Of a stretch of DNA of 48,177 bases, positions 1 through 48,177 are shown piece by piece. A program made the position numbers and the translations under genes. Source of the stretch: Sphaerochaeta sp. GTDB lineage: Bacteria; Spirochaetota; Spirochaetia; Sphaerochaetales; Sphaerochaetaceae. The first letter of the stretch is position 1, and every line of letters begins with the position of its first letter. The notes under the pieces are model-generated. The model had not been told where the DNA came from. It searched no databases and worked only from the letters and a program-made list of their open reading frames with translations. The stretch covers positions 1-48,177 of the forward strand of contig JAGYOG010000019.1 in assembly GCA_018399495.1 (NCBI GenBank). The letters are read 5' to 3'.

Positions 1-62
1 ACTCGCTCGGGAGAAGAACCACCATGATGGTTCCTTTCCTCTCGCTCCGTTGGGGAATGAAA
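1..62. repeat. 62-bp dispersed repeat, copy 1
   Basis: This segment matches 35222-35283 with only two mismatches. It contains a near-palindrome centred on CCATGATGG and ends at ATGAA. The element may extend upstream beyond the window edge. In copy 2 the repeat runs up to the start codon of a DksA-like gene; here the ATG opens only an 11-codon reading frame. Its function is unknown. Confidence 0.85.
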
Positions 63-191
63 TATTCCCTCAGGGGAAAAGCTGTTGTGTAATAAGGCAT
101 TACGGAGAACAACCATCCACCCTTGAGAAAGTACTGTCCCAAATATGCATGATATACAGAACGTTTAATCTTCAAAATCCAAATCCTTGGT

Positions 192-214
192 CAAATAGTG
201 AACAACACTATTTG
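192..214. promoter_or_regulatory. 9-bp inverted repeat upstream of the broken toroid gene
   Basis: CAAATAGTG and CACTATTTG flank a 5-nt spacer. This could be an operator or an RNA hairpin. There is no T-tract, so it is not an obvious terminator. It lies about 70 bp before the probable original start at 285. Confidence 0.4.
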
Positions 215-284
215 GATAAAGCATTTGTATAAAGAACACGACAGCGCTACACTTCTCTTAGCCGGCATTCTTTCTGGGGGTTTC

Positions 285-1192
285 ATGCATAATGAAGTAA
301 TTGAATGGTTACTGGACGGAGATGCTTCCATCCAATACCTTACCCACACCTCTCTGCTTGGATGCAACGCATCAGTGGCTACATCATTGCAGAAGAGGAT
401 TGAAGAGGAGGGGTATGGAAAGCAACTCCTCTCCTGCCAAACAGCATCAGAGCACTGGGAAATCTGGTACTATCAGCCGAAATGGACCAGTACACACTAT
501 ACACTCTACACACTGAGGCAACTCGGGATTCGCCCCGGTGTAAAAGCTTGTCAGGAAATGGTAACCAAGACTTTCGATGAATGCATGCTTGCTAGTGGAG
601 GTATGAACTTGGCAAAAAGCACCATGCCAAGTGACATTGCCATCGATGGCATGTTCTTGGACTATGCGGCCTACTTCTGCCGGGAAGAGGAACGAATTGA
701 AACCCTACTCTCCTATCTTCTTACCCAGAAAAAACCTCAGGGTGGCTATAGCTGGAACTATGATTCCCAATAGGAGATCCTCACACAACCATCTGTGTAA
801 TCGAAGGGTTCTTGTCGTATCTTGAACATGGATCACGAGTTCAACACCATCTTGTTCACGAGGCTGTTCGTGAAGCCATAACGTTCATCCTTGATCATGA
901 CCTGTTCCGGGATGATGACAAGCGTTACCAGAAACTCATCTACCCCCACTATTACCACTATGACATGCTCCGGTTTCTCGTGGCCGCTGCACGTCTCAAC
1001 TACCCTCTTGATGAACGTATGGGACAGGCCGTTCAATAGGTGAAAAACAAACAGAAGGATGGCTTCTGGTATCTGGAGTATACGTACCCAGGAGCAGTAC
1101 ACATAGTCTTTGAACAGAAACATCAAAAAAGCCGGTTCCTCACCTGTAAGGCACTCACTATCCTTAAACACTATGAACCAGGGGACGATTAA
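285..1192 (+). pseudogene. Prenyltransferase/squalene-oxidase-repeat (alpha/alpha toroid) protein, broken
   Basis: The reading frame from ATG 285 (preceded by GGGGG) encodes an N-terminal part with WLLDGDASIQY and QPKWTSTHYTLYTL, typical of an uncharacterised toroid family related to prenyltransferase/squalene-oxidase repeats. The frame ends at TAG 771-773. The next part (GDPHTTICVIEGFLSYLEHG, then HYDMLRFLVAA) continues in another frame from about 773, then meets an in-frame TAG at 1037-1039. The final part (DGFWYLEY...LTCKALTILKHYE) ends at TAA 1190-1192. One frameshift plus one nonsense codon therefore disrupt a gene of about 300 codons. An ATG at 198 is in the same frame, but the residues it adds do not resemble the family start. 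A sequencing error could explain one lesion, but two make true decay likely. The substrate of the family is not known to me. Confidence 0.75.
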
Positions 1193-1212
1193 TCTTGCTC
1201 TCCCGTATTGTT

Positions 1213-1241
1213 TTGCCGTGTAATAACTCTCATGCTATACT
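1213..1241 (+). promoter_or_regulatory. Sigma70-type promoter of the cation ATPase
   Basis: TTGCCG (1213-1218) and TATACT (1236-1241) are separated by exactly 17 bp. It lies 29 bp before the chosen TTG start at 1271. This argues against the longer ORF starting at 1208, whose first codons would be the promoter itself. Confidence 0.7.
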
Positions 1242-1270
1242 TTCGCCATACACGATGGAGGAAAAAGCAA

Positions 1271-3955
1271 TTGCAAAACCTGGATAAGAAACCCTACGAA
1301 TACAGCGAACAAGAGATTCTTGAGAAACTCTCTACTGATGGAAAAGAGGGACTTTCCACGGAGGAAGCCCAGAAACGATTTGATGAGTTTGGTGCGAATA
1401 CGATTACATCAGGATCAAAGGTTTCTGCTTGGAAAATCTTGCTTGCGAACCTGAACAATATCATTGTTTACCTGCTCATGGTAGCAGGGGCTGTCGCATT
1501 CATCATGGGGGATACAGTAGAGGGAATTGCCATCATCATTGCGATTCTCATTGCAGTCCTCTCCGGTTTCATCAGTGAGTACAAGGCTCAGAAATCGGTG
1601 GAATCCTTGCAAAACATGGTAAAAACTACCGCCAAGGTCATACGTGGGGGATCTCTCACAGAAATTGAATCTTCCGGTCTTGTTATTGGTGACTTGGTGT
1701 ACATCGAGGAAGGGGATTCCATCACGATAGACGGCCGCCTGACCATTACGAAGAACTTTGCAACCAATGAGTCTGCGTTGACCGGTGAATCAGAGGCAAT
1801 CAACAAAGAGACAGCGGTTATACATGATCAGGATGTCCCGATCGGGGACAGAAAGAATATGGTACATGCAGGAACAGCTGCTACTCGAGGCAATGCCTAT
1901 GCGATTGTGACAGGTACAGGCATGAACAGCGAGCTGGGGCGAATCAGTTCCATGATCGAAGGAGAAGAACAGTCTGACACCCCATTGGAGAAACAGCTCA
2001 ATACACTGGGAAAATCCTTGATGTTAATCTCCTTCGCGGTTGCAACGATTGTGACCATCGTTGGAATCATCACCGGCAGAGAGCTGTATGAGATGATCAA
2101 AATCGGCATCATCCTTGCCATTGCTGCAGTTCCTGAAGCGCTCCCTGCGGTGTCTACCATCACACTGGCACTGGGAATGAGAACCATGGCAAACCACAAT
2201 GCCTTGGTCAAGAGTCTCCCTGCGGTGGAAACCTTGGGCTCGACTACTGTAATCTGCACGGACAAGACAGGAACCCTGACCGAGAACCAGATGACCGTCA
2301 CCCATATGCACCTAACGAATGGTTCTGTCTACACAGTTTCGGGTAAAGGGTATGAACCAAAGGGAACTTTCTCGAACAAGGATGGGGAGATTGACCTGGC
2401 AGAACATGTATCCTTGCAAGAGTTTATGCTCGCCGGTGCCTTCTCCAGCAATGCTACGTTGGTTAAGGAAGAGGCCTACTCCATCGTAGGGGATCCCACC
2501 GAAGGAGCATTGGTCGTCTTGGGAAAAAAGGCATCAATCGACAGGAAGGAGAAAGAAGCAGGAGAGTGGGAACGTATCGGGGAGATTCCTTTCGACTCAA
2601 AAGCCAAGTATATGGCAACCGCATATCAACAGAACAACGGAGAGAAAACCCTATTCATTAAAGGTGCTCCAGATGTACTGATCGACATGTGCGAGATGGA
2701 CCAGAAAGAAAAACAATCGCTCCAAGAAGCAAATGATACGCTGGCTGGCGAAGGCCTACGCGTCTTGGCAGTCGGTAAGATCTCCGAGTACCAAGGGGAT
2801 GGCTCCGAGCAGGCAATGCAGGAAGCCCTAAAACAGGGCTTCACCATCTTGGGCCTCGCTGGTATCATCGATCCTCCTCGTGAAGATGTAAAACAAGCGA
2901 TTAAGGAAGCCAGGGAAGCAGGCATCCGTGTCATCATGATCACCGGTGATCATCCAAAGACCGCAGGCATCATCGCAGGGCGTATAGGCATGGATGTATC
3001 AGGGGAAGTCATTACCGGCAAGGAAATGGACCAGATGAGTGAGGATGAGCTAGCAAAGAAAATCAAGAACACCTCCATCTTTGCCCGGGTATCCCCTGAG
3101 AATAAGCTGCAAATCGTAAGAGCCCTGAACATCGATGAAGAGATAACGGCTATGACCGGAGATGGGGTGAATGATGCGCCGGCCCTCAATGGTGCAGACA
3201 TCGGGGTGGCGATGGGAATCCGGGGAACAGAGGTCGCAAAGGAAGCCTCAGACATGATTCTTACCGATGACCGCTTCTCTACCATCGTCGATGCGGTAAG
3301 AGAGGGAAGAGTCATTTTTGACAACATTGAGAAGTTCATCTACTTCCTCTTCTCCTGCAACTTCATTGAGATTTTTGTGGTATTCGTCTCCATCATACTG
3401 GGAATGCCGATGCCGATCCTCGCCCTGCAAATCCTGTGGTTGAATCTGGTGGTGGATGTCTTACCGGCAATGTCCCTTGCTTGGGAACCAAGGGAACCGG
3501 GGGTGATGAAGCGAAAACCCAGAGACCCGAAGAGGGGTATCGTGAACCGTTCATTTGCAATGGGAGTCTTCGCTGATGGAGCCCTAATCAGTTTGGGAGC
3601 ACTCGCTGTCTTTATGATCGCCATTGCTTCAGGATGGGGAGAGAGTGTTGCCCAGACCATCACTTTTACCACCATGGCATTTGGTCAGCTGGCACACATC
3701 TTCAATGTCAGGGAGAAAGAATCCTTTGGCTTGGATCGGAGCATCCTCAAGAACCGTTTCTTGATCCTCGCTCTCATCATCTCAATTTTCTTGCAGTTAT
3801 TCGCCATCTATGTACCACTATTGAACCGTGTGCTTGGCACAACTGCACTCAATGGAACACAGTGGTTGTTTGTCCTTGCGGGATCAATTCTCCCCTTGTT
3901 GGTTATCCAGACATACAGAACCATCAGGGCAAGAATAAAAAATCCTGAATCATAG
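1271..3955 (+). CDS. P2-type cation-transporting ATPase (Ca2+-ATPase-like)
   Basis: An 894-residue integral membrane P-type ATPase that couples ATP hydrolysis to cation export. Visible in order: N-terminal cation-ATPase domain (about 10-75), actuator-domain TGES (171-174), M4 with PEALPAV, phosphorylation motif DKTGTLT (Asp331), a nucleotide-binding domain, MITGDHPKTA, the hinge motif GDGVND (630-635), and a C-terminal transmembrane block with NLVVD in M6. The M4 and M6 ion-site residues resemble SERCA/PMR1-like pumps rather than heavy-metal pumps, so Ca2+ is the best guess; Na+ or Mn2+ cannot be excluded. TTG at 1271 was chosen because GGAGG lies 9 nt upstream and the protein then begins at the usual family position. 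It is monocistronic, with a promoter at 1213-1241. The start choice is inference; the family is secure. Confidence 0.9.
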   Translation: MQNLDKKPYEYSEQEILEKLSTDGKEGLSTEEAQKRFDEFGANTITSGSKVSAWKILLANLNNIIVYLLMVAGAVAFIMGDTVEGIAIIIAILIAVLSGFISEYKAQKSVESLQNMVKTTAKVIRGGSLTEIESSGLVIGDLVYIEEGDSITIDGRLTITKNFATNESALTGESEAINKETAVIHDQDVPIGDRKNMVHAGTAATRGNAYAIVTGTGMNSELGRISSMIEGEEQSDTPLEKQLNTLGKSLMLISFAVATIVTIVGIITGRELYEMIKIGIILAIAAVPEALPAVSTITLALGMRTMANHNALVKSLPAVETLGSTTVICTDKTGTLTENQMTVTHMHLTNGSVYTVSGKGYEPKGTFSNKDGEIDLAEHVSLQEFMLAGAFSSNATLVKEEAYSIVGDPTEGALVVLGKKASIDRKEKEAGEWERIGEIPFDSKAKYMATAYQQNNGEKTLFIKGAPDVLIDMCEMDQKEKQSLQEANDTLAGEGLRVLAVGKISEYQGDGSEQAMQEALKQGFTILGLAGIIDPPREDVKQAIKEAREAGIRVIMITGDHPKTAGIIAGRIGMDVSGEVITGKEMDQMSEDELAKKIKNTSIFARVSPENKLQIVRALNIDEEITAMTGDGVNDAPALNGADIGVAMGIRGTEVAKEASDMILTDDRFSTIVDAVREGRVIFDNIEKFIYFLFSCNFIEIFVVFVSIILGMPMPILALQILWLNLVVDVLPAMSLAWEPREPGVMKRKPRDPKRGIVNRSFAMGVFADGALISLGALAVFMIAIASGWGESVAQTITFTTMAFGQLAHIFNVREKESFGLDRSILKNRFLILALIISIFLQLFAIYVPLLNRVLGTTALNGTQWLFVLAGSILPLLVIQTYRTIRARIKNPES

Positions 3956-3990
3956 CTGCAATGCTGACGTTTCCATTGGTTAGGTATAAC

Positions 3991-4022
3991 AAACCCCCGC
4001 TTCATGATGAATTGGCGGGGGG
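3991..4022 (-). terminator. Rho-independent terminator of the his operon
   Basis: Arms CCCCCGC and GCGGGGG surround a 14-nt loop. On the minus strand the hairpin is followed by TTTGTT, directly after hisIE. The plus-strand transcript of the ATPase could also fold here but lacks a good U-run, so the site serves the his operon best and may act weakly in both directions. Confidence 0.75.
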
Positions 4023-4038
4023 GCATATCTAGATGGAG

Positions 4039-4647
4039 TTATCGGCTATGTCTTCCCTTGAGTACCTCGACAACCTCACTCAAACGCACTTCCTTTTGGG
4101 TAAGCAGTACTAGGAAGTGGTAGAGTAGATCTGCAGACTCACCGAGGAACAGGTCCTTGTTATCATCTTTGCTCTCAATTATGAATTCAACAGCTTCTTC
4201 CCCAACTTTCTGTGCAATCTTGTTGATACCTCTGCTGAAGAGGTGGTTGGTGTAGGATCCCTCTTGGGGGAACTCACGGCGGTCATGAATGACCTGCTCA
4301 AGGTAGAATAAGAATTCAGGTGCAGGTATCTTTTCAGGGTTGTTTTCCTCTGCAAAACAGGTATCACTTCCTGTGTGGCATACCGGACCGGTTGGTATTG
4401 CTTTAATCAGGAGTGTGTCATGATCACAATCCTCAATGATATCCCTGACCTCAAGGTAATTTCCGCTGGTCTCCCCTTTTGTCCAAAGCGTGTTTCGGCT
4501 TCTGGACCAGAAGGTGACAAGTCCACGGTCACGGGTAATCTTGAGCGACTCATCGTTCATATAACCGAGCATCAATACCTTGTTTGTCACAGCGTCTTGG
4601 ATAATTGCGGGGACCAAGCCACCCTGTTTTTCGAAATCAAGAGCCAT
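4039..4647 (-). CDS. hisIE: Bifunctional phosphoribosyl-AMP cyclohydrolase / phosphoribosyl-ATP diphosphatase
   Basis: A cytosolic enzyme for steps 2 and 3 of histidine synthesis. It hydrolyses phosphoribosyl-ATP to the AMP form and opens the purine ring. The N-terminal half (about 1-115) is HisI-like, with the metal-site CDHDTLLIKA and PVCHTGSDTCF. The C-terminal half (about 115-202) is HisE-like with GEEAVEFIIES. I chose the second ATG (4647) because AAGGAG directly abuts the first ATG, leaving no spacing, but sits 9 nt before the second; this gives 202 residues. Last gene of the operon, 19 bp after hisF, followed by the terminator at 3991-4022. Confidence 0.93.
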   Translation of the reverse strand: MALDFEKQGGLVPAIIQDAVTNKVLMLGYMNDESLKITRDRGLVTFWSRSRNTLWTKGETSGNYLEVRDIIEDCDHDTLLIKAIPTGPVCHTGSDTCFAEENNPEKIPAPEFLFYLEQVIHDRREFPQEGSYTNHLFSRGINKIAQKVGEEAVEFIIESKDDNKDLFLGESADLLYHFLVLLTQKEVRLSEVVEVLKGRHSR

Positions 4648-4666
4648 ATAATCCATCTCCTTACTA

Positions 4667-5443
4667 CTACTTACGCATAGTTATACCATGTTGTTCAAGA
4701 AAAATCTTCAACTCTGGGATATCAATTTCATGAAAATGAAAGATGGAGGCTGCCAAGGCAGCATCGGCTTTTCCATCAGTGAATATTTCATGGAAATGTT
4801 CCATTGTCCCTGCCCCACCACTTGCAATAACAGGAATACCTACAGATTCAGACACCCGACGTGTCAAATCAATAGCAAAACCACCCTTCACCCCGTCATG
4901 CTCCATGCTGGTAAGGAGAATTTCTCCCGCTCCCCTACTATATGCTTCCTTCGCCCAGGAGATGACATCCAGTCCGGTTCCTTTTCTCCCCCCATGGACG
5001 TAGACCTCCCAACCTTCTTCAGCTCCATTGTCAAAGTCAGGATTCCTTCTTGCATCGATGGCGCAGACCACACACTGGCTGCCAAAGCGCATAGCAAGCT
5101 CGTCGATGACCCCTGGTTTTGCCACTGCCTGACTATTGATGGAAATCTTGTCAGCCCCGCTATCAAGGAGAGAGGCCACATCAGCCTCATTCCTGATGCC
5201 TCCACCTACGGTAAAGGGAATCCCGATATGGTCCGCAATACTCCTTACCAAGGAGCGGAATGTTGAACGGTTCTCAACCGTCGCTGTGATGTCAAGGAAT
5301 GTCAGCTCATCAGCTCCACAGCGACTATACGCCTGGGCAAGCTCAACCGCGTCCCCTGCATCACGCAAGTTCACAAAGTTGACCCCTTTTACCGTACGTC
5401 CATCACGGACATCAAGACAGGGAATGATTCGTTTTGCCAACAT
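4667..5443 (-). CDS. hisF: Imidazole glycerol phosphate synthase, cyclase subunit
   Basis: A 258-residue TIM-barrel that forms IGP and AICAR from PRFAR, using ammonia supplied by HisH. The start [19 protein letters not shown] carries the conserved catalytic Asp of HisF, and the second-half motif [14 protein letters not shown] includes the other catalytic Asp region. The longer ORF upstream lies inside hisA. The ATG at 5443 follows GGGGAGG by 7 nt, and hisA ends one base earlier, so the two are translationally coupled. Products feed both histidine synthesis and, through AICAR, purine synthesis. Confidence 0.96.
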
Positions 5444-5444
5444 A

Positions 5445-6167
5445 TTATTCCTCCCCGAAGGCTGCAAGTTCTTCGATTGCAAGCTTGCCCTCATAGATAG
5501 CCTTTCCGATGATCGCCCCCGATAATCCTGCATCCTGTAAGTCCCGTAAATCCTGCAGGGTGGTAATACCGCCTGAGGCTATAAGGTGGAGGTCCCTTCG
5601 GTCATTCAGGAGGGTACGATACAGATCAATCGATGGACCGCTGAGCATGCCATCCTTGGCGATATCAGTACAGATAACTTGGTAAAGACCCTGGCTTCGG
5701 TATAAATCAATGAAGGTTGCAACCTCTTGGTCACTTCCTTCAGTCCAACCAGCACTCTGGACCATACCGTTCTTGGCGTCAGCACCAAGGATCAAGCGTT
5801 CACAGCCGAATTTCTCAATCCATGAGATCAACAAGGAAGGATTCTTCACTGCAACAGAACCACAGGTTACCTTGCTCGCCCCGCTGGAAAAGGCAGCCTC
5901 CAGGTCCTTACTTTGCTTGATTCCTCCACCGAAATCGATGATCAGGTTGGTATTGCTCGCAATACGCTCAAGGCTCTTCAAGTTGACAATGCCTTTCCCC
6001 TTTGCCCCATCGAGATCTACGACATGCAAGTAGCGAAGATTGGCATCCTCGAACTGCTTTGCAAGCTCAAGGGGATCGGAAGCATAGATTTTTTTGGATG
6101 CGTAATCTCCTTGTGTGAGGCGGACCGCTTTTCCTTCAATAATATCTATAGCTGGAATGATATGCAT
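5445..6167 (-). CDS. hisA: ProFAR isomerase
   Basis: A 240-residue TIM-barrel isomerase that converts ProFAR to PRFAR. It starts [17 protein letters not shown], with the catalytic Asp in PAIDI, and carries the half-barrel repeat motifs [12 protein letters not shown] and [12 protein letters not shown] near the phosphate-binding sites. Its ATG overlaps the hisH stop as TAATG. Length is typical. Product goes directly to HisHF encoded on both sides. Confidence 0.96.
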
Positions 6168-6760
6168 TATAGCTCCTCTAAAAATGTTTTCAATAATTGC
6201 TCACCTACATCCCCGCTCTTCTCAGGATGAAACTGACAGCCGTAGTAATTGTCCTTGTGCAGTACCGATGAAAAAACCTGCCCACCATACTCTGTGCTTG
6301 CGATTGTTTCCTCACAGAGGGGGACATAATAGCTATGCACGAAATAGCACCAGGCTTCTCCCTCCAAACCGGAGAACAACCGGTCATCCTGGTACTGGAG
6401 GGTGTTCCATCCCATATGCGGAATCTTGAATTCGGGGGAGAGGGAAAACTTTCGCGTCGGTATGGGAAAAATACCCAGTGTCTGGGTATCATGCTCCTCG
6501 CTGGATGCACACATCAGTTGCATCCCCAAGCATATTCCAAGAAAGGGCTGTCTCAAGGAGGTAAGTACCGTATCCAGTCCCTTTTCCCTCAGGTATGCCA
6601 TCGCAGTGGAGGCTTCCCCTACTCCAGGGAATATTACCTTGTCAGCCTTTCCAAGCTCCACTGGGTCATCGGTAACCTCTGCCTCATAGCCAAGGCGGTG
6701 GAGTGCGCAGAGTACTGACCGGGTATTCCCCGCATTATATTTTACAATGGCAATGTTCAT
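6167..6760 (-). CDS. hisH: Imidazole glycerol phosphate synthase, glutaminase subunit
   Basis: A 197-residue class I glutamine amidotransferase that supplies ammonia to HisF. The nucleophile motif PFLGICLGMQLM and the His-Glu pair in GCQFHPEKSG are present. It begins with NIAIVKYNAGNTRSV, the normal HisH N-terminus. The ATG overlaps the hisB stop by 4 bp (ATGA). Confidence 0.96.
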   Translation of the reverse strand: MNIAIVKYNAGNTRSVLCALHRLGYEAEVTDDPVELGKADKVIFPGVGEASTAMAYLREKGLDTVLTSLRQPFLGICLGMQLMCASSEEHDTQTLGIFPIPTRKFSLSPEFKIPHMGWNTLQYQDDRLFSGLEGEAWCYFVHSYYVPLCEETIASTEYGGQVFSSVLHKDNYYGCQFHPEKSGDVGEQLLKTFLEEL

Positions 6761-7884
6761 AGCATCCCCTTGGTTGTAGGTAGTTCCATCGAATAAGGAT
6801 TACGATGTATGGCCTCTTTGATCGCCCGTGCAAAAGCCTTGAACAACGCTTCACACTGATGATGGGCATTACCGTCACTCACCTTGAGAGACAGATTACA
6901 TCCTGCACTATCGCTAAAGGACTTGAAGAAGTGCTCAACCATCTCAGTGGGAAAGGTACCGATGTACTCCCGTTTGAAAGAGACCTCCCACTGCAGATAG
7001 GGCCTTCCTGAGAAATCCAATGCCACCTGGGCAAGAACCTCATCCATGGGAAGGACCTCAAAGCCGTAGCGGTTTATACCCCTTTTATCGCCGAGGGCTT
7101 CACGGAAGGCCCCCCCTAGGGCGATGCCTACATCCTCTACACTGTGGTGTTCATCCACCACCAAGTCTCCATGTGCATGAAGGTCCAGGTCACAACCACT
7201 GTGCCGAAGCACCTGCTCCAGCATGTGGTCGAAGAAAGGAATATGGGTATGGATGGAACCAAGGGATCCACCATCAAGATTCAACTTGAGCGAAATTTCC
7301 GTCTCTTTGGTTTTCCGCTCCAACCGTGCAATACGTGGAGAGAGATGGCTTTCATCCAGGAGGAAGGAGGCAATGACTGCCCAGTTGTCACTGATGAGGA
7401 TGCAGACTTCCTTGAGGTCTTCACTCAGCTCTTCTGCCCTAGACTCATCAGCAAACCAGATTGCCTTGCATCCAATATTCTTAGCAAGCCATACATCAGT
7501 GAAACGGTCCCCGATCACCACCGAGTGTTCAAGGTCGTAACTCCCGTCCATGTACTCAGCGAGCATACCAATCTCAGGCTTTCTCCCTGGGCAGTTATCC
7601 TCGGGAAGCGAGTAATCGATATGCTCGGCATCGAAGGTAATGCCTTCTCCATTCATCGTCTCCATGATTCGCTGGTGGGGAATTTCAAAGGCTTCTTTCG
7701 GAAAGGAAGGAGTGCCAACCCCATCCTGGTTACTCACCATGGCGAAGTACCAACTTCCATCCTTTCGTAGTCTCGACAGGGCTCCAAAGACCCCTGGGAT
7801 GTAGTGTATCTTCTCGAGGCTATCTACCTGCATTTCCTCAACGATGATTCCGTCCCGATCCAAAAACAGCACTCGCTTATGCAT
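6757..7884 (-). CDS. hisB: Bifunctional histidinol-phosphatase / imidazoleglycerol-phosphate dehydratase
   Basis: A fusion enzyme for two late histidine steps. Residues 1 to about 170 are a HAD phosphatase with the nucleophile motif FLDRDGIIVEE and the distal acidic motif VVIGDRFTD. The remainder is IGP dehydratase with metal-binding HIPFFDHML and VDEHHSVEDVG, then GNAHHQCEALFKAFARA. The HAD zinc loop that carries four Cys/His ligands in the enterobacterial enzyme is reduced here to NCPGRKP, so the zinc site looks lost. A separate PHP-family histidinol phosphatase is encoded at 35619-36458. Overlaps hisH by 4 bp and follows hisC by one base. Confidence 0.95.
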   Translation of the reverse strand: MHKRVLFLDRDGIIVEEMQVDSLEKIHYIPGVFGALSRLRKDGSWYFAMVSNQDGVGTPSFPKEAFEIPHQRIMETMNGEGITFDAEHIDYSLPEDNCPGRKPEIGMLAEYMDGSYDLEHSVVIGDRFTDVWLAKNIGCKAIWFADESRAEELSEDLKEVCILISDNWAVIASFLLDESHLSPRIARLERKTKETEISLKLNLDGGSLGSIHTHIPFFDHMLEQVLRHSGCDLDLHAHGDLVVDEHHSVEDVGIALGGAFREALGDKRGINRYGFEVLPMDEVLAQVALDFSGRPYLQWEVSFKREYIGTFPTEMVEHFFKSFSDSAGCNLSLKVSDGNAHHQCEALFKAFARAIKEAIHRNPYSMELPTTKGML

Positions 7885-7885
7885 C

Positions 7886-8956
7886 TTAGCGCTCCTTATA
7901 TGCAGCTAATGCTGCCAGCAGTCTATCGTTCTCTTCTCTGTTGCCAACGGTAATCCTTAGGCAGTTCCCACAGTGTAGCTCTTTACTGCGATTGCGTACA
8001 ATGATTCCCAGACCTGCAAGATAGTTGTAGATCTCCATGGCATCGGTAACCCGCACAAGAAAGAAGTTTGCATCGCTGGGGAATACAGTCTGCACACATG
8101 CGAGCATTTTCAACTCCGCTGCCAAACGTTCCCTCTCTTCCTTGATTAGATGTAGACCCTTCTCTACTTCACCAGCATTGCTGAGAGCCTTGAGTGCCAA
8201 CTCTTGGCTCGGGGTTCCCAGGTTATAGGGGTACTTCATGCTTCTGAAGACTGAAACCATCTCCTCATCAGCCACCGCAATGCCAACCCTGGCACTGGCA
8301 AGAGCCCAACACTTGGAGAAGGTCCTGAGTACCACCAGGTGGGGGAAATCTTCCAACAACCCAACCGCACTCTCCTTCTCGCTGAAATCATAGTAGGCTT
8401 CATCTACCACGGTAATGCCATCAAAGAGTTCACATACCTTCCTCACCTCATCGAGGGGAAATGCATTCCCACTGGGATTGTTTGGGCTACAGATGAAGAG
8501 CAGCTTCAATCTTCCTTCCCCGCTTCTGTTCTCCTTCTCACGTTGCAAGAAATCCAGGAGAGAAGGAAAGTCAATCTGGAAATCAGGAGTCAGAGGAACT
8601 GAGGATACCTGTACATCATTGATGTCTGCAAACACCTTATAGGCACCATAGGTGGGAGGCATGAGTAAGAGGGAATCCTTTCCAGGTTCGCAGAAACATC
8701 GAAGCAGGTTATCGATCAACTCATCACTGCCATTGCCCAAGACAGTCTTGGAGAATGGGAGGCCAAGCACCTCTTCGACCTTCTTACGTACTGCGACCGA
8801 AAGCGGGTCAGGATAGCGGTTGGCATCGGCTTTCTTGACAAAATCCTGCCAATTCTCGTTCGCATCAAGATAGACCTCGGCTTCCCCGGTAAAATCGTTA
8901 CGCGCACAGCTGTACGGGGTTAAATTGGCGATATTCTTTCTCAGCAACTCTCTCAT
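7886..8956 (-). CDS. hisC: Histidinol-phosphate aminotransferase
   Basis: A 356-residue PLP-dependent class II aminotransferase making histidinol phosphate from imidazole-acetol phosphate and glutamate. Visible: the SPNNPSGNAFP loop, VVDEAYYDF with the cofactor Asp and Tyr, and RTFSKCWALASARVG with the PLP Lys. An upstream extension to 9130 is open but falls inside hisD. The ATG at 8956 overlaps the hisD stop by 4 bp and gives the normal start MRELLRKNIANLTPY. Confidence 0.95.
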   Translation of the reverse strand: MRELLRKNIANLTPYSCARNDFTGEAEVYLDANENWQDFVKKADANRYPDPLSVAVRKKVEEVLGLPFSKTVLGNGSDELIDNLLRCFCEPGKDSLLLMPPTYGAYKVFADINDVQVSSVPLTPDFQIDFPSLLDFLQREKENRSGEGRLKLLFICSPNNPSGNAFPLDEVRKVCELFDGITVVDEAYYDFSEKESAVGLLEDFPHLVVLRTFSKCWALASARVGIAVADEEMVSVFRSMKYPYNLGTPSQELALKALSNAGEVEKGLHLIKEERERLAAELKMLACVQTVFPSDANFFLVRVTDAMEIYNYLAGLGIIVRNRSKELHCGNCLRITVGNREENDRLLAALAAYKER

Positions 8957-10266
8957 TTCTCTTCTCCCAAACGGACTGCTACCGCACCCCGGTGTGCACC
9001 CAACTGTTCCTGTTCTGCCATACAGAGCAGGGTTGGTGCAAGAGAGGTAAGACCTTCCTTGCTGAGTTTCTGCACTGTTATTTTCTTGATGAATGAATCG
9101 GTACTCACCCCGCTGTATGAACGCGCCCATCCATTGGTAGGGAGGGTGTGGTTGGTACCACTTGCGTAATCCCCTGCACTCTCACAAGAGTAGGGTCCGA
9201 GGAATACCGACCCAGCATTGACCACCCTCTCCAGCAATGCATCATCCTCTGTTTCTCCCAGATCAATGATCAGGTGTTCAGGGGCATACGAATTGACAAT
9301 ATGTGCAGTGGAATTGAGATCAGGGACAATGAAGGCCCTGGAACAAGCAAGGCTCTGTGTGAGAAACTCCGTCCTCTCCAGGCTGGTGAGCTGATTGGTT
9401 ATTGCTTCTTCCACACGATCGAGGAAGTCCTTTCCCTCCGTCTTTTCTCCTTGTACCACAAGCATCGCCTGGCTGTCTCTTCCATGCTCAGCCTGGCTGA
9501 GCAAGTCGCTTGCCACGAAGGAGGGATTGGAGAAAGGAGAGGCAACCACCATTACCTCACTCGGGCCGGCTGGCATATCGATGGCACACGTAGTACTACT
9601 CACCTGTACCTTGGCCTCAGTCACATACTGGTTCCCCGGACCGAATATTTTGTCCACTGCCTGTATGGACTGTGTCCCATATGCCATGGCCGCGATTGCC
9701 TGGGCTCCCCCCACTGCATAGACTTCCTTAACATTACACAGCTTTGCAGCATAGAGGATGGCAGGGTGAATCGTTCCTTGTTTCCCTGGAGGAGTACAGA
9801 GAACCACCTCTGGGCACCCCGCAACCAAGGCTGGTATTGCCAGCATCAAGACCGTGGAGAACAGCGGTGCGGTACCACCTGGAATATAGAGCCCAACCCG
9901 ATTAAGGGGGACCACCTTTCTGGAAAGTGAGATACCTGGAGCAACCTCTACCTGCTCTCCTATGGGCATTTGCGCAGCATGGAACGCATGAATATGAGTA
10001 TATGCTTGGCTGAGCGCCTGCTTCAGAGAACCATCCACTTGTTCCTCTGCTGCTTGTATCTCTTCGAGGGATACCGCGAGGGATGAAAGATTCACTCCAT
10101 CGAACTCTGATGCATAGCAAAAGAGGGCAGCATCGCCTTCCTCCTTCACTGCATCCAGAATGGCGGAAACCTGCTTTGTTACCGACTGAGTCTTACCTAG
10201 ATTCCGGGAGAGCAATGTTTTGAGTTGCTCATTCGGTGGATTATCATACCGCTGTAGAAAGGCCAT
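8953..10266 (-). CDS. hisD: Histidinol dehydrogenase
   Basis: A 437-residue zinc- and NAD-dependent enzyme for the last two oxidations to histidine. Motifs: VGLYIPGGTAPLFSTVLM, the metal-binding QAEHGRDSQ, YAPEHLIID, and the C-terminal SCESAGDYASGTNHTLPT. Length matches the family. Located second in the operon, 8 bp after hisG. Confidence 0.96.
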   Translation of the reverse strand: MAFLQRYDNPPNEQLKTLLSRNLGKTQSVTKQVSAILDAVKEEGDAALFCYASEFDGVNLSSLAVSLEEIQAAEEQVDGSLKQALSQAYTHIHAFHAAQMPIGEQVEVAPGISLSRKVVPLNRVGLYIPGGTAPLFSTVLMLAIPALVAGCPEVVLCTPPGKQGTIHPAILYAAKLCNVKEVYAVGGAQAIAAMAYGTQSIQAVDKIFGPGNQYVTEAKVQVSSTTCAIDMPAGPSEVMVVASPFSNPSFVASDLLSQAEHGRDSQAMLVVQGEKTEGKDFLDRVEEAITNQLTSLERTEFLTQSLACSRAFIVPDLNSTAHIVNSYAPEHLIIDLGETEDDALLERVVNAGSVFLGPYSCESAGDYASGTNHTLPTNGWARSYSGVSTDSFIKKITVQKLSKEGLTSLAPTLLCMAEQEQLGAHRGAVAVRLGEEK

Positions 10267-10274
10267 GATTCCCC

Positions 10275-11138
10275 CTACTCCGTCATCTTTTCGATCGGGG
10301 TTACGAGTATCCCCTGTGCACCAAGGGCCTTGAGCTGTTCAAAGTCCTCCCAAAAGGTATCCTCTGCCACAACGGTTTGTACAGAGACCCACCCCTTTTC
10401 CATCAATGGAGTAACAGTAGGACTTTTCATACCACCGATGATGTGAGCCACCTGCTCCAGATGCTCCTCGGGAAGGTTGAACATGATGTATTTATAAGAA
10501 GAGGCTTTCATGACCGCATCGAGGCGAAGCATCAGACGGTCAAGAATGTGTTGTTTTGCATCACTGCCCATCTGCTTTCGCCCAATCATGACAGCGGAAG
10601 AGGTATAGATGCTCTCAACTTCCCTTAGTCCGTTCATCGCCAAGGTTGCCCCGGTGGAAACCAGATCACAGATGGCATCTGCAACACCTACAGCAGGAGT
10701 TATTTCCACAGACCCGGAGACCTGGACAAAGCTTGCTGAAACCCCATTCTCTTTCAGAATTCCACCAAGGATGTTTGGGTAGCTGGTTGCCACTCGCTTT
10801 CCTTCAAGTGAGGAAAGTCCTTGGTAGACAAAGTCATTGGGAACTGCAATGCTCAGTCGGCACTTGGCAAAACCAAGGTCTCTGAGCACTTCTAGGTCGA
10901 TGGCCTGCTCATCATACTCATTTCTTCCAACAATCCCGATATCGGCGATTCCATCGCGGATATATGAGGGAATATCATCATCTCTCACATAGAGAAATTC
11001 CAAGGGGAAGTTGGAAGCCTCCTCTTTCAAAACTCGTGCATCGCTACCGAACTTGATACCACAGTTCTTGATGATCTGCAGGGATTTCTCGCTCAATCTC
11101 CCGCTCCTTTGAATTGCAATTCTCACTACTTCAGCCAT
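10275..11138 (-). CDS. hisG: ATP phosphoribosyltransferase, long form
   Basis: First, committed step of histidine synthesis: ATP plus PRPP to phosphoribosyl-ATP. At 287 residues it is the long form. Residues 1 to about 210 form the catalytic periplasmic-binding-like fold with the PRPP loop DLVSTGATL. About 215-287 (SPTVTPLMEKGWVSVQTVV) is the HisG_C regulatory domain that binds histidine. No hisZ is needed or present. The ATG is preceded by AGGAAGGAG. First gene after the attenuator, so it is likely under both feedback inhibition and transcription attenuation. Confidence 0.96.
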   Translation of the reverse strand: MAEVVRIAIQRSGRLSEKSLQIIKNCGIKFGSDARVLKEEASNFPLEFLYVRDDDIPSYIRDGIADIGIVGRNEYDEQAIDLEVLRDLGFAKCRLSIAVPNDFVYQGLSSLEGKRVATSYPNILGGILKENGVSASFVQVSGSVEITPAVGVADAICDLVSTGATLAMNGLREVESIYTSSAVMIGRKQMGSDAKQHILDRLMLRLDAVMKASSYKYIMFNLPEEHLEQVAHIIGGMKSPTVTPLMEKGWVSVQTVVAEDTFWEDFEQLKALGAQGILVTPIEKMTE

Positions 11139-11159
11139 GATTTTCTCCTTCCTGGGGAT

Positions 11160-11186
11160 AAAAAAAGCCCCCGCGACATGCGGAGG
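11160..11186 (-). terminator. his attenuator terminator
   Basis: On the minus strand, CCTCCGC pairs with GCGGGGG across a 5-nt loop and is followed by C and seven Ts. It lies between the His-rich leader peptide and hisG, 22 nt before the hisG ATG. The upstream segment around 11188-11212 contains sequence that can partly pair with the 5-prime arm (for example TCTG with CAGA, GG with CC), a candidate antiterminator; that pairing is imperfect and should be folded properly. Confidence 0.88.
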
Positions 11187-11216
11187 TCTGTATATAGAGG
11201 TCCAGAGCCCACCTGT

Positions 11217-11273
11217 CTACGGTCGGTTACACAAAAGATGATGGTGATGGACACGGTTCTGGTACGTTTTCAT
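11217..11273 (-). CDS. hisL: His operon leader peptide
   Basis: An 18-codon ORF, MKTYQNRVHHHHLLCNRP, has four consecutive His codons (CAT CAC CAT CAT), ends in TAG, and is followed 31 nt later by an intrinsic terminator before hisG. Known his leader attenuators have the same logic: scarce charged tRNA-His stalls the ribosome on the His run and favours antitermination. No Shine-Dalgarno is seen at usual spacing, and the predicted transcription start coincides with the ATG, so translation may be leaderless. The peptide sequence is directly read; the mechanism is inferred from established attenuators. Confidence 0.9.
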   Translation of the reverse strand: MKTYQNRVHHHHLLCNRP

Positions 11274-11279
11274 GGCAAA

Positions 11280-11309
11280 ACTTTACCGCTCTCCCTTGGT
11301 CCCTGTCAA
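11280..11309 (-). promoter_or_regulatory. Promoter of the his operon
   Basis: On the minus strand, TTGACA (11309-11304) and TAAAGT (11285-11280) are 18 bp apart. The usual spacing to +1 puts transcription start at about 11273, the A of the leader-peptide ATG. Confidence 0.7.
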
Positions 11310-11862
11310 TACCAAACCTAGGAAACCGTATGAATATTCAAAAAATATGCATACTGAGTCTCATACAAGAGAAAGCGTATTTCAATAAGGTAATCCAGAA
11401 ACGCATGATTGTTATGCATGACACCTTTTACATTGAAGAAAATCCGGCAGAAGGGAAAGAATCTTGCAACGATGCTCCACCAACACATACTTGGTCGTCA
11501 TTTTTCCCAAATTACAAAAACTCAAGGAGGCATCGATTACAAGAATCCAAAACGGTATGTGGAACAACAGGACTTCAGCAATGAACCCAATACAATTGAG
11601 AGCTAAATCGGGCGGTGCCTTTCACGAAACTGTTCAATACTGCAACCTCCTCTGCAGTCTATCTATCCTTTTCATGTATACGTATAAACCACAGGAAAAA
11701 GAAAACAAAGACAATGTTTGGCAAGAGGTCACATCGTTTCATGAAAGGAAGTCAAACAAGCAAGAAAGATGAATATGCAATCCACGGAATAGAGTAATAA
11801 AATAGGGCCAGCAATCAACCTCTTCCAATCCATCCTTAATCTACCCTTGACGCCTATCTTAT
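11310..11862. other. Gene-poor intergenic stretch
   Basis: Only short, mutually overlapping ORFs occur here (60 to about 100 codons). They share no recognisable motif, no convincing ribosome site and no low-complexity structure. I see no gene remnant that I can name. Confidence 0.5.
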
Positions 11863-11886
11863 ACTTGTATAGTATAGTATACAAGT
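11863..11886. promoter_or_regulatory. 24-bp palindrome (operator) before the lipoprotein gene
   Basis: ACTTGTATA and TATACAAGT are perfect 9-bp arms around GTATAG. A TTGACG at 11847-11852 lies 17 bp upstream of TAGTAT (11870-11875), so the palindrome covers a probable -10 region. TTGTATA/TATACAA arms are typical of dimeric repressors such as GntR or TetR types. No regulator gene is adjacent. Confidence 0.6.
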
Positions 11887-11983
11887 GATACAAGAAACAA
11901 CGAACCTTGTAATCAAGATTGTGGATTCATCAGAAAAGAATTCATACAAAGCAGGAAGTATCAACCAACAGGAGGATATCTGA

Positions 11984-12494
11984 ATGATGAAGAACAAAAT
12001 TATCAAACTAATGGTTACTGGACTCATCGTGTTGTTTACGGTGATTGCATTGGCATCTTGTTCACAGGGAGTATCAGTGGAGGAAGCTCAGCAGATGCAG
12101 GAAGAAGTCAAAGCCATCTCCAATCGAATGTCCCAGATTGAATCGACACTCTTAGAGCTAAAGGAAGAAGAGGTCGATGCGAGTTCTACAGGAAGTCCAA
12201 ATTGCTTTTGATGACCTCATCAATGAACTTCGAGATGTTACGGTCCGTATGGCTGAGATAGAGGCCAAACTTGATTTCCCTGAACCGGAAGAAATGGCAC
12301 CCGCGGACGATGGCATGGCCGGAGATGCGGCCCCAGGTTTAACTACTCCAAAATATGTAGGTGTCCAGGTGGGAGGAGGAATCCTCCCGCCGCTTCTTTT
12401 GATGACGTGTAGATATTACTTCATCTCACTAGCTATCCGATTTCGCAAGTATGACAGCATGGAAGGTCTTCCCCTTGAGAAACATCACAAGTAA
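11984..12494 (+). pseudogene. Small lipoprotein with coiled coil, frameshifted
   Basis: The ORF from 11984, after an AGGAGG site 8 nt upstream, starts with a lipoprotein signal (hydrophobic stretch then LASCSQG, lipobox Cys) and a heptad-like region EEAQQMQEEVKAISNRMSQI. It stops at 12209-12211. The other frame continues smoothly from about 12180 with VLQEVQIAFDDLINEL and RMAEIEAKLDFPEPEEM, the same charged helical character, so a one-base shift near 12175-12190 probably split one gene. An Ala/Pro-rich tail follows. A hairpin (GGGAGGA/TCCTCCC at 12371-12388, then GCCGCTTCTTTT) lies inside the last part of the second frame and could be the original terminator. Function unknown; probably an exported, membrane-anchored periplasmic protein before damage. 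Confidence 0.55.
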
Positions 12495-12750
12495 TAGCCA
12501 GCCTCCAGAACTGTTAATCTATTCTGGGAACATCTCTCATGGGTTTCGCATTTCTGCCCTGGGCCTCCATCCAACCAATGCCCAATCAAACACAAGTCTC
12601 ATTTCCGGTCCCTAATCAATTGGTACTGCAGAGGGATCTTTTGTTTCCGGGAGAAATGACTTCCTTACAATGCACTCCCAGTGCAGCCTGTCTTCGTCCC
12701 CTGGTGTCTCCGTGTGTTCTTTGATTTGCTGTAAAACGAAGAATAACACG

Positions 12751-12773
12751 GGTCCCATGTGGGATTTTTTTTT
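12751..12773 (+). terminator. Putative intrinsic terminator
   Basis: GGTCCC pairs with GGGATT (two G-U pairs) around ATGT and runs into nine Ts. The stem is short but the T-run is strong. The stretch from 12495 to the promoter at 12856 contains nothing else that I recognise. Confidence 0.5.
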
Positions 12774-12855
12774 GTCTCCTTTCTTTACCTCATCCATTTT
12801 TAGGTGGACATCTAATGTTACCGCACGCACCAAAATCTATGCATACTGATAAAGT

Positions 12856-12885
12856 TTGACCTGCACCTCCTCTCCATGATACCAT
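12856..12885 (+). promoter_or_regulatory. Putative promoter of the antiporter operon
   Basis: TTGACC (12856-12861) and TACCAT (12880-12885) with an 18-bp spacer, 30 bp before the first gene. The -10 is a moderate match. Confidence 0.45.
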
Positions 12886-12915
12886 CCCTACATCCCTTGA
12901 TGCAGGAAGGATTCA

Positions 12916-13263
12916 ATGAAACTATTGGTTTTCGTCTTGAATAACGAAGCGTTTCTGGAGGAGGTTATGGAAGCCTATGTAGAGGCTGGCATCACCGGCT
13001 CCACCATCCTCGACAGTGAGGGTATGGGACGTTTCCTTACCTACGAGGTACCCCTTTTTGAGGGGTTCAAGGACTTTATGAAGGGCAACAAGCCCTATAA
13101 CAAGACAATTTTTTCAGTTGTACATAGCGAAGAAGTGGTACAGCAAGCAAAGAGGCTGGTAGAAGAGATTGTTGGAAGCCTAGATAATCCAGGAACCGGA
13201 ATCATGTTCACGTTGCCAGTGGATTGGGCTGCCGGCTTGGTAGGGGAAGCAGAAGAGGTGTAG
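12916..13263 (+). CDS. PII-like signalling protein
   Basis: A 115-residue soluble protein with the ferredoxin-like PII pattern. It has an early beta strand (KLLVFVLN), a helix, then AGITGSTILDSEGMGR, matching the strand and turn before the T-loop. It ends with a B-loop-like GTGIMFTLPVD. The T-loop region (about 40-60) is short, and no uridylylation Tyr in the GlnB context is evident. PII-like proteins usually bind nucleotides and inhibit or tune a membrane transporter. It heads a Mrp-type antiporter operon, 2 bp before an EIIA-like gene, so the likely partner is the antiporter or the EIIA protein. That role is inference; the family call is by pattern. Confidence 0.7.
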   Translation: MKLLVFVLNNEAFLEEVMEAYVEAGITGSTILDSEGMGRFLTYEVPLFEGFKDFMKGNKPYNKTIFSVVHSEEVVQQAKRLVEEIVGSLDNPGTGIMFTLPVDWAAGLVGEAEEV

Positions 13264-13265
13264 AT

Positions 13266-13721
13266 ATGGAAGGAATAAGCAAACTGATTGACGAGTCGTG
13301 TATCTTGCTCGATAGAAAAGAACGCTCGATTGAGACCATCATCAAGACATTGACCGAGCAGCTGAGTAGTACTCATCCAGACCTCGCACCCCAACACCTG
13401 ATGCAGAAAGTCATCGATGGGGGATTTCATACCACCTGCATGGGGGAAGAGTGTGCTATCACTCACGCACGCTGCCCGTCCATGAGCAAGACTCTGATGG
13501 CGGTAATGCGCCTCGCCCCACCCCTGGACCTGAAAGCGCTCGATGGCAAGAAGGTTCGCTTGGTCTTTCTCTTGGTTGGCCCACAGAGCAGTGCAAGTTT
13601 TCACCTGAAGATTCTCAGCAGACTTGCCCGTCTCCTCCATAGTGAGGCTCTACGTAGTGACTTGATGAATGCAGAAACCAGTAAGGCATTCTTGGATAGG
13701 ATTATTCGTCAGGAGGATTAA
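13266..13721 (+). CDS. PTS EIIA-like (fructose/Ntr type) protein
   Basis: A 151-residue protein with the fold pattern of PTS EIIA type 2 domains. The probable phosphorylatable residue is His67, in GEECAITHARCP, corresponding to the AIPHGR-type site of EIIA-Ntr/Fru. The tail (SFHLKILSRLARLLHSE) fits the conserved helix that follows VFLLVGP in this family. ATG at 13266 follows the previous stop by 2 bp. No EIIB/EIIC genes are nearby, so it is probably regulatory rather than sugar-transporting. EIIA-Ntr is known to control K+ transport in proteobacteria, so control of the downstream cation antiporter is a reasonable inference. Confidence 0.75.
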   Translation: MEGISKLIDESCILLDRKERSIETIIKTLTEQLSSTHPDLAPQHLMQKVIDGGFHTTCMGEECAITHARCPSMSKTLMAVMRLAPPLDLKALDGKKVRLVFLLVGPQSSASFHLKILSRLARLLHSEALRSDLMNAETSKAFLDRIIRQED

Positions 13722-14234
13722 ATGAACAGCAGACGAGTATGGGCGATCCTGCGTTTTGTGTTGACCACCCTATTTTTGTACTTCGTCTGGGTCCTGTTTA
13801 CCTCTGACTTGGGCCTCTTCAGCCTGCTCTTTGGGCTAGCCGCCTCAGTTATGACTGCAGCCCTTACCTACCACATCTTTCTTCCCGAACACGAGGCAAA
13901 CCTTCGCTTCTTCACCCCTCACTTCTGGGCCCTGATCAGGTTTCTGTTCCTCATGGTATTCTCATTGTATCAGTCGAGCTTCCAGGTGGTGAAAGCCGTT
14001 ATTTCTGGAAATACCAATCCAAGGATTGTGCACTTCAGAACCCGTCTCCGCAGCGATCTTGCGAGGACGGTACTGGCAAATGCCATCACTTTCACACCAG
14101 GAACCATGACCCTAGACCTCAATGATGATCATCTGACAGTACACTGGTTACTCTGCTCCACCACACACACAAAAGCAGCTGGAGAAGCAATAAAGACAAA
14201 ACTCGAACATGCACTGGGGAGGACCTGGCTATGA
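13722..14234 (+). CDS. mrpE: Na+/H+ antiporter subunit E (MnhE/MrpE)
   Basis: A 170-residue membrane protein with two N-terminal hydrophobic segments (FVLTTLFLYFVWVLF, then LFGLAASVMTAALTY). A family-typical soluble tail has AITFTPGTMTLDL and the charged end. It is an accessory subunit of multisubunit monovalent cation/proton antiporters in the cytoplasmic membrane. It starts immediately after the EIIA stop and overlaps mrpF by 4 bp. Confidence 0.9.
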   Translation: MNSRRVWAILRFVLTTLFLYFVWVLFTSDLGLFSLLFGLAASVMTAALTYHIFLPEHEANLRFFTPHFWALIRFLFLMVFSLYQSSFQVVKAVISGNTNPRIVHFRTRLRSDLARTVLANAITFTPGTMTLDLNDDHLTVHWLLCSTTHTKAAGEAIKTKLEHALGRTWL

Positions 14235-14497
14235 CAGAATTCATCCTCCAATCAATGCTTGTGATGCTCATAATCTTTGCTATCGGTACGTTGTTGAGAC
14301 TGCTGCTCGGTCCCACGGCAAGCGACCGGTTGGTTGCCTTGAATGTACTGAGCGCTGTCTCCCTTGCCCTGTTGGTGCTCTGGGGTATCAGGATAGGACG
14401 TACACTGTATCTGGATGTTGCCTTGGTCTATGACATCTTTGGATTCCTTGGATTCCTTGCAATCACCCGGTTTCTCAAAGACCGGAAGGAGGGCTGA
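14231..14497 (+). CDS. mrpF: Antiporter subunit F (MnhF/MrpF)
   Basis: An 88-residue three-helix membrane subunit with the conserved RLLLGPTASDRLVALNV after helix 1 and a charged C-terminus. The length is typical. It overlaps both neighbours, suggesting stoichiometric coupled translation. Confidence 0.9.
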   Translation: MTEFILQSMLVMLIIFAIGTLLRLLLGPTASDRLVALNVLSAVSLALLVLWGIRIGRTLYLDVALVYDIFGFLGFLAITRFLKDRKEG

Positions 14498-14826
14498 TGA
14501 TTATACGAGAAATCCTGGCACTGATTGCCTTTCTGGTTGGAACCTTCTTCGGTATTTTTGGGATGGTTGGGCTGTTTCGTTTCCGTGACCCCTACTCCCG
14601 TCTCCATGCTGGATCCCTGTGTGGAACCACGGCAGTATTTTCTTATCTGGTCGCGTTGCTCTTGCTTGCTCCCTCCCTCGCGAGCGGGGCAAGGGTCTTC
14701 ATTATTTTGGTATTTTTCCTTATTTCCGCTCCCACTGGGTCCTCAATTGTAGGCAAATTCATATGGGAGAGTGAGGACGCAACCAGACAACGATCGGCGA
14801 TGAAGAGGGAGGATAAGAGCCTATGA
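14497..14826 (+). CDS. mrpG: Antiporter subunit G (MnhG/MrpG)
   Basis: A 109-residue membrane subunit with FGIFGMVGLFRFRDPYSRLH and AGSLCGTTAVF, the hallmark of MrpG proteins. Three hydrophobic segments. Stop overlaps the next start by 4 bp. Confidence 0.9.
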   Translation: MIIREILALIAFLVGTFFGIFGMVGLFRFRDPYSRLHAGSLCGTTAVFSYLVALLLLAPSLASGARVFIILVFFLISAPTGSSIVGKFIWESEDATRQRSAMKREDKSL

Positions 14827-15056
14827 CCATCCTGCTTCTCTTTTTAATTCTTGCACTTGGCAGCTTTGCACTGCTCTCCAGGGATTTGCTGCATTCAGTA
14901 ATCGCCCTTTCCGCTCTGAGTATGCTCAGTGCCCTGATGTTTACCATTCTAAAGGCTCCTGATGTAGCCATTACTGAGGCTGCTGTGGGAGCCGGGATTT
15001 CCACCATCATCTTTGTCTGGGCTATTCGTCATACACGAAGAAGGAGTAAAGATTAG
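14823..15056 (+). CDS. MbhD/MrpA C-terminal-like subunit (DUF4040)
   Basis: A 77-residue, two-to-three-helix membrane protein. SALMFTILKAPDVAITEAAVGAG is the DUF4040/MbhD signature and corresponds to a piece of the MrpA C-terminal extension. In canonical Mrp systems this is part of a much larger MrpA; here it stands alone, as in MBH-type hydrogenases. Shares one base with the next GTG start. Confidence 0.85.
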   Translation: MTILLLFLILALGSFALLSRDLLHSVIALSALSMLSALMFTILKAPDVAITEAAVGAGISTIIFVWAIRHTRRRSKD

Positions 15057-15790
15057 TGAAACGAACACTGTTTATAATCAAACTCATATTCATTCTCCTT
15101 ATTTTGGCTTTGGCTATCTTCCCGGTCATCCTCTCATCTCACTCCTGGCCGGTTGTATCGAGGGACTATCTCTATGAGAATGCGCTCTCCGACACTGGGG
15201 CGGTGAACACCGTCAGTTCCATCTACTTGGGCTATCGAGCAATGGACACACTGGGGGAAACCCTGGTTTTGCTGGTCTCCATTACCGGTACAATGGGAAT
15301 CCTGATCAACCTTGGAAGGGAGAATGAAGAAGAGGAAGCGGTAAGCTTCTCTCTTGCCCCTGAGAAGCGGGCAACCAATGCACAAAGGACCCACCTCCTT
15401 GAGGTGGTTGCCTCAAAGCTTGGTCCGGTCGTATTACTCTTTGGATTCTATGTAATGCTGTATGGGCATATCTCTCCTGGAGGAGGATTCCAGGGAGGGG
15501 TCATTGTTGCCTCGGCCATCGTTTTCCTCGCACTTGGAACAGAAACTCAGACCAAGCTGACCAATACCAATGTATTGGGGAGGATAGAATCACTTTCTTT
15601 TCTCGTTCTGATCATTGCAGCGACCAGTGGGGTATTCTTTGAGAGCGGGTTCTTCGGTAACCCGATCAAGAGCGGTTCTTCCCTCTCTGCCAACTTCATC
15701 ATCCTTTTGAACATCATCATCGGGCTAAAGGTAGGAACAAGCATCGCAGTCATGTGTATTGCCATGATGGGAGGTCGCCGTGGTCATTGA
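15056..15790 (+). CDS. mrpB: MbhE-MrpB-type antiporter subunit B
   Basis: A 244-residue membrane protein joining an MbhE-like N-terminus (about 1-95, one anchoring helix then NTVSSIYLGYRAMDTLGE) to an MnhB domain (about 110-244, GHISPGGGFQGGVIVA with the Gly-rich signature). The GTG start overlaps the previous TAG and follows AAGGAG. Both parts are normally found near or fused to MrpA. Role: structural and cation-path subunit of the antiporter. Confidence 0.9.
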   Translation: MKRTLFIIKLIFILLILALAIFPVILSSHSWPVVSRDYLYENALSDTGAVNTVSSIYLGYRAMDTLGETLVLLVSITGTMGILINLGRENEEEEAVSFSLAPEKRATNAQRTHLLEVVASKLGPVVLLFGFYVMLYGHISPGGGFQGGVIVASAIVFLALGTETQTKLTNTNVLGRIESLSFLVLIIAATSGVFFESGFFGNPIKSGSSLSANFIILLNIIIGLKVGTSIAVMCIAMMGGRRGH

Positions 15791-16124
15791 ACGAATATTG
15801 ATCTTCCTGCTAGCCCTCGTGGGATTCAGCGCCATCGTAGGAGCGAAAAACATCATCAAGAAGGTGTTTGGTCTCAATATCCTGAATGCTGCAGTGGTAC
15901 TGCTTTATATCCTGGAAGGAAGCAGGATTGGAGAGCAGGCTCCTATTCTCGGAGAGGGTGTAACTACTATAGTAGACCCAGTTCCCCAGGCCCTGATGCT
16001 GACCGCAATTGTCATTGGTGTGTGTGTGACTGCCTTGGCACTGGCCTTGGCGGTACGACTGTACAAGGCTACCGGATCGTTGGAAATTGACACCATCAGT
16101 GAGAGGTTGCGTAGTGAGCATTGA
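15780..16124 (+). CDS. mrpC: Antiporter subunit C (MnhC/MrpC, NuoK-like)
   Basis: A 114-residue, three-helix NuoK-like subunit. The pattern KKVFGLNILNAAVVLLYI, then DPVPQALMLTAIVIGVCVTALALAL, is diagnostic of MrpC. GTG start, 11-bp overlap with mrpB and 11-bp overlap with the next gene. Confidence 0.92.
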   Translation: MVIERILIFLLALVGFSAIVGAKNIIKKVFGLNILNAAVVLLYILEGSRIGEQAPILGEGVTTIVDPVPQALMLTAIVIGVCVTALALALAVRLYKATGSLEIDTISERLRSEH

Positions 16125-17841
16125 GAGCCTCTTCCTCAGCCCAGTCTATCTTCCGATGCTTGGTGCAGCACTTATTCTGGTTACCAAGCACTTCTTTACT
16201 GACAGACAAAGACGGGTTGTGGAGTATCTCTCTGCCTTGATAGCATTCGTCCTACCGCTCATCGCTTTCACGTTCCTGATTCAGCCCGTTCTAGCCCATC
16301 ATCAGGTGCATATGATTCTCGGTACCTGGGAGACTGCACTCGGCATCCACTACCATTTTGATGGACTCTCCTTCCTCCTTATCTCACTCAATCTATTGAT
16401 CAGCATCCCGGTATGGCTCTATAGCAGGAAAACAGGGCCTCATCAAGAGACTTTCACAGTAATCTTCCTCATCCAGAGCGCATCAATCGCTGCCACCAGT
16501 CTCACTGCTGACCTATTCAACTTGTTTGTCTGCCTTGAGGTGATGGGAGTAACCAGCTATGTATTGGTTGCCAGCAGTGAAAAGGACGAGGCGCTCCTCT
16601 CCTCTTTTACCTACTTGATCTTCAGCGCTACGGCAATGGTATTCTTCCTGATCGGAACATTCGGGCTCTATCGGATCTCAGGCTCTCTTGCCTATGACAC
16701 CATTGCACTGGCAAAGAACTCACTTTCTGGATCCGACCTGCTTGTAGCCCGTCTCTCCCTTGTCTTGATAGTGGTATCGGTACTCCTGAGAACAGCAGTC
16801 ATTCCTCTCTCCGGCTGGCTGGTTGGTGCACACTCGAATGCACCCCATGCAGTTTCAGCCTTGCTTTCTGGGGTGTTGATAAAAATACCACTTTTTGCCC
16901 TGGTTCGTCTTTTGTTGTTGGTTACGGGAACTGAGCTATTAGGATCAATCCTTGCTTGGGCAGGAGGAATATCGACACTTGTAGGAATCATCATGGCGCT
17001 CAGAGAGCACCATGCAAAGCGATTGTTGGCCTATAGTTCAGTCAGCCAGATTGGGTATGTCGTGGCCGCCTATGGGTTAGCCTTGGCATCAGGTCTTGAG
17101 ACTGAAAAGGGGGCTCTGCTTCTCGCTCTCGCTCTCCTGTATTCTTTCAGTCATGCCTTGGCAAAGGCTACACTCTTCATGACGGTGGGGCGCGCTACTG
17201 ACGCAATAGGCACTAAAAACTTGCATAGAGCACGAGGTGCTCTCTCAGAACTACGAGCACAAGGAGAACGATTCCCCTTTACAGGTATAGCGTACCTGAT
17301 TGCATTTCTCTCGATCAGTGCACTCCCACCCGCCATCGGATTCTGGGGAAAAAATACACTTGTATACCTAACCAAAGGACATGGGGCAACTCATCTTTTG
17401 AGTATTACATCAGTATTGACCATTGTTGCATACCTAAAGCTCTCTCGTATCTTCCTTCCAAGCAAGACCACTGGGGTCCAGAAAACAGTTTCTTCGTGTT
17501 CCGTTCTCACGAACCTCTCACTCATCATCCTTACATCTCTCCTCCTTGTTGGAGGCATATGGTACATCGAATTGCAGACTTTTGTTGTCCAGGTTCTCGC
17601 TCCTCTGGGAGCCACAACTGCAACATTGACGAGTTATTCAGCTGCCCAGGACTTGCTGAAGACAGGAATTACCTTGTCTTTCGCGCTTCTGATCTTTTTC
17701 ATCGGGTCCAAAACCCGGTTCGAAAAACGTTTTGAGGTAAGAAAGGGACCAGTGGTCTCATTTCCCAATCTCTTCTTCGGCTTTGCTCTCTTAATTGCTG
17801 TCATGGCATGGCAACTCCTCATCCGGGGAGGCGTGCTATGA
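16114..17841 (+). CDS. mrpD: Antiporter subunit D, first copy (NuoN/NuoL-like)
   Basis: A 575-residue polytopic membrane protein of the proton-translocating NADH-quinone oxidoreductase/antiporter family. It carries LFNLFVCLEVMGVTSYVLV, with the conserved channel Glu, and a helix-7 motif GAHSNAPHAVSALLSGVLIK. The His-rich half-channel FSHALAKATLF follows. GTG at 16114 was chosen for its GAGG site 7 nt upstream; an ATG-free extension to 16087 would lie inside mrpC. About 14 transmembrane helices are expected. Very similar to the next gene, so the pair looks like a tandem duplication. Confidence 0.9.
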   Translation: MSIESLFLSPVYLPMLGAALILVTKHFFTDRQRRVVEYLSALIAFVLPLIAFTFLIQPVLAHHQVHMILGTWETALGIHYHFDGLSFLLISLNLLISIPVWLYSRKTGPHQETFTVIFLIQSASIAATSLTADLFNLFVCLEVMGVTSYVLVASSEKDEALLSSFTYLIFSATAMVFFLIGTFGLYRISGSLAYDTIALAKNSLSGSDLLVARLSLVLIVVSVLLRTAVIPLSGWLVGAHSNAPHAVSALLSGVLIKIPLFALVRLLLLVTGTELLGSILAWAGGISTLVGIIMALREHHAKRLLAYSSVSQIGYVVAAYGLALASGLETEKGALLLALALLYSFSHALAKATLFMTVGRATDAIGTKNLHRARGALSELRAQGERFPFTGIAYLIAFLSISALPPAIGFWGKNTLVYLTKGHGATHLLSITSVLTIVAYLKLSRIFLPSKTTGVQKTVSSCSVLTNLSLIILTSLLLVGGIWYIELQTFVVQVLAPLGATTATLTSYSAAQDLLKTGITLSFALLIFFIGSKTRFEKRFEVRKGPVVSFPNLFFGFALLIAVMAWQLLIRGGVL

Positions 17842-19559
17842 ACATAACCCATACGATACTGTTCTCCCCTGTGTTTCTCCCGCTTATCGCAGCAGCAGGT
17901 ATCCTTTTCATCAAGAGCTTCTGCCCTACGAGCATCAGGAGAATAGCGGAGTACCTGGGAATACTGATTGGAATGGTTCTACCGCTTCTTCTGGTTCTCA
18001 CTCTCTACCCCATTGTGCAAAACCAAGGCTACATTGAGACAACTATTGGAGGATATGCAAAGAGTATCGGCATCGTCTACCGCTTTGATGGCATGAGCTT
18101 GCTCTTGATTCTCCTTGCAGCGGCGATCACCCTCCCCTCTTGGATTTTCTCCCGCAAGGAAGGGCCGGGTCACAGCTATTTTACCGCACTGTTGCTCATC
18201 CAGAATTCGTCAATAGCTGCCATCGGCATGACCAGCGACCTTTTCAACCTCTTCGTCTGCCTAGAACTCATGGGAGTTACAGCCTACGTGTTGATCGCAA
18301 CAGGCAAGAAAGCCAACGCGGCCTATGCATCTTTCTCCTACCTCATGATCTCATCATCGGCGATGGTCTTCTTTCTGCTTGGAACCTTCGGGCTCTACAA
18401 AATCACTGGCTCACTCAGCTATGAGGCGATTGAAAGTGGATTGGAAACGCTCTCTGGAAGAGACCAATATGTTGCGCTCTTCTCCCTGCTTCTCATCATC
18501 ATCCCTGTCCTGTTACGTGTGGCGGTCATGCCGCTCTCCCTCTGGTTGGTGGATGCGCATTCAAAGGCACCCCATGCAGTTTCAGCGCTCCTTTCAGGGG
18601 TGCTGCTGAAAGTTCCTCTCTTCGCCCTGCTGAGAGTCTTTGCCCTCTCTCCACTTGCTTCAAGCCTTGCGCTTCCTATCAGCTATGCTGGGGCTGCCAC
18701 TGCCTTGATTGCAGTACTGCTTGCACTCTCCCAGAGCGATGCAAAACAATTGCTTGCCTACCACTCCATCAGCCAGATTGGGTACATCGTCAGTGCATGG
18801 GGATTGGCTTTGCATGCAGGTATCTCCACCACGACAGGTTCCTTGCTGTTGGCGGCATCGTTCTTCCACGCATTCAGCCACGCACAGTTCAAGGCCTTGC
18901 TCTTTCTTACCATCGGAAAGGCAACTGATGCAGCAAACAACCGCAATGTCTATACGCTTAGGGGAGCAAACCAAGCATTACGAAATATGGGAGAGCGGGT
19001 CCCTTTGACGATGCTCTGTTTTCTCGTTGGTGCACTCTCCATCTCAGCACTCCCCCCCTTCAACGGTTTTTACAGCAAGACTTTGGTAACCTACACGCTC
19101 AAGGGAAGCTTGCACTATACCTTTCTGAGCGTTGCATCAGCAGGCACTGTTGCTTCGTTCATCAAGCTTTCACGGATTTTTCTCCCATCTAAACATCCAA
19201 TGGTGTTCCCTCTTGTCAAAGAGAGGAAACGGTTTCCCGTCTCCTCACACCTGGCGTTCATCCTGCTAGCCCTCTCCTGTCTCGCAGTTGGGCTATTCAG
19301 TGAACAGACGATTCTCTTCATCACCGGATTGATCAGTCCAGAAGAAGCGCAAACCTATGATAGTAGTTTCTTCTTCACACAGGACAATCTCATCAAGACA
19401 TCAATCACCGCCCTCGCTGGCTTAGTTCTCTTTGGAATTGCTGTCAGTAAACCAGGAAAGCACGTTCTACACTTCTTAGAAAAGAGACGAGGAGGGTTCA
19501 CCGATCTCTTCCTCGGATTTGCCACAGCGCTAGGAGCTCTTGCCTTGTTTGCATGGTGA
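17838..19559 (+). CDS. Antiporter subunit D, second copy (NuoN/NuoL-like)
   Basis: A 573-residue paralogue of the preceding gene, with the same landmarks: FDGMSLLLI, LFNLFVCLELMGVTAYVLI, DAHSKAPHAVSALLSGVLLK and FSHAQFKALLFLTIGKATDA. The ATG overlaps the previous stop (ATGA). In canonical Mrp systems the second large subunit is MrpA, with a long C-terminal extension; here no such extension is fused and the piece equivalent to it is encoded separately at 14823-15790. It may therefore serve as the MrpA counterpart. Last gene of the operon; a terminator follows. Confidence 0.88.
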   Translation: MNITHTILFSPVFLPLIAAAGILFIKSFCPTSIRRIAEYLGILIGMVLPLLLVLTLYPIVQNQGYIETTIGGYAKSIGIVYRFDGMSLLLILLAAAITLPSWIFSRKEGPGHSYFTALLLIQNSSIAAIGMTSDLFNLFVCLELMGVTAYVLIATGKKANAAYASFSYLMISSSAMVFFLLGTFGLYKITGSLSYEAIESGLETLSGRDQYVALFSLLLIIIPVLLRVAVMPLSLWLVDAHSKAPHAVSALLSGVLLKVPLFALLRVFALSPLASSLALPISYAGAATALIAVLLALSQSDAKQLLAYHSISQIGYIVSAWGLALHAGISTTTGSLLLAASFFHAFSHAQFKALLFLTIGKATDAANNRNVYTLRGANQALRNMGERVPLTMLCFLVGALSISALPPFNGFYSKTLVTYTLKGSLHYTFLSVASAGTVASFIKLSRIFLPSKHPMVFPLVKERKRFPVSSHLAFILLALSCLAVGLFSEQTILFITGLISPEEAQTYDSSFFFTQDNLIKTSITALAGLVLFGIAVSKPGKHVLHFLEKRRGGFTDLFLGFATALGALALFAW

Positions 19560-19568
19560 CTAAAAAAG

Positions 19569-19608
19569 AAAAGTGCCGCAACGCTTCTTTGGTTGCAGCA
19601 CTCTTTTC
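19569..19608. terminator. Bidirectional terminator between antiporter operon and pheT
   Basis: AAAAGTGC-C-GCAAC pairs with GTTGC-A-GCACTCTTTT around a 9-nt loop. A-rich on the left and T-rich on the right, so it can terminate both the plus-strand antiporter operon and the minus-strand pheST transcript. Confidence 0.8.
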
Positions 19609-19632
19609 TACTATCTCTAGTACTATTGTTTG

Positions 19633-21327
19633 TTAGTTCATCAACAGATCCAGGTCTACCTCACAGGCAATGGTGGGGGTTTCACTTCCCCAGTTCTCCA
19701 GGACTGCAGGATGAATTTCTCCGAAGACCCCGACTTGTTGTTCCCCAAGCATGATTCTGGCACAACGTCCTTCGATAAACCGGCCATCGCCTTCCAAGGC
19801 TGCAAGTTGATACTCCTTGCCTAGGAAGTAGAACAGGGTGTTCACAATCGAGGAAACCTCGTTGTAGCCCATCACACTGTCACTGGCGAGAAATCCAAGA
19901 CTATTCCTGGTAGTGGTCCCGCTGTTCTCGCCCTCATCAATGAAAGCAATCTTGCCCACCTCGAATATCTTATGCGGGAAGGAAGCATGAGCGCTGACGC
20001 TCTCACTCTCCAGCAGGGAAGGAATGATAGATGGACGTACCACCTCATAGTTTTCACTCATCGGATTGGAAATGAAGATGCACTTCTCAGCGGGAAACTG
20101 CATGTTGTCCACGTATTCCCGCTTGGAACCAAGGTAGTTATACATCATCTCCTGGAATCCAAGGCCCACCATCAGGTCCTTGACCTTTCGTCCCAGTTCT
20201 TCCGCTAGGCTGAGTCGTCCAACAGTGAAATCCTGAGGCATTTCAGGCTGGAAGTTTTCCAGTCCATAGCCGATCATGATATCCTCGACCAAGTCGACAG
20301 GGTGTAGGAAGTCATTTCTCCACTCAGGGACAGTTGCCCAGAGGGTATCCTCATCATAGACTGCGTAAATACCCATCCGCTTCAGCGCTGCAACTGCATC
20401 GTCTCCACTCATCGGCTCACCAAGGGTCTTATGGACCTGGCTGAGCGTACAGGAGATAGGCTCCTGGAAGTAGTAGGGAACGGTAATTTCCCTTCCAAAC
20501 GCTGTCTCCTCAGGAAAAGAGACTTTCACTGGGAGAATCTCATAACCAAGGTCGGACATATCACAGGCAAGAATGGATGCTGCAAGCAAGAGATCATGGA
20601 GGTCTGATCCACTGAGCTCAAGGAACAGGTTCTCGTCCCCTACCTCAACAGCCCCGATATGGGCGCTGTTTATGACAGGTGGGAAGCTGAGCGTCTCACC
20701 CTTGTCATCATGAAGATAGGGAAATACCTTGCTGTCACTTACAATCGGACCATACTCCCTACCCTTGGGATGCTCACTGCAGATTTCCCTCAGGGTGAGT
20801 TCCTTATCCATGCCTAGTGGGATAAATTTGGTCGTATCCGGGTCTGCGCCGCGATAGTGCACCGGGTAGGTGATCAAATCGGAACGGTAGATCCCAATAG
20901 CGATTGTTTTACGTTTTCTTCCAAAATTGGAACAGAGCTTTTCCTGGCTCTGGATCAATGCTTCGAGCTCATCTTCACTTACCTTGTGCCCTTTTGCAGC
21001 AAATCCAATTGAGTACGGTCTCACTTCCTTTGCTGAGGCATCTACGATAAGCTCTCTTCCCTCGCTGAGGAACGTTTCATCAGCTGTAGAGAAGAAATCA
21101 TAGAGTGGAGCCTCTGTGCCCCAGTAAGCTTTAAGCTGGCGTGCGATACCAGCTGCAGACCAGAGGTCTGGGCGGTTGGTGTCGTTGAGCTCAATCTTCA
21201 GCAGGTCATCTTCATGACCATCCAGCTCTGCCTTTGCAACGGGGAAAATCTCTTCCAGTTGTTCATCATTTATGGTTTTTCCAAGCAAGCTGTAGAACAA
21301 CTTGCCGGTAGTCTCAATCTTTGGCAT
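19633..21327 (-). CDS. pheT: Phenylalanyl-tRNA synthetase beta subunit, archaeal/eukaryotic type
   Basis: A 564-residue subunit of the heterotetrameric enzyme that charges tRNA-Phe. The length (usual bacterial PheT is about 800) and the start MPKIETTGKLFYSLLGK are of the archaeal/eukaryotic kind. The B5-like and B3/4 domains are recognisable: FLELSGSDLHDLLLAASILA in the N-half, NDFLHPVDLVEDIMIGYGLENF in the middle. The N-terminal EMAP tRNA-binding domain of ordinary bacterial PheT is absent. Its ATG overlaps the pheS stop (TAATG). Spirochaetes are known to carry this type, probably by old transfer from archaea. Confidence 0.93.
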   Translation of the reverse strand: MPKIETTGKLFYSLLGKTINDEQLEEIFPVAKAELDGHEDDLLKIELNDTNRPDLWSAAGIARQLKAYWGTEAPLYDFFSTADETFLSEGRELIVDASAKEVRPYSIGFAAKGHKVSEDELEALIQSQEKLCSNFGRKRKTIAIGIYRSDLITYPVHYRGADPDTTKFIPLGMDKELTLREICSEHPKGREYGPIVSDSKVFPYLHDDKGETLSFPPVINSAHIGAVEVGDENLFLELSGSDLHDLLLAASILACDMSDLGYEILPVKVSFPEETAFGREITVPYYFQEPISCTLSQVHKTLGEPMSGDDAVAALKRMGIYAVYDEDTLWATVPEWRNDFLHPVDLVEDIMIGYGLENFQPEMPQDFTVGRLSLAEELGRKVKDLMVGLGFQEMMYNYLGSKREYVDNMQFPAEKCIFISNPMSENYEVVRPSIIPSLLESESVSAHASFPHKIFEVGKIAFIDEGENSGTTTRNSLGFLASDSVMGYNEVSSIVNTLFYFLGKEYQLAALEGDGRFIEGRCARIMLGEQQVGVFGEIHPAVLENWGSETPTIACEVDLDLLMN

Positions 21328-22865
21328 TAGTTTCCCCTCCTCGTGCGTACCGACTCGATGTTCGGAGTAAAGAGCTCCCTGAGGTCGTTCAGTCCCAGGT
21401 GCATCAAGGCCATTCGGTCGATACCAAGTCCCCAGGCAAGTACCGGCACATCGATACCGAGTGCCTTGGTAACCTCAGGGCGGAAAATTCCACTGCCTCC
21501 AAGCTCGAACCATCCCAATACAGGGTGCTTGATATGTACTTCAATCGAAGGTTCTGTGAAGGGGAAGTAACCAGGAACGTATCTCACTTCCTCGGCTCCT
21601 GCTATCTCCTCAGCGAACATCTTCAGCAAACCCAGCAGTGTCTTCAGATTTACATCGTTGCCCAAAACAATGCCCTCGGTCTGGTAGAAGTCAGCGCCGT
21701 GGGTTGCATCAACCTGGTCATAGCGAAAACAGCGGGCGACACCAAAATACTTACCCGGTATTTTTGCCTTGGGCAACTGGCGTGCACTGAGTACCGTTCC
21801 TTGGCTGCGAAGCACTTGGCGACGGGTGAATTCATGATCGAAACTGTATCGCCATCCACGGCTGCCGGTCTCCCAGCCATCTTCGTGGGTCTTTGCAACC
21901 TGGCTAAGCCAAGGTTCCTCGATCTCTTTGCAGTGCACCGGATCTTTTAGGTAGTATACATCGTGGATGTCTCGGGCACTATGGAACTGTGGCATGAACA
22001 GGGCATCCCCATTCCAGAACTCATTCTCCACGAGGGAGCCATCGAATTCCTCAAAGCCGAGACTGCAGAGCTTGTCCTTCACCCATTGCAGGTAATTGCC
22101 GTATGGGTTGTGACGACCAGGAATCAGGCGACTGGTGGGAGCATTCAAGCCATAGGGTCTGAAAGCACCCTCTTTCCAGCTTCCGGTAGCAAGCATCTCT
22201 GGGGTGAGAGAGCCAAGCTCCTCTCCGGTGATGTTTGCCTTCAGGACCGCTTCCTTGGCCTGCGCACCTTCTTCAGTCAACTCATAGACGATATCTTCCC
22301 GCTCGATAACCTTGAAGGGAGAGGATGCCGCACCGCGTTTCTTTGCGATTTTGCCCATTGCCTTCTTCTCATCTGCATCCAATGCTGACTCATCAAGATT
22401 GCCCTGAAAGCCTTTCTGCAGAAGATTGGCGGTTAGAAGGAACTCCCCGCTGAGTTCATCAGCGATGGATTGAGCTTTATTCTCATCATTCATCTTCGCA
22501 CAACGGGCCTTGGATAGCTGGCCGAATGCTGAACCCACTTCACTCTTTTCCAGTCCAAGGGCTGAGGCGATCTCAGGAAGTGTATGAGGCCCCTCAGCCT
22601 TGATAAATGTAAAGATACGCTGGGCGGGAGTCCCTTTCTCTGCTTGCTCCCTTCCAAATTCTGTCAGTTCATACAAGACGCGGCTTTCGCGACTCTTCTC
22701 GACCAGATAGCCCTTTGCGCTCAACCAGCTAAACGCTTGATTGCACTGCCCCACCTTGTAGTCAAGTTCGTCCACAATACGGCCGGCGGTAATGGGTTCA
22801 CCCAACACCACATGCCTAAGTAGACGGACTTCCAGCGGATGCAGGTTCTTTACATCAATTTCCAT
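21327..22865 (-). CDS. pheS: Phenylalanyl-tRNA synthetase alpha subunit, archaeal/eukaryotic type
   Basis: A 512-residue catalytic subunit. About 1-200 are winged-helix-like modules (LHPLEVRLLRHVVLGEP, then GPHTLPEIASALGLEKSEVG) as in archaeal/eukaryotic PheS. The rest is the class II catalytic core with motif 2 (FRYDQVDATHGADFYQTEG) and motif 3 (VLAWGLGIDRMALMHLG). ATG 22865 was chosen because ACAGGAGTG lies about 9 nt upstream; the ATG 21 nt earlier has that site downstream of it. A GC-rich hairpin (22889-22910) sits just before the ribosome site. Confidence 0.94.
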   Translation of the reverse strand: MEIDVKNLHPLEVRLLRHVVLGEPITAGRIVDELDYKVGQCNQAFSWLSAKGYLVEKSRESRVLYELTEFGREQAEKGTPAQRIFTFIKAEGPHTLPEIASALGLEKSEVGSAFGQLSKARCAKMNDENKAQSIADELSGEFLLTANLLQKGFQGNLDESALDADEKKAMGKIAKKRGAASSPFKVIEREDIVYELTEEGAQAKEAVLKANITGEELGSLTPEMLATGSWKEGAFRPYGLNAPTSRLIPGRHNPYGNYLQWVKDKLCSLGFEEFDGSLVENEFWNGDALFMPQFHSARDIHDVYYLKDPVHCKEIEEPWLSQVAKTHEDGWETGSRGWRYSFDHEFTRRQVLRSQGTVLSARQLPKAKIPGKYFGVARCFRYDQVDATHGADFYQTEGIVLGNDVNLKTLLGLLKMFAEEIAGAEEVRYVPGYFPFTEPSIEVHIKHPVLGWFELGGSGIFRPEVTKALGIDVPVLAWGLGIDRMALMHLGLNDLRELFTPNIESVRTRRGN

Positions 22866-22888
22866 GCTGTTCTCACTCCTGTACATGA

Positions 22889-22910
22889 GCGCCGCAGAGG
22901 TCTGCGGCGC
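22889..22910 (-). promoter_or_regulatory. GC-rich hairpin in the pheS leader
   Basis: Arms GCGCCGCAGA and TCTGCGGCGC are a perfect 10-bp inverted repeat with only GG between them. It is not followed by a T-run on either strand, so it is unlikely to be an intrinsic terminator. On the minus strand it ends 7 nt before AGGAG of pheS. It may block 5-prime processing or influence initiation. Confidence 0.6.
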
Positions 22911-22952
22911 AAGTGGTTACTATTCTAGCGATATCAGGAAAAAAAGGAAAGG

Positions 22953-24938
22953 CTATAGCGTAGAGAAAAGCGCGCGTACAGCAGCTACCACATCTTCCTT
23001 TGAGGGAATTGTCTCTTTTTCCAACTCAGGGGCAAAGGGAATGGGGCACTCCTTTCCACATAACCGCATCGGGGGCACCTTCAGGGAAGCAAAACTCTTG
23101 GGGTCGCTGGTCACCTGGGAAATGACCTCTGCACCATAGCCACCGAACTCTGGACTATCATGAACCACCAACAATCTTCCGGTTTTTCGTACTGATTGAC
23201 GAATGGTATCCCCATCCATTGGCTTGAGAGTAGCCAAGTCGATGACCTCTGTATCGATTTCATCTTGCAAGCTCAACACGGTTGCCGCATCAAGGCAAGT
23301 CTGTACTGCATGACTGTAGGCTACAATGGTTACATCGCGACCCCTCTTCTTGACCACTGCTTTCCCAAGCGGCATAAGATACGCTTCATCGCCGACCGGA
23401 CCAAGATTATTGTAGAGGTGCTTGTGTTCAAAATAGAGTACTGGATTGTTGCTCCTGATGGAGCTTTTCAGCAATGCTTTTGCATCCCCAGGACATGAGG
23501 GAGCTACAATAATAAGACCTGGGATATTTGCGAACATTGCCTCCAAGCACTGGGTGTGCTGTGCACCATGGCCGGTTCCACTCCCAATGGGAGCCCTCAG
23601 GACCATCGGACAGGAGAGCTGTCCCGCACTCATGAAGCGAATCTTCGCAGCATGATTTATAATGGGATCACTTGAAAGCGTGGAAAAGTCCCCGTACATT
23701 ATTTCCACAACTGGGCGAATTCCTAGCGTGGCCGCTCCAACGGCCAGACCGGTGAACGCTTCCTCACTGACAGGGGTTTCATGCATCTGCTGTGCATGTT
23801 TCTTATAGAGGTCTCCCGTAACACGGAAACATCCACCATAGAGGCCGATATCCTCTCCGATAAGGTGGACTGCCTTGTCACGGGACATCTCCTCATCAAG
23901 CGCTTCCCTGATCGCATCCCGATAGCTGATGCGACTGGTGGTCTTGCAGACCTTGTACAGTTCCTCATCTTCATCTGCAAAGAGGTACTCCATCGCCTTG
24001 TCCATGCTGATTCGCTGATCACGTACAGAGAGCGCATCGCGTACCGCGTCATCCACGCGCTTACGACTCTCCAGAATAATACGGGAGACTTCCTCTTCAC
24101 TGAACAATCCACTTTTCACTATGGAACGGGAAAAAAGGAAGATGGGATCCTTCGATGCCCACAAGGCCTCTTCTTGATGATCACGATACACACAGGCATC
24201 GCTCTTTGAGTGTCCGCAACAGCGGTAGGTCTTGAGTTCCAAGAAATACGGCTTGGAAGTTGCACGGATGGTATCCACTGCGAGTTTACAGGCCTTGTAG
24301 ACAGCCTCAACATCATTACCATCCACTGTGGCGTGCGGTATGGAATACCCTTCTGCACGTCGGGCAATAGAGGTGGTGGAAATCATTCTAGAAGCAGCAG
24401 CACTCATTCCATAGTTATTGTTTTCACAAAAGAACAACACGGGGAGAGACCACACAGAGGCTAGGTTCATGCTTTCATGTAGTGCACCCCTGCTCGATGC
24501 CCCATCCCCAAAGATTGCAACACTCAGCGCTAGGCTCTTCTGCATCTTCAAGGCAAAACCAATGCCTGCTGCTAGGTTGATCCCACTGCCGACAACCGCA
24601 GAGGACCCTGTATTCCAGGTCTCTACATCAGTCATGTGCATAGAACCACCGAGTCCTTTACAGATACCGTCCGAGGAACCAAACATTTCACTGAACATGC
24701 GACGTTCACTGGTTCCCCTGGCTAGGGTATGCCCATGGCAACGATGCGTGGGAACGATCCAGTCTCCTAGCTGTAAAGCTAGGGCCAGACCTGCCTGACA
24801 TGCTTCCTGTCCAATGGACAGGTGGGTAGTCCCGTGCATCTCTTTTTGTTTGAATAATTCGTCAATTCGTTCCTCGAAATGGCGTGAACGCACCATAATC
24901 GAGAGCGCTTGTTGCGCCTGTTGTGTAGAAAGGTCCAT
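22953..24938 (-). CDS. Fused alpha/beta thiamine-dependent 2-oxoacid dehydrogenase E1
   Basis: A 661-residue single-chain E1. About 1-330 is the alpha domain with the TPP motif GDGASSRGALHESMNLAS ending in CENN. About 340-661 is the beta (transketolase-like) domain with GEDIGLYGGCFRVT, EIMYGDF and the C-terminal domain LLVVHDSPEFGGYGAEV. In most bacteria these are two genes (PdhA/PdhB or AcoA/AcoB). The substrate cannot be told from sequence alone: pyruvate, acetoin and branched-chain 2-oxoacids are all possible. No E2 or E3 gene is in the window, so partners must be elsewhere, or the enzyme works with another acceptor. Preceded by a hairpin and a GGGGAG site. Confidence 0.88.
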   Translation of the reverse strand: MDLSTQQAQQALSIMVRSRHFEERIDELFKQKEMHGTTHLSIGQEACQAGLALALQLGDWIVPTHRCHGHTLARGTSERRMFSEMFGSSDGICKGLGGSMHMTDVETWNTGSSAVVGSGINLAAGIGFALKMQKSLALSVAIFGDGASSRGALHESMNLASVWSLPVLFFCENNNYGMSAAASRMISTTSIARRAEGYSIPHATVDGNDVEAVYKACKLAVDTIRATSKPYFLELKTYRCCGHSKSDACVYRDHQEEALWASKDPIFLFSRSIVKSGLFSEEEVSRIILESRKRVDDAVRDALSVRDQRISMDKAMEYLFADEDEELYKVCKTTSRISYRDAIREALDEEMSRDKAVHLIGEDIGLYGGCFRVTGDLYKKHAQQMHETPVSEEAFTGLAVGAATLGIRPVVEIMYGDFSTLSSDPIINHAAKIRFMSAGQLSCPMVLRAPIGSGTGHGAQHTQCLEAMFANIPGLIIVAPSCPGDAKALLKSSIRSNNPVLYFEHKHLYNNLGPVGDEAYLMPLGKAVVKKRGRDVTIVAYSHAVQTCLDAATVLSLQDEIDTEVIDLATLKPMDGDTIRQSVRKTGRLLVVHDSPEFGGYGAEVISQVTSDPKSFASLKVPPMRLCGKECPIPFAPELEKETIPSKEDVVAAVRALFSTL

Positions 24939-24949
24939 GAATGCTCCCC

Positions 24950-24970
24950 GGCAGGATATGCAGTCCTGCC
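24950..24970 (-). promoter_or_regulatory. Hairpin in the leader of the E1 gene
   Basis: GGCAGGA and TCCTGCC are 7-bp perfect arms around a 7-nt loop. On the minus strand the hairpin touches the GGGGAG ribosome site of the E1 gene. The position resembles the pheS leader hairpin. Confidence 0.5.
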
Positions 24971-25014
24971 TTTACAAGCCGGCCTAAGCCTTGCCTTTTT
25001 ATAGTCTCCCCATC

Positions 25015-25530
25015 CTATTGGTTGGAGAGGATGCTGTCAATAAATCCTATATATACAGTATGCAAGTCGCCGCTTTGGTAGAACTCCTTGATCTCGTCAA
25101 GCAAAAATTGGTCACTCTGCATATCCATGGTAGAAACTTTCGTACAAGAGAAAACCAACGAAGCTTCCTTGAAGGTTACACGTTCTCCGCCCTTTGGAGA
25201 AGGAATAAAAGTGGGCTGCAGTCCAGTCATATTGATCTTGTCGTATTCACGGCCACTGTGTGCACCACACCAAAGCAACTTCTCCTTCATCTCCGAGGGG
25301 AAAAATGAAACAGTAAATCCGTCACTCTCCTCAAGGAATTGATGGGTGTATCGGCTTTTTCGTACATAGAGAACCACAACATTTCGTCCCCAGAGTACAC
25401 CCATCGTACCCCAGGATGCTGTCATGGTGTTGAAATGTTCAGGAGTTCCCGCTGTAACCAGGAATCCATCAGTTCCGATTGCTGTAAAGGGATTCATTTG
25501 CAAAACTTCTACAGGAACATCAACATACAT
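25015..25530 (-). CDS. Flavin reductase-like domain protein
   Basis: A 171-residue flavoprotein of the flavin reductase/FMN-binding split-barrel class. Key features are the start with PFTAIGTDGFLVTAG, NTMTASWGTMGVLW (flavin phosphate region) and FPSEMKEKLLWCGAHSGREYDKI. Members reduce FMN/FAD with NAD(P)H or just bind FMN as electron carriers in anaerobes. Read from its own promoter with an operator overlapping the -10; divergent from hpt. The E1 gene follows on the same strand after 76 bp and could be co-transcribed. Exact substrate unknown. Confidence 0.85.
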   Translation of the reverse strand: MYVDVPVEVLQMNPFTAIGTDGFLVTAGTPEHFNTMTASWGTMGVLWGRNVVVLYVRKSRYTHQFLEESDGFTVSFFPSEMKEKLLWCGAHSGREYDKINMTGLQPTFIPSPKGGERVTFKEASLVFSCTKVSTMDMQSDQFLLDEIKEFYQSGDLHTVYIGFIDSILSNQ

Positions 25531-25544
25531 GTTGGCCTCCTAAT

Positions 25545-25561
25545 CTACACTATTAGTGTAG
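25545..25561. promoter_or_regulatory. Palindromic operator of the flavin reductase gene
   Basis: CTACACTA-T-TAGTGTAG is a perfect 8-bp-arm palindrome. It contains the predicted -10 element, so a bound repressor would block transcription. A second small palindrome, GCTGTACAGC, lies next to it at 25561-25570. Confidence 0.65.
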
Positions 25562-25584
25562 CTGTACAGCAAGAGTATCGTCAA
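25555..25584 (-). promoter_or_regulatory. Promoter of the flavin reductase gene
   Basis: On the minus strand, TTGACG (25584-25579) and TACACT (25560-25555) with an 18-bp spacer, about 25 bp before the ATG; AGGAGG precedes the start. Confidence 0.6.
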
Positions 25585-25635
25585 GTAGCAAAATATCTTC
25601 ACGGGATTGTGCTCATGTACAGCTCTTTTCCAACA

Positions 25636-25664
25636 TTGACACTCTACTCTTTTTCGTATATGCC
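25636..25664 (+). promoter_or_regulatory. Promoter of the hpt-purA operon
   Basis: TTGACA (25636-25641) and TATGCC (25659-25664) with a 17-bp spacer. The -35 is perfect and the -10 is weak. Confidence 0.55.
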
Positions 25665-25668
25665 TACT

Positions 25669-25703
25669 AACATGCAGTACATGTTTCAACAGCTCGCCTG
25701 TTG
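25669..25703 (+). promoter_or_regulatory. Two adjacent short inverted repeats in the hpt leader
   Basis: AACATG-CAGTA-CATGTT (25669-25685) and CAACAG-CTCGC-CTGTTG (25687-25703) are perfect 6-bp-arm repeats, one after the other, between promoter and ribosome site. The first starts at about the transcription start, so it may be an operator; the second may be an RNA hairpin. Confidence 0.45.
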
Positions 25704-25718
25704 CATTGAGGAGGCCCA

Positions 25719-26276
25719 ATGAAAGATTCCCTCGCTATCCCTGCTTTGACAGAGGATCTCGCTCGTGTTCTCATCGATGCCGACACCATCAATAGAAGGG
25801 TCGATGAACTAGCCCGCCAAATCAGCAGTGACTATGCCGATGCTGAGGGGGATTTGATCCTTGTAGGGGTTCTCAAGGGATCGTTCATTTTTATCGCAGA
25901 TTTAGCCAGAAAACTGAATGTAAACCATGTAGTGGATTTCATAGCCCTCTCTTCCTACCATGGAGACCACAGCGGGAATGTCCGCCTTCTCATGGATACC
26001 AGAGAAAATATGGAAGACAAGCATGTCCTAATCATCGAGGACATACTTGACAGCGGAAACACACTGGACTACCTCATCCGAAATTTCAAAACAAGAAATC
26101 CCAAGTCTGTAAAGACTGCAGTCCTTTTGGATAAACCTGACAGGCACATCCTGCCTGTTGAGATCGACTATATCGGTTTCACCATCCCTGATGTCTGGGT
26201 TGTTGGATACGGCTTGGATTACAATGAAAAATACAGGACCCTCCCCTACATCGCAGAGATGTACCCACAAGCTTAA
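25719..26276 (+). CDS. hpt: Hypoxanthine phosphoribosyltransferase
   Basis: A 185-residue cytosolic purine salvage enzyme joining hypoxanthine (often also guanine) to PRPP to form IMP. The PRPP-binding motif VLIIEDILDSGNTLDYL and the pyrophosphate loop VLKGSFIF are clear, and the C-terminal VGYGLDYNEKYR matches the purine-binding end of the family. Preceded by GGAGG 7 nt upstream. First of three purine genes; IMP is the substrate of PurA encoded two genes on. Confidence 0.93.
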   Translation: MKDSLAIPALTEDLARVLIDADTINRRVDELARQISSDYADAEGDLILVGVLKGSFIFIADLARKLNVNHVVDFIALSSYHGDHSGNVRLLMDTRENMEDKHVLIIEDILDSGNTLDYLIRNFKTRNPKSVKTAVLLDKPDRHILPVEIDYIGFTIPDVWVVGYGLDYNEKYRTLPYIAEMYPQA

Positions 26277-26290
26277 CCAAGGAGAGAGAA

Positions 26291-26851
26291 ATGGACGACA
26301 ACAAGTTCTATGTCAGTTACAATTCGGTTCATAAGCTGGTAAGGAAACTCAGCAAAGAGTTGCTTGAATCAGGCTATGATCCCGATGTAATCGTTGCTAT
26401 CGGAAGCGGAGGATTCATCCCTGCAAGAATCATTAAGACCTTCATTAATCGTCCGATTTATGCTGTGGGAATTTCCTATTACGGTATCGACAAGAAACAC
26501 AAGGAACACCCTACAAAAATCCAATGGATTGACGAAGTACAGTCCCAGTTGGTTGGCAAAAAAGTACTCCTTATCGATGAGGTCGACGATACACGCGCCA
26601 CCTTGGCATACTGCATTGGTGAGTTGCTGAAGTACAAGCCCGAGGAAATCGCTGTCCTGGTTCTGCATAACAAGAACAAGGAAAAGGATGTCGAGTTCCC
26701 AGTGGAAATCAAACGCTACTTCGCCGGCCTCAATCTGGATGATGTTTGGATCAAGTATCCCTGGGATGCTGATGACATCGAGAGCCATACAGAAAAAGAG
26801 AATCTGATGCTTGATCAGTTGAAAAAAGAAGGCAAGGAGTTATACCAATGA
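26291..26851 (+). CDS. Second purine-type phosphoribosyltransferase
   Basis: A 186-residue type I PRTase with the PRPP motif VLLIDEVDDTRATLAYC and the loop AIGSGGFIPARI. It resembles xanthine/guanine phosphoribosyltransferases (Gpt-like and yeast Xpt1/Hpt1-like proteins), with FAGLNLDDVWIKYPWD near the end. The likely substrate is xanthine or guanine, but this cannot be fixed from sequence. AAGGAG lies just upstream; the stop overlaps the purA start by 4 bp (ATGA). Confidence 0.85.
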   Translation: MDDNKFYVSYNSVHKLVRKLSKELLESGYDPDVIVAIGSGGFIPARIIKTFINRPIYAVGISYYGIDKKHKEHPTKIQWIDEVQSQLVGKKVLLIDEVDDTRATLAYCIGELLKYKPEEIAVLVLHNKNKEKDVEFPVEIKRYFAGLNLDDVWIKYPWDADDIESHTEKENLMLDQLKKEGKELYQ

Positions 26852-28119
26852 GTAACGTTACTTCAATTGTAGGAGCCCAATGGGGCGATGAGGGCAAAGG
26901 CCGCATCGTAGACTATTTGGCAGTGAACTCCGATTTGGTCATCCGTTTCCAAGGCGGAGACAATGCAGGACATACGGTTATCAACGACAAGGGCAAGTTC
27001 GCCCTGCACATCATACCCTCAGGTATCTTCAACCCTGAAACGATGAATATCGTCGGGGCAGGTACTGTGGTCAACTTCGAGACCATGAGTGAAGAACTGG
27101 ATACCATTACAGCCAAGGGTGTAACAGTGGATAATCTGTTTATCGATGTACGTGCCCATTTGATCATGCCTTACCACCGAGCACTCGATGGTGCACAGGA
27201 ACAATCCAAAAGTGACAAGATGCAGATCGGCACAACAAAACGTGGTGTTGGACCGTGTTACAGCGATAAAGCTACCCGCAGCGGCATCAGAGCAGCAGAT
27301 CTTCTCGACGAGGACCGTCTCAAGAACCGCATTGAGATGGCACTTCCCCAGAAGAATCGTGAACTTGCCTACTTCGGTTTGAAAGAGTACACCGTTGATG
27401 AAATCATGGAGCTCTGTACCAAATGGAAGGAGACCTACGGGGACAAGATCATCGATACCCTTCCAGTTGTACGCCAGGCGTATGAAGAGGGCCGGAAGAT
27501 TCTTCTTGAAGGTCAGCTGGGTGTCATGAGAGACCTTGACTGGGGCATCTATCCCTACACCACAAGTAGCAGTCCTACCTCTGGAGGGGCGGCAAATGGC
27601 AGTGGTCTCGGACCAAGAAGGATCGATGAAGTCATTGGAGTGACCAAGGTCTACTCAACCAGTGTTGGGGGTGGCCCATTCATGACTGAACTCTTTGATG
27701 AAAACGCAGAGAAGCTGCGCTCGGTTGGTGGAGAATATGGTGCAACGACCGGACGACCACGCCGTTGTGGTTGGTTTGATGCAGTTGCCACTGAATTCTC
27801 TTGCTGGATAAACGGCTTTACCTCCCTTGCCCTTACCAAACTTGACATCCTTGATGGATTTGAGAAAATCAAGGTATGTACGGGGTACCGGGTAAACGGA
27901 GAGGTTATCAACTATCTGCCGGAGACGGCCCAACAGGAAATTGCCGAGCCAATCTATGAAGAGTACGACGGCTGGATGAGTAACACGAGTAATGCTCGTA
28001 CTTGGGACGACCTGCCAAAGAATGCACAGATTTACTGTAATCGTCTTGCAGCGTTGGTTGGTGCACCAATCAAGTTCATCTCGGTTGGACCGGAAAGAGA
28101 CCAAATCATTATCATGTAA
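26848..28119 (+). CDS. purA: Adenylosuccinate synthetase
   Basis: A 423-residue GTP-dependent ligase making adenylosuccinate from IMP and aspartate, the first step from IMP to AMP. The P-loop-like GAQWGDEGKGRIVD is at 9-22, the IMP-binding GDNAGHTV and the PYHRALDGAQE region follow, then TTKRGVGPCYSDKATRSGIR. The guanine-binding end is ISVGPERDQ. Length is typical. The partner enzyme PurB is encoded at 39081. Confidence 0.96.
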   Translation: MSNVTSIVGAQWGDEGKGRIVDYLAVNSDLVIRFQGGDNAGHTVINDKGKFALHIIPSGIFNPETMNIVGAGTVVNFETMSEELDTITAKGVTVDNLFIDVRAHLIMPYHRALDGAQEQSKSDKMQIGTTKRGVGPCYSDKATRSGIRAADLLDEDRLKNRIEMALPQKNRELAYFGLKEYTVDEIMELCTKWKETYGDKIIDTLPVVRQAYEEGRKILLEGQLGVMRDLDWGIYPYTTSSSPTSGGAANGSGLGPRRIDEVIGVTKVYSTSVGGGPFMTELFDENAEKLRSVGGEYGATTGRPRRCGWFDAVATEFSCWINGFTSLALTKLDILDGFEKIKVCTGYRVNGEVINYLPETAQQEIAEPIYEEYDGWMSNTSNARTWDDLPKNAQIYCNRLAALVGAPIKFISVGPERDQIIIM

Positions 28120-28141
28120 CTACCATTTCTCTTTCATCAAA

Positions 28142-28168
28142 GGCCCTTCCTCGGAGGGGTCTATATTT
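28142..28168 (+). terminator. Probable terminator after purA
   Basis: GGCCCTTC pairs with GAGGGGTC (8 bp including G-U pairs) around a 4-nt loop, followed by TATATTT. The U-run is weak. Confidence 0.55.
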
Positions 28169-28204
28169 GTCGTGTAGAAATAAAGGTAAAGAATTTTCCG
28201 AATA

Positions 28205-28266
28205 GTTATTGACATATGCCGGTAACCTCACTATAGTAAAGATAGTTACTGACATATGTCGTTAAC
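28205..28266 (+). promoter_or_regulatory. Promoter with twin palindromic operators before the metal-cofactor cluster
   Basis: TTGACA (28209-28214) and TATAGT (28232-28237) with an exact 17-bp spacer. Two 22-bp sites occur at 28205-28226 and 28245-28266: GTTA, two bases, GACATATG(T/C)C, two bases, TAAC. Site 2 has a perfect GACATATGTC core. Their starts are 40 bp apart, near four helical turns. Site 1 covers the -35 and site 2 covers the region just downstream of +1, a layout expected of a repressor that binds co-operatively. The DUF134 protein two genes downstream is the obvious candidate binder. Confidence 0.85.
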
Positions 28267-28291
28267 AATCTTACTACTAAGGAGGCATAAT

Positions 28292-28534
28292 ATGCCAAGA
28301 AGAAATGGAACAGGCCCTTTGGGCTACGGACCACTTACAGGAAGAGGCATGGGTAATTGTCGTGGCGGAGCCGGAGTTGGCTACGGAATGGGACGCGGTG
28401 CTGGATTCGGCCGAGGTCTCGGCTGGGGAATGTATGCACCTCCCGTCGCTCCTATTTCCCTTGCTGAACGCAAGCGCCTGCTTGAGGAAGAACTCAAACA
28501 ACTTGATGCTCAGATGAAAGAAAGCAACGAGTAG
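28292..28534 (+). CDS. DUF5320-type Gly/Arg-rich small protein
   Basis: An 80-residue protein beginning MPRRNGTGPLGYGPLTGRGM, rich in Gly, Arg and Tyr up to about residue 50, followed by a charged helix (LAERKRLLEEELKQLDAQM). This build is typical of DUF5320 proteins, which accompany NifX/NifB-like and Mrp genes in anaerobes. Their function is not known; a disordered basic head plus coiled coil suggests a binding or scaffold role. AAGGAGG lies 6 nt before ATG. Confidence 0.8.
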   Translation: MPRRNGTGPLGYGPLTGRGMGNCRGGAGVGYGMGRGAGFGRGLGWGMYAPPVAPISLAERKRLLEEELKQLDAQMKESNE

Positions 28535-28542
28535 GAGAAGCT

Positions 28543-28926
28543 ATGCCCCGTCCACGCAAATGGAGAAACGTTTGTGCACTTCCCCAAATAACCAAGTTCG
28601 GGCCCCTTGGGGCCCCCTTGGATGAGACCCCATCCATTATCATGACCGTTGATGAATATGAAACCATACGCCTCATCGACCAAGAAGGATTGACCCAGGA
28701 GATGTGCGCTGGGCAGATGAATGTTGCCAGGACAACAGTCCAAGGCATTTATGAAAGTGCCAGAAGAAAACTGGCAGAGTCGCTGGTGGAGGGCAAGTTG
28801 CTCTTCATTGAGGGTGGCGAATACCACCTGAATGACCATAGTGGTCCCCATCGCTACGGCTGTGGCCGTGGATGTAGAATGGGTCGTGGTCGCCACCAAC
28901 ATAGACAAGGAGATATACCGGAATGA
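28543..28926 (+). CDS. DUF134 (UPF0251) DNA-binding regulator
   Basis: A 127-residue protein starting MPRPRKWRNVCALP, the DUF134 signature, followed by a helix-turn-helix region (EYETIRLIDQEGLTQEMCAG then MNVARTTVQGIYESARRKL) like sigma-factor region 4. The C-terminal tail is rich in His, Cys and Arg (RYGCGRGCRMGRGRHQHR), suggesting metal or cofactor sensing. The gene sits behind the paired palindromes at 28205-28266, so autoregulation of the cluster is likely. DUF134 function has been little studied; the regulator call is from the HTH pattern. Confidence 0.85.
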   Translation: MPRPRKWRNVCALPQITKFGPLGAPLDETPSIIMTVDEYETIRLIDQEGLTQEMCAGQMNVARTTVQGIYESARRKLAESLVEGKLLFIEGGEYHLNDHSGPHRYGCGRGCRMGRGRHQHRQGDIPE

Positions 28927-29285
28927 TTGTAGCCATACCCGCAGAAGAAAAGAGCTTGGACAGCGCCATTTGCGTCTCGTTTGGGCGGGCCCCCATTTAT
29001 TGTCTTTATGATACAGAGAAAGAGACAAGCACATTTATAGATAACAAAGCAGCTGAGGCCTCAGGGGGGGCAGGTATCCAAGCCGCTCAATTTCTGGTTG
29101 ACCAGAAGATTGACAGCTTGATCACCTTCCGCTTGGGGGAAAATGCTTCCAGGGTGCTGAGTGCAGCAAACATCAGCATTCTCAAAGCGCTTAACCTGAG
29201 CATCGCCGACAATATTGAAAACCTCCTGGAAGGCACCCTAACCTCCTTGAACGAGGTCCATCCTGGATTTCATTATGGGCACTAA
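28923..29285 (+). CDS. NifX/NifB-family cofactor-binding protein, first copy
   Basis: A 120-residue protein of the dinitrogenase iron-molybdenum cofactor (NifX/NafY/orange protein) family. Hallmarks: IVAIPAEEKSLDSAICVSFG, RAPIYCLYD, then SGGAGIQAAQFLVDQKIDSLIT. Members bind metal clusters without catalysis; the Desulfovibrio orange protein holds a Mo-Cu sulfide cluster. There are no nif structural genes here, so nitrogen fixation is not implied. Overlaps DUF134 by 4 bp and the next ATPase by 11 bp. Confidence 0.88.
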   Translation: MIVAIPAEEKSLDSAICVSFGRAPIYCLYDTEKETSTFIDNKAAEASGGAGIQAAQFLVDQKIDSLITFRLGENASRVLSAANISILKALNLSIADNIENLLEGTLTSLNEVHPGFHYGH

Positions 29286-30144
29286 AGCTACAATAGCAAT
29301 CCTCAGTGGTAAGGGAGGTACCGGAAAAACCTTGGTATCTGTAAACCTTGCCGCTGTAGCGGCTAACGCAACCTACATTGATTGCGACACGGAAGAACCA
29401 AACGGACATATCTTTATTAAGCCCACCATTGTAAATGAATATGTTGTCACGGAACCAAAACCAGTGGTGAACCAAGATCTTTGTGACGGTTGCCGCAAGT
29501 GTGTGGACAATTGTGCTTTCAATGCCTTGGCGTTCATAGGAAAAAATCTCTTGGTCTTCAATGAGATTTGCCACTCCTGTGGACTGTGTACGTATATTTG
29601 CCCGAAAGGGGCACTCCATGAAGAACAGCGTCCATTGGGCATTGTAAAACGAGGACGAAAAAATGGAATGACCTTCCTCTCCGGGGAGATGAAAGTGGGG
29701 GAAAGTTCTGCAGTTCCCATCATTAAGGCTCTTATGAGGGAACAGCAAACCGATCTTGTAATCATTGATAGCCCCCCTGGTAGCGGATGCTTGGTAACAG
29801 AGACGGTCGGTAATGCTGACTTCTGCCTCTTGGTTGCCGAACCCACTATTTTTGGGGCACATAACCTTGCGATGGTCCACGAGCTGGTAACCCTGATGGG
29901 TAAGCCCTCTGCAGTACTCTTGAACAAGACCCAGGAGGGGGAAAATCCCAGCGAAATCTACGCAAAAGAACATGGACTCAAGATTATTGGTTCCTTACCC
30001 TACGACGAGCATTTGGCTCTTCTCACCAGTGACGGATTGCTAGCTGCCGAGGAAGATAAGCACTATCACACGTATTTTAAAGAACTGCTTTCAGCAGTAG
30101 TACAGGAGGCTAGGCATGCATCAAATTCTGATCCTCAGCGGTAA
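29275..30144 (+). CDS. MinD-family ATPase with inserted ferredoxin domain, first copy
   Basis: A 289-residue P-loop ATPase. The deviant Walker A is SGKGGTGKT (11-19). A double 4Fe-4S ferredoxin insert covers about 66-112, with Cys70, 73, 76, 80 and Cys99, 102, 105, 109. The second half has IIDSPPGSG (Walker B region) and LLVAEPTIFGAHNLAMV. Such proteins occur in pairs in orange-protein clusters and probably couple ATP to electron or cluster handling; biochemical function is not established. It overlaps the second copy by 29 bp. Confidence 0.9.
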   Translation: MGTKATIAILSGKGGTGKTLVSVNLAAVAANATYIDCDTEEPNGHIFIKPTIVNEYVVTEPKPVVNQDLCDGCRKCVDNCAFNALAFIGKNLLVFNEICHSCGLCTYICPKGALHEEQRPLGIVKRGRKNGMTFLSGEMKVGESSAVPIIKALMREQQTDLVIIDSPPGSGCLVTETVGNADFCLLVAEPTIFGAHNLAMVHELVTLMGKPSAVLLNKTQEGENPSEIYAKEHGLKIIGSLPYDEHLALLTSDGLLAAEEDKHYHTYFKELLSAVVQEARHASNSDPQR

Positions 30145-30991
30145 GGGAGGAACAGGCAAAACCACGGTGGCCAGTGCGTTCATCAAACTCAGCGATGTCA
30201 AAGCCTATGCCGATTGCGATGTCGATGCACCAAATCTTCATCTAGTGATGGGCTCCTATGAACAGGAGCAAAAGAAAGACTATATGGGCTTGCCCAAGGC
30301 GGTCATTGACCCAGATCTTTGTATCAGCTGCAACAAGTGCTATGAGGTATGCCGCTTTGATGCCATCAAACCAGGAAATCCCTACCAGGTGCTCCCCATT
30401 GCCTGTGAAGGATGTGGCTACTGCATCCATGTTTGTCCGGTAGGGGCAATCCACAGTGAAGAAGCAAAAGTTGGAGATTTAAAGCTACTTACACGGAAGG
30501 ATGAGCTATTCTCAACCGCAACACTCCTGATGGGTAGTGGTACAACCGGAAAGCTGGTTACCGAAGTAAAGAACCAATTGAAGGAAGTAAGCAAAGAACA
30601 CGAAGTTGCTATTCTTGACGGCAGTCCTGGTATCGGATGCCCGGTAATCGCCTCATTAAGTGGAGTAGATTTGGCTCTCATGGTTGCAGAACCCTCAGTC
30701 AGTGGATTATCCGACTTAAAACGGGTGCTTACCAGTGCAAAACAGTTGCAGGTTCCAGTGGCTGTCATTGTAAATAAATATGATACCAATGAGCGAAAAA
30801 CTGCAGAGATTGAAGTATACTGCTATAAAGAGGGAATACCTTTCCTTGGAAAGATTCCCTATGACAAGATGGCAGCAACCGCAATCAATACCAATAGGAC
30901 GTTGGTCGAAATTGAAAGCCTGGGAGCAGAGGCAATCAAGACCATCTATGAGAAAACCTTACGGTTGATGAAGGAGCGTATCCACACATGA
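30116..30991 (+). CDS. MinD-family ATPase with inserted ferredoxin domain, second copy
   Basis: A 291-residue paralogue of the preceding protein with the same order: Walker A SGKGGTGKTT (8-17), a double 4Fe-4S insert with Cys69, 72, 75, 79 and Cys97, 100, 103, 107, then ILDGSPGIGCPV and LMVAEPSVSGLSDLKRVL. ATG at 30116 follows GGAGG by 6 nt even though it lies inside the first gene. The pair probably forms a heterodimer, by analogy with related ORP-cluster ATPases. Overlaps the MBL-fold gene by 4 bp. Confidence 0.9.
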   Translation: MHQILILSGKGGTGKTTVASAFIKLSDVKAYADCDVDAPNLHLVMGSYEQEQKKDYMGLPKAVIDPDLCISCNKCYEVCRFDAIKPGNPYQVLPIACEGCGYCIHVCPVGAIHSEEAKVGDLKLLTRKDELFSTATLLMGSGTTGKLVTEVKNQLKEVSKEHEVAILDGSPGIGCPVIASLSGVDLALMVAEPSVSGLSDLKRVLTSAKQLQVPVAVIVNKYDTNERKTAEIEVYCYKEGIPFLGKIPYDKMAATAINTNRTLVEIESLGAEAIKTIYEKTLRLMKERIHT

Positions 30992-31827
30992 AAATAACCA
31001 CATTGGTGGAGAATACCACGAGAAATACAAACCTTGGATCAGAACACGGGTTAAGTCTCATCATCGAAGGAAGTCAGAAAACCATGCTCTTCGATATGGG
31101 GGCAAGCACCTTGTTTTCTGATAATGCAGAAAAACTCGGGGTCGATCTAAAAAAGGTCGACCTTGCCATCCTCAGCCACGGTCACTATGACCACGGAGGC
31201 GGAATAAAGACATTTTTCAACATAAATCATGTCGCTCCTCTGTATGCTAGAAAAGAGGCTTTCGGGTCTTTCTACTCTGAACGAAGTGATGGAGACTACC
31301 ACTACATCGGAGTCGATCAAGACTTGTTGAGGAATAACCGACTCATTTTTACCTCCGCACTCACACCGGTAGCTGATGGAATATTCTTGTTCAGCAAGGT
31401 GGAAGGCAAACGATTTGTCCCCACCGGAAACAAGAGCCTGTTCAAGAAGGAAGGAGAAACCTATAGTGTTGATTCCTTCACCCACGAACAGTACCTTGCA
31501 ATCAAAGAGGGAGATGAGCATGTCTTGATAAGCGGCTGTTCTCATCGCGGGATCGTGAATATCCTGGATGCATTCCACGATGAGTTTGGCACCTACCCTA
31601 CCCAGGTAATCGGAGGCTTCCACCTCTACAACCACCGAACAGGCAAACCCGAGGACCCAGAAGTTCTCGACCAGATTGCTGCGATTCTTCTAAAAAGCAA
31701 AGCAATTTTCTATACTTGTCACTGCACAGGAGAAGAAAACTACACCTACCTCAAGGAAAAAATGGGAGATTCCATTCACTATCTTGCAGGCGGAGACATC
31801 CTCGAATTCAGAGCCCATAAGGAGTAA
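30988..31827 (+). CDS. Metallo-beta-lactamase-fold protein
   Basis: A 279-residue protein with the dinuclear metal motif HGHYDH (His64, His66, Asp68, His69), SGCSHRG (later His ligand) and GGFHLY. The family includes the uncharacterised MBL proteins that sit in metal-cofactor clusters of anaerobes and archaea. Reaction unknown; a hydrolase or a flavin-free oxidoreductase role are both conceivable. Its position within the cluster, with 4-bp overlap upstream and 4-bp gap downstream, indicates a shared pathway. Confidence 0.88.
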   Translation: MKITTLVENTTRNTNLGSEHGLSLIIEGSQKTMLFDMGASTLFSDNAEKLGVDLKKVDLAILSHGHYDHGGGIKTFFNINHVAPLYARKEAFGSFYSERSDGDYHYIGVDQDLLRNNRLIFTSALTPVADGIFLFSKVEGKRFVPTGNKSLFKKEGETYSVDSFTHEQYLAIKEGDEHVLISGCSHRGIVNILDAFHDEFGTYPTQVIGGFHLYNHRTGKPEDPEVLDQIAAILLKSKAIFYTCHCTGEENYTYLKEKMGDSIHYLAGGDILEFRAHKE

Positions 31828-31831
31828 TACC

Positions 31832-32614
31832 ATGGCACAACCCAATACAGATATGAGAGCACATTCCAAAACAGGAAGCACCATCGGCAATATCATTGCT
31901 GTCGTCAGCGGAAAGGGGGGAGTGGGAAAATCTTCGGTAACAAGTCTACTCGCTTCAGAAATGCGTAGACGAGGTCACAAGGTTGGAGTACTCGATGCAG
32001 ACATCACCGGATCCTCCATTCCAAAGACGTTCGGTATCCACAGCAAGGCAACCGGAGAAGAAGGAAGAATTGAACCGGCAGTAAGCAAGAACGGCATCAA
32101 GATTATCTCAACCAATATGTTGTTGGATAGTGAGAGCGACCCGGTCATCTGGCGCGGTCCCTTGATCGCAAACACGGTCAAGCTCTTCTACACCGATGTT
32201 AACTGGGAAGAGTTGGACTACCTCTTTGTTGATATGCCCCCGGGGACGGGAGACGTTCCCTTGACGGTATTCCAATCCCTTCCTGTTGATGGGATAGTTA
32301 TGGTAACATCTCCCCAGGAGTTGGTTTCCATGGTGGTGGAGAAGGCAGTGAACATGGCACAGAAAATGGAGGTATCCATTGTAGGGTTGGTGGAGAACCT
32401 CTCCTACTTCCTCTGTCCTGACAACCAAAAGAAATACAAGGTATTTGGGGAAAGCCATATTGAGGTAGTAGCCGAGCACCACGAGATCAGTGTACTTGCA
32501 AAAATACCCATCGACCCACTGTTGAGCGAAGCATGTGATAATGGTACGATTGAAGCATACCAGGGTGCCGATCTTAGCGGTCTCTGTGACATATTGGAAT
32601 CAAGGGAGAAATAA
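31832..32614 (+). CDS. Mrp/NBP35-family P-loop ATPase
   Basis: A 260-residue Fe-S cluster carrier-type ATPase: Walker A VVSGKGGVGKSS (24-35), DADITGSSIPK (Walker A-prime region), then IWRGPLIANTVKLF and DMPPGTGDVPL, all characteristic of ApbC/Mrp. In the usual CPxC cluster-binding motif the second Cys is replaced: VENLSYFLCPDNQKK. ATG at 31832 has AAGGAG 8 nt upstream, preferred over the longer ORF that overlaps the MBL gene. It probably loads or transfers a metal cluster to the NifX-like proteins next to it; that is inference. Confidence 0.9.
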   Translation: MAQPNTDMRAHSKTGSTIGNIIAVVSGKGGVGKSSVTSLLASEMRRRGHKVGVLDADITGSSIPKTFGIHSKATGEEGRIEPAVSKNGIKIISTNMLLDSESDPVIWRGPLIANTVKLFYTDVNWEELDYLFVDMPPGTGDVPLTVFQSLPVDGIVMVTSPQELVSMVVEKAVNMAQKMEVSIVGLVENLSYFLCPDNQKKYKVFGESHIEVVAEHHEISVLAKIPIDPLLSEACDNGTIEAYQGADLSGLCDILESREK

Positions 32615-32617
32615 GGA

Positions 32618-32974
32618 ATGCTGAAAGTAGCAGTAGCAAGTGAGAAGAAAAACGTGTGTGGCCATTTTGGACACTGTGAGAGCTTTGAGGTCTTTGAAAC
32701 TGAAAATGGAAAGGTCCTCAAGCATGACAGTATGCCAAACCCAGGACATCGCCCCGGTTTTTTGCCCAACTTCCTAAACGAAATGGGTGTAAACACCATT
32801 ATCAGTGGTGGAATGGGTGGAGGTGCTGTGGAGATATTCAATGGACACAACATTGAAGTTATTATTGGAGCCAAAGGTTCCATTGATGAAGCCGTGAAGG
32901 AATATCTGGCAGGAAATCTTGCCTCCACAGGAAGCATTTGTCACGAACATGTCCATCATGATGAGTGCGAATAG
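32618..32974 (+). CDS. NifX/NifB-family cofactor-binding protein, second copy
   Basis: A 118-residue orange-protein-like cofactor binder: KVAVASEKKNVCGHFGHCES, GGMGGGAVEIFNGHNIEVI, and a His/Cys-rich tail GSICHEHVHHDECE likely to bind metal. It differs from the first copy in its CGHFGHC motif and tail. Last gene of the cluster, 4 bp after the Mrp gene, followed by a terminator. Confidence 0.9.
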   Translation: MLKVAVASEKKNVCGHFGHCESFEVFETENGKVLKHDSMPNPGHRPGFLPNFLNEMGVNTIISGGMGGGAVEIFNGHNIEVIIGAKGSIDEAVKEYLAGNLASTGSICHEHVHHDECE

Positions 32975-32996
32975 GAGAACTTTCTTATTCTGTATG

Positions 32997-33035
32997 GATA
33001 CTCTGTCTTGTACAGGGTATCTATTTCTATTTTCT
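32997..33035 (+). terminator. Terminator of the metal-cofactor cluster
   Basis: GATACTCTGT pairs with ACAGGGTATC (one G-U) across CTTGT, then TATTTCTATTTT. A 10-bp stem right after the last gene of the cluster. Confidence 0.75.
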
Positions 33036-33059
33036 TTCAGTCCCACATTATTGTGATAG

Positions 33060-33664
33060 GCTGTTTTCATCAATCTAAGAATCAATGGAAGTAGCACATT
33101 ATTCGATGATCGGTTAGAAATCACATCCCCAGGAATGTTGATTGGGGGCCTCACTATTGAAGATCTTAAAAACGGATGCAGCAAACCAAGAAATCGTGCT
33201 CTAGTGACCGCCTTTACCTATATGAAGATTATTGAACAATGGGGTAGCGGGATTCCTAGGTTTTTTTAAAGCTTTATGCAAGGAAGCAGGGCTTGCTGAA
33301 CCAGAATTAAGCAGGGGCTGGAGGAAGTTTCAGGGGTAAAGATTTTCCGAAAACAACAAGCTACCCCCAAGCTACCCCAAGCTACCCCCAAGCTACCCCC
33401 AAGCTACCCCAAAGCTACCCCCCAAGCTACCCCAAGCTACCCCAAGCTACCCCAAGCTACCCCCAAGCTACCATTGAATTTTTGCTTTCCTATTGCAGTA
33501 TCCCAAGGACTAGAGAAGAAATGATTAAAGCTATGAACTTGAATGATAAGAAAATCTTTTTCAAAAAGACTACATCATTTCTTCTTGCGTCAGGTAAACT
33601 GAGAATGACACTACCAGAAAAACCTCGAAGTCCTCTGCAAAGGTATGTAGCGACAGGTAAGTAA
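33060..33664 (+). pseudogene. AAA_4/HATPase-type ATP-binding regulator, broken
   Basis: Between 33096 and 33258 one frame encodes DRLEITSPGMLIGGLTIEDL, then SKPRNRALVTAFTYMKIIEQWGSGIPR. This is the conserved C-terminal ATPase segment of RecG-like (AlbA/HATPase_c_4) putative transcriptional regulators. A run of seven Ts at 33262-33268 ends the frame; one T fewer would continue into FKALCKEAGLAEPEL. After a stop, a tandem repeat (33358-33472) encodes Pro/Lys/Ser-rich linker. The frame from 33482 then encodes the winged-helix end REEMIKAMNLNDKKIFFKK and ASGKLRMTLPEKPRSPLQRY. The N-terminal half is missing. Decayed, or phase-variable only in its last part. Confidence 0.75.
33358..33472. repeat. 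Minisatellite of AAGCTACCCC units
   Basis: Ten full units plus a partial one. Unit lengths are 11,10,11,11,10,13,10,10,10,11, differing mostly in the C-run (4 to 6). None is a multiple of three except by accident, so copy-number or C-tract slippage changes reading frame downstream. It separates the ATPase and winged-helix parts of the broken regulator. Not CRISPR: no spacers. Confidence 0.95.
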
Positions 33665-33778
33665 AACAAACTGGGCAGTAATTGGGGATGCTTGTAACTA
33701 CTCCTTATTTCCAGCATAACGGAACATACCAACAACAGTTTCAGGAGTTTTTCATGCATAAAAGTTCGGGCACTCTTT

Positions 33779-35113
33779 ATGGTGCTCAACGTTCACCGCT
33801 TATCGCTCGCCTTCCTTTCTATTGTGGCCCATGGTTGGGTAATTCTCATTGCTGGGGCTGTTGAGGTCTTGGCAAGTATCCCTGGGCAGACCATGGGAGT
33901 GTCAGTATTTACCAACCATCTTGTACCTCACTATGAATATATATCCCGGGTCGGTCTCTCTTCCGCCTATATGGTAGGAACTCTGGGAAGCAGTCTTATC
34001 ATCAGTTATGCAGGAGTATATTTGGCCGATATGGAGCCAGACCGGTTGCTGTTTCGAGAGAAGCCGTCTTTTTTAGGCCTGTTTCAGCCTGGCCCTTACA
34101 TTTTCTCCAGCAACATTACATCCACATACTCGCTTCTATCCAGATTCATCAAATCGCTGCCTTTTTGCGGTAATCGGATTTGGATTCTTCGGTATCAGGT
34201 TTTCGGACAGGAGTACTGACGTTGGTCAGCCGTGTGGCATGGTAGCGAAATAGTTTCAGTACCCATAGAGGGCTTTAACCCCAGTTAATGGGGCTCGACA
34301 TCCTTCAGGATTCTCCTGTACCGCAGCCTCTACAACACTTGATCAAATCAATTTGGGTGGAAATCATCGCTGGGAATACTCTCTCAGCGCTTAGCATATT
34401 CTCTTCTTGCCCGCTGTTCTCATGTTTTACCGGGCGACCCGGAATCATGTGGTCTAGAAATGGAGCGAGGCTTGCGAAACCAAAGGAAAATCGTTCAAGT
34501 CACCGGTAAAGAAGATGCCCATGTGGAGCTAGATCTAAAAAGGATGCAAAGAGGCACGCCTACTGGGTGATTCTCCTCTCCTTGGGTTACTGGTCCTTGT
34601 TTCAATACAGCATTCACCTTCCATATTGTTTCCATCTATGGAGAATTCGGCATTGATGCAAGTAGGCAGTGAGCCCGCTTCTTCTATTTCCATTGTCTCA
34701 GTGATCTCCCGATTTTTGGGAAGTTATCTCAGTGACCGGATCGCCATCAAGTACCTCTACATTGCCTACGGTCTCTCTCCCTGATCATAGCCTCGATTGC
34801 AATGATGATTCTTCATACAGCAGTAAGGTACTTTGCTCGTCATCATCGGCTACGGAATCAGGACCGGGTTGTTTGGTATGCTCAACATTGTCACCTGGCC
34901 CAAGCTTTATGGAAGAAAACATCTTGGTGCAGTAAAAGCGGGTTTGCCATGTCGATTATCGTAGCAGGAAGCGCCATCGGTCCATGGGCATTCAGCATGG
35001 TGTATCGTTTCACCCACTCCTACCAAGGAACCGGGGTAATAGGTCTTGCCGTCTCTTCCTTCATCATGCTTGCAATTCTCTTCATCCCCTTCTCAACCGA
35101 GAAGAACACATAA
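33779..35113 (+). pseudogene. Major facilitator superfamily transporter, multiply frameshifted
   Basis: Three or more frames each hold recognisable MFS pieces: VHRLSLAFLSIVAHGWVILI and SRVGLSSAYMVGTLGSS (33785-34030); YWVILLSLGYWSLFQYS (about 34560); FLGSYLSDRIAIKYLYIAYG (about 34715-34775); and FAMSIIVAGSAIGPWAFSMV to the end at 35113. The order and hydrophobicity fit one about 430-residue permease of the oxalate/formate or CynX-like kind, but the substrate cannot be told. At least four frameshifts and internal stops make it non-functional. A terminator hairpin follows at 35162. Confidence 0.75.
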
Positions 35114-35161
35114 GGAACTATCCATGAAAGGTATCAATACCTCAGGGCAAGCCATGAACCC

Positions 35162-35181
35162 AGGAGGCGTTGCCTCCTTTT
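35162..35181 (+). terminator. Terminator after the MFS remnant
   Basis: AGGAGGC-GTT-GCCTCCT is a perfect 7-bp stem with a T4 run (last stem T plus three). Confidence 0.65.
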
Positions 35182-35221
35182 CCGCCCCAAGGGACGGGGT
35201 ATCTTACCTTGCTTTCCCTGC

Positions 35222-35283
35222 ACTCGCTCGGGAGAAGACCCATCATGATGGTTCCTTTCCTCTCGCTCCGTTGGGGAATGAAA
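35222..35283. repeat. 62-bp dispersed repeat, copy 2
   Basis: 97 percent identical by eye to 1-62 (two mismatches). It holds the perfect palindrome CCATCATGATGG and ends within the first codons of the DksA-like gene, so it would supply that gene's leader. Confidence 0.85.
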
Positions 35284-35622
35284 CAAGAAGATGTTGAGCG
35301 AATGAAAGAGGTCATTGTGGCATTGCTTGCCCAGTTGAACCATCATGCAGAATTCCTTGATCTAGAGACCCAAGCCATCGCTCCATCGTGTAGCCTTGGG
35401 AGGATTACCAGAATGGAAGCAATTAGTGAACAAGCAATCAGTACACATGCCCAATCCTTGAACCAGAAGAGAATCATAGGGCTTGAGAACGCGCTGCAAA
35501 GGATTGAAAAGGGGACTTATGGCACCTGTATCCGTTGCCAGGGGGAGATTCCCCTAGGAAGACTGGAATTGGTACCTGAAGCACTGCTCTGTGTACAGTG
35601 TGCTGATAAGAAGCATCGTTAG
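35278..35622 (+). CDS. DksA/TraR-type zinc-finger protein
   Basis: A 114-residue protein: N-terminal helical part with QTKR-like charged helices, then ALQRIEKGTYGTCIRCQGEI and ALLCVQCADKKHR. The four Cys (C-x2-C, 17 residues, C-x2-C) form the C4 zinc finger of the family. DksA/TraR proteins bind RNA polymerase in its secondary channel and adjust rRNA and biosynthetic promoters with ppGpp. The first ATG (35278) lies inside the repeat with only weak GGGG before it; ATG 35302 is an alternative. It converges with the PHP gene, sharing 4 bp. Confidence 0.8.
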   Translation: MKQEDVERMKEVIVALLAQLNHHAEFLDLETQAIAPSCSLGRITRMEAISEQAISTHAQSLNQKRIIGLENALQRIEKGTYGTCIRCQGEIPLGRLELVPEALLCVQCADKKHR

Positions 35623-36458
35623 ACCAGGGTAATACAAGCGGTTCCTGTTTGTTCTCTTTCCACCCTATAGGAACAAAACTGAAGATTGTTCTCACTTGCA
35701 ATCTGGGCACATGCCTCGTACCCTTCCTTAATCAGGGACGGATTATGAGCATCACTATTGGTTACCACCTGAAGTGGATACTCACTTGCAATCTCCCAGA
35801 ACGGGGAAAGTGGATAGGGGTGTCGCCACCCTTCTTCAAGCTGGACCTTTCGCTTCCTCATACCGTTTGCGTTGATCTCCAACGCTACGTTGTTGGTGAT
35901 AGCACACGCAATAATTGCCCTGCTGCACGCCTCGGCCTCCCGATCCCACTGATGATAGTAGTATCCAAACAAGTCAGGGTGCGCCCCAAACAAAAACAAT
36001 CCCGAGGAGAGCGAAGCGCAATACATGTCAGTATAGGTGACAAGATCTTTCTTGGACAGTTGATTCCAGAACACCGAATACTCATGGTTAAGGTCTGTTG
36101 AGAGGTCATGGATGGCGCAAATGAGGTAGTCAACTCTCTCTGCAACTTCCTCATAATAATTTTGGTACTCAGGAAGATAATCACACTCATAGCCGGTAAG
36201 AACAGAAAGCCCTCCAGGGGCTGTTTCTTTTGCCGTTTGGCAGTCATGCTCATATGACTCAATCTGGGAGTAGTCCATTCGGCTTCGATGCCACCTGCCA
36301 TCAGGTACTGGACAGTGCTCACTCATTCCGAGCAAGGCTAGACCATGCTCACTTGCAGCTTGGACATATTCTTCAACGGTACCACTGCCGTGGCCACAAT
36401 AAAAACTATGGGTATGGAGGTTTACCACCTCTTGGGTATATTCTTGGTTTCGCATCAT
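35619..36458 (-). CDS. PHP-domain histidinol phosphatase-like protein
   Basis: A 279-residue protein of the PHP superfamily. Metal-binding motifs: NLHTHSFYCGHG (first His pair), GMSEHCPV, VLTGYECDY, HDLS, FGAHPDLFGYY and VTNSDAHNPS. The order and spacing fit HisJ/HisK-type histidinol phosphatases. Since HisB in this genome already carries a HAD phosphatase, this may be a second histidinol phosphatase or act on another phosphoester. I chose ATG 36458 because a promoter (36471-36499) overlaps the longer ORF and its N-terminal extension does not look like the family. Confidence 0.82.
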   Translation of the reverse strand: MMRNQEYTQEVVNLHTHSFYCGHGSGTVEEYVQAASEHGLALLGMSEHCPVPDGRWHRSRMDYSQIESYEHDCQTAKETAPGGLSVLTGYECDYLPEYQNYYEEVAERVDYLICAIHDLSTDLNHEYSVFWNQLSKKDLVTYTDMYCASLSSGLFLFGAHPDLFGYYYHQWDREAEACSRAIIACAITNNVALEINANGMRKRKVQLEEGWRHPYPLSPFWEIASEYPLQVVTNSDAHNPSLIKEGYEACAQIASENNLQFCSYRVEREQTGTACITLV

Positions 36459-36470
36459 TCTTGGTCTGTA

Positions 36471-36499
36471 AGTATCAGAAATATAAGAGGTTTGTGCAA
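36471..36499 (-). promoter_or_regulatory. Promoter of the PHP gene
   Basis: On the minus strand, TTGCAC (36499-36494) and GATACT (36476-36471) with 17 bp between. Expected start near 36464, leaving a 5-prime leader of only about 6-9 nt. Confidence 0.55.
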
Positions 36500-36631
36500 C
36501 ACCCTCCAGATAGAGGCTAGCCTCTGTTAGAGCAGATTCATGCACCTTGCATCACATTTTTAAACAGAATACACAATTTCGTCGAGCTGTTTTCTTGTAA
36601 TTCAGAAAAAAATCAATGACAATACAAAACT

Positions 36632-37594
36632 ATGTTGATAGTAGTGAAAATAGTAGGGATAGTTTGCATACTTATCCTAGCTATTGTGCTTATAGTATTT
36701 GCAGGATCCTTCATTAATCACAGCCTTCGGTTGCAGAAAGAGACTAAAACATTCCCCCCTCCCGGAACATTAGTTTCTGTTGGAACTATCAACATGCATT
36801 TGTATGCACAGGGAGAAGCAGAAAATACGTTGGTCTTCTTGGCCGGCCATGGAACCAGTTGCCCTACTTTGGATTTCAAGCCCTTATGGTCTCAATTGGT
36901 TGATTCCTTTACCATTGTTGTAGTGGAGCGAGCGGGATATGGGTGGAGCTCGGTTTCGAATTCTCCTCGGGATATTGATACAATACTCGAACAGACTCGA
37001 ACAGCATTGCAGCTTGCCGGGCACACAGCCCCGTATGTGTTGGTCCCTCATTCCATGAGCGGACTTGAAGCGCTTCGTTGGGCACAGAAATACCCAGATG
37101 AAGTACAAGCAATAATTGGATTGGACCCCAGCACACCAATGGCTATACACACACTTCCTAACGTACAGAAATCACAGCTGTCCGTTCTTCAGTTCATCTC
37201 AAAAATCGGACTTACGCGCCTCATTCCCGAATCTGATATGAAGAAAAACCTTCCACTGCTTGATTCAGATGCTCTCTCTGACTCTGACAAGGCAAATTAT
37301 CGAGCAATGTTCTACCGAAGCACAGTTACTTTCGACATGGTCCGAGAATTCGAACAGCTGGGGAAAAACTCAGAGGTTGTTGATCAATTAGGAGTACCCA
37401 GTGAAACCCCTATGCATTTCTTTCTTTCACAGGATCAGGACCATATAGCCCCAGGTTGGGTAGAGGTGGCTACCACCTATCTGTCCTCCGTGACTGAAGG
37501 TTCGTATACGATACTTCCTACCGAACACTATGTCCACCATGAAAAAGCTGCTCTAATCGCCTCGGAAATAAGGCGTTTTCTCAATCAACTGTAG
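36632..37594 (+). CDS. Membrane-anchored alpha/beta hydrolase
   Basis: A 320-residue protein with one N-terminal transmembrane segment (about 3-25, IVCILILAIVLIVFAGSF) and an alpha/beta hydrolase domain. The nucleophile elbow VPHSMSGLEALRW has H-S-M-S-G instead of the more common G-H-S-x-G. The oxyanion region is FLAGHGTS and the acid/His end lies around EHYVHHEKAALIA. Substrate unknown. It appears monocistronic and has no clear terminator. Confidence 0.85.
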   Translation: MLIVVKIVGIVCILILAIVLIVFAGSFINHSLRLQKETKTFPPPGTLVSVGTINMHLYAQGEAENTLVFLAGHGTSCPTLDFKPLWSQLVDSFTIVVVERAGYGWSSVSNSPRDIDTILEQTRTALQLAGHTAPYVLVPHSMSGLEALRWAQKYPDEVQAIIGLDPSTPMAIHTLPNVQKSQLSVLQFISKIGLTRLIPESDMKKNLPLLDSDALSDSDKANYRAMFYRSTVTFDMVREFEQLGKNSEVVDQLGVPSETPMHFFLSQDQDHIAPGWVEVATTYLSSVTEGSYTILPTEHYVHHEKAALIASEIRRFLNQL

Positions 37595-37746
37595 ATGCAA
37601 TTTCCTCTCATGAATAGTGAAAAGAAGAGTCCGATTATTTGGGATATATCGATCGTTATTGGAATCCAAGAAAAGCATCGCTAATCCTATTCCCTACCGA
37701 GAATTCAAAAAAATTGATCTTTATCTATTTTTTGCATGCCAAGTCA

Positions 37747-37775
37747 TTGACTCAACCGAAGAAATACCTAATTAT
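37747..37775 (+). promoter_or_regulatory. Putative promoter of the potD-purB unit
   Basis: TTGACT (37747-37752) and AATTAT (37770-37775) with 17 bp between. It would give a leader of nearly 180 nt before potD. Confidence 0.5.
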
Positions 37776-37801
37776 TGGGCTGATTTTCCAAGGAGGCTGC
37801 C

Positions 37802-37855
37802 ATGCAAGCAAGCATCAATTCTTATCAGTCTCTTAGCCTCTCCACTCCAGCCTAG
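37802..37855 (+). CDS. Candidate leader peptide upstream of potD
   Basis: A 17-codon ORF, MQASINSYQSLSLSTPA, preceded by AAGGAGG 5 nt before ATG, a stronger ribosome site than most genes here. It ends 12 nt before a terminator-like hairpin in the potD leader. The position and strength of its ribosome site suggest translation; the peptide is not recognised. It might sense polyamine, Ser supply or ribosome pausing. Confidence 0.5.
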   Translation: MQASINSYQSLSLSTPA

Positions 37856-37867
37856 AATCTTCTATCG

Positions 37868-37889
37868 GCCTACTGCGTAGGCGTATTTT
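37868..37889 (+). terminator. Attenuator-like hairpin in the potD leader
   Basis: GCCTAC-TGC-GTAGGC followed by GTATTTT. The sequence GCCTA also occurs at the stop codon of the leader peptide (37850-37854) and could pair with the 3-prime arm instead, an arrangement like translation-controlled attenuation. Pairing read by eye only. Confidence 0.5.
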
Positions 37890-37893
37890 GCCA

Positions 37894-37928
37894 CCGATCC
37901 AGGGAATGGCGTATGCTGACCTGGACGG
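37894..37928 (+). promoter_or_regulatory. Second structured element in the potD leader
   Basis: CCG-A-TCCAGG pairs with CCTGGA-CGG with a one-base bulge and a 16-nt loop. It sits between the hairpin above and the AGGAGG of potD. I do not recognise a known riboswitch in it. Confidence 0.5.
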
Positions 37929-37959
37929 GTAGTTATCTTTTCTTTCAGGAGGTTTAGCC

Positions 37960-39033
37960 ATGAGCAGACCTACCACCAAACACTTTATCATCATTTTGCT
38001 GACTATCTTCAGCATGCTCGCCCTACTCGGTTGCCAGAAGTCCGAAACGAATGAATCAAAGAGCAGCAGCAAAAAGCTCTATGTTTACAACTGGTCCTAC
38101 TATACCCCCGACTCAGTCATTGCCTCGTTTGAGGAGGAATATGGTGTTGATGTAATACTCGATTACTTTGCATCCAATGAAGAGATGTTCACCAAGCTTA
38201 TGGCTTCCTCCGGCGGTGGCTATGATGTCATCTTCCCCAGTGGCGACTATGTCTCCATCATGAAAAACCTCAACATGCTGGAAAAACTCGACACCTCCAA
38301 GATGGACAATCTGCAGTACATCTCCCCTCTTGCCTTGGAGAAAGCAACCTATGACCCGCTGATGGAGTACTCTGTTCCTTACTATCTGGGTGCCAGTGGG
38401 ATTGCAGTCAACAAGAAGATGGTCAGCGACTATGAGAAGAGTTGGAATATTTTTGGTGATGCACGTTACGAGGATCGAATGGTAATGATGGATGACATGC
38501 GAGAGGTCATTGGCGATGCACTTGCCTACCTTGGCTATTCAGTCAACACCACAAACCCAGCTGAGCTTGAAGAGGCGAGAGTTCTGGTAAACACCCAGTG
38601 GAAGCCTAACCTGGTCAAGTTTGATGCGGAAGGTTTTGCCAAGGGCTTTGCCAGCGGTGAGTATTGGATCGCACATGGCTACGCTGAGGCTATTTTTGAG
38701 GAATTGCAGGAATCCCAGTGGGACAATGTGGACTTCTTCCTCCCTTCCAACGGGGGACCGATGTACATAGACTCGATGTGTATCCCCAAGGGAGCCAGGA
38801 ACTATGATCTTGCCCTTGAGTTCATAAACTATATCCACAAGCCGGAGAACTATGCCCAGTTCCTTGACCGGTTCCACTTCCCATCCTCGGTGAACATGGA
38901 AGCTGAGCAGTACCGCACAACCACCCCGTTCTATACCGTAGATATGCTCACCTCCTATGAGCTGAAGGATGACCTGGGAGCAAGTTTGGAGATGTACAAC
39001 AAGGCATGGGAGAGCATCCGTTATGTTGATTGA
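37960..39033 (+). CDS. Spermidine/putrescine-type ABC transporter substrate-binding lipoprotein
   Basis: A 357-residue exported lipoprotein: charged start, hydrophobic stretch IIILLTIFSMLALLGC (lipobox Cys at about 25), then the periplasmic-binding fold. Typical PotD/PotF features: KLYVYNWSYYTPDSVIASFE, DYFASNEEMFTKL, FPSGDYVSIMK, PYYLGASGIAVNKK, then SGEYWIAHGYAEAI. The known ligands of the family are polyamines; related proteins bind other cations. No permease or ATPase genes are adjacent, so the rest of the transporter is elsewhere. AGGAGG 9 nt upstream. Leads into purB after 47 bp. Confidence 0.88.
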   Translation: MSRPTTKHFIIILLTIFSMLALLGCQKSETNESKSSSKKLYVYNWSYYTPDSVIASFEEEYGVDVILDYFASNEEMFTKLMASSGGGYDVIFPSGDYVSIMKNLNMLEKLDTSKMDNLQYISPLALEKATYDPLMEYSVPYYLGASGIAVNKKMVSDYEKSWNIFGDARYEDRMVMMDDMREVIGDALAYLGYSVNTTNPAELEEARVLVNTQWKPNLVKFDAEGFAKGFASGEYWIAHGYAEAIFEELQESQWDNVDFFLPSNGGPMYIDSMCIPKGARNYDLALEFINYIHKPENYAQFLDRFHFPSSVNMEAEQYRTTTPFYTVDMLTSYELKDDLGASLEMYNKAWESIRYVD

Positions 39034-39035
39034 CC

Positions 39036-39055
39036 TACCCTCTCCTTAGAGGGTA
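39036..39055 (+). promoter_or_regulatory. Perfect hairpin between potD and purB
   Basis: TACCCTCT-CCTT-AGAGGGTA: 8-bp arms with a tetraloop, directly after the potD stop and without a T-run. It may stabilise the upstream mRNA end or set differential expression of the two genes rather than end transcription. Confidence 0.5.
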
Positions 39056-39080
39056 AAGTCACAGGTAAGCGGAGGTCTCT

Positions 39081-40484
39081 ATGCAAAGCTTTACCCATGA
39101 CACCTACATTTCACCTTTTTCTTGGCGCTATGCAAGCAAGGAAATGCGAACCATATTCAGTGAGGAGCATAAGAGAAAGCTCCTCAGAAAGGTTTGGGTT
39201 GCCCTTGCAAGCGCCCAAGCAGAAGCAGGACTGGTAAGTGAGGAACAACTTTCTGAGTTGATCGCCCACCAAGAAGACATAGACATCCTTCGAGCCAGCG
39301 AGATTGAGGCAGAGATCCACCATGATCTCATGGCCGAGATCAAGACCTTCGCAGAACAGTGCCCCAATGCTGGCTCGATCATTCACCTGGGAGCAACCAG
39401 CATGGACATCCTGGACAACATGGATGCCATACGCCTGAAGCAGGCTCTCTCCCTGATCATAGAGAAAACCAAGGGCCTTCTCTCCCTCTTTGTAGAAAAG
39501 ATGGAAACCTACGCAGATACCCCTTGCATGGCCTTCACCCACATCCAACCCGCTGAGCCCACCACGGTAGGCTATCGCCTCGCCCAGACTGCCCAGGACA
39601 TCAAAGAAGACCTGGAAGACCTCTTGGCTGTACAGGCATCGATTCGCGGCAAGGGGATGAAAGGTGCTGTTGGCACCAGTGCAAGTTATACGGAGTTGCT
39701 CAAGGACAAAGAGATGTCTGCGATAGACCTAGAGCGAAGGGTAATGGAAAACCTGGACCTGAGGGCGTTCACCGCAGCCACCCAGGTCTATCCCCGCAAG
39801 CAGGATTATCGCGTGGGGATAGCCCTCAGTTCACTTGCATGCACACTCTATAAGTTCTTCATTGACTTTCGTCTGCTCCAAAGCCCTCCCATTGGCGAGT
39901 GGAGTGAGCCTTTCGGGGCGAAGCAGGTAGGCTCTTCAGCTATGCCGTTCAAGCGTAATCCGATAAACAGCGAAAAGATTGACAGCCTCTGCAGATATAT
40001 ATCCGCACAGAGCGAGGTGCTCTGGCAGAACGCTGCATCCACCCTTCTCGAGCGCACACTCGATGACAGTGCAAACCGTCGTCTGGTGCTTCCCGATATG
40101 TTCCTTGCCATGGATGAAGTGCTCCTCACTGCCAATAAGGTGGTTAGTGGAATGCAGATACACCAGAGTGGTATTGCGCGCAATCTTGATGCATACGGTA
40201 TCTTTGCTGCAAGTGAGCGACTCTTGATGGAACTAGGACGAAAGGGAGCCAACCGCCAGGAGATGCACGAAGTCATTAGGGAGTACAGTCTGAAAGCCTG
40301 GGCAGAGGTTCAGGAAGGTAAGCCAAATACCTTGAGGACCATGCTCACTGAGAATGCAACAATTCTCTCTTACCTATCCAAGGAAGCTGCCCTGGAGACC
40401 CTGGACGCGACACAGTATACCGGAGACAGTGCAATGCGCACCCGTTTGGTAGCCCAGGAGATTGAATCCCTGCTCAACCAATGA
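39081..40484 (+). CDS. purB: Adenylosuccinate lyase
   Basis: A 467-residue member of the fumarase/aspartase superfamily. It splits adenylosuccinate to AMP, and SAICAR to AICAR in de novo synthesis. Motifs: EIHHDLMAEI, IHLGATSMDILDN, AFTHIQPAEPTTVGYR and the signature GSSAMPFKRNPINSE. AGCGGAGG precedes the ATG. It completes the IMP to AMP route started by purA at 26848. Its placement after a polyamine-binding lipoprotein is unusual. The end overlaps the convergent VTT gene by 11 bp. Confidence 0.95.
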   Translation: MQSFTHDTYISPFSWRYASKEMRTIFSEEHKRKLLRKVWVALASAQAEAGLVSEEQLSELIAHQEDIDILRASEIEAEIHHDLMAEIKTFAEQCPNAGSIIHLGATSMDILDNMDAIRLKQALSLIIEKTKGLLSLFVEKMETYADTPCMAFTHIQPAEPTTVGYRLAQTAQDIKEDLEDLLAVQASIRGKGMKGAVGTSASYTELLKDKEMSAIDLERRVMENLDLRAFTAATQVYPRKQDYRVGIALSSLACTLYKFFIDFRLLQSPPIGEWSEPFGAKQVGSSAMPFKRNPINSEKIDSLCRYISAQSEVLWQNAASTLLERTLDDSANRRLVLPDMFLAMDEVLLTANKVVSGMQIHQSGIARNLDAYGIFAASERLLMELGRKGANRQEMHEVIREYSLKAWAEVQEGKPNTLRTMLTENATILSYLSKEAALETLDATQYTGDSAMRTRLVAQEIESLLNQ

Positions 40485-41100
40485 CGATTAAACCTGCAAA
40501 GATCAGGTAATAGATTGCCATACGGGGAAACCGGATCAGACTGGCAAGGAAAAAGTGGTGTACTTTCAATTTTAGGATTCCTGCCACCGTACAGATAGTT
40601 GAAAAAGGAAGCGGGGTCAGGCCACTGATAACAATCCCCCAGATTCCGTACTTGGTTATGATCTGCTCTGTATGGGTTCCTGACTGCTTGAGCACCCATT
40701 TTCTAAAGATGGGAATCAAGCCGACAAGCCGCCCGAACAGGTAGGCAAAAAATGCTCCAACAACCGAACTGGCACCCATGACCACGATAGCCAATACGGG
40801 AGGCCACTCCATCACAAAGGGCCACATCAAATCAACGGAGAGAGGAAGTACTAATAAGTCTACAACGAATACGTAGATGGCAACGCCATGCACCCCGAAG
40901 TTCTCAATAAACTGCTGTACGACTACGTTCTCGTCCCACCCGGAGAGCCGGTAATACCTAAGACCGATGAAGTACATTCCAAAGATGAATAACATCAGAA
41001 GAAAAGTACGCAGGAGGAGCTTCCGTGCATCCAGCGACCCATCCTCCTTGAGATAGGTTTCTTTCTTGAAAAGGGATTTCAACCAAGAAGGCATCTTCAT
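40474..41100 (-). CDS. VTT-domain (DedA/TVP38-like) membrane protein
   Basis: A 208-residue polytopic membrane protein: a first helix at about 30-50, the VTT domain with GASSVVGAFFAYLFGRL (Gly-rich loop) and SGLTPLPFSTICTVAGI. DedA/VTT proteins are implicated in membrane lipid (undecaprenyl or phosphatidylserine) translocation; the substrate here is unknown. Overlaps the AlaX gene by 4 bp. Confidence 0.82.
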   Translation of the reverse strand: MKMPSWLKSLFKKETYLKEDGSLDARKLLLRTFLLMLFIFGMYFIGLRYYRLSGWDENVVVQQFIENFGVHGVAIYVFVVDLLVLPLSVDLMWPFVMEWPPVLAIVVMGASSVVGAFFAYLFGRLVGLIPIFRKWVLKQSGTHTEQIITKYGIWGIVISGLTPLPFSTICTVAGILKLKVHHFFLASLIRFPRMAIYYLIFAGLIVIG

Positions 41101-42281
41101 ACCAGTAGATCCTTGAAAGTCTTGAGCAGTATGAGCCCCTCCCCTGTTCCCACTCCTTGGTACAGAGGTGGTTTTCCACCTCCCTTTCCGGCAATGGAAG
41201 AGAGCAGGTTCTGCCGTTGCTTGGAGAAATTCAACAAGGTTGAGGCTTCTCCAACCAAGGCAATGAGCCAGAATACCTGTTCACCACTCTGCTGTACGGC
41301 GCAGAGAGCCAAATTTTCAAATGATGTGGCAGCTTTCCCGATGGCCTTGAGTGAAAGGTCGTTCTCTACTTCCCAAAGCACAACAGGGGTTTCTACTTTT
41401 ACTGGAGCTCCTGCAATCTGCTTTTCCAATTCCAAGAATGCAAGACATTCATTGCACTTCTTTAGTGCACTCTTATCAGAAGCTGACTGCGTGACTGCCT
41501 TGGTAGCTATCTCGAGTAAATCTTCTACAGGAGAAGAGAAAAGAGCTCCAAGTTGTTCAATGTTACGTTCTTTCCTTCTGATTTCTTCCCGAGCGATGGC
41601 GCCAATAGTAAAGATAAGCCTCACATGTCCCCTGATCATCTCCTGCCCTGCATAGTGGAAGAGGTCAATCTCCTTGGTGTTTGCTACGTGCAGTCCACCA
41701 CAGGCAACGGTGTCGATGTCATCAACGACTACCAGTCTCACCCCGTCACTTTCAACTTTAATCGATCTTCTCAGGTCCAAGGCCTGTGCGCTTTGCTGAG
41801 TGTGGACTTCATAGGAAACAGGCTTTGCCTCACGTACACTCTGGTTCACCAGATCCTCCAGATCGTAGCAGACAGAGAGAGGTATTTCTTTCTGATCAGT
41901 CTCTATGGTCAGGATCCGCTCTCCTTGGTGCACACTGACGGTGGCTACCCCGAAGTGGTGAAACAGCAATCCACTGGCTACATGCTGGGCTGTGTGCATC
42001 TGCATGTAGTGGTAGCGGTGTTCCCAGTCCAGAACTATTTCCACGATATTACCGACGGAAAAATCTGGGTCTTGCACCTGGTGGTAGATGGTATACTCAT
42101 CATCCTTGATGGTATCTAGAAGTGGCTTGCCTGCAATGGTTCCCCTATCTCCTGCCTGACCTCCCCCCTCTGGGTAACAGATGGTCTTGTCCAGGACAAC
42201 TCCTTTTTCAGTAATGGCGGTGACAACAGCCCTGAGGGTACGCTGATAAGGTTCTTCATAATAGATAGGCTTTGAATGCAT
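41097..42281 (-). CDS. AlaX-type alanyl-tRNA editing protein
   Basis: A 394-residue protein like the editing half of alanyl-tRNA synthetase. AlaX proteins hydrolyse Ser- or Gly-tRNA-Ala mischarged in trans. An N-terminal beta-barrel has CYPEGGGQAGDRG. The zinc site is HTAQH plus CGGLH. A C-terminal DHHA1-like tail has GKGGGKPPLYQGVG. The C-terminal DHHA1 makes it the long AlaX type. Start codon follows the TRIC-like gene by 2 bp. Confidence 0.88.
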   Translation of the reverse strand: MHSKPIYYEEPYQRTLRAVVTAITEKGVVLDKTICYPEGGGQAGDRGTIAGKPLLDTIKDDEYTIYHQVQDPDFSVGNIVEIVLDWEHRYHYMQMHTAQHVASGLLFHHFGVATVSVHQGERILTIETDQKEIPLSVCYDLEDLVNQSVREAKPVSYEVHTQQSAQALDLRRSIKVESDGVRLVVVDDIDTVACGGLHVANTKEIDLFHYAGQEMIRGHVRLIFTIGAIAREEIRRKERNIEQLGALFSSPVEDLLEIATKAVTQSASDKSALKKCNECLAFLELEKQIAGAPVKVETPVVLWEVENDLSLKAIGKAATSFENLALCAVQQSGEQVFWLIALVGEASTLLNFSKQRQNLLSSIAGKGGGKPPLYQGVGTGEGLILLKTFKDLLV

Positions 42282-42283
42282 GT

Positions 42284-42946
42284 TCAGTCCTTTTTATTCA
42301 ATAGTATATGTTGGTCATCCACCGACAGGGCAGTATTTGCCACGGGAAGATGAAAGTTGTATTTGATCGCAACGAGGCGAATCAAGAAGACCACACTACT
42401 TGCTATAATAAATTTGCTCAAGAGGCCGAGTCCTGTCATCTCGAGCATTAGGTAGAGTATTCCACCGATGAGACTGGCTGTTGCATAGAAGTCACTGGTC
42501 AATACGGTTGGGATGGAGCGGCTCATGACATCACGAACTACACCGCCTCCTACTGCAGAAAATACACCACAGAGCAACTGCCCTATCGGTCCAATCCCAT
42601 ACATTGCCCCTTTTGCAACTCCCAAGGCTGTAAAAACTCCAAGACCAAGGGAATCAGCGAAGAGGATAACCCTCCAACGACCCACGAACTTGGGTGCCAG
42701 TAAAAAAACTGCTAGACCGGTGCCCACGCAAATTAAAATGTAGGCACTGTTTGAGAAGGCAGCCACCGGGGTTGCCCCAATCGCGGCGTCCCTGAGCATA
42801 CCTCCTCCACATCCGACTGTGCAGGCAAAAACGACTACTCCCAGAATGTCCAACTTGAGTCGCACCCCTTTTACTGCACCGGTTATGGCAAAGATGAAGG
42901 TTCCCAGCAAGTCGAAACTATAGATGATGTGTTGCTCCAGTTCCAT
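42284..42946 (-). CDS. TRIC/UPF0126-type cation channel protein
   Basis: A 220-residue membrane protein with two repeats of the UPF0126 (TRIC) pattern: FDLLGTFIFAITGAVKGVRLKLDILGV, then GGGMLRDAAIG, and again FADSLGLGVFTALGVAKGA then GGGVVRDVMS. Prokaryotic TRIC channels are K+-conducting trimers. I prefer the ATG at 42946 (MELEQHIIYSFDLLG), the usual start point; an ATG at 42970 would add eight residues, and neither has a strong ribosome site. Seven helices expected. First gene of a three-gene operon. Confidence 0.83.
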   Translation of the reverse strand: MELEQHIIYSFDLLGTFIFAITGAVKGVRLKLDILGVVVFACTVGCGGGMLRDAAIGATPVAAFSNSAYILICVGTGLAVFLLAPKFVGRWRVILFADSLGLGVFTALGVAKGAMYGIGPIGQLLCGVFSAVGGGVVRDVMSRSIPTVLTSDFYATASLIGGILYLMLEMTGLGLLSKFIIASSVVFLIRLVAIKYNFHLPVANTALSVDDQHILLNKKD

Positions 42947-42968
42947 GGTTCGAGGGTACCACCAAACC

Positions 42969-42997
42969 ATGACTTGTCCAAGATGGAGAACTATACT
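42969..42997 (+). promoter_or_regulatory. Promoter of the gene at 43028
   Basis: ATGACT (42969-42974) and TATACT (42992-42997) with 17 bp between. The opposite strand has its own TRIC start region here, so the two promoters are divergent. Confidence 0.5.
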
Positions 42998-43027
42998 ATC
43001 TTTAACTAAGGTCTAGAGGAGAAAGTT

Positions 43028-43627
43028 ATGGCAATAATTAAATCTGCATGGGAGCTGGCCTTGGAGAAGACAGAAAACTTACAAGCCGACCCAAAGAAAA
43101 TCAAGAAAGAACAACTCGTCAAGGAGGGTAGACAACTTGCAGCAACCTTCCTCATGGATATAGATGCCACCAAGGAAGGGACTGAAAAACAGTATGCATC
43201 CTACACTGGCGAAGAGAAAGAAGCAATCAAGGAAGGAATGGTTATAACCTTCCTGTCCAACCTATCTCTTCCTCGTAATGCAGCCTATAAGGATTCTTTT
43301 TCCAAGGTCCTTGAACTAGGGGATATCCTAGGTGATGGCAATGATGAACTGAAAGAGATGCTTGGGAAGCTGGAAGGTTTCTTCAACCAGTATCTGGAAA
43401 ACCAAGAAGACTTGGTGGAACGGATGAAACAGCAGTTTGCTCCCCAACTTCAGCAAAAGCAGACCCAGTTGCAACAGCAGTATGGTCCGGGCTTCACGCT
43501 CCGCCCTGAGCAGGACCCTGAGTTCATGAAGCTTCTTGAGAAGCAGCTTGGTCAGCTGGATGAACAGTACACCAACATTCTGAACCAGGTGAAAGGCCAG
43601 ATTAAACAGATTCTGGGTGTAGCGTAA
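43028..43627 (+). CDS. Uncharacterised glutamine-rich helical protein
   Basis: A 199-residue soluble protein that I cannot name. No signal peptide or membrane segment. The first half is helical and rich in Lys/Glu; the centre has FFNQYLENQEDLVERMKQQF; and about 140-160 is a Gln-rich stretch (QLQQKQTQLQQQYGPG). The end, FMKLLEKQLGQLDEQYTNIL, is coiled-coil-like. Build resembles a conserved spirochaete protein of unknown function. AGGAG 6 nt upstream; own promoter and terminator. Monocistronic and compact, suggesting high expression. Confidence 0.8.
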   Translation: MAIIKSAWELALEKTENLQADPKKIKKEQLVKEGRQLAATFLMDIDATKEGTEKQYASYTGEEKEAIKEGMVITFLSNLSLPRNAAYKDSFSKVLELGDILGDGNDELKEMLGKLEGFFNQYLENQEDLVERMKQQFAPQLQQKQTQLQQQYGPGFTLRPEQDPEFMKLLEKQLGQLDEQYTNILNQVKGQIKQILGVA

Positions 43628-43652
43628 AACCAAATAATAGTCTGATAGAGAG

Positions 43653-43684
43653 AGCCTTCCGCTAGTCGGGAGGCTTTTATTTGT
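43653..43684 (+). terminator. Terminator of the gene at 43028
   Basis: AGCCTTCCG pairs with CGGGAGGCT (one G-U) across CTAGT, followed by TTTATTTG. Strong intrinsic terminator. Confidence 0.85.
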
Positions 43685-43705
43685 CTGTAGCTAATAAAGG
43701 AGAGA

Positions 43706-43732
43706 TTGCTTTCCCTCAACGCAGGAAAGCAA
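43706..43732 (-). terminator. Probable terminator of the malic enzyme operon
   Basis: TTGCTTTCC and GGAAAGCAA are 9-bp arms with a 9-nt loop. On the minus strand it is followed by TCTCTCCTTTATT, a weak pyrimidine run. Confidence 0.5.
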
Positions 43733-43764
43733 CCTCTATATATGAAAAAGTGTGTATGAAGATC

Positions 43765-45054
43765 TTAATTCCAGTACTTCTCCATCCGCTTTACCAGGCT
43801 CTTTCTGTAGCATTCCCAGTCAGTGATGGGTTTCTCTGCCAATCCTTCTTCACAGGCAGCCTTTGCAACAGCAACAGCTTCCCATTCAATAACACGAGGA
43901 TCGAACGGCTTGGGAACAATGTAGTTGCGACCAAAGCTAAACTTCTGGTCACCATAGGCCTTCTCCACCGAGGCAGGAACAGGTTCTTTTGCCAGAGCAG
44001 CCAGAGCCTTTGCCGCTGCCATTTTCATTCCTTCGCTGATAATCACTGAACGGACATCCAGTGCACCACGGAAGATAAAGGGGAAGCCAAGTACGTTGTT
44101 GATCTGGTTGGGATAATCACTCCTACCAGTTGCCATGATCAGGTCATCCCTGGTACTCATTGCCAGCTCGTAATCAATCTCAGGATTGGGGTTACTCATA
44201 GCGAAGACCACAGGGTCCTTTGCCATGGAGAGCAACATCTCAGGGGTTACACAATCAGCAACAGAGAGTCCCATGAGTACATCTGCATCTACCAATGCCT
44301 CAGCAAGGCTTCTCGCCGGCAAGTCAGTTGCAAACTCTTCCTTCTCAGGAGTCATACCTGCGGCTCTTCCCTTGTAGATGACGCCCTTGCTATCGCACAT
44401 GAGGAGATTCTCTCTCTTCACACCAGCAGCAACAAACATCTTCGCACAGGAAATCCCTGCGGCACCTGCACCATTGACTACAATCTTGATGTCTTCCATC
44501 TTCTTGCCGACAATCTCACAACTGTTCATCAATCCAGCGGTGGCAATAATGGCAGTTCCATGCTGGTCATCATGGAAGATGGGAATGTTACAACTCTTGA
44601 TCAACTCCTGCTCAATGCGGAAGCATTCAGGTCCCTTGATATCCTCAAGGTTTACTCCTCCGAAGGTAGGACTCATGGTCTTCACGATATCAATGATCTT
44701 ATCGGGGTCCTTGGTGTCGAGCTCAATGTCAAAAACATCGATATCCGCAAATCTCTTGAACAGCACCCCCTTTCCTTCCATGACTGGCTTGCTTGCCAAG
44801 GCCCCACGGTCGCCAAGACCGAGGATGGCGGTTCCGTTGGAAATAACTGCCACGAGGTTACCCTTTGAGGTGTACTTGTAGGCATCCTCTGGGTTCTCTG
44901 CAATTGCCAATACCGGTTTGGCAACACCGGGGGTGTATGCCAGACCCAGCTCATCAGCAGTCTGACAAGGTTTGGAGGGAACTACGGTTACCTTTCCAGG
45001 AACTCCGTCTTTCATATGGTAATCGAGTGCACGCTTGGTCAAATCATCTTGCAT
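43765..45054 (-). CDS. Malic enzyme (oxaloacetate-decarboxylating malate dehydrogenase)
   Basis: A 429-residue NAD(P)-dependent enzyme converting malate to pyruvate and CO2. Motifs: LGLAYTPGVAKPVLAI, ISNGTAILGLGDRGALASKPVMEGK, FHDDQHGTAII (metal site) and VNGAGAAGISCAKM (nucleotide binding). The short form without a phosphotransacetylase-like tail is typical of Gram-positives and spirochaetes. It follows the dehydrogenase gene by 15 bp. The cofactor cannot be fixed from sequence. Confidence 0.94.
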   Translation of the reverse strand: MQDDLTKRALDYHMKDGVPGKVTVVPSKPCQTADELGLAYTPGVAKPVLAIAENPEDAYKYTSKGNLVAVISNGTAILGLGDRGALASKPVMEGKGVLFKRFADIDVFDIELDTKDPDKIIDIVKTMSPTFGGVNLEDIKGPECFRIEQELIKSCNIPIFHDDQHGTAIIATAGLMNSCEIVGKKMEDIKIVVNGAGAAGISCAKMFVAAGVKRENLLMCDSKGVIYKGRAAGMTPEKEEFATDLPARSLAEALVDADVLMGLSVADCVTPEMLLSMAKDPVVFAMSNPNPEIDYELAMSTRDDLIMATGRSDYPNQINNVLGFPFIFRGALDVRSVIISEGMKMAAAKALAALAKEPVPASVEKAYGDQKFSFGRNYIVPKPFDPRVIEWEAVAVAKAACEEGLAEKPITDWECYRKSLVKRMEKYWN

Positions 45055-45069
45055 AGTGACAACTCCTGT

Positions 45070-46209
45070 TTATTTTTCGAAATCCCATTTGTAGTCCATC
45101 TTGAACCGGTCACGAAGGGTAATCATGACCTTCTGGAGGCTTGGAGGAACCGGGCATCCGTGTTCTTTTCTATACTGGTATGCCAGATGCTCCTTCTCTC
45201 CTGCCGTGAAGATGTAATCTTCCCCTGGTGCCTTCTTGCTATCCCTCAGTTCACGACAGATAGTTCCAGCAATTTTCTTGAAAATTCCCAATCCCATGAA
45301 GAACTCTGGGTTGATGGCAATGAAGAAGTGCCCAAGTGGGTACGGAATGGGCTTGTGCTCGTCATCGAACCCATTGAGGGCCTTCATCCAAGAACCATCC
45401 TGCAAGGCAGCTGAGAGAATCTCAACCACGGTTGCATAGCCATAGCCCTTGTAGCCTCCGGTGGTCTCCCCGATTCCCCCAAGCGGAGTAAGGGCAGCCA
45501 TACCAGTGGTCAGGTCCTTGAGCACCTGCTGCGTATCGGTTCTGGTCTTTCCTTCATTGTCGAGCACCCAACCAGCAGGCAGCTCTTTTCCTGCACGGCC
45601 ATATACCTCAATCTTTCCGCGCTGGGAGACACTGGTTGCACAGTCAAGAACAAAGGGGAATTCCTCATCGGTTGGAATACCAAAAGTAAGGGGGTTGGTT
45701 CCCAACATGTTCTCTACGCCGTGGGTAGGAGCGATGGAGGGGCGGGCATTGGTGCCCGTGATTCCAATCATTCCGGCATCAGTTGCCATGGTGGCAAAGT
45801 AGCCAGCAATTCCATAGTGGTTGGAGTTACGCACTGCAACCATGCCAAGACCATACTTCTTTGCCTTCTCGATTGCCATTTCCATAGCTTTATGTCCGGC
45901 AACATGCCCCATTCCATTGTGGGCATCGAGGACTGCAGTTGCGGCCTGGTCCTTCAAGACCTCAATTTCTGTGACAGGGTTCATGATCCCGCTGTCAATA
46001 CGGTCGATGTAGATTGGCTTCAGTCTTCCGATGCCATGGCTGTCGATTCCCCGCTTGTCACTTGCGATCAGTACGTCACCGATGATCTTCGCATCATCTT
46101 GGGGTACTCCTGCATGTACCAAGGCTTCTTCCATGAATTTCTCCAATTCACCGAAAGGGATCCAGGCACAATCTTCATACTGCTTTGCATATTCATCCAT
46201 ATACTTCAT
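45070..46209 (-). CDS. Malate/L-lactate dehydrogenase-family oxidoreductase
   Basis: A 379-residue protein of the Ldh2/MDG2 family, not the classical Rossmann-fold MDH. Members reduce or oxidise 2-hydroxyacids such as malate, sulfolactate, ureidoglycolate or 2,3-diketogulonate with NAD(P). Visible: SDKRGIDSHGIGRLKP, NSNHYGIAGYFA, MIGITGTNARPSIAPTHG, LGTNPLTFGIPT and DCATSVSQRGKIE. Substrate is uncertain, but the downstream malic enzyme favours a malate-linked acid. AAGGAG 6 nt before ATG; it overlaps the regulator by 4 bp. Confidence 0.88.
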   Translation of the reverse strand: MKYMDEYAKQYEDCAWIPFGELEKFMEEALVHAGVPQDDAKIIGDVLIASDKRGIDSHGIGRLKPIYIDRIDSGIMNPVTEIEVLKDQAATAVLDAHNGMGHVAGHKAMEMAIEKAKKYGLGMVAVRNSNHYGIAGYFATMATDAGMIGITGTNARPSIAPTHGVENMLGTNPLTFGIPTDEEFPFVLDCATSVSQRGKIEVYGRAGKELPAGWVLDNEGKTRTDTQQVLKDLTTGMAALTPLGGIGETTGGYKGYGYATVVEILSAALQDGSWMKALNGFDDEHKPIPYPLGHFFIAINPEFFMGLGIFKKIAGTICRELRDSKKAPGEDYIFTAGEKEHLAYQYRKEHGCPVPPSLQKVMITLRDRFKMDYKWDFEK

Positions 46210-47000
46210 ACGGCACTCCTTGTATTGGTTGCTACGATAATTTCCAGACTCTCTGGAATCTCCATTTGCTGCACTATCTCTGCTCCCTTCCCGTCCGTTA
46301 CCAAGGCATCGACTTGGTCAAGGGAGACGGTCTTGAAGTTTGACACCACCCCGATCTTGTTGCTTGCTGCAACAACAAACACCTTACCTACCGTGTGCTC
46401 TATCATGGCCCGAGTGGTCTCAGCCTCTTCCAGAATTGGAGTGGTAAGTCCTGCAGACGGGGAAAACCCATCTACACCTATGATGGCTTTGTTTGCATGT
46501 ATCTGGTTAACGATCAGGGAAGAGAGGGAACCTGAAACCGAATGACTTCGGTTTCGGTAAATGCCACCGGCAAGAATGAGCCTGATGTGTTCACTCTCCT
46601 TACAAAGGTAGACTGCATCTATGTTGTTGGTGACGATGGTTACTTGCTTCTCCAGGGAAGCTACTGCCCTGATTACTTCAAACGTGGTGGAACCACTGTT
46701 GATGTATAGGGTATCACCTTCTTCCACAAAGGAAGCGACAGTCTCTGCAATAGCTGCTTTCTCCTGGGGGTATTCACTTGCTTTCTGCAGGTAGTCAGGT
46801 TCCACTGGAAGATTTCTCCTGGCCGTCGCCCCTCCATGGGTACGTTCAACCAAGCCTTTCTTTGCAAGGTGGTCCAGGTCACGTCTAATGGTAAGTTCAC
46901 TGACTGAAAACTGTTCAGCGAGCAGGCTGACCGTCACACTCCCTTCCTGTCGGATGAGGGTGAGAATATCATGCTGTCTGCTTGCTGGTATGTTTGACAT
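46206..47000 (-). CDS. DeoR-family transcriptional regulator
   Basis: A 264-residue regulator: N-terminal winged helix-turn-helix (RQHDILTLIRQEGSVTVSLL, LSVSELTIRRDLDHLAKKGL with the DeoR signature), then a DeoR C-terminal sensor domain with GDTLYINSGSTTFEVIRAV and LILAGGIYRNRSHSVSG. The family senses phosphorylated sugars or related metabolites. ATG at 47000 is preceded by AAGGA; the longer ORF to 47054 lacks a site. It probably controls its own operon through the half-sites in its leader. Confidence 0.9.
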   Translation of the reverse strand: MSNIPASRQHDILTLIRQEGSVTVSLLAEQFSVSELTIRRDLDHLAKKGLVERTHGGATARRNLPVEPDYLQKASEYPQEKAAIAETVASFVEEGDTLYINSGSTTFEVIRAVASLEKQVTIVTNNIDAVYLCKESEHIRLILAGGIYRNRSHSVSGSLSSLIVNQIHANKAIIGVDGFSPSAGLTTPILEEAETTRAMIEHTVGKVFVVAASNKIGVVSNFKTVSLDQVDALVTDGKGAEIVQQMEIPESLEIIVATNTRSAV

Positions 47001-47012
47001 GAACGCTTCCTT

Positions 47013-47066
47013 GAATGTTTTTGTGCTTTTACCTGTTATATGGACAGAATACAATCATAAACATTC
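47013..47066. promoter_or_regulatory. Inverted half-sites in the DeoR-family leader
   Basis: GAATGTTT (47013-47020) and AAACATTC (47059-47066) are exact inverted copies about 46 bp apart, one downstream of the predicted start and one between -35 and -10. Spacing near four helical turns would suit DNA looping by a DeoR-type oligomer. Confidence 0.5.
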
Positions 47067-47075
47067 ATATGTCAA
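47046..47075 (-). promoter_or_regulatory. Promoter of the DeoR operon
   Basis: On the minus strand, TTGACA (47075-47070) and TATTCT (47051-47046) with 18 bp between; expected start near 47039. Confidence 0.6.
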
Positions 47076-47137
47076 TGGAAGAATGCAAGAAACGCAGCAA
47101 ACCAACTCCTCTCTGATGAGAAAGAATCCAATCCTAC

Positions 47138-47166
47138 TTGATTATCGCCTGAAAACCTGTTATGTT
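47138..47166 (+). promoter_or_regulatory. Promoter of tRNA-Cys
   Basis: TTGATT (47138-47143) and TATGTT (47161-47166), 17-bp spacer, 19 bp before the tRNA. Confidence 0.6.
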
Positions 47167-47184
47167 CATCATGCAATGAGCATT

Positions 47185-47256
47185 GGTGCCATACCCAAGT
47201 GGTAAGGGAAAGGTCTGCAAAACCTTGATACATCGGTTCGAATCCGATTGGCACCT
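47185..47256 (+). tRNA. tRNA-Cys (GCA)
   Basis: A complete cloverleaf can be drawn. Acceptor GGTGCCA/TGGCACC, D-stem CCC/GGG, anticodon stem AAGGT/ACCTT with loop CTGCAAA (anticodon GCA), and T-arm ATCGG-TTCGAAT-CCGAT. The discriminator is U. The genomic copy has no 3-prime CCA, so it must be added by the CCA enzyme. Own promoter and terminator. Confidence 0.95.
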
Positions 47257-47262
47257 CACCTG

Positions 47263-47292
47263 ACAGCCGCTGAACAAATCAGCGGCTGTTTC
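47263..47292 (+). terminator. Terminator of tRNA-Cys
   Basis: ACAGCCGCTGA and TCAGCGGCTGT, 11-bp perfect stem, 5-nt loop, then TTCT. Strong hairpin with a short T-run. Confidence 0.8.
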
Positions 47293-47810
47293 TCTGTCTT
47301 GAACAAACTGAGATCCAAAACTGCATCAAGTTTTTGACTATATATAAGGAAATAGACGCCAACTTTGACATTCATTGCTGAAACTTCCAAAGAAATTATC
47401 GAATAAGCTACACAATACTGAAAGCAAACAGGTTCGTACGGAGAAAACCACCTAGCTATTTCATTAGGTAAAGTATAAACCTTATATTTCCTGTATATTT
47501 TCTAGATAATTACTCACAAAAAGGCGCTAGACCAAGAAAATCAGGGGTATTGGTGTATAATTATTCAACTTCATACAAATAAAACAGGCAATTCTTCCGA
47601 CGTACTTATAACGTAAGTGGACTAAATATACCCCTAACCTTTCCCACTTCAAAACCTAGTAAAATGTCTAAACTGATGAAACACATCAAAACACTCACCC
47701 ATTTGTCACAAGTTCGAATAAGAAGAAGATTTTATAAGTCTTTTCATTATATAATATTATAAATATTTTTAAAATTTCTAAACTTTTTTAAGATTTTTTT
47801 TTGTTTAGTA
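47293..47810. other. AT-rich intergenic region
   Basis: About 500 bp, very A+T-rich from about 47720 on, with long A and T runs. No ORF or RNA gene recognised. The T/A-tracts just before the promoter could act as an UP-element or bind nucleoid proteins. Confidence 0.5.
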
Positions 47811-47839
47811 TTGACATAAGTCTCCTTTCTTATTATTAT
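47811..47839 (+). promoter_or_regulatory. Promoter of the secreted protein gene
   Basis: TTGACA (47811-47816) and TATTAT (47834-47839) with exact 17-bp spacing, preceded by A/T tracts. A near-consensus, probably strong promoter. Confidence 0.75.
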
Positions 47840-47877
47840 ACAAACAAGCTTAGGGAAAAGAGCTAAACAACTTGCAC

Positions 47878-47892
47878 AAGGGCACAGCCCTT
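47878..47892 (+). promoter_or_regulatory. Hairpin beside the ribosome site of the secreted protein
   Basis: AAGGGC-ACA-GCCCTT, perfect 6-bp arms; its 3-prime arm touches the AAAGGA ribosome site. It could modulate initiation. Confidence 0.45.
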
Positions 47893-47906
47893 AAAGGATG
47901 AATAAA

Positions 47907-48177
47907 ATGAAAAAGACTATTGCAATCTTATTAGTACTGGTAATCGGAATGGCTGGCGTGTTTGCTGATGGTGAAACTGCAAGCTTAGAAATTAATACTT
48001 TAATTTCTGATATCACTTACCTTGGAGTTACTACAACTTCTGAAGAACCCACTTGGGCTACTATTGGAAGCTTAACTGGAGATACGGACGCAATCAGTGT
48101 AGATAATACAAATGATGATGGAACTCCAATTGCCTACTTGCATGTAAACAGCAACAATGAGAATTTTGATGTGTTTC
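47907..48177 (+). CDS. Secreted protein, N-terminal part, cut by window end
   Basis: Open to the window end (90 codons visible). It begins MKKTIAILLVLVIGMAGVFA, a Sec signal peptide with probable cleavage after VFA, then an acidic, Thr/Ser-rich mature part (TASLEINTLISDITYLGVTT, then TDAISVDNTNDDG) suggestive of a beta-strand-rich surface or periplasmic protein. ATG 47907 is 8 nt after AAAGGA; the in-frame ATG 47898 is too close to that site. No family recognised. A strong promoter and long leader hint at an abundant protein. Confidence 0.75.
   Translation, partial: MKKTIAILLVLVIGMAGVFADGETASLEINTLISDITYLGVTTTSEEPTWATIGSLTGDTDAISVDNTNDDGTPIAYLHVNSNNENFDVF

Follow-up and report, generated by a model that had tools for sequence, protein, structure and literature searches.

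A candidate DUF134-repressed operon for metal-sulfur handling, with a double palindromic operator, in Sphaerochaeta

Eight tightly packed genes in a 48,177-nt stretch of a Sphaerochaeta genome (hereafter, the window) are best explained, with a probability of roughly 0.6, as a metal-sulfur handling operon that would be repressed by its own DUF134 protein and whose cargo would be iron-sulfur. Embedded in the sigma70-type promoter of the operon is a double 22-bp palindrome (GTTATTGACATATGYCRRTAAC type, positions 28205-28266), and the DUF134 protein is most likely, to judge from sequence comparisons, a self-regulating repressor resembling sigma region 4. Many anaerobes carry DUF134 and DUF5320, two families 'of unknown function'; a precise operator, its relation to the recognition helix and the conserved cysteines of DUF134 make that function testable. 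On this analysis, iron-sulfur also takes the place of molybdenum-copper as the cargo to be expected of an operon common among anaerobes, whose Fe-S biogenesis is described as poorly documented (PMC6345978). A literature search at the level of search results returned nothing on a DUF134 operator, autoregulation or a helix-operator code, and no work on the operator, ligand or role of DUF134 or DUF5320.

Operon organization and distribution

The genes form a same-strand run from 28292 to 32974 (Table 1) in the order DUF5320-DUF134-NifXa-MinDa-MinDb-MBL-Mrp-NifXb, with successive intergenic distances of 8, -4, -11, -29, -4, 4 and 3 bp, and probably constitute one transcript. All eight genes named in an earlier note on this DNA are present, on the plus strand; its label of a spirochaete-like genome also fits. 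Terminator-like hairpins lie on either side of the operon, from a scan that found 4 such hairpins against a shuffle mean of 5.2.

Table 1. Features of the operon and its flanks, in window coordinates
Feature	Position	Strand	Evidence
Terminator-like hairpin, 3' of purA, upstream of operon	28141..28162	+	consensus match only
Operator O1, GTTATTGACATATGCCGGTAAC, contains -35 hexamer	28205..28226	unstranded	
Sigma70-type promoter, TTGACA-17-TATAGT	28209..28237	+	11/12 consensus matches; consensus over 110 sites
Operator O2, GTTACTGACATATGTCGTTAAC, centre 40 bp from O1, at expected start site	28245..28266	unstranded	
DUF5320 protein, 80 aa	28292..28534	+	PF17253, E 3e-13
DUF134 protein, 127 aa, predicted autoregulator with sigma-region-4-like helix-turn-helix	28543..28926	+	PF02001, E 5e-21
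NifXa, IssA/ORP type	28923..29285	+	PF02579, E 4e-17
MinDa, MinD-type ATPase carrying a 2x[4Fe-4S] ferredoxin insert (Orp3/Orp4 type)	29275..30144	+	
MinDb, second ferredoxin-insert MinD-type ATPase	30116..30991	+	
MBL-fold metal-dependent hydrolase	30988..31827	+	PF00753, E 6e-12; 2p4z, E 1.5e-37
Mrp/Nbp35-type ATPase, CPDN in place of CxxC	31832..32614	+	PF10609, E 3e-87
NifXb, equivalent to the C-terminal Di-Nase domain of MrpORP	32618..32974	+	PF02579, E 1e-22
Terminator-like hairpin, 3' of operon	32994..33024	+	consensus match only

The earlier note had proposed comparing gene order across spirochaetes and other anaerobes, and the linkage proves to be conserved beyond chance, recurring in the window's genus, Clostridia, Synergistaceae and Anaerolineaceae. 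The operon is widespread among anaerobes and not special to one spirochaete. The DUF134 protein itself is as close to clostridial-type proteins (58-72% identity to 54 aligned sequences) as to its own genus (61-65% to four aligned members), and shares 33-42% identity with eight DUF134s from other families of the class. Twelve distinct other loci add an IscU-like gene, and the four members tested are NifU_N; the operons compared here and below were assembled by script and may miss genes at locus ends.

A double operator at the promoter

Taken by itself, the promoter scan does not rise above chance: it gave 5 promoter-like sites in the region, where shuffled sequence gave 6.6 on average. The earlier note had begun its feature at 28205, the first base of the upstream operator, which it left undescribed. 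Two copies of the operator core, TGACATATGNCR, are present in the 2.6-Mb host genome (G000), and both lie at the operon promoter. Across the genus, a search with TTAYTGACATATGYC gave 39 matches in 22 of 26 genomes, the same 22 that hold DUF134, and reversed-pattern controls gave 0. In a clostridial-class sample of 391 genomes there were 88 matches against 13 for the reversed pattern, and the operator was present in 57 of 167 genomes with DUF134 versus 7 of 224 without it. Most site clusters (56 of 71) lie no more than 600 bp upstream of a gene for DUF5320 (27), DUF134 (24) or NifXb (5), and the 15 lacking a nearby operon gene come close in number to the 13 matches given by the reversed control. 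Remote sites before an SRP54/YlxM pair, a peptidase, a CRP-type regulator and a DUF364 gene were treated as chance or unproven. Among 69 upstream regions from 68 of 80 protein-selected loci, an exact site was found in 44 and a site with at most one mismatch in 56, where 0.4 would be expected. That said, 110 of the 167 DUF134-bearing class genomes have no exact operator, which counts against the best explanation. The earlier note's proposal that DUF134 and a sigma70-type promoter replace sigma54 control agrees with the gene content, there being no enhancer-binding protein gene within the operon.

The DUF134 regulator

The operon's DUF134 protein scores 75.4 bits against PF02001 (cut-off 27), a family also named UPF0251, 'predicted DNA-binding'. 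Residues 31-90 of its AlphaFold2 model have block mean pLDDT values of 86-96 (69.9 for the whole model, pTM 0.57), and the best Foldseek match of the model was SigR region 4 (5fgm; E 0.049, probability 1.00, rmsd 0.6 Å over 47 columns), and no match attained E 0.001. A helix-turn-helix in a sigma-region-4-like fold is predicted on this basis.

Among the sequences compared, the operator covaries with the DUF134 recognition helix. DUF134s whose recognition helix differs from that of the operon's protein go with different CATATG palindromes, proteins with an RGTF helix having TGTGCATATGCACA in 9 of 9 cases. The code is not clean, since RGTV-helix proteins are found with TGACATATGTCA in two loci (L236 and L237) but with TGTGCATATGCACA in another (L047), and an operator for RQTF-type DUF134s was sought in 14 cases and found in 0. 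Very probably, DUF134 binds as a dimer at each of the two CATATG palindromes and thereby represses its own near-consensus promoter; the position of the sites alone suggests repression rather than activation.

Conserved cysteines (C11, C55, C107 and C111 in the operon's protein) suggest metal or Fe-S sensing. A fifth, cysteine in 54 of 55 aligned rows, is replaced in the window by N97, which counts against the best explanation. The chances are even or slightly better that the DUF134 cysteines hold a metal or an Fe-S cluster, the loss or gain of which would relieve repression.

Components for metal-sulfur handling

The best PDB match of NifXa is MTH1175 (1eo1, E 4e-14), a protein termed IssA-type (PMC5524996); MTH1175 and 1rdu both match better than the orange protein (ORP) 2wfb (E 5e-9). 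DUF5320 has a Gly/Arg-rich, cationic N-terminal part (pI 11.4, one Cys) and an acidic, probably helical C-terminal part. The median pI over 84 distinct DUF5320 homologues is 10.9, and the pI of the IssA tail is 10.7; DUF5320 resembles a detached IssA tail. Counting against the best explanation, 0 NifX proteins with a G/R-rich tail were found under the filter applied.

MinDa and MinDb each have the deviant Walker A motif GKGGTGKT and two CxxCxxCxxxC ferredoxin motifs, and Mrp has a deviant Walker A (pattern GKGGhGK[ST]) in the form GKGGVGKS. The bridging-cluster CxxC of Mrp is CPDN in the window; 50 other distinct Mrp proteins in the loci comprise 30 with CPDN, 1 with CPDS and 19 with CxxC. According to the accessible text of PMC6345978, MrpORP carries Fe-S in vitro and joint replacement of its two CxxC cysteines strongly lowered cluster binding. 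CPDN loses one of these two cysteines, which speaks against plain Mrp-type carriage, and Mrp is missing from the operon in five genus members, which counts against the best explanation. CPDN or CPDS is found in 19 of 19 distinct operons with MBL versus 12 of 31 without (Fisher 8.8e-6, a value that ignores kinship), or 20 of 20 versus 14 of 35 when repeated loci are included. The association may have a single origin; the tree of 51 rows is poorly resolved, with 23 of 48 inner branches open. What emerges is an Mrp lineage that lost a cluster cysteine. The MBL protein has the conserved residues HxHxDH, C184, H186, H212, H245 and C246.

Mrp matches positions 3-234 and NifXb positions 265-365 of the two-domain MrpORP model NF041136, each below its 450-bit cut-off, and one genus member (L046) retains the fused form. 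NifXb, which has CGHFGHCE and C108/C117, is by these matches the split-off second domain of MrpORP. Two NifX-like binders are thus present, as the earlier note had it, but they are not equivalent, NifXa being IssA/ORP-like.

Cargo and alternative readings

The earlier note had looked to the Mo-Cu-S cluster of the Desulfovibrio system. The gene content of the genus does not bear this out: MoaA and ModA exceed their cut-offs in only the same 2 of 26 genomes, the window's own not among them, with weak ModA matches below cut-off in 10 more, while the operon's regulator DUF134 is found in 22 of 26. A true orange-protein system, in which NifXa carries a Mo-Cu-S cluster, as the D. gigas protein does, and the other operon genes serve to build it, would explain the ORP match of NifXa and the MinD/Mrp/Di-Nase kit shared with Desulfovibrio, as far as that kit is described in the accessible sources. 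It is nonetheless improbable given the MoaA/ModA distribution and the closer matches of NifXa to MTH1175 and 1rdu. In one locus (L170) an operator-like site lies ahead of a molybdenum hydroxylase operon, and one DUF134 gene adjoins molybdenum hydroxylase genes (L080/L163); both would fit a molybdenum link and count against the best explanation. These loci prompted the idea that DUF134 senses molybdenum, which was retained as no more than a rival because the 15 orphan site clusters roughly equal the reversed control and 24 of 26 genus genomes are without MoaA and ModA over cut-off. The earlier note's statement that nif genes are absent holds at the NifD/NifK level: none of the 26 genus genomes exceeds the PF00148 cut-off of 28.6 bits, and 9, including the window's, have weak matches of 18-23 bits. 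Fe-S assembly or storage is favoured by the proximity of NifXa to MTH1175, the tail-like DUF5320, the IscU-like genes and the Fe-S carried by MrpORP in vitro, and the cargo is, on these comparisons, more likely iron-sulfur than molybdenum-copper.

The MinD-type ATPases also invite a role in cell division or septum placement, with the metal centres as a redox switch, and the accessible parts of two reports (PMC6345978, PMC3897727) putatively tie ORP to cell division or septum positioning. This reading is unlikely: the presence of NifX, Mrp and DUF5320 speaks for metal-sulfur handling, and no division gene was noticed among the recurrent operon neighbours, where IscU-like genes were. Finally, the operator could belong to another factor, with DUF134 merely a neighbour of other role. 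One operon (L267) has a MerR gene in DUF134's place and retains the operator, but its source genome (G254) carries DUF134 elsewhere. Together with the identical distribution of operator and DUF134 in the genus and the covariation of operator and recognition helix, this makes such an arrangement very improbable.

In the DUF134-repressed iron-sulfur operon that we prefer, one DUF134 dimer would sit on O1, covering the -35 hexamer, and another on O2, covering the start site some 40 bp further downstream. With cysteines that sense a metal or Fe-S, the operon would be expressed under an iron-sulfur imbalance. NifXa and the separate cationic DUF5320 polypeptide would hold anionic iron-sulfide (a 'split IssA'), and Fe-S units would be loaded, reduced and passed on by Mrp, NifXb and the pair of ferredoxin-bearing MinD ATPases, the whole forming a small ATP-driven metal-sulfur handling set. 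A more tentative and rather doubtful extension would make DUF134 a family of cysteine-liganded, sigma-region-4-like autorepressors that sense the Fe-S status of anaerobes. The recognition helix of each subfamily would read a CATATG palindrome specific to it, and the genes under control would provide a split-IssA iron-sulfide store, made of NifXa and a cationic DUF5320 scaffold, with ferredoxin-MinD and CxxN-Mrp ATPases in its service.

Comparison with known systems

IssA of Pyrococcus furiosus, a thioferrate storage protein, is likened here by description, MTH1175 being the IssA-type protein nearest to NifXa. Like the IssA tail, DUF5320 is cationic and contains Gly and aromatic residues; IssA has domain and tail on one chain, whereas the window has them as separate genes.

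The ORP genes of Desulfovibrio vulgaris (orp1/orp2, DVU2103-DVU2109) were likewise compared by description, from the accessible parts of the published accounts, which report orp operons as specific to anaerobes (PMC6345978, PMC3897727). Both systems have a pair of MinD-type ATPases, each bearing two [4Fe-4S] motifs (Orp3, Orp4), together with an Mrp ATPase and two Di-Nase domains, one of them a single-domain protein (Orp8, of which NifXa is a candidate counterpart, given its better matches to MTH1175 and 1rdu). The D. vulgaris genes form two divergent operons controlled by sigma54, DVU2106 and IHF, in contrast to the single operon with sigma70-type promoter and DUF134 in the window, which also adds DUF5320 and MBL. 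MrpORP (Orp9) is a fused two-domain protein with CxxC, whereas Mrp, with CPDN, and NifXb are two polypeptides; NifXb keeps the HFGHCE part of the CxHFGHCE motif (PMC6345978). As for the S2MoS2CuS2MoS2 cluster bound by ORP, the absence of MoaA and ModA over cut-off from most of the genus weighs against it. The kinship with Desulfovibrio drawn in the earlier note stands for a conserved metal-sulfur set and not for a full match, and the operon is probably a DUF134-type relative of the orp (orange protein) operons.

Gene content and conservation of the operon

The eight genes found on one strand of the window form a real and widespread operon that is related to the orange protein (ORP) system of Desulfovibrio and has its own regulator and operator; the regulatory part of this case is strong. 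The gene set described in the earlier note was borne out, in the order DUF5320-DUF134-NifXa-MinDa-MinDb-MBL-Mrp-NifXb, with gaps of -29 to +8 bp and a Pfam family above cut-off for each gene. Both MinD proteins are indeed ferredoxin-bearing, each having GKGGTGKT and two CxxCxxCxxxC motifs, and a motif scan of the window Mrp gave the Walker-type motif GKGGVGKS. The supposed lack of nif genes held at the level of PF00148 (nitrogenase), which exceeds its cut-off in 0 of the 26 genomes of the genus, with 9 weaker matches. Position 28205, from which the cluster had been counted, marks the first base of an operator rather than the start of a gene.

The window's own genome (2.6 Mb, 92 contigs, 88.6% complete) contains one DUF134 gene and three PF02579 (NifX) genes, two of them within the operon; the third protein is more distant. 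The COG neighbourhood of these operon families is known in databases. Literature titles and abstract openings offered no operator or function for DUF134, UPF0251, DUF5320 or COG1342/COG1149/COG1433. The literature cited comprises parts of PMC6345978, PMC4641369, PMC3897727 and PMC5524996.

Comparison of gene order across relatives and other anaerobes revealed that the linkage recurs in the genus, Clostridia, Synergistaceae and Anaerolineaceae. Among 14 same-genus loci fetched around DUF134, five hold the complete eight-gene operon (L031, L037, L040, L041, L044), five lack Mrp and keep the remainder (L033, L036, L038, L039, L043), L045 shows no DUF5320 match among its seven genes, and L029 and L042 stop at contig ends. 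Fused and split forms of Mrp and the NifX (Di-Nase) domain both occur within this one genus, L046 carrying the two in a single 399-aa frame with CPDN. DUF134 itself was found in 22 of the 26 genomes; assemblies of the four others (G004, G010, G012, G013) are fragmented, and one PF02579 gene remains in each of two of these, so the absence may partly be one of assembly. In other families of the class, eight loci carry either DUF134 by itself or a shorter, rearranged set of genes.

A DUF134-alignment scan of an 84,980-species collection confirmed 556 loci, and the best 80 were kept. These best 80 come mostly from Clostridia and other Bacillota, along with Synergistaceae, Anaerolineaceae and one Acidobacteria MAG; NifX or MinD is present in 58/80, both in 52/80, DUF5320 in 43/80, Mrp in 32/80 and MBL in 26/80, many loci being cut by contig ends. 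Across all loci, 12 distinct operons with all eight genes in order were assembled. The window DUF134 shares 58-72% identity with 54 aligned clostridial-type sequences; its identity is 61-65% with proteins from four further members of the genus and 33-42% with DUF134 from other families of its class. Because the protein is as near to clostridial sequences as to those of its genus, gene transfer between the genus and Clostridia is likely to have occurred.

The region downstream of the operon includes a repeat array and a run of short frames that is probably a decayed gene; an intact transporter-like ORF of the kind these frames resemble follows the operon in L037 and L041, and window 33779-34216 had no Pfam match.

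Features in the window and in related loci
Feature	Sequence	Position	Setting
Near-palindrome O1	GTTATTGACATATGCCGGTAAC	window 28205-28226	upstream of DUF5320
Near-palindrome O2	GTTACTGACATATGTCGTTAAC	window 28245-28266	upstream of DUF5320, 40 bp from O1
Tandem array, ~11 copies	CAAGCTACCCC	window 33357-33472	just downstream of operon
Short overlapping frames		window 33682-34935	by eye like an intact 445-471 aa transporter-like ORF
DksA/TraR-type zinc-finger protein		window 35170-35622
Lone DUF5320 genes with own operator		L167 3396-3692; L175 3738-4034	two genus genomes
Fused Mrp and Di-Nase frame		L046 7262-8461	same genus
Third PF02579 protein		G000:C9:28034-28306 (L048)	window's own genome, outside operon
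orp-type operon with same operator		L267 4077-8001	MerR-type regulator gene first
Operator-like site		L170 3372-3386	Desulfosporosinus genome, upstream of molybdenum hydroxylase operon
ECF transporter S-component and adjoining 357-389-aa protein, after a NifU_N gene		L206 1187-3268	in DUF134 operon

The operator and its promoter

The pattern TGACATATGNCR occurs twice in the entire window genome, both times at the operon, and its reversed control once. Within the genus, 22 of 26 genomes contain TTAYTGACATATGYC, with 39 matches in all (a full palindrome scores once per strand) versus 0 for the reversed pattern; these are exactly the 22 that hold DUF134. An extra operator precedes a lone DUF5320 gene in G015 and G035 (loci L167 and L175), which suggests that DUF5320 belongs to the regulon in its own right.

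Farther afield, TATTGACATATGYCR was present in 33 of the 40 genomes behind 40 of the best 80 of 556 loci (51 matches versus 3 for controls) and in 64 of 391 genomes sampled from the clostridial class of G038 (88 versus 13). DUF134 occurs in 167 of these 391, in 150 above the family cut-off, and TATTGACATATGYCR accompanies it in 57/167 as compared with 7/224 genomes without it (Fisher 5e-17, kinship ignored). The class sites were fetched as 70 regions with 71 site clusters, four previously covered genomes being left out; 56 clusters lie at most 600 bp upstream of DUF5320 (27), DUF134 (24) or NifXb (5), and 15 lie otherwise, among them the orp-type operon of L267. A less biased test considered upstream regions of loci picked by DUF134 protein alone. 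The exact core was found in 44 of 69 such regions and a core with at most one mismatch in 56, where Markov shuffles gave 0.4 expected; the regions represent 68 of the best 80 of 556 loci, others having been removed by operon, label, length and duplicate rules, and since these are the loci nearest the window DUF134, the figures apply to that subfamily.

The consensus drawn from 110 TTGACATATG sites, some of them in motif-selected loci, reads GTTATTGACATATGtCA.aAAc...gTATAAT, with the -35 hexamer inside the palindrome. The best -10 element (at least 4/6 matches) begins 16 or 17 bp past this hexamer in 93 sites, and a second CATATG is mostly 36-40 bp downstream of the first site. As the operator copies overlap a near-consensus promoter, one over the -35 and one over the start point, this layout suggests repression.

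DUF134 as the predicted regulator

DUF134 is the likely binder of the operator. AlphaFold2 predicts a core, residues 31-90, with confidence and both ends with low confidence (pLDDT 69.9 on average, pTM 0.57), and the best Foldseek matches were to sigma region 4 domains (5fgm, 3hug, 2h27) and to DeoR (7bhy); E-values were weak (best 0.049), at a probability of ~1.00 and a TM to target of ~0.7.

The start of the recognition helix covaries with operator class, as counted over distinct DUF134 proteins from protein or family search, with at most one mismatch allowed. Where T, S, V or A is followed by TV, the TGACATATGTCA class was found in 71/102, the TGTGCATATGCACA class in 1/102 and none in 30/102, the first figure being lowered by 40 included loci that were chosen among DUF134 matches without a known nearby operator. 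RGTF-type proteins go with TGTGCATATGCACA in 9/9, RPTF-type with TGAACATATGTTCA in 2/3 and RSTF-type with TGCACATATGTGCA in 2/3; the same scan found any of the operator classes in 0/14 RQTF-type proteins and no operator for single GTV, PTV, QTV and ATC proteins. At L047 (RGTV), TGTGCATATGCACA overlaps the annotated DUF134 start, and L278 (RPTV) has a half-matching site. Contrary to a simple residue code, the RGTV proteins of L236 and L237, found via the motif, are paired with TGACATATGTCA.

Five cysteines are conserved over 55 subfamily rows (C11 55/55, C55 53/55, C97 54/55, C107 51/55, C111 53/55), and the window protein keeps four, with N97 at the fifth. Given this conservation, a role for DUF134 as a metal or Fe-S sensor is plausible.

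Molybdenum or iron-sulfur

The earlier note likened the operon to the ORP system of Desulfovibrio, which holds a Mo-Cu-S cluster. The relationship to ORP stood, but a Mo-Cu cofactor is unlikely, as judged by the MoaA (PF06463) and ModA (TIGR01256) models: both exceed their cut-offs in the same 2 of 26 genus genomes (G003, G016), versus 22 with DUF134. The window genome is not one of these, and ModA in 10 further genomes is far under cut-off (20-31 bits versus 62.5). Seven genomes assembled into one or two contigs at 96-99% completeness (G001, G002, G005, G011, G017, G018, G037), have DUF134 yet neither MoaA nor ModA above cut-off. ModA lies within ~2 kb of MoaA on G003:C20 and G016:C1, and the pair is likely an acquired Mo module. 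Molybdenum enzymes are seen near the system elsewhere, at the operator-like site of L170 and in another genome (L163/L080), where xanthine-dehydrogenase-like genes follow a DUF134 gene.

Of the two options, iron-sulfur would be the better cargo. An IscU-like gene lies inside the operon at 12 distinct loci (13 fetched; L162 duplicates L053), and those scanned, from four of the 12, were all NifU_N. In L206 and L211 an ECF transporter S-component follows the NifU_N gene; it is paired with an adjoining 357-389-aa protein in three distinct loci (L206, L211 and L070, the same as L172), and the one member tested had no Pfam match.

By model match, NifXb corresponds to the second domain of MrpORP, the two-domain Mrp and Di-Nase fusion. 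That domain is described in part of PMC6345978 as holding a [3Fe-4S] cluster. According to the same paper, double replacement of the CxxC of the Mrp part strongly lowered cluster binding in MrpORP. Within the NifXb motif CxHFGHCE, H16, F17, G18 and C20 are conserved at 1.00 across the window and 58 rows from loci (with repeats); the initial cysteine is kept in <80% of the same rows. At the Mrp CxxC position, 50 distinct proteins from loci other than the window have CPDN (30), CPDS (1) or an intact CxxC (19); CPDN or CPDS occurs in 19/19 distinct operons with MBL versus 12/31 without. This count ignores kinship, and resolution in the Mrp tree is poor. The MBL protein conserves its metal-type residues H64, H66, D68, H69 and H212, together with C184 and C246, at 1.00 over 43 rows (42 from loci, 40 of these distinct).

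The solved structures nearest NifXa are MTH1175 (4e-14), 1rdu (4e-11) and ORP 2wfb from D. gigas (5e-9). NifXa is acidic (pI 4.7). Residues 1-52 of DUF5320 include 19 Gly, 6 Arg and zero acidic residues (pI 11.4), and 84 distinct homologues have a median pI of 10.9 excluding the last 30 residues. MTH1175 is termed an IssA-type protein, after the thioferrate storage protein of Pyrococcus furiosus, in part of PMC5524996. Because NifXa is acidic and near MTH1175, and DUF5320 is tail-like, we infer from their sequences that the two may constitute a 'split IssA'. IssA, as described in that same part of PMC5524996, has a cationic, Gly- and aromatic-rich tail of pI 10.7, whereas in the window a stretch of like character is supplied by DUF5320, a separate protein.
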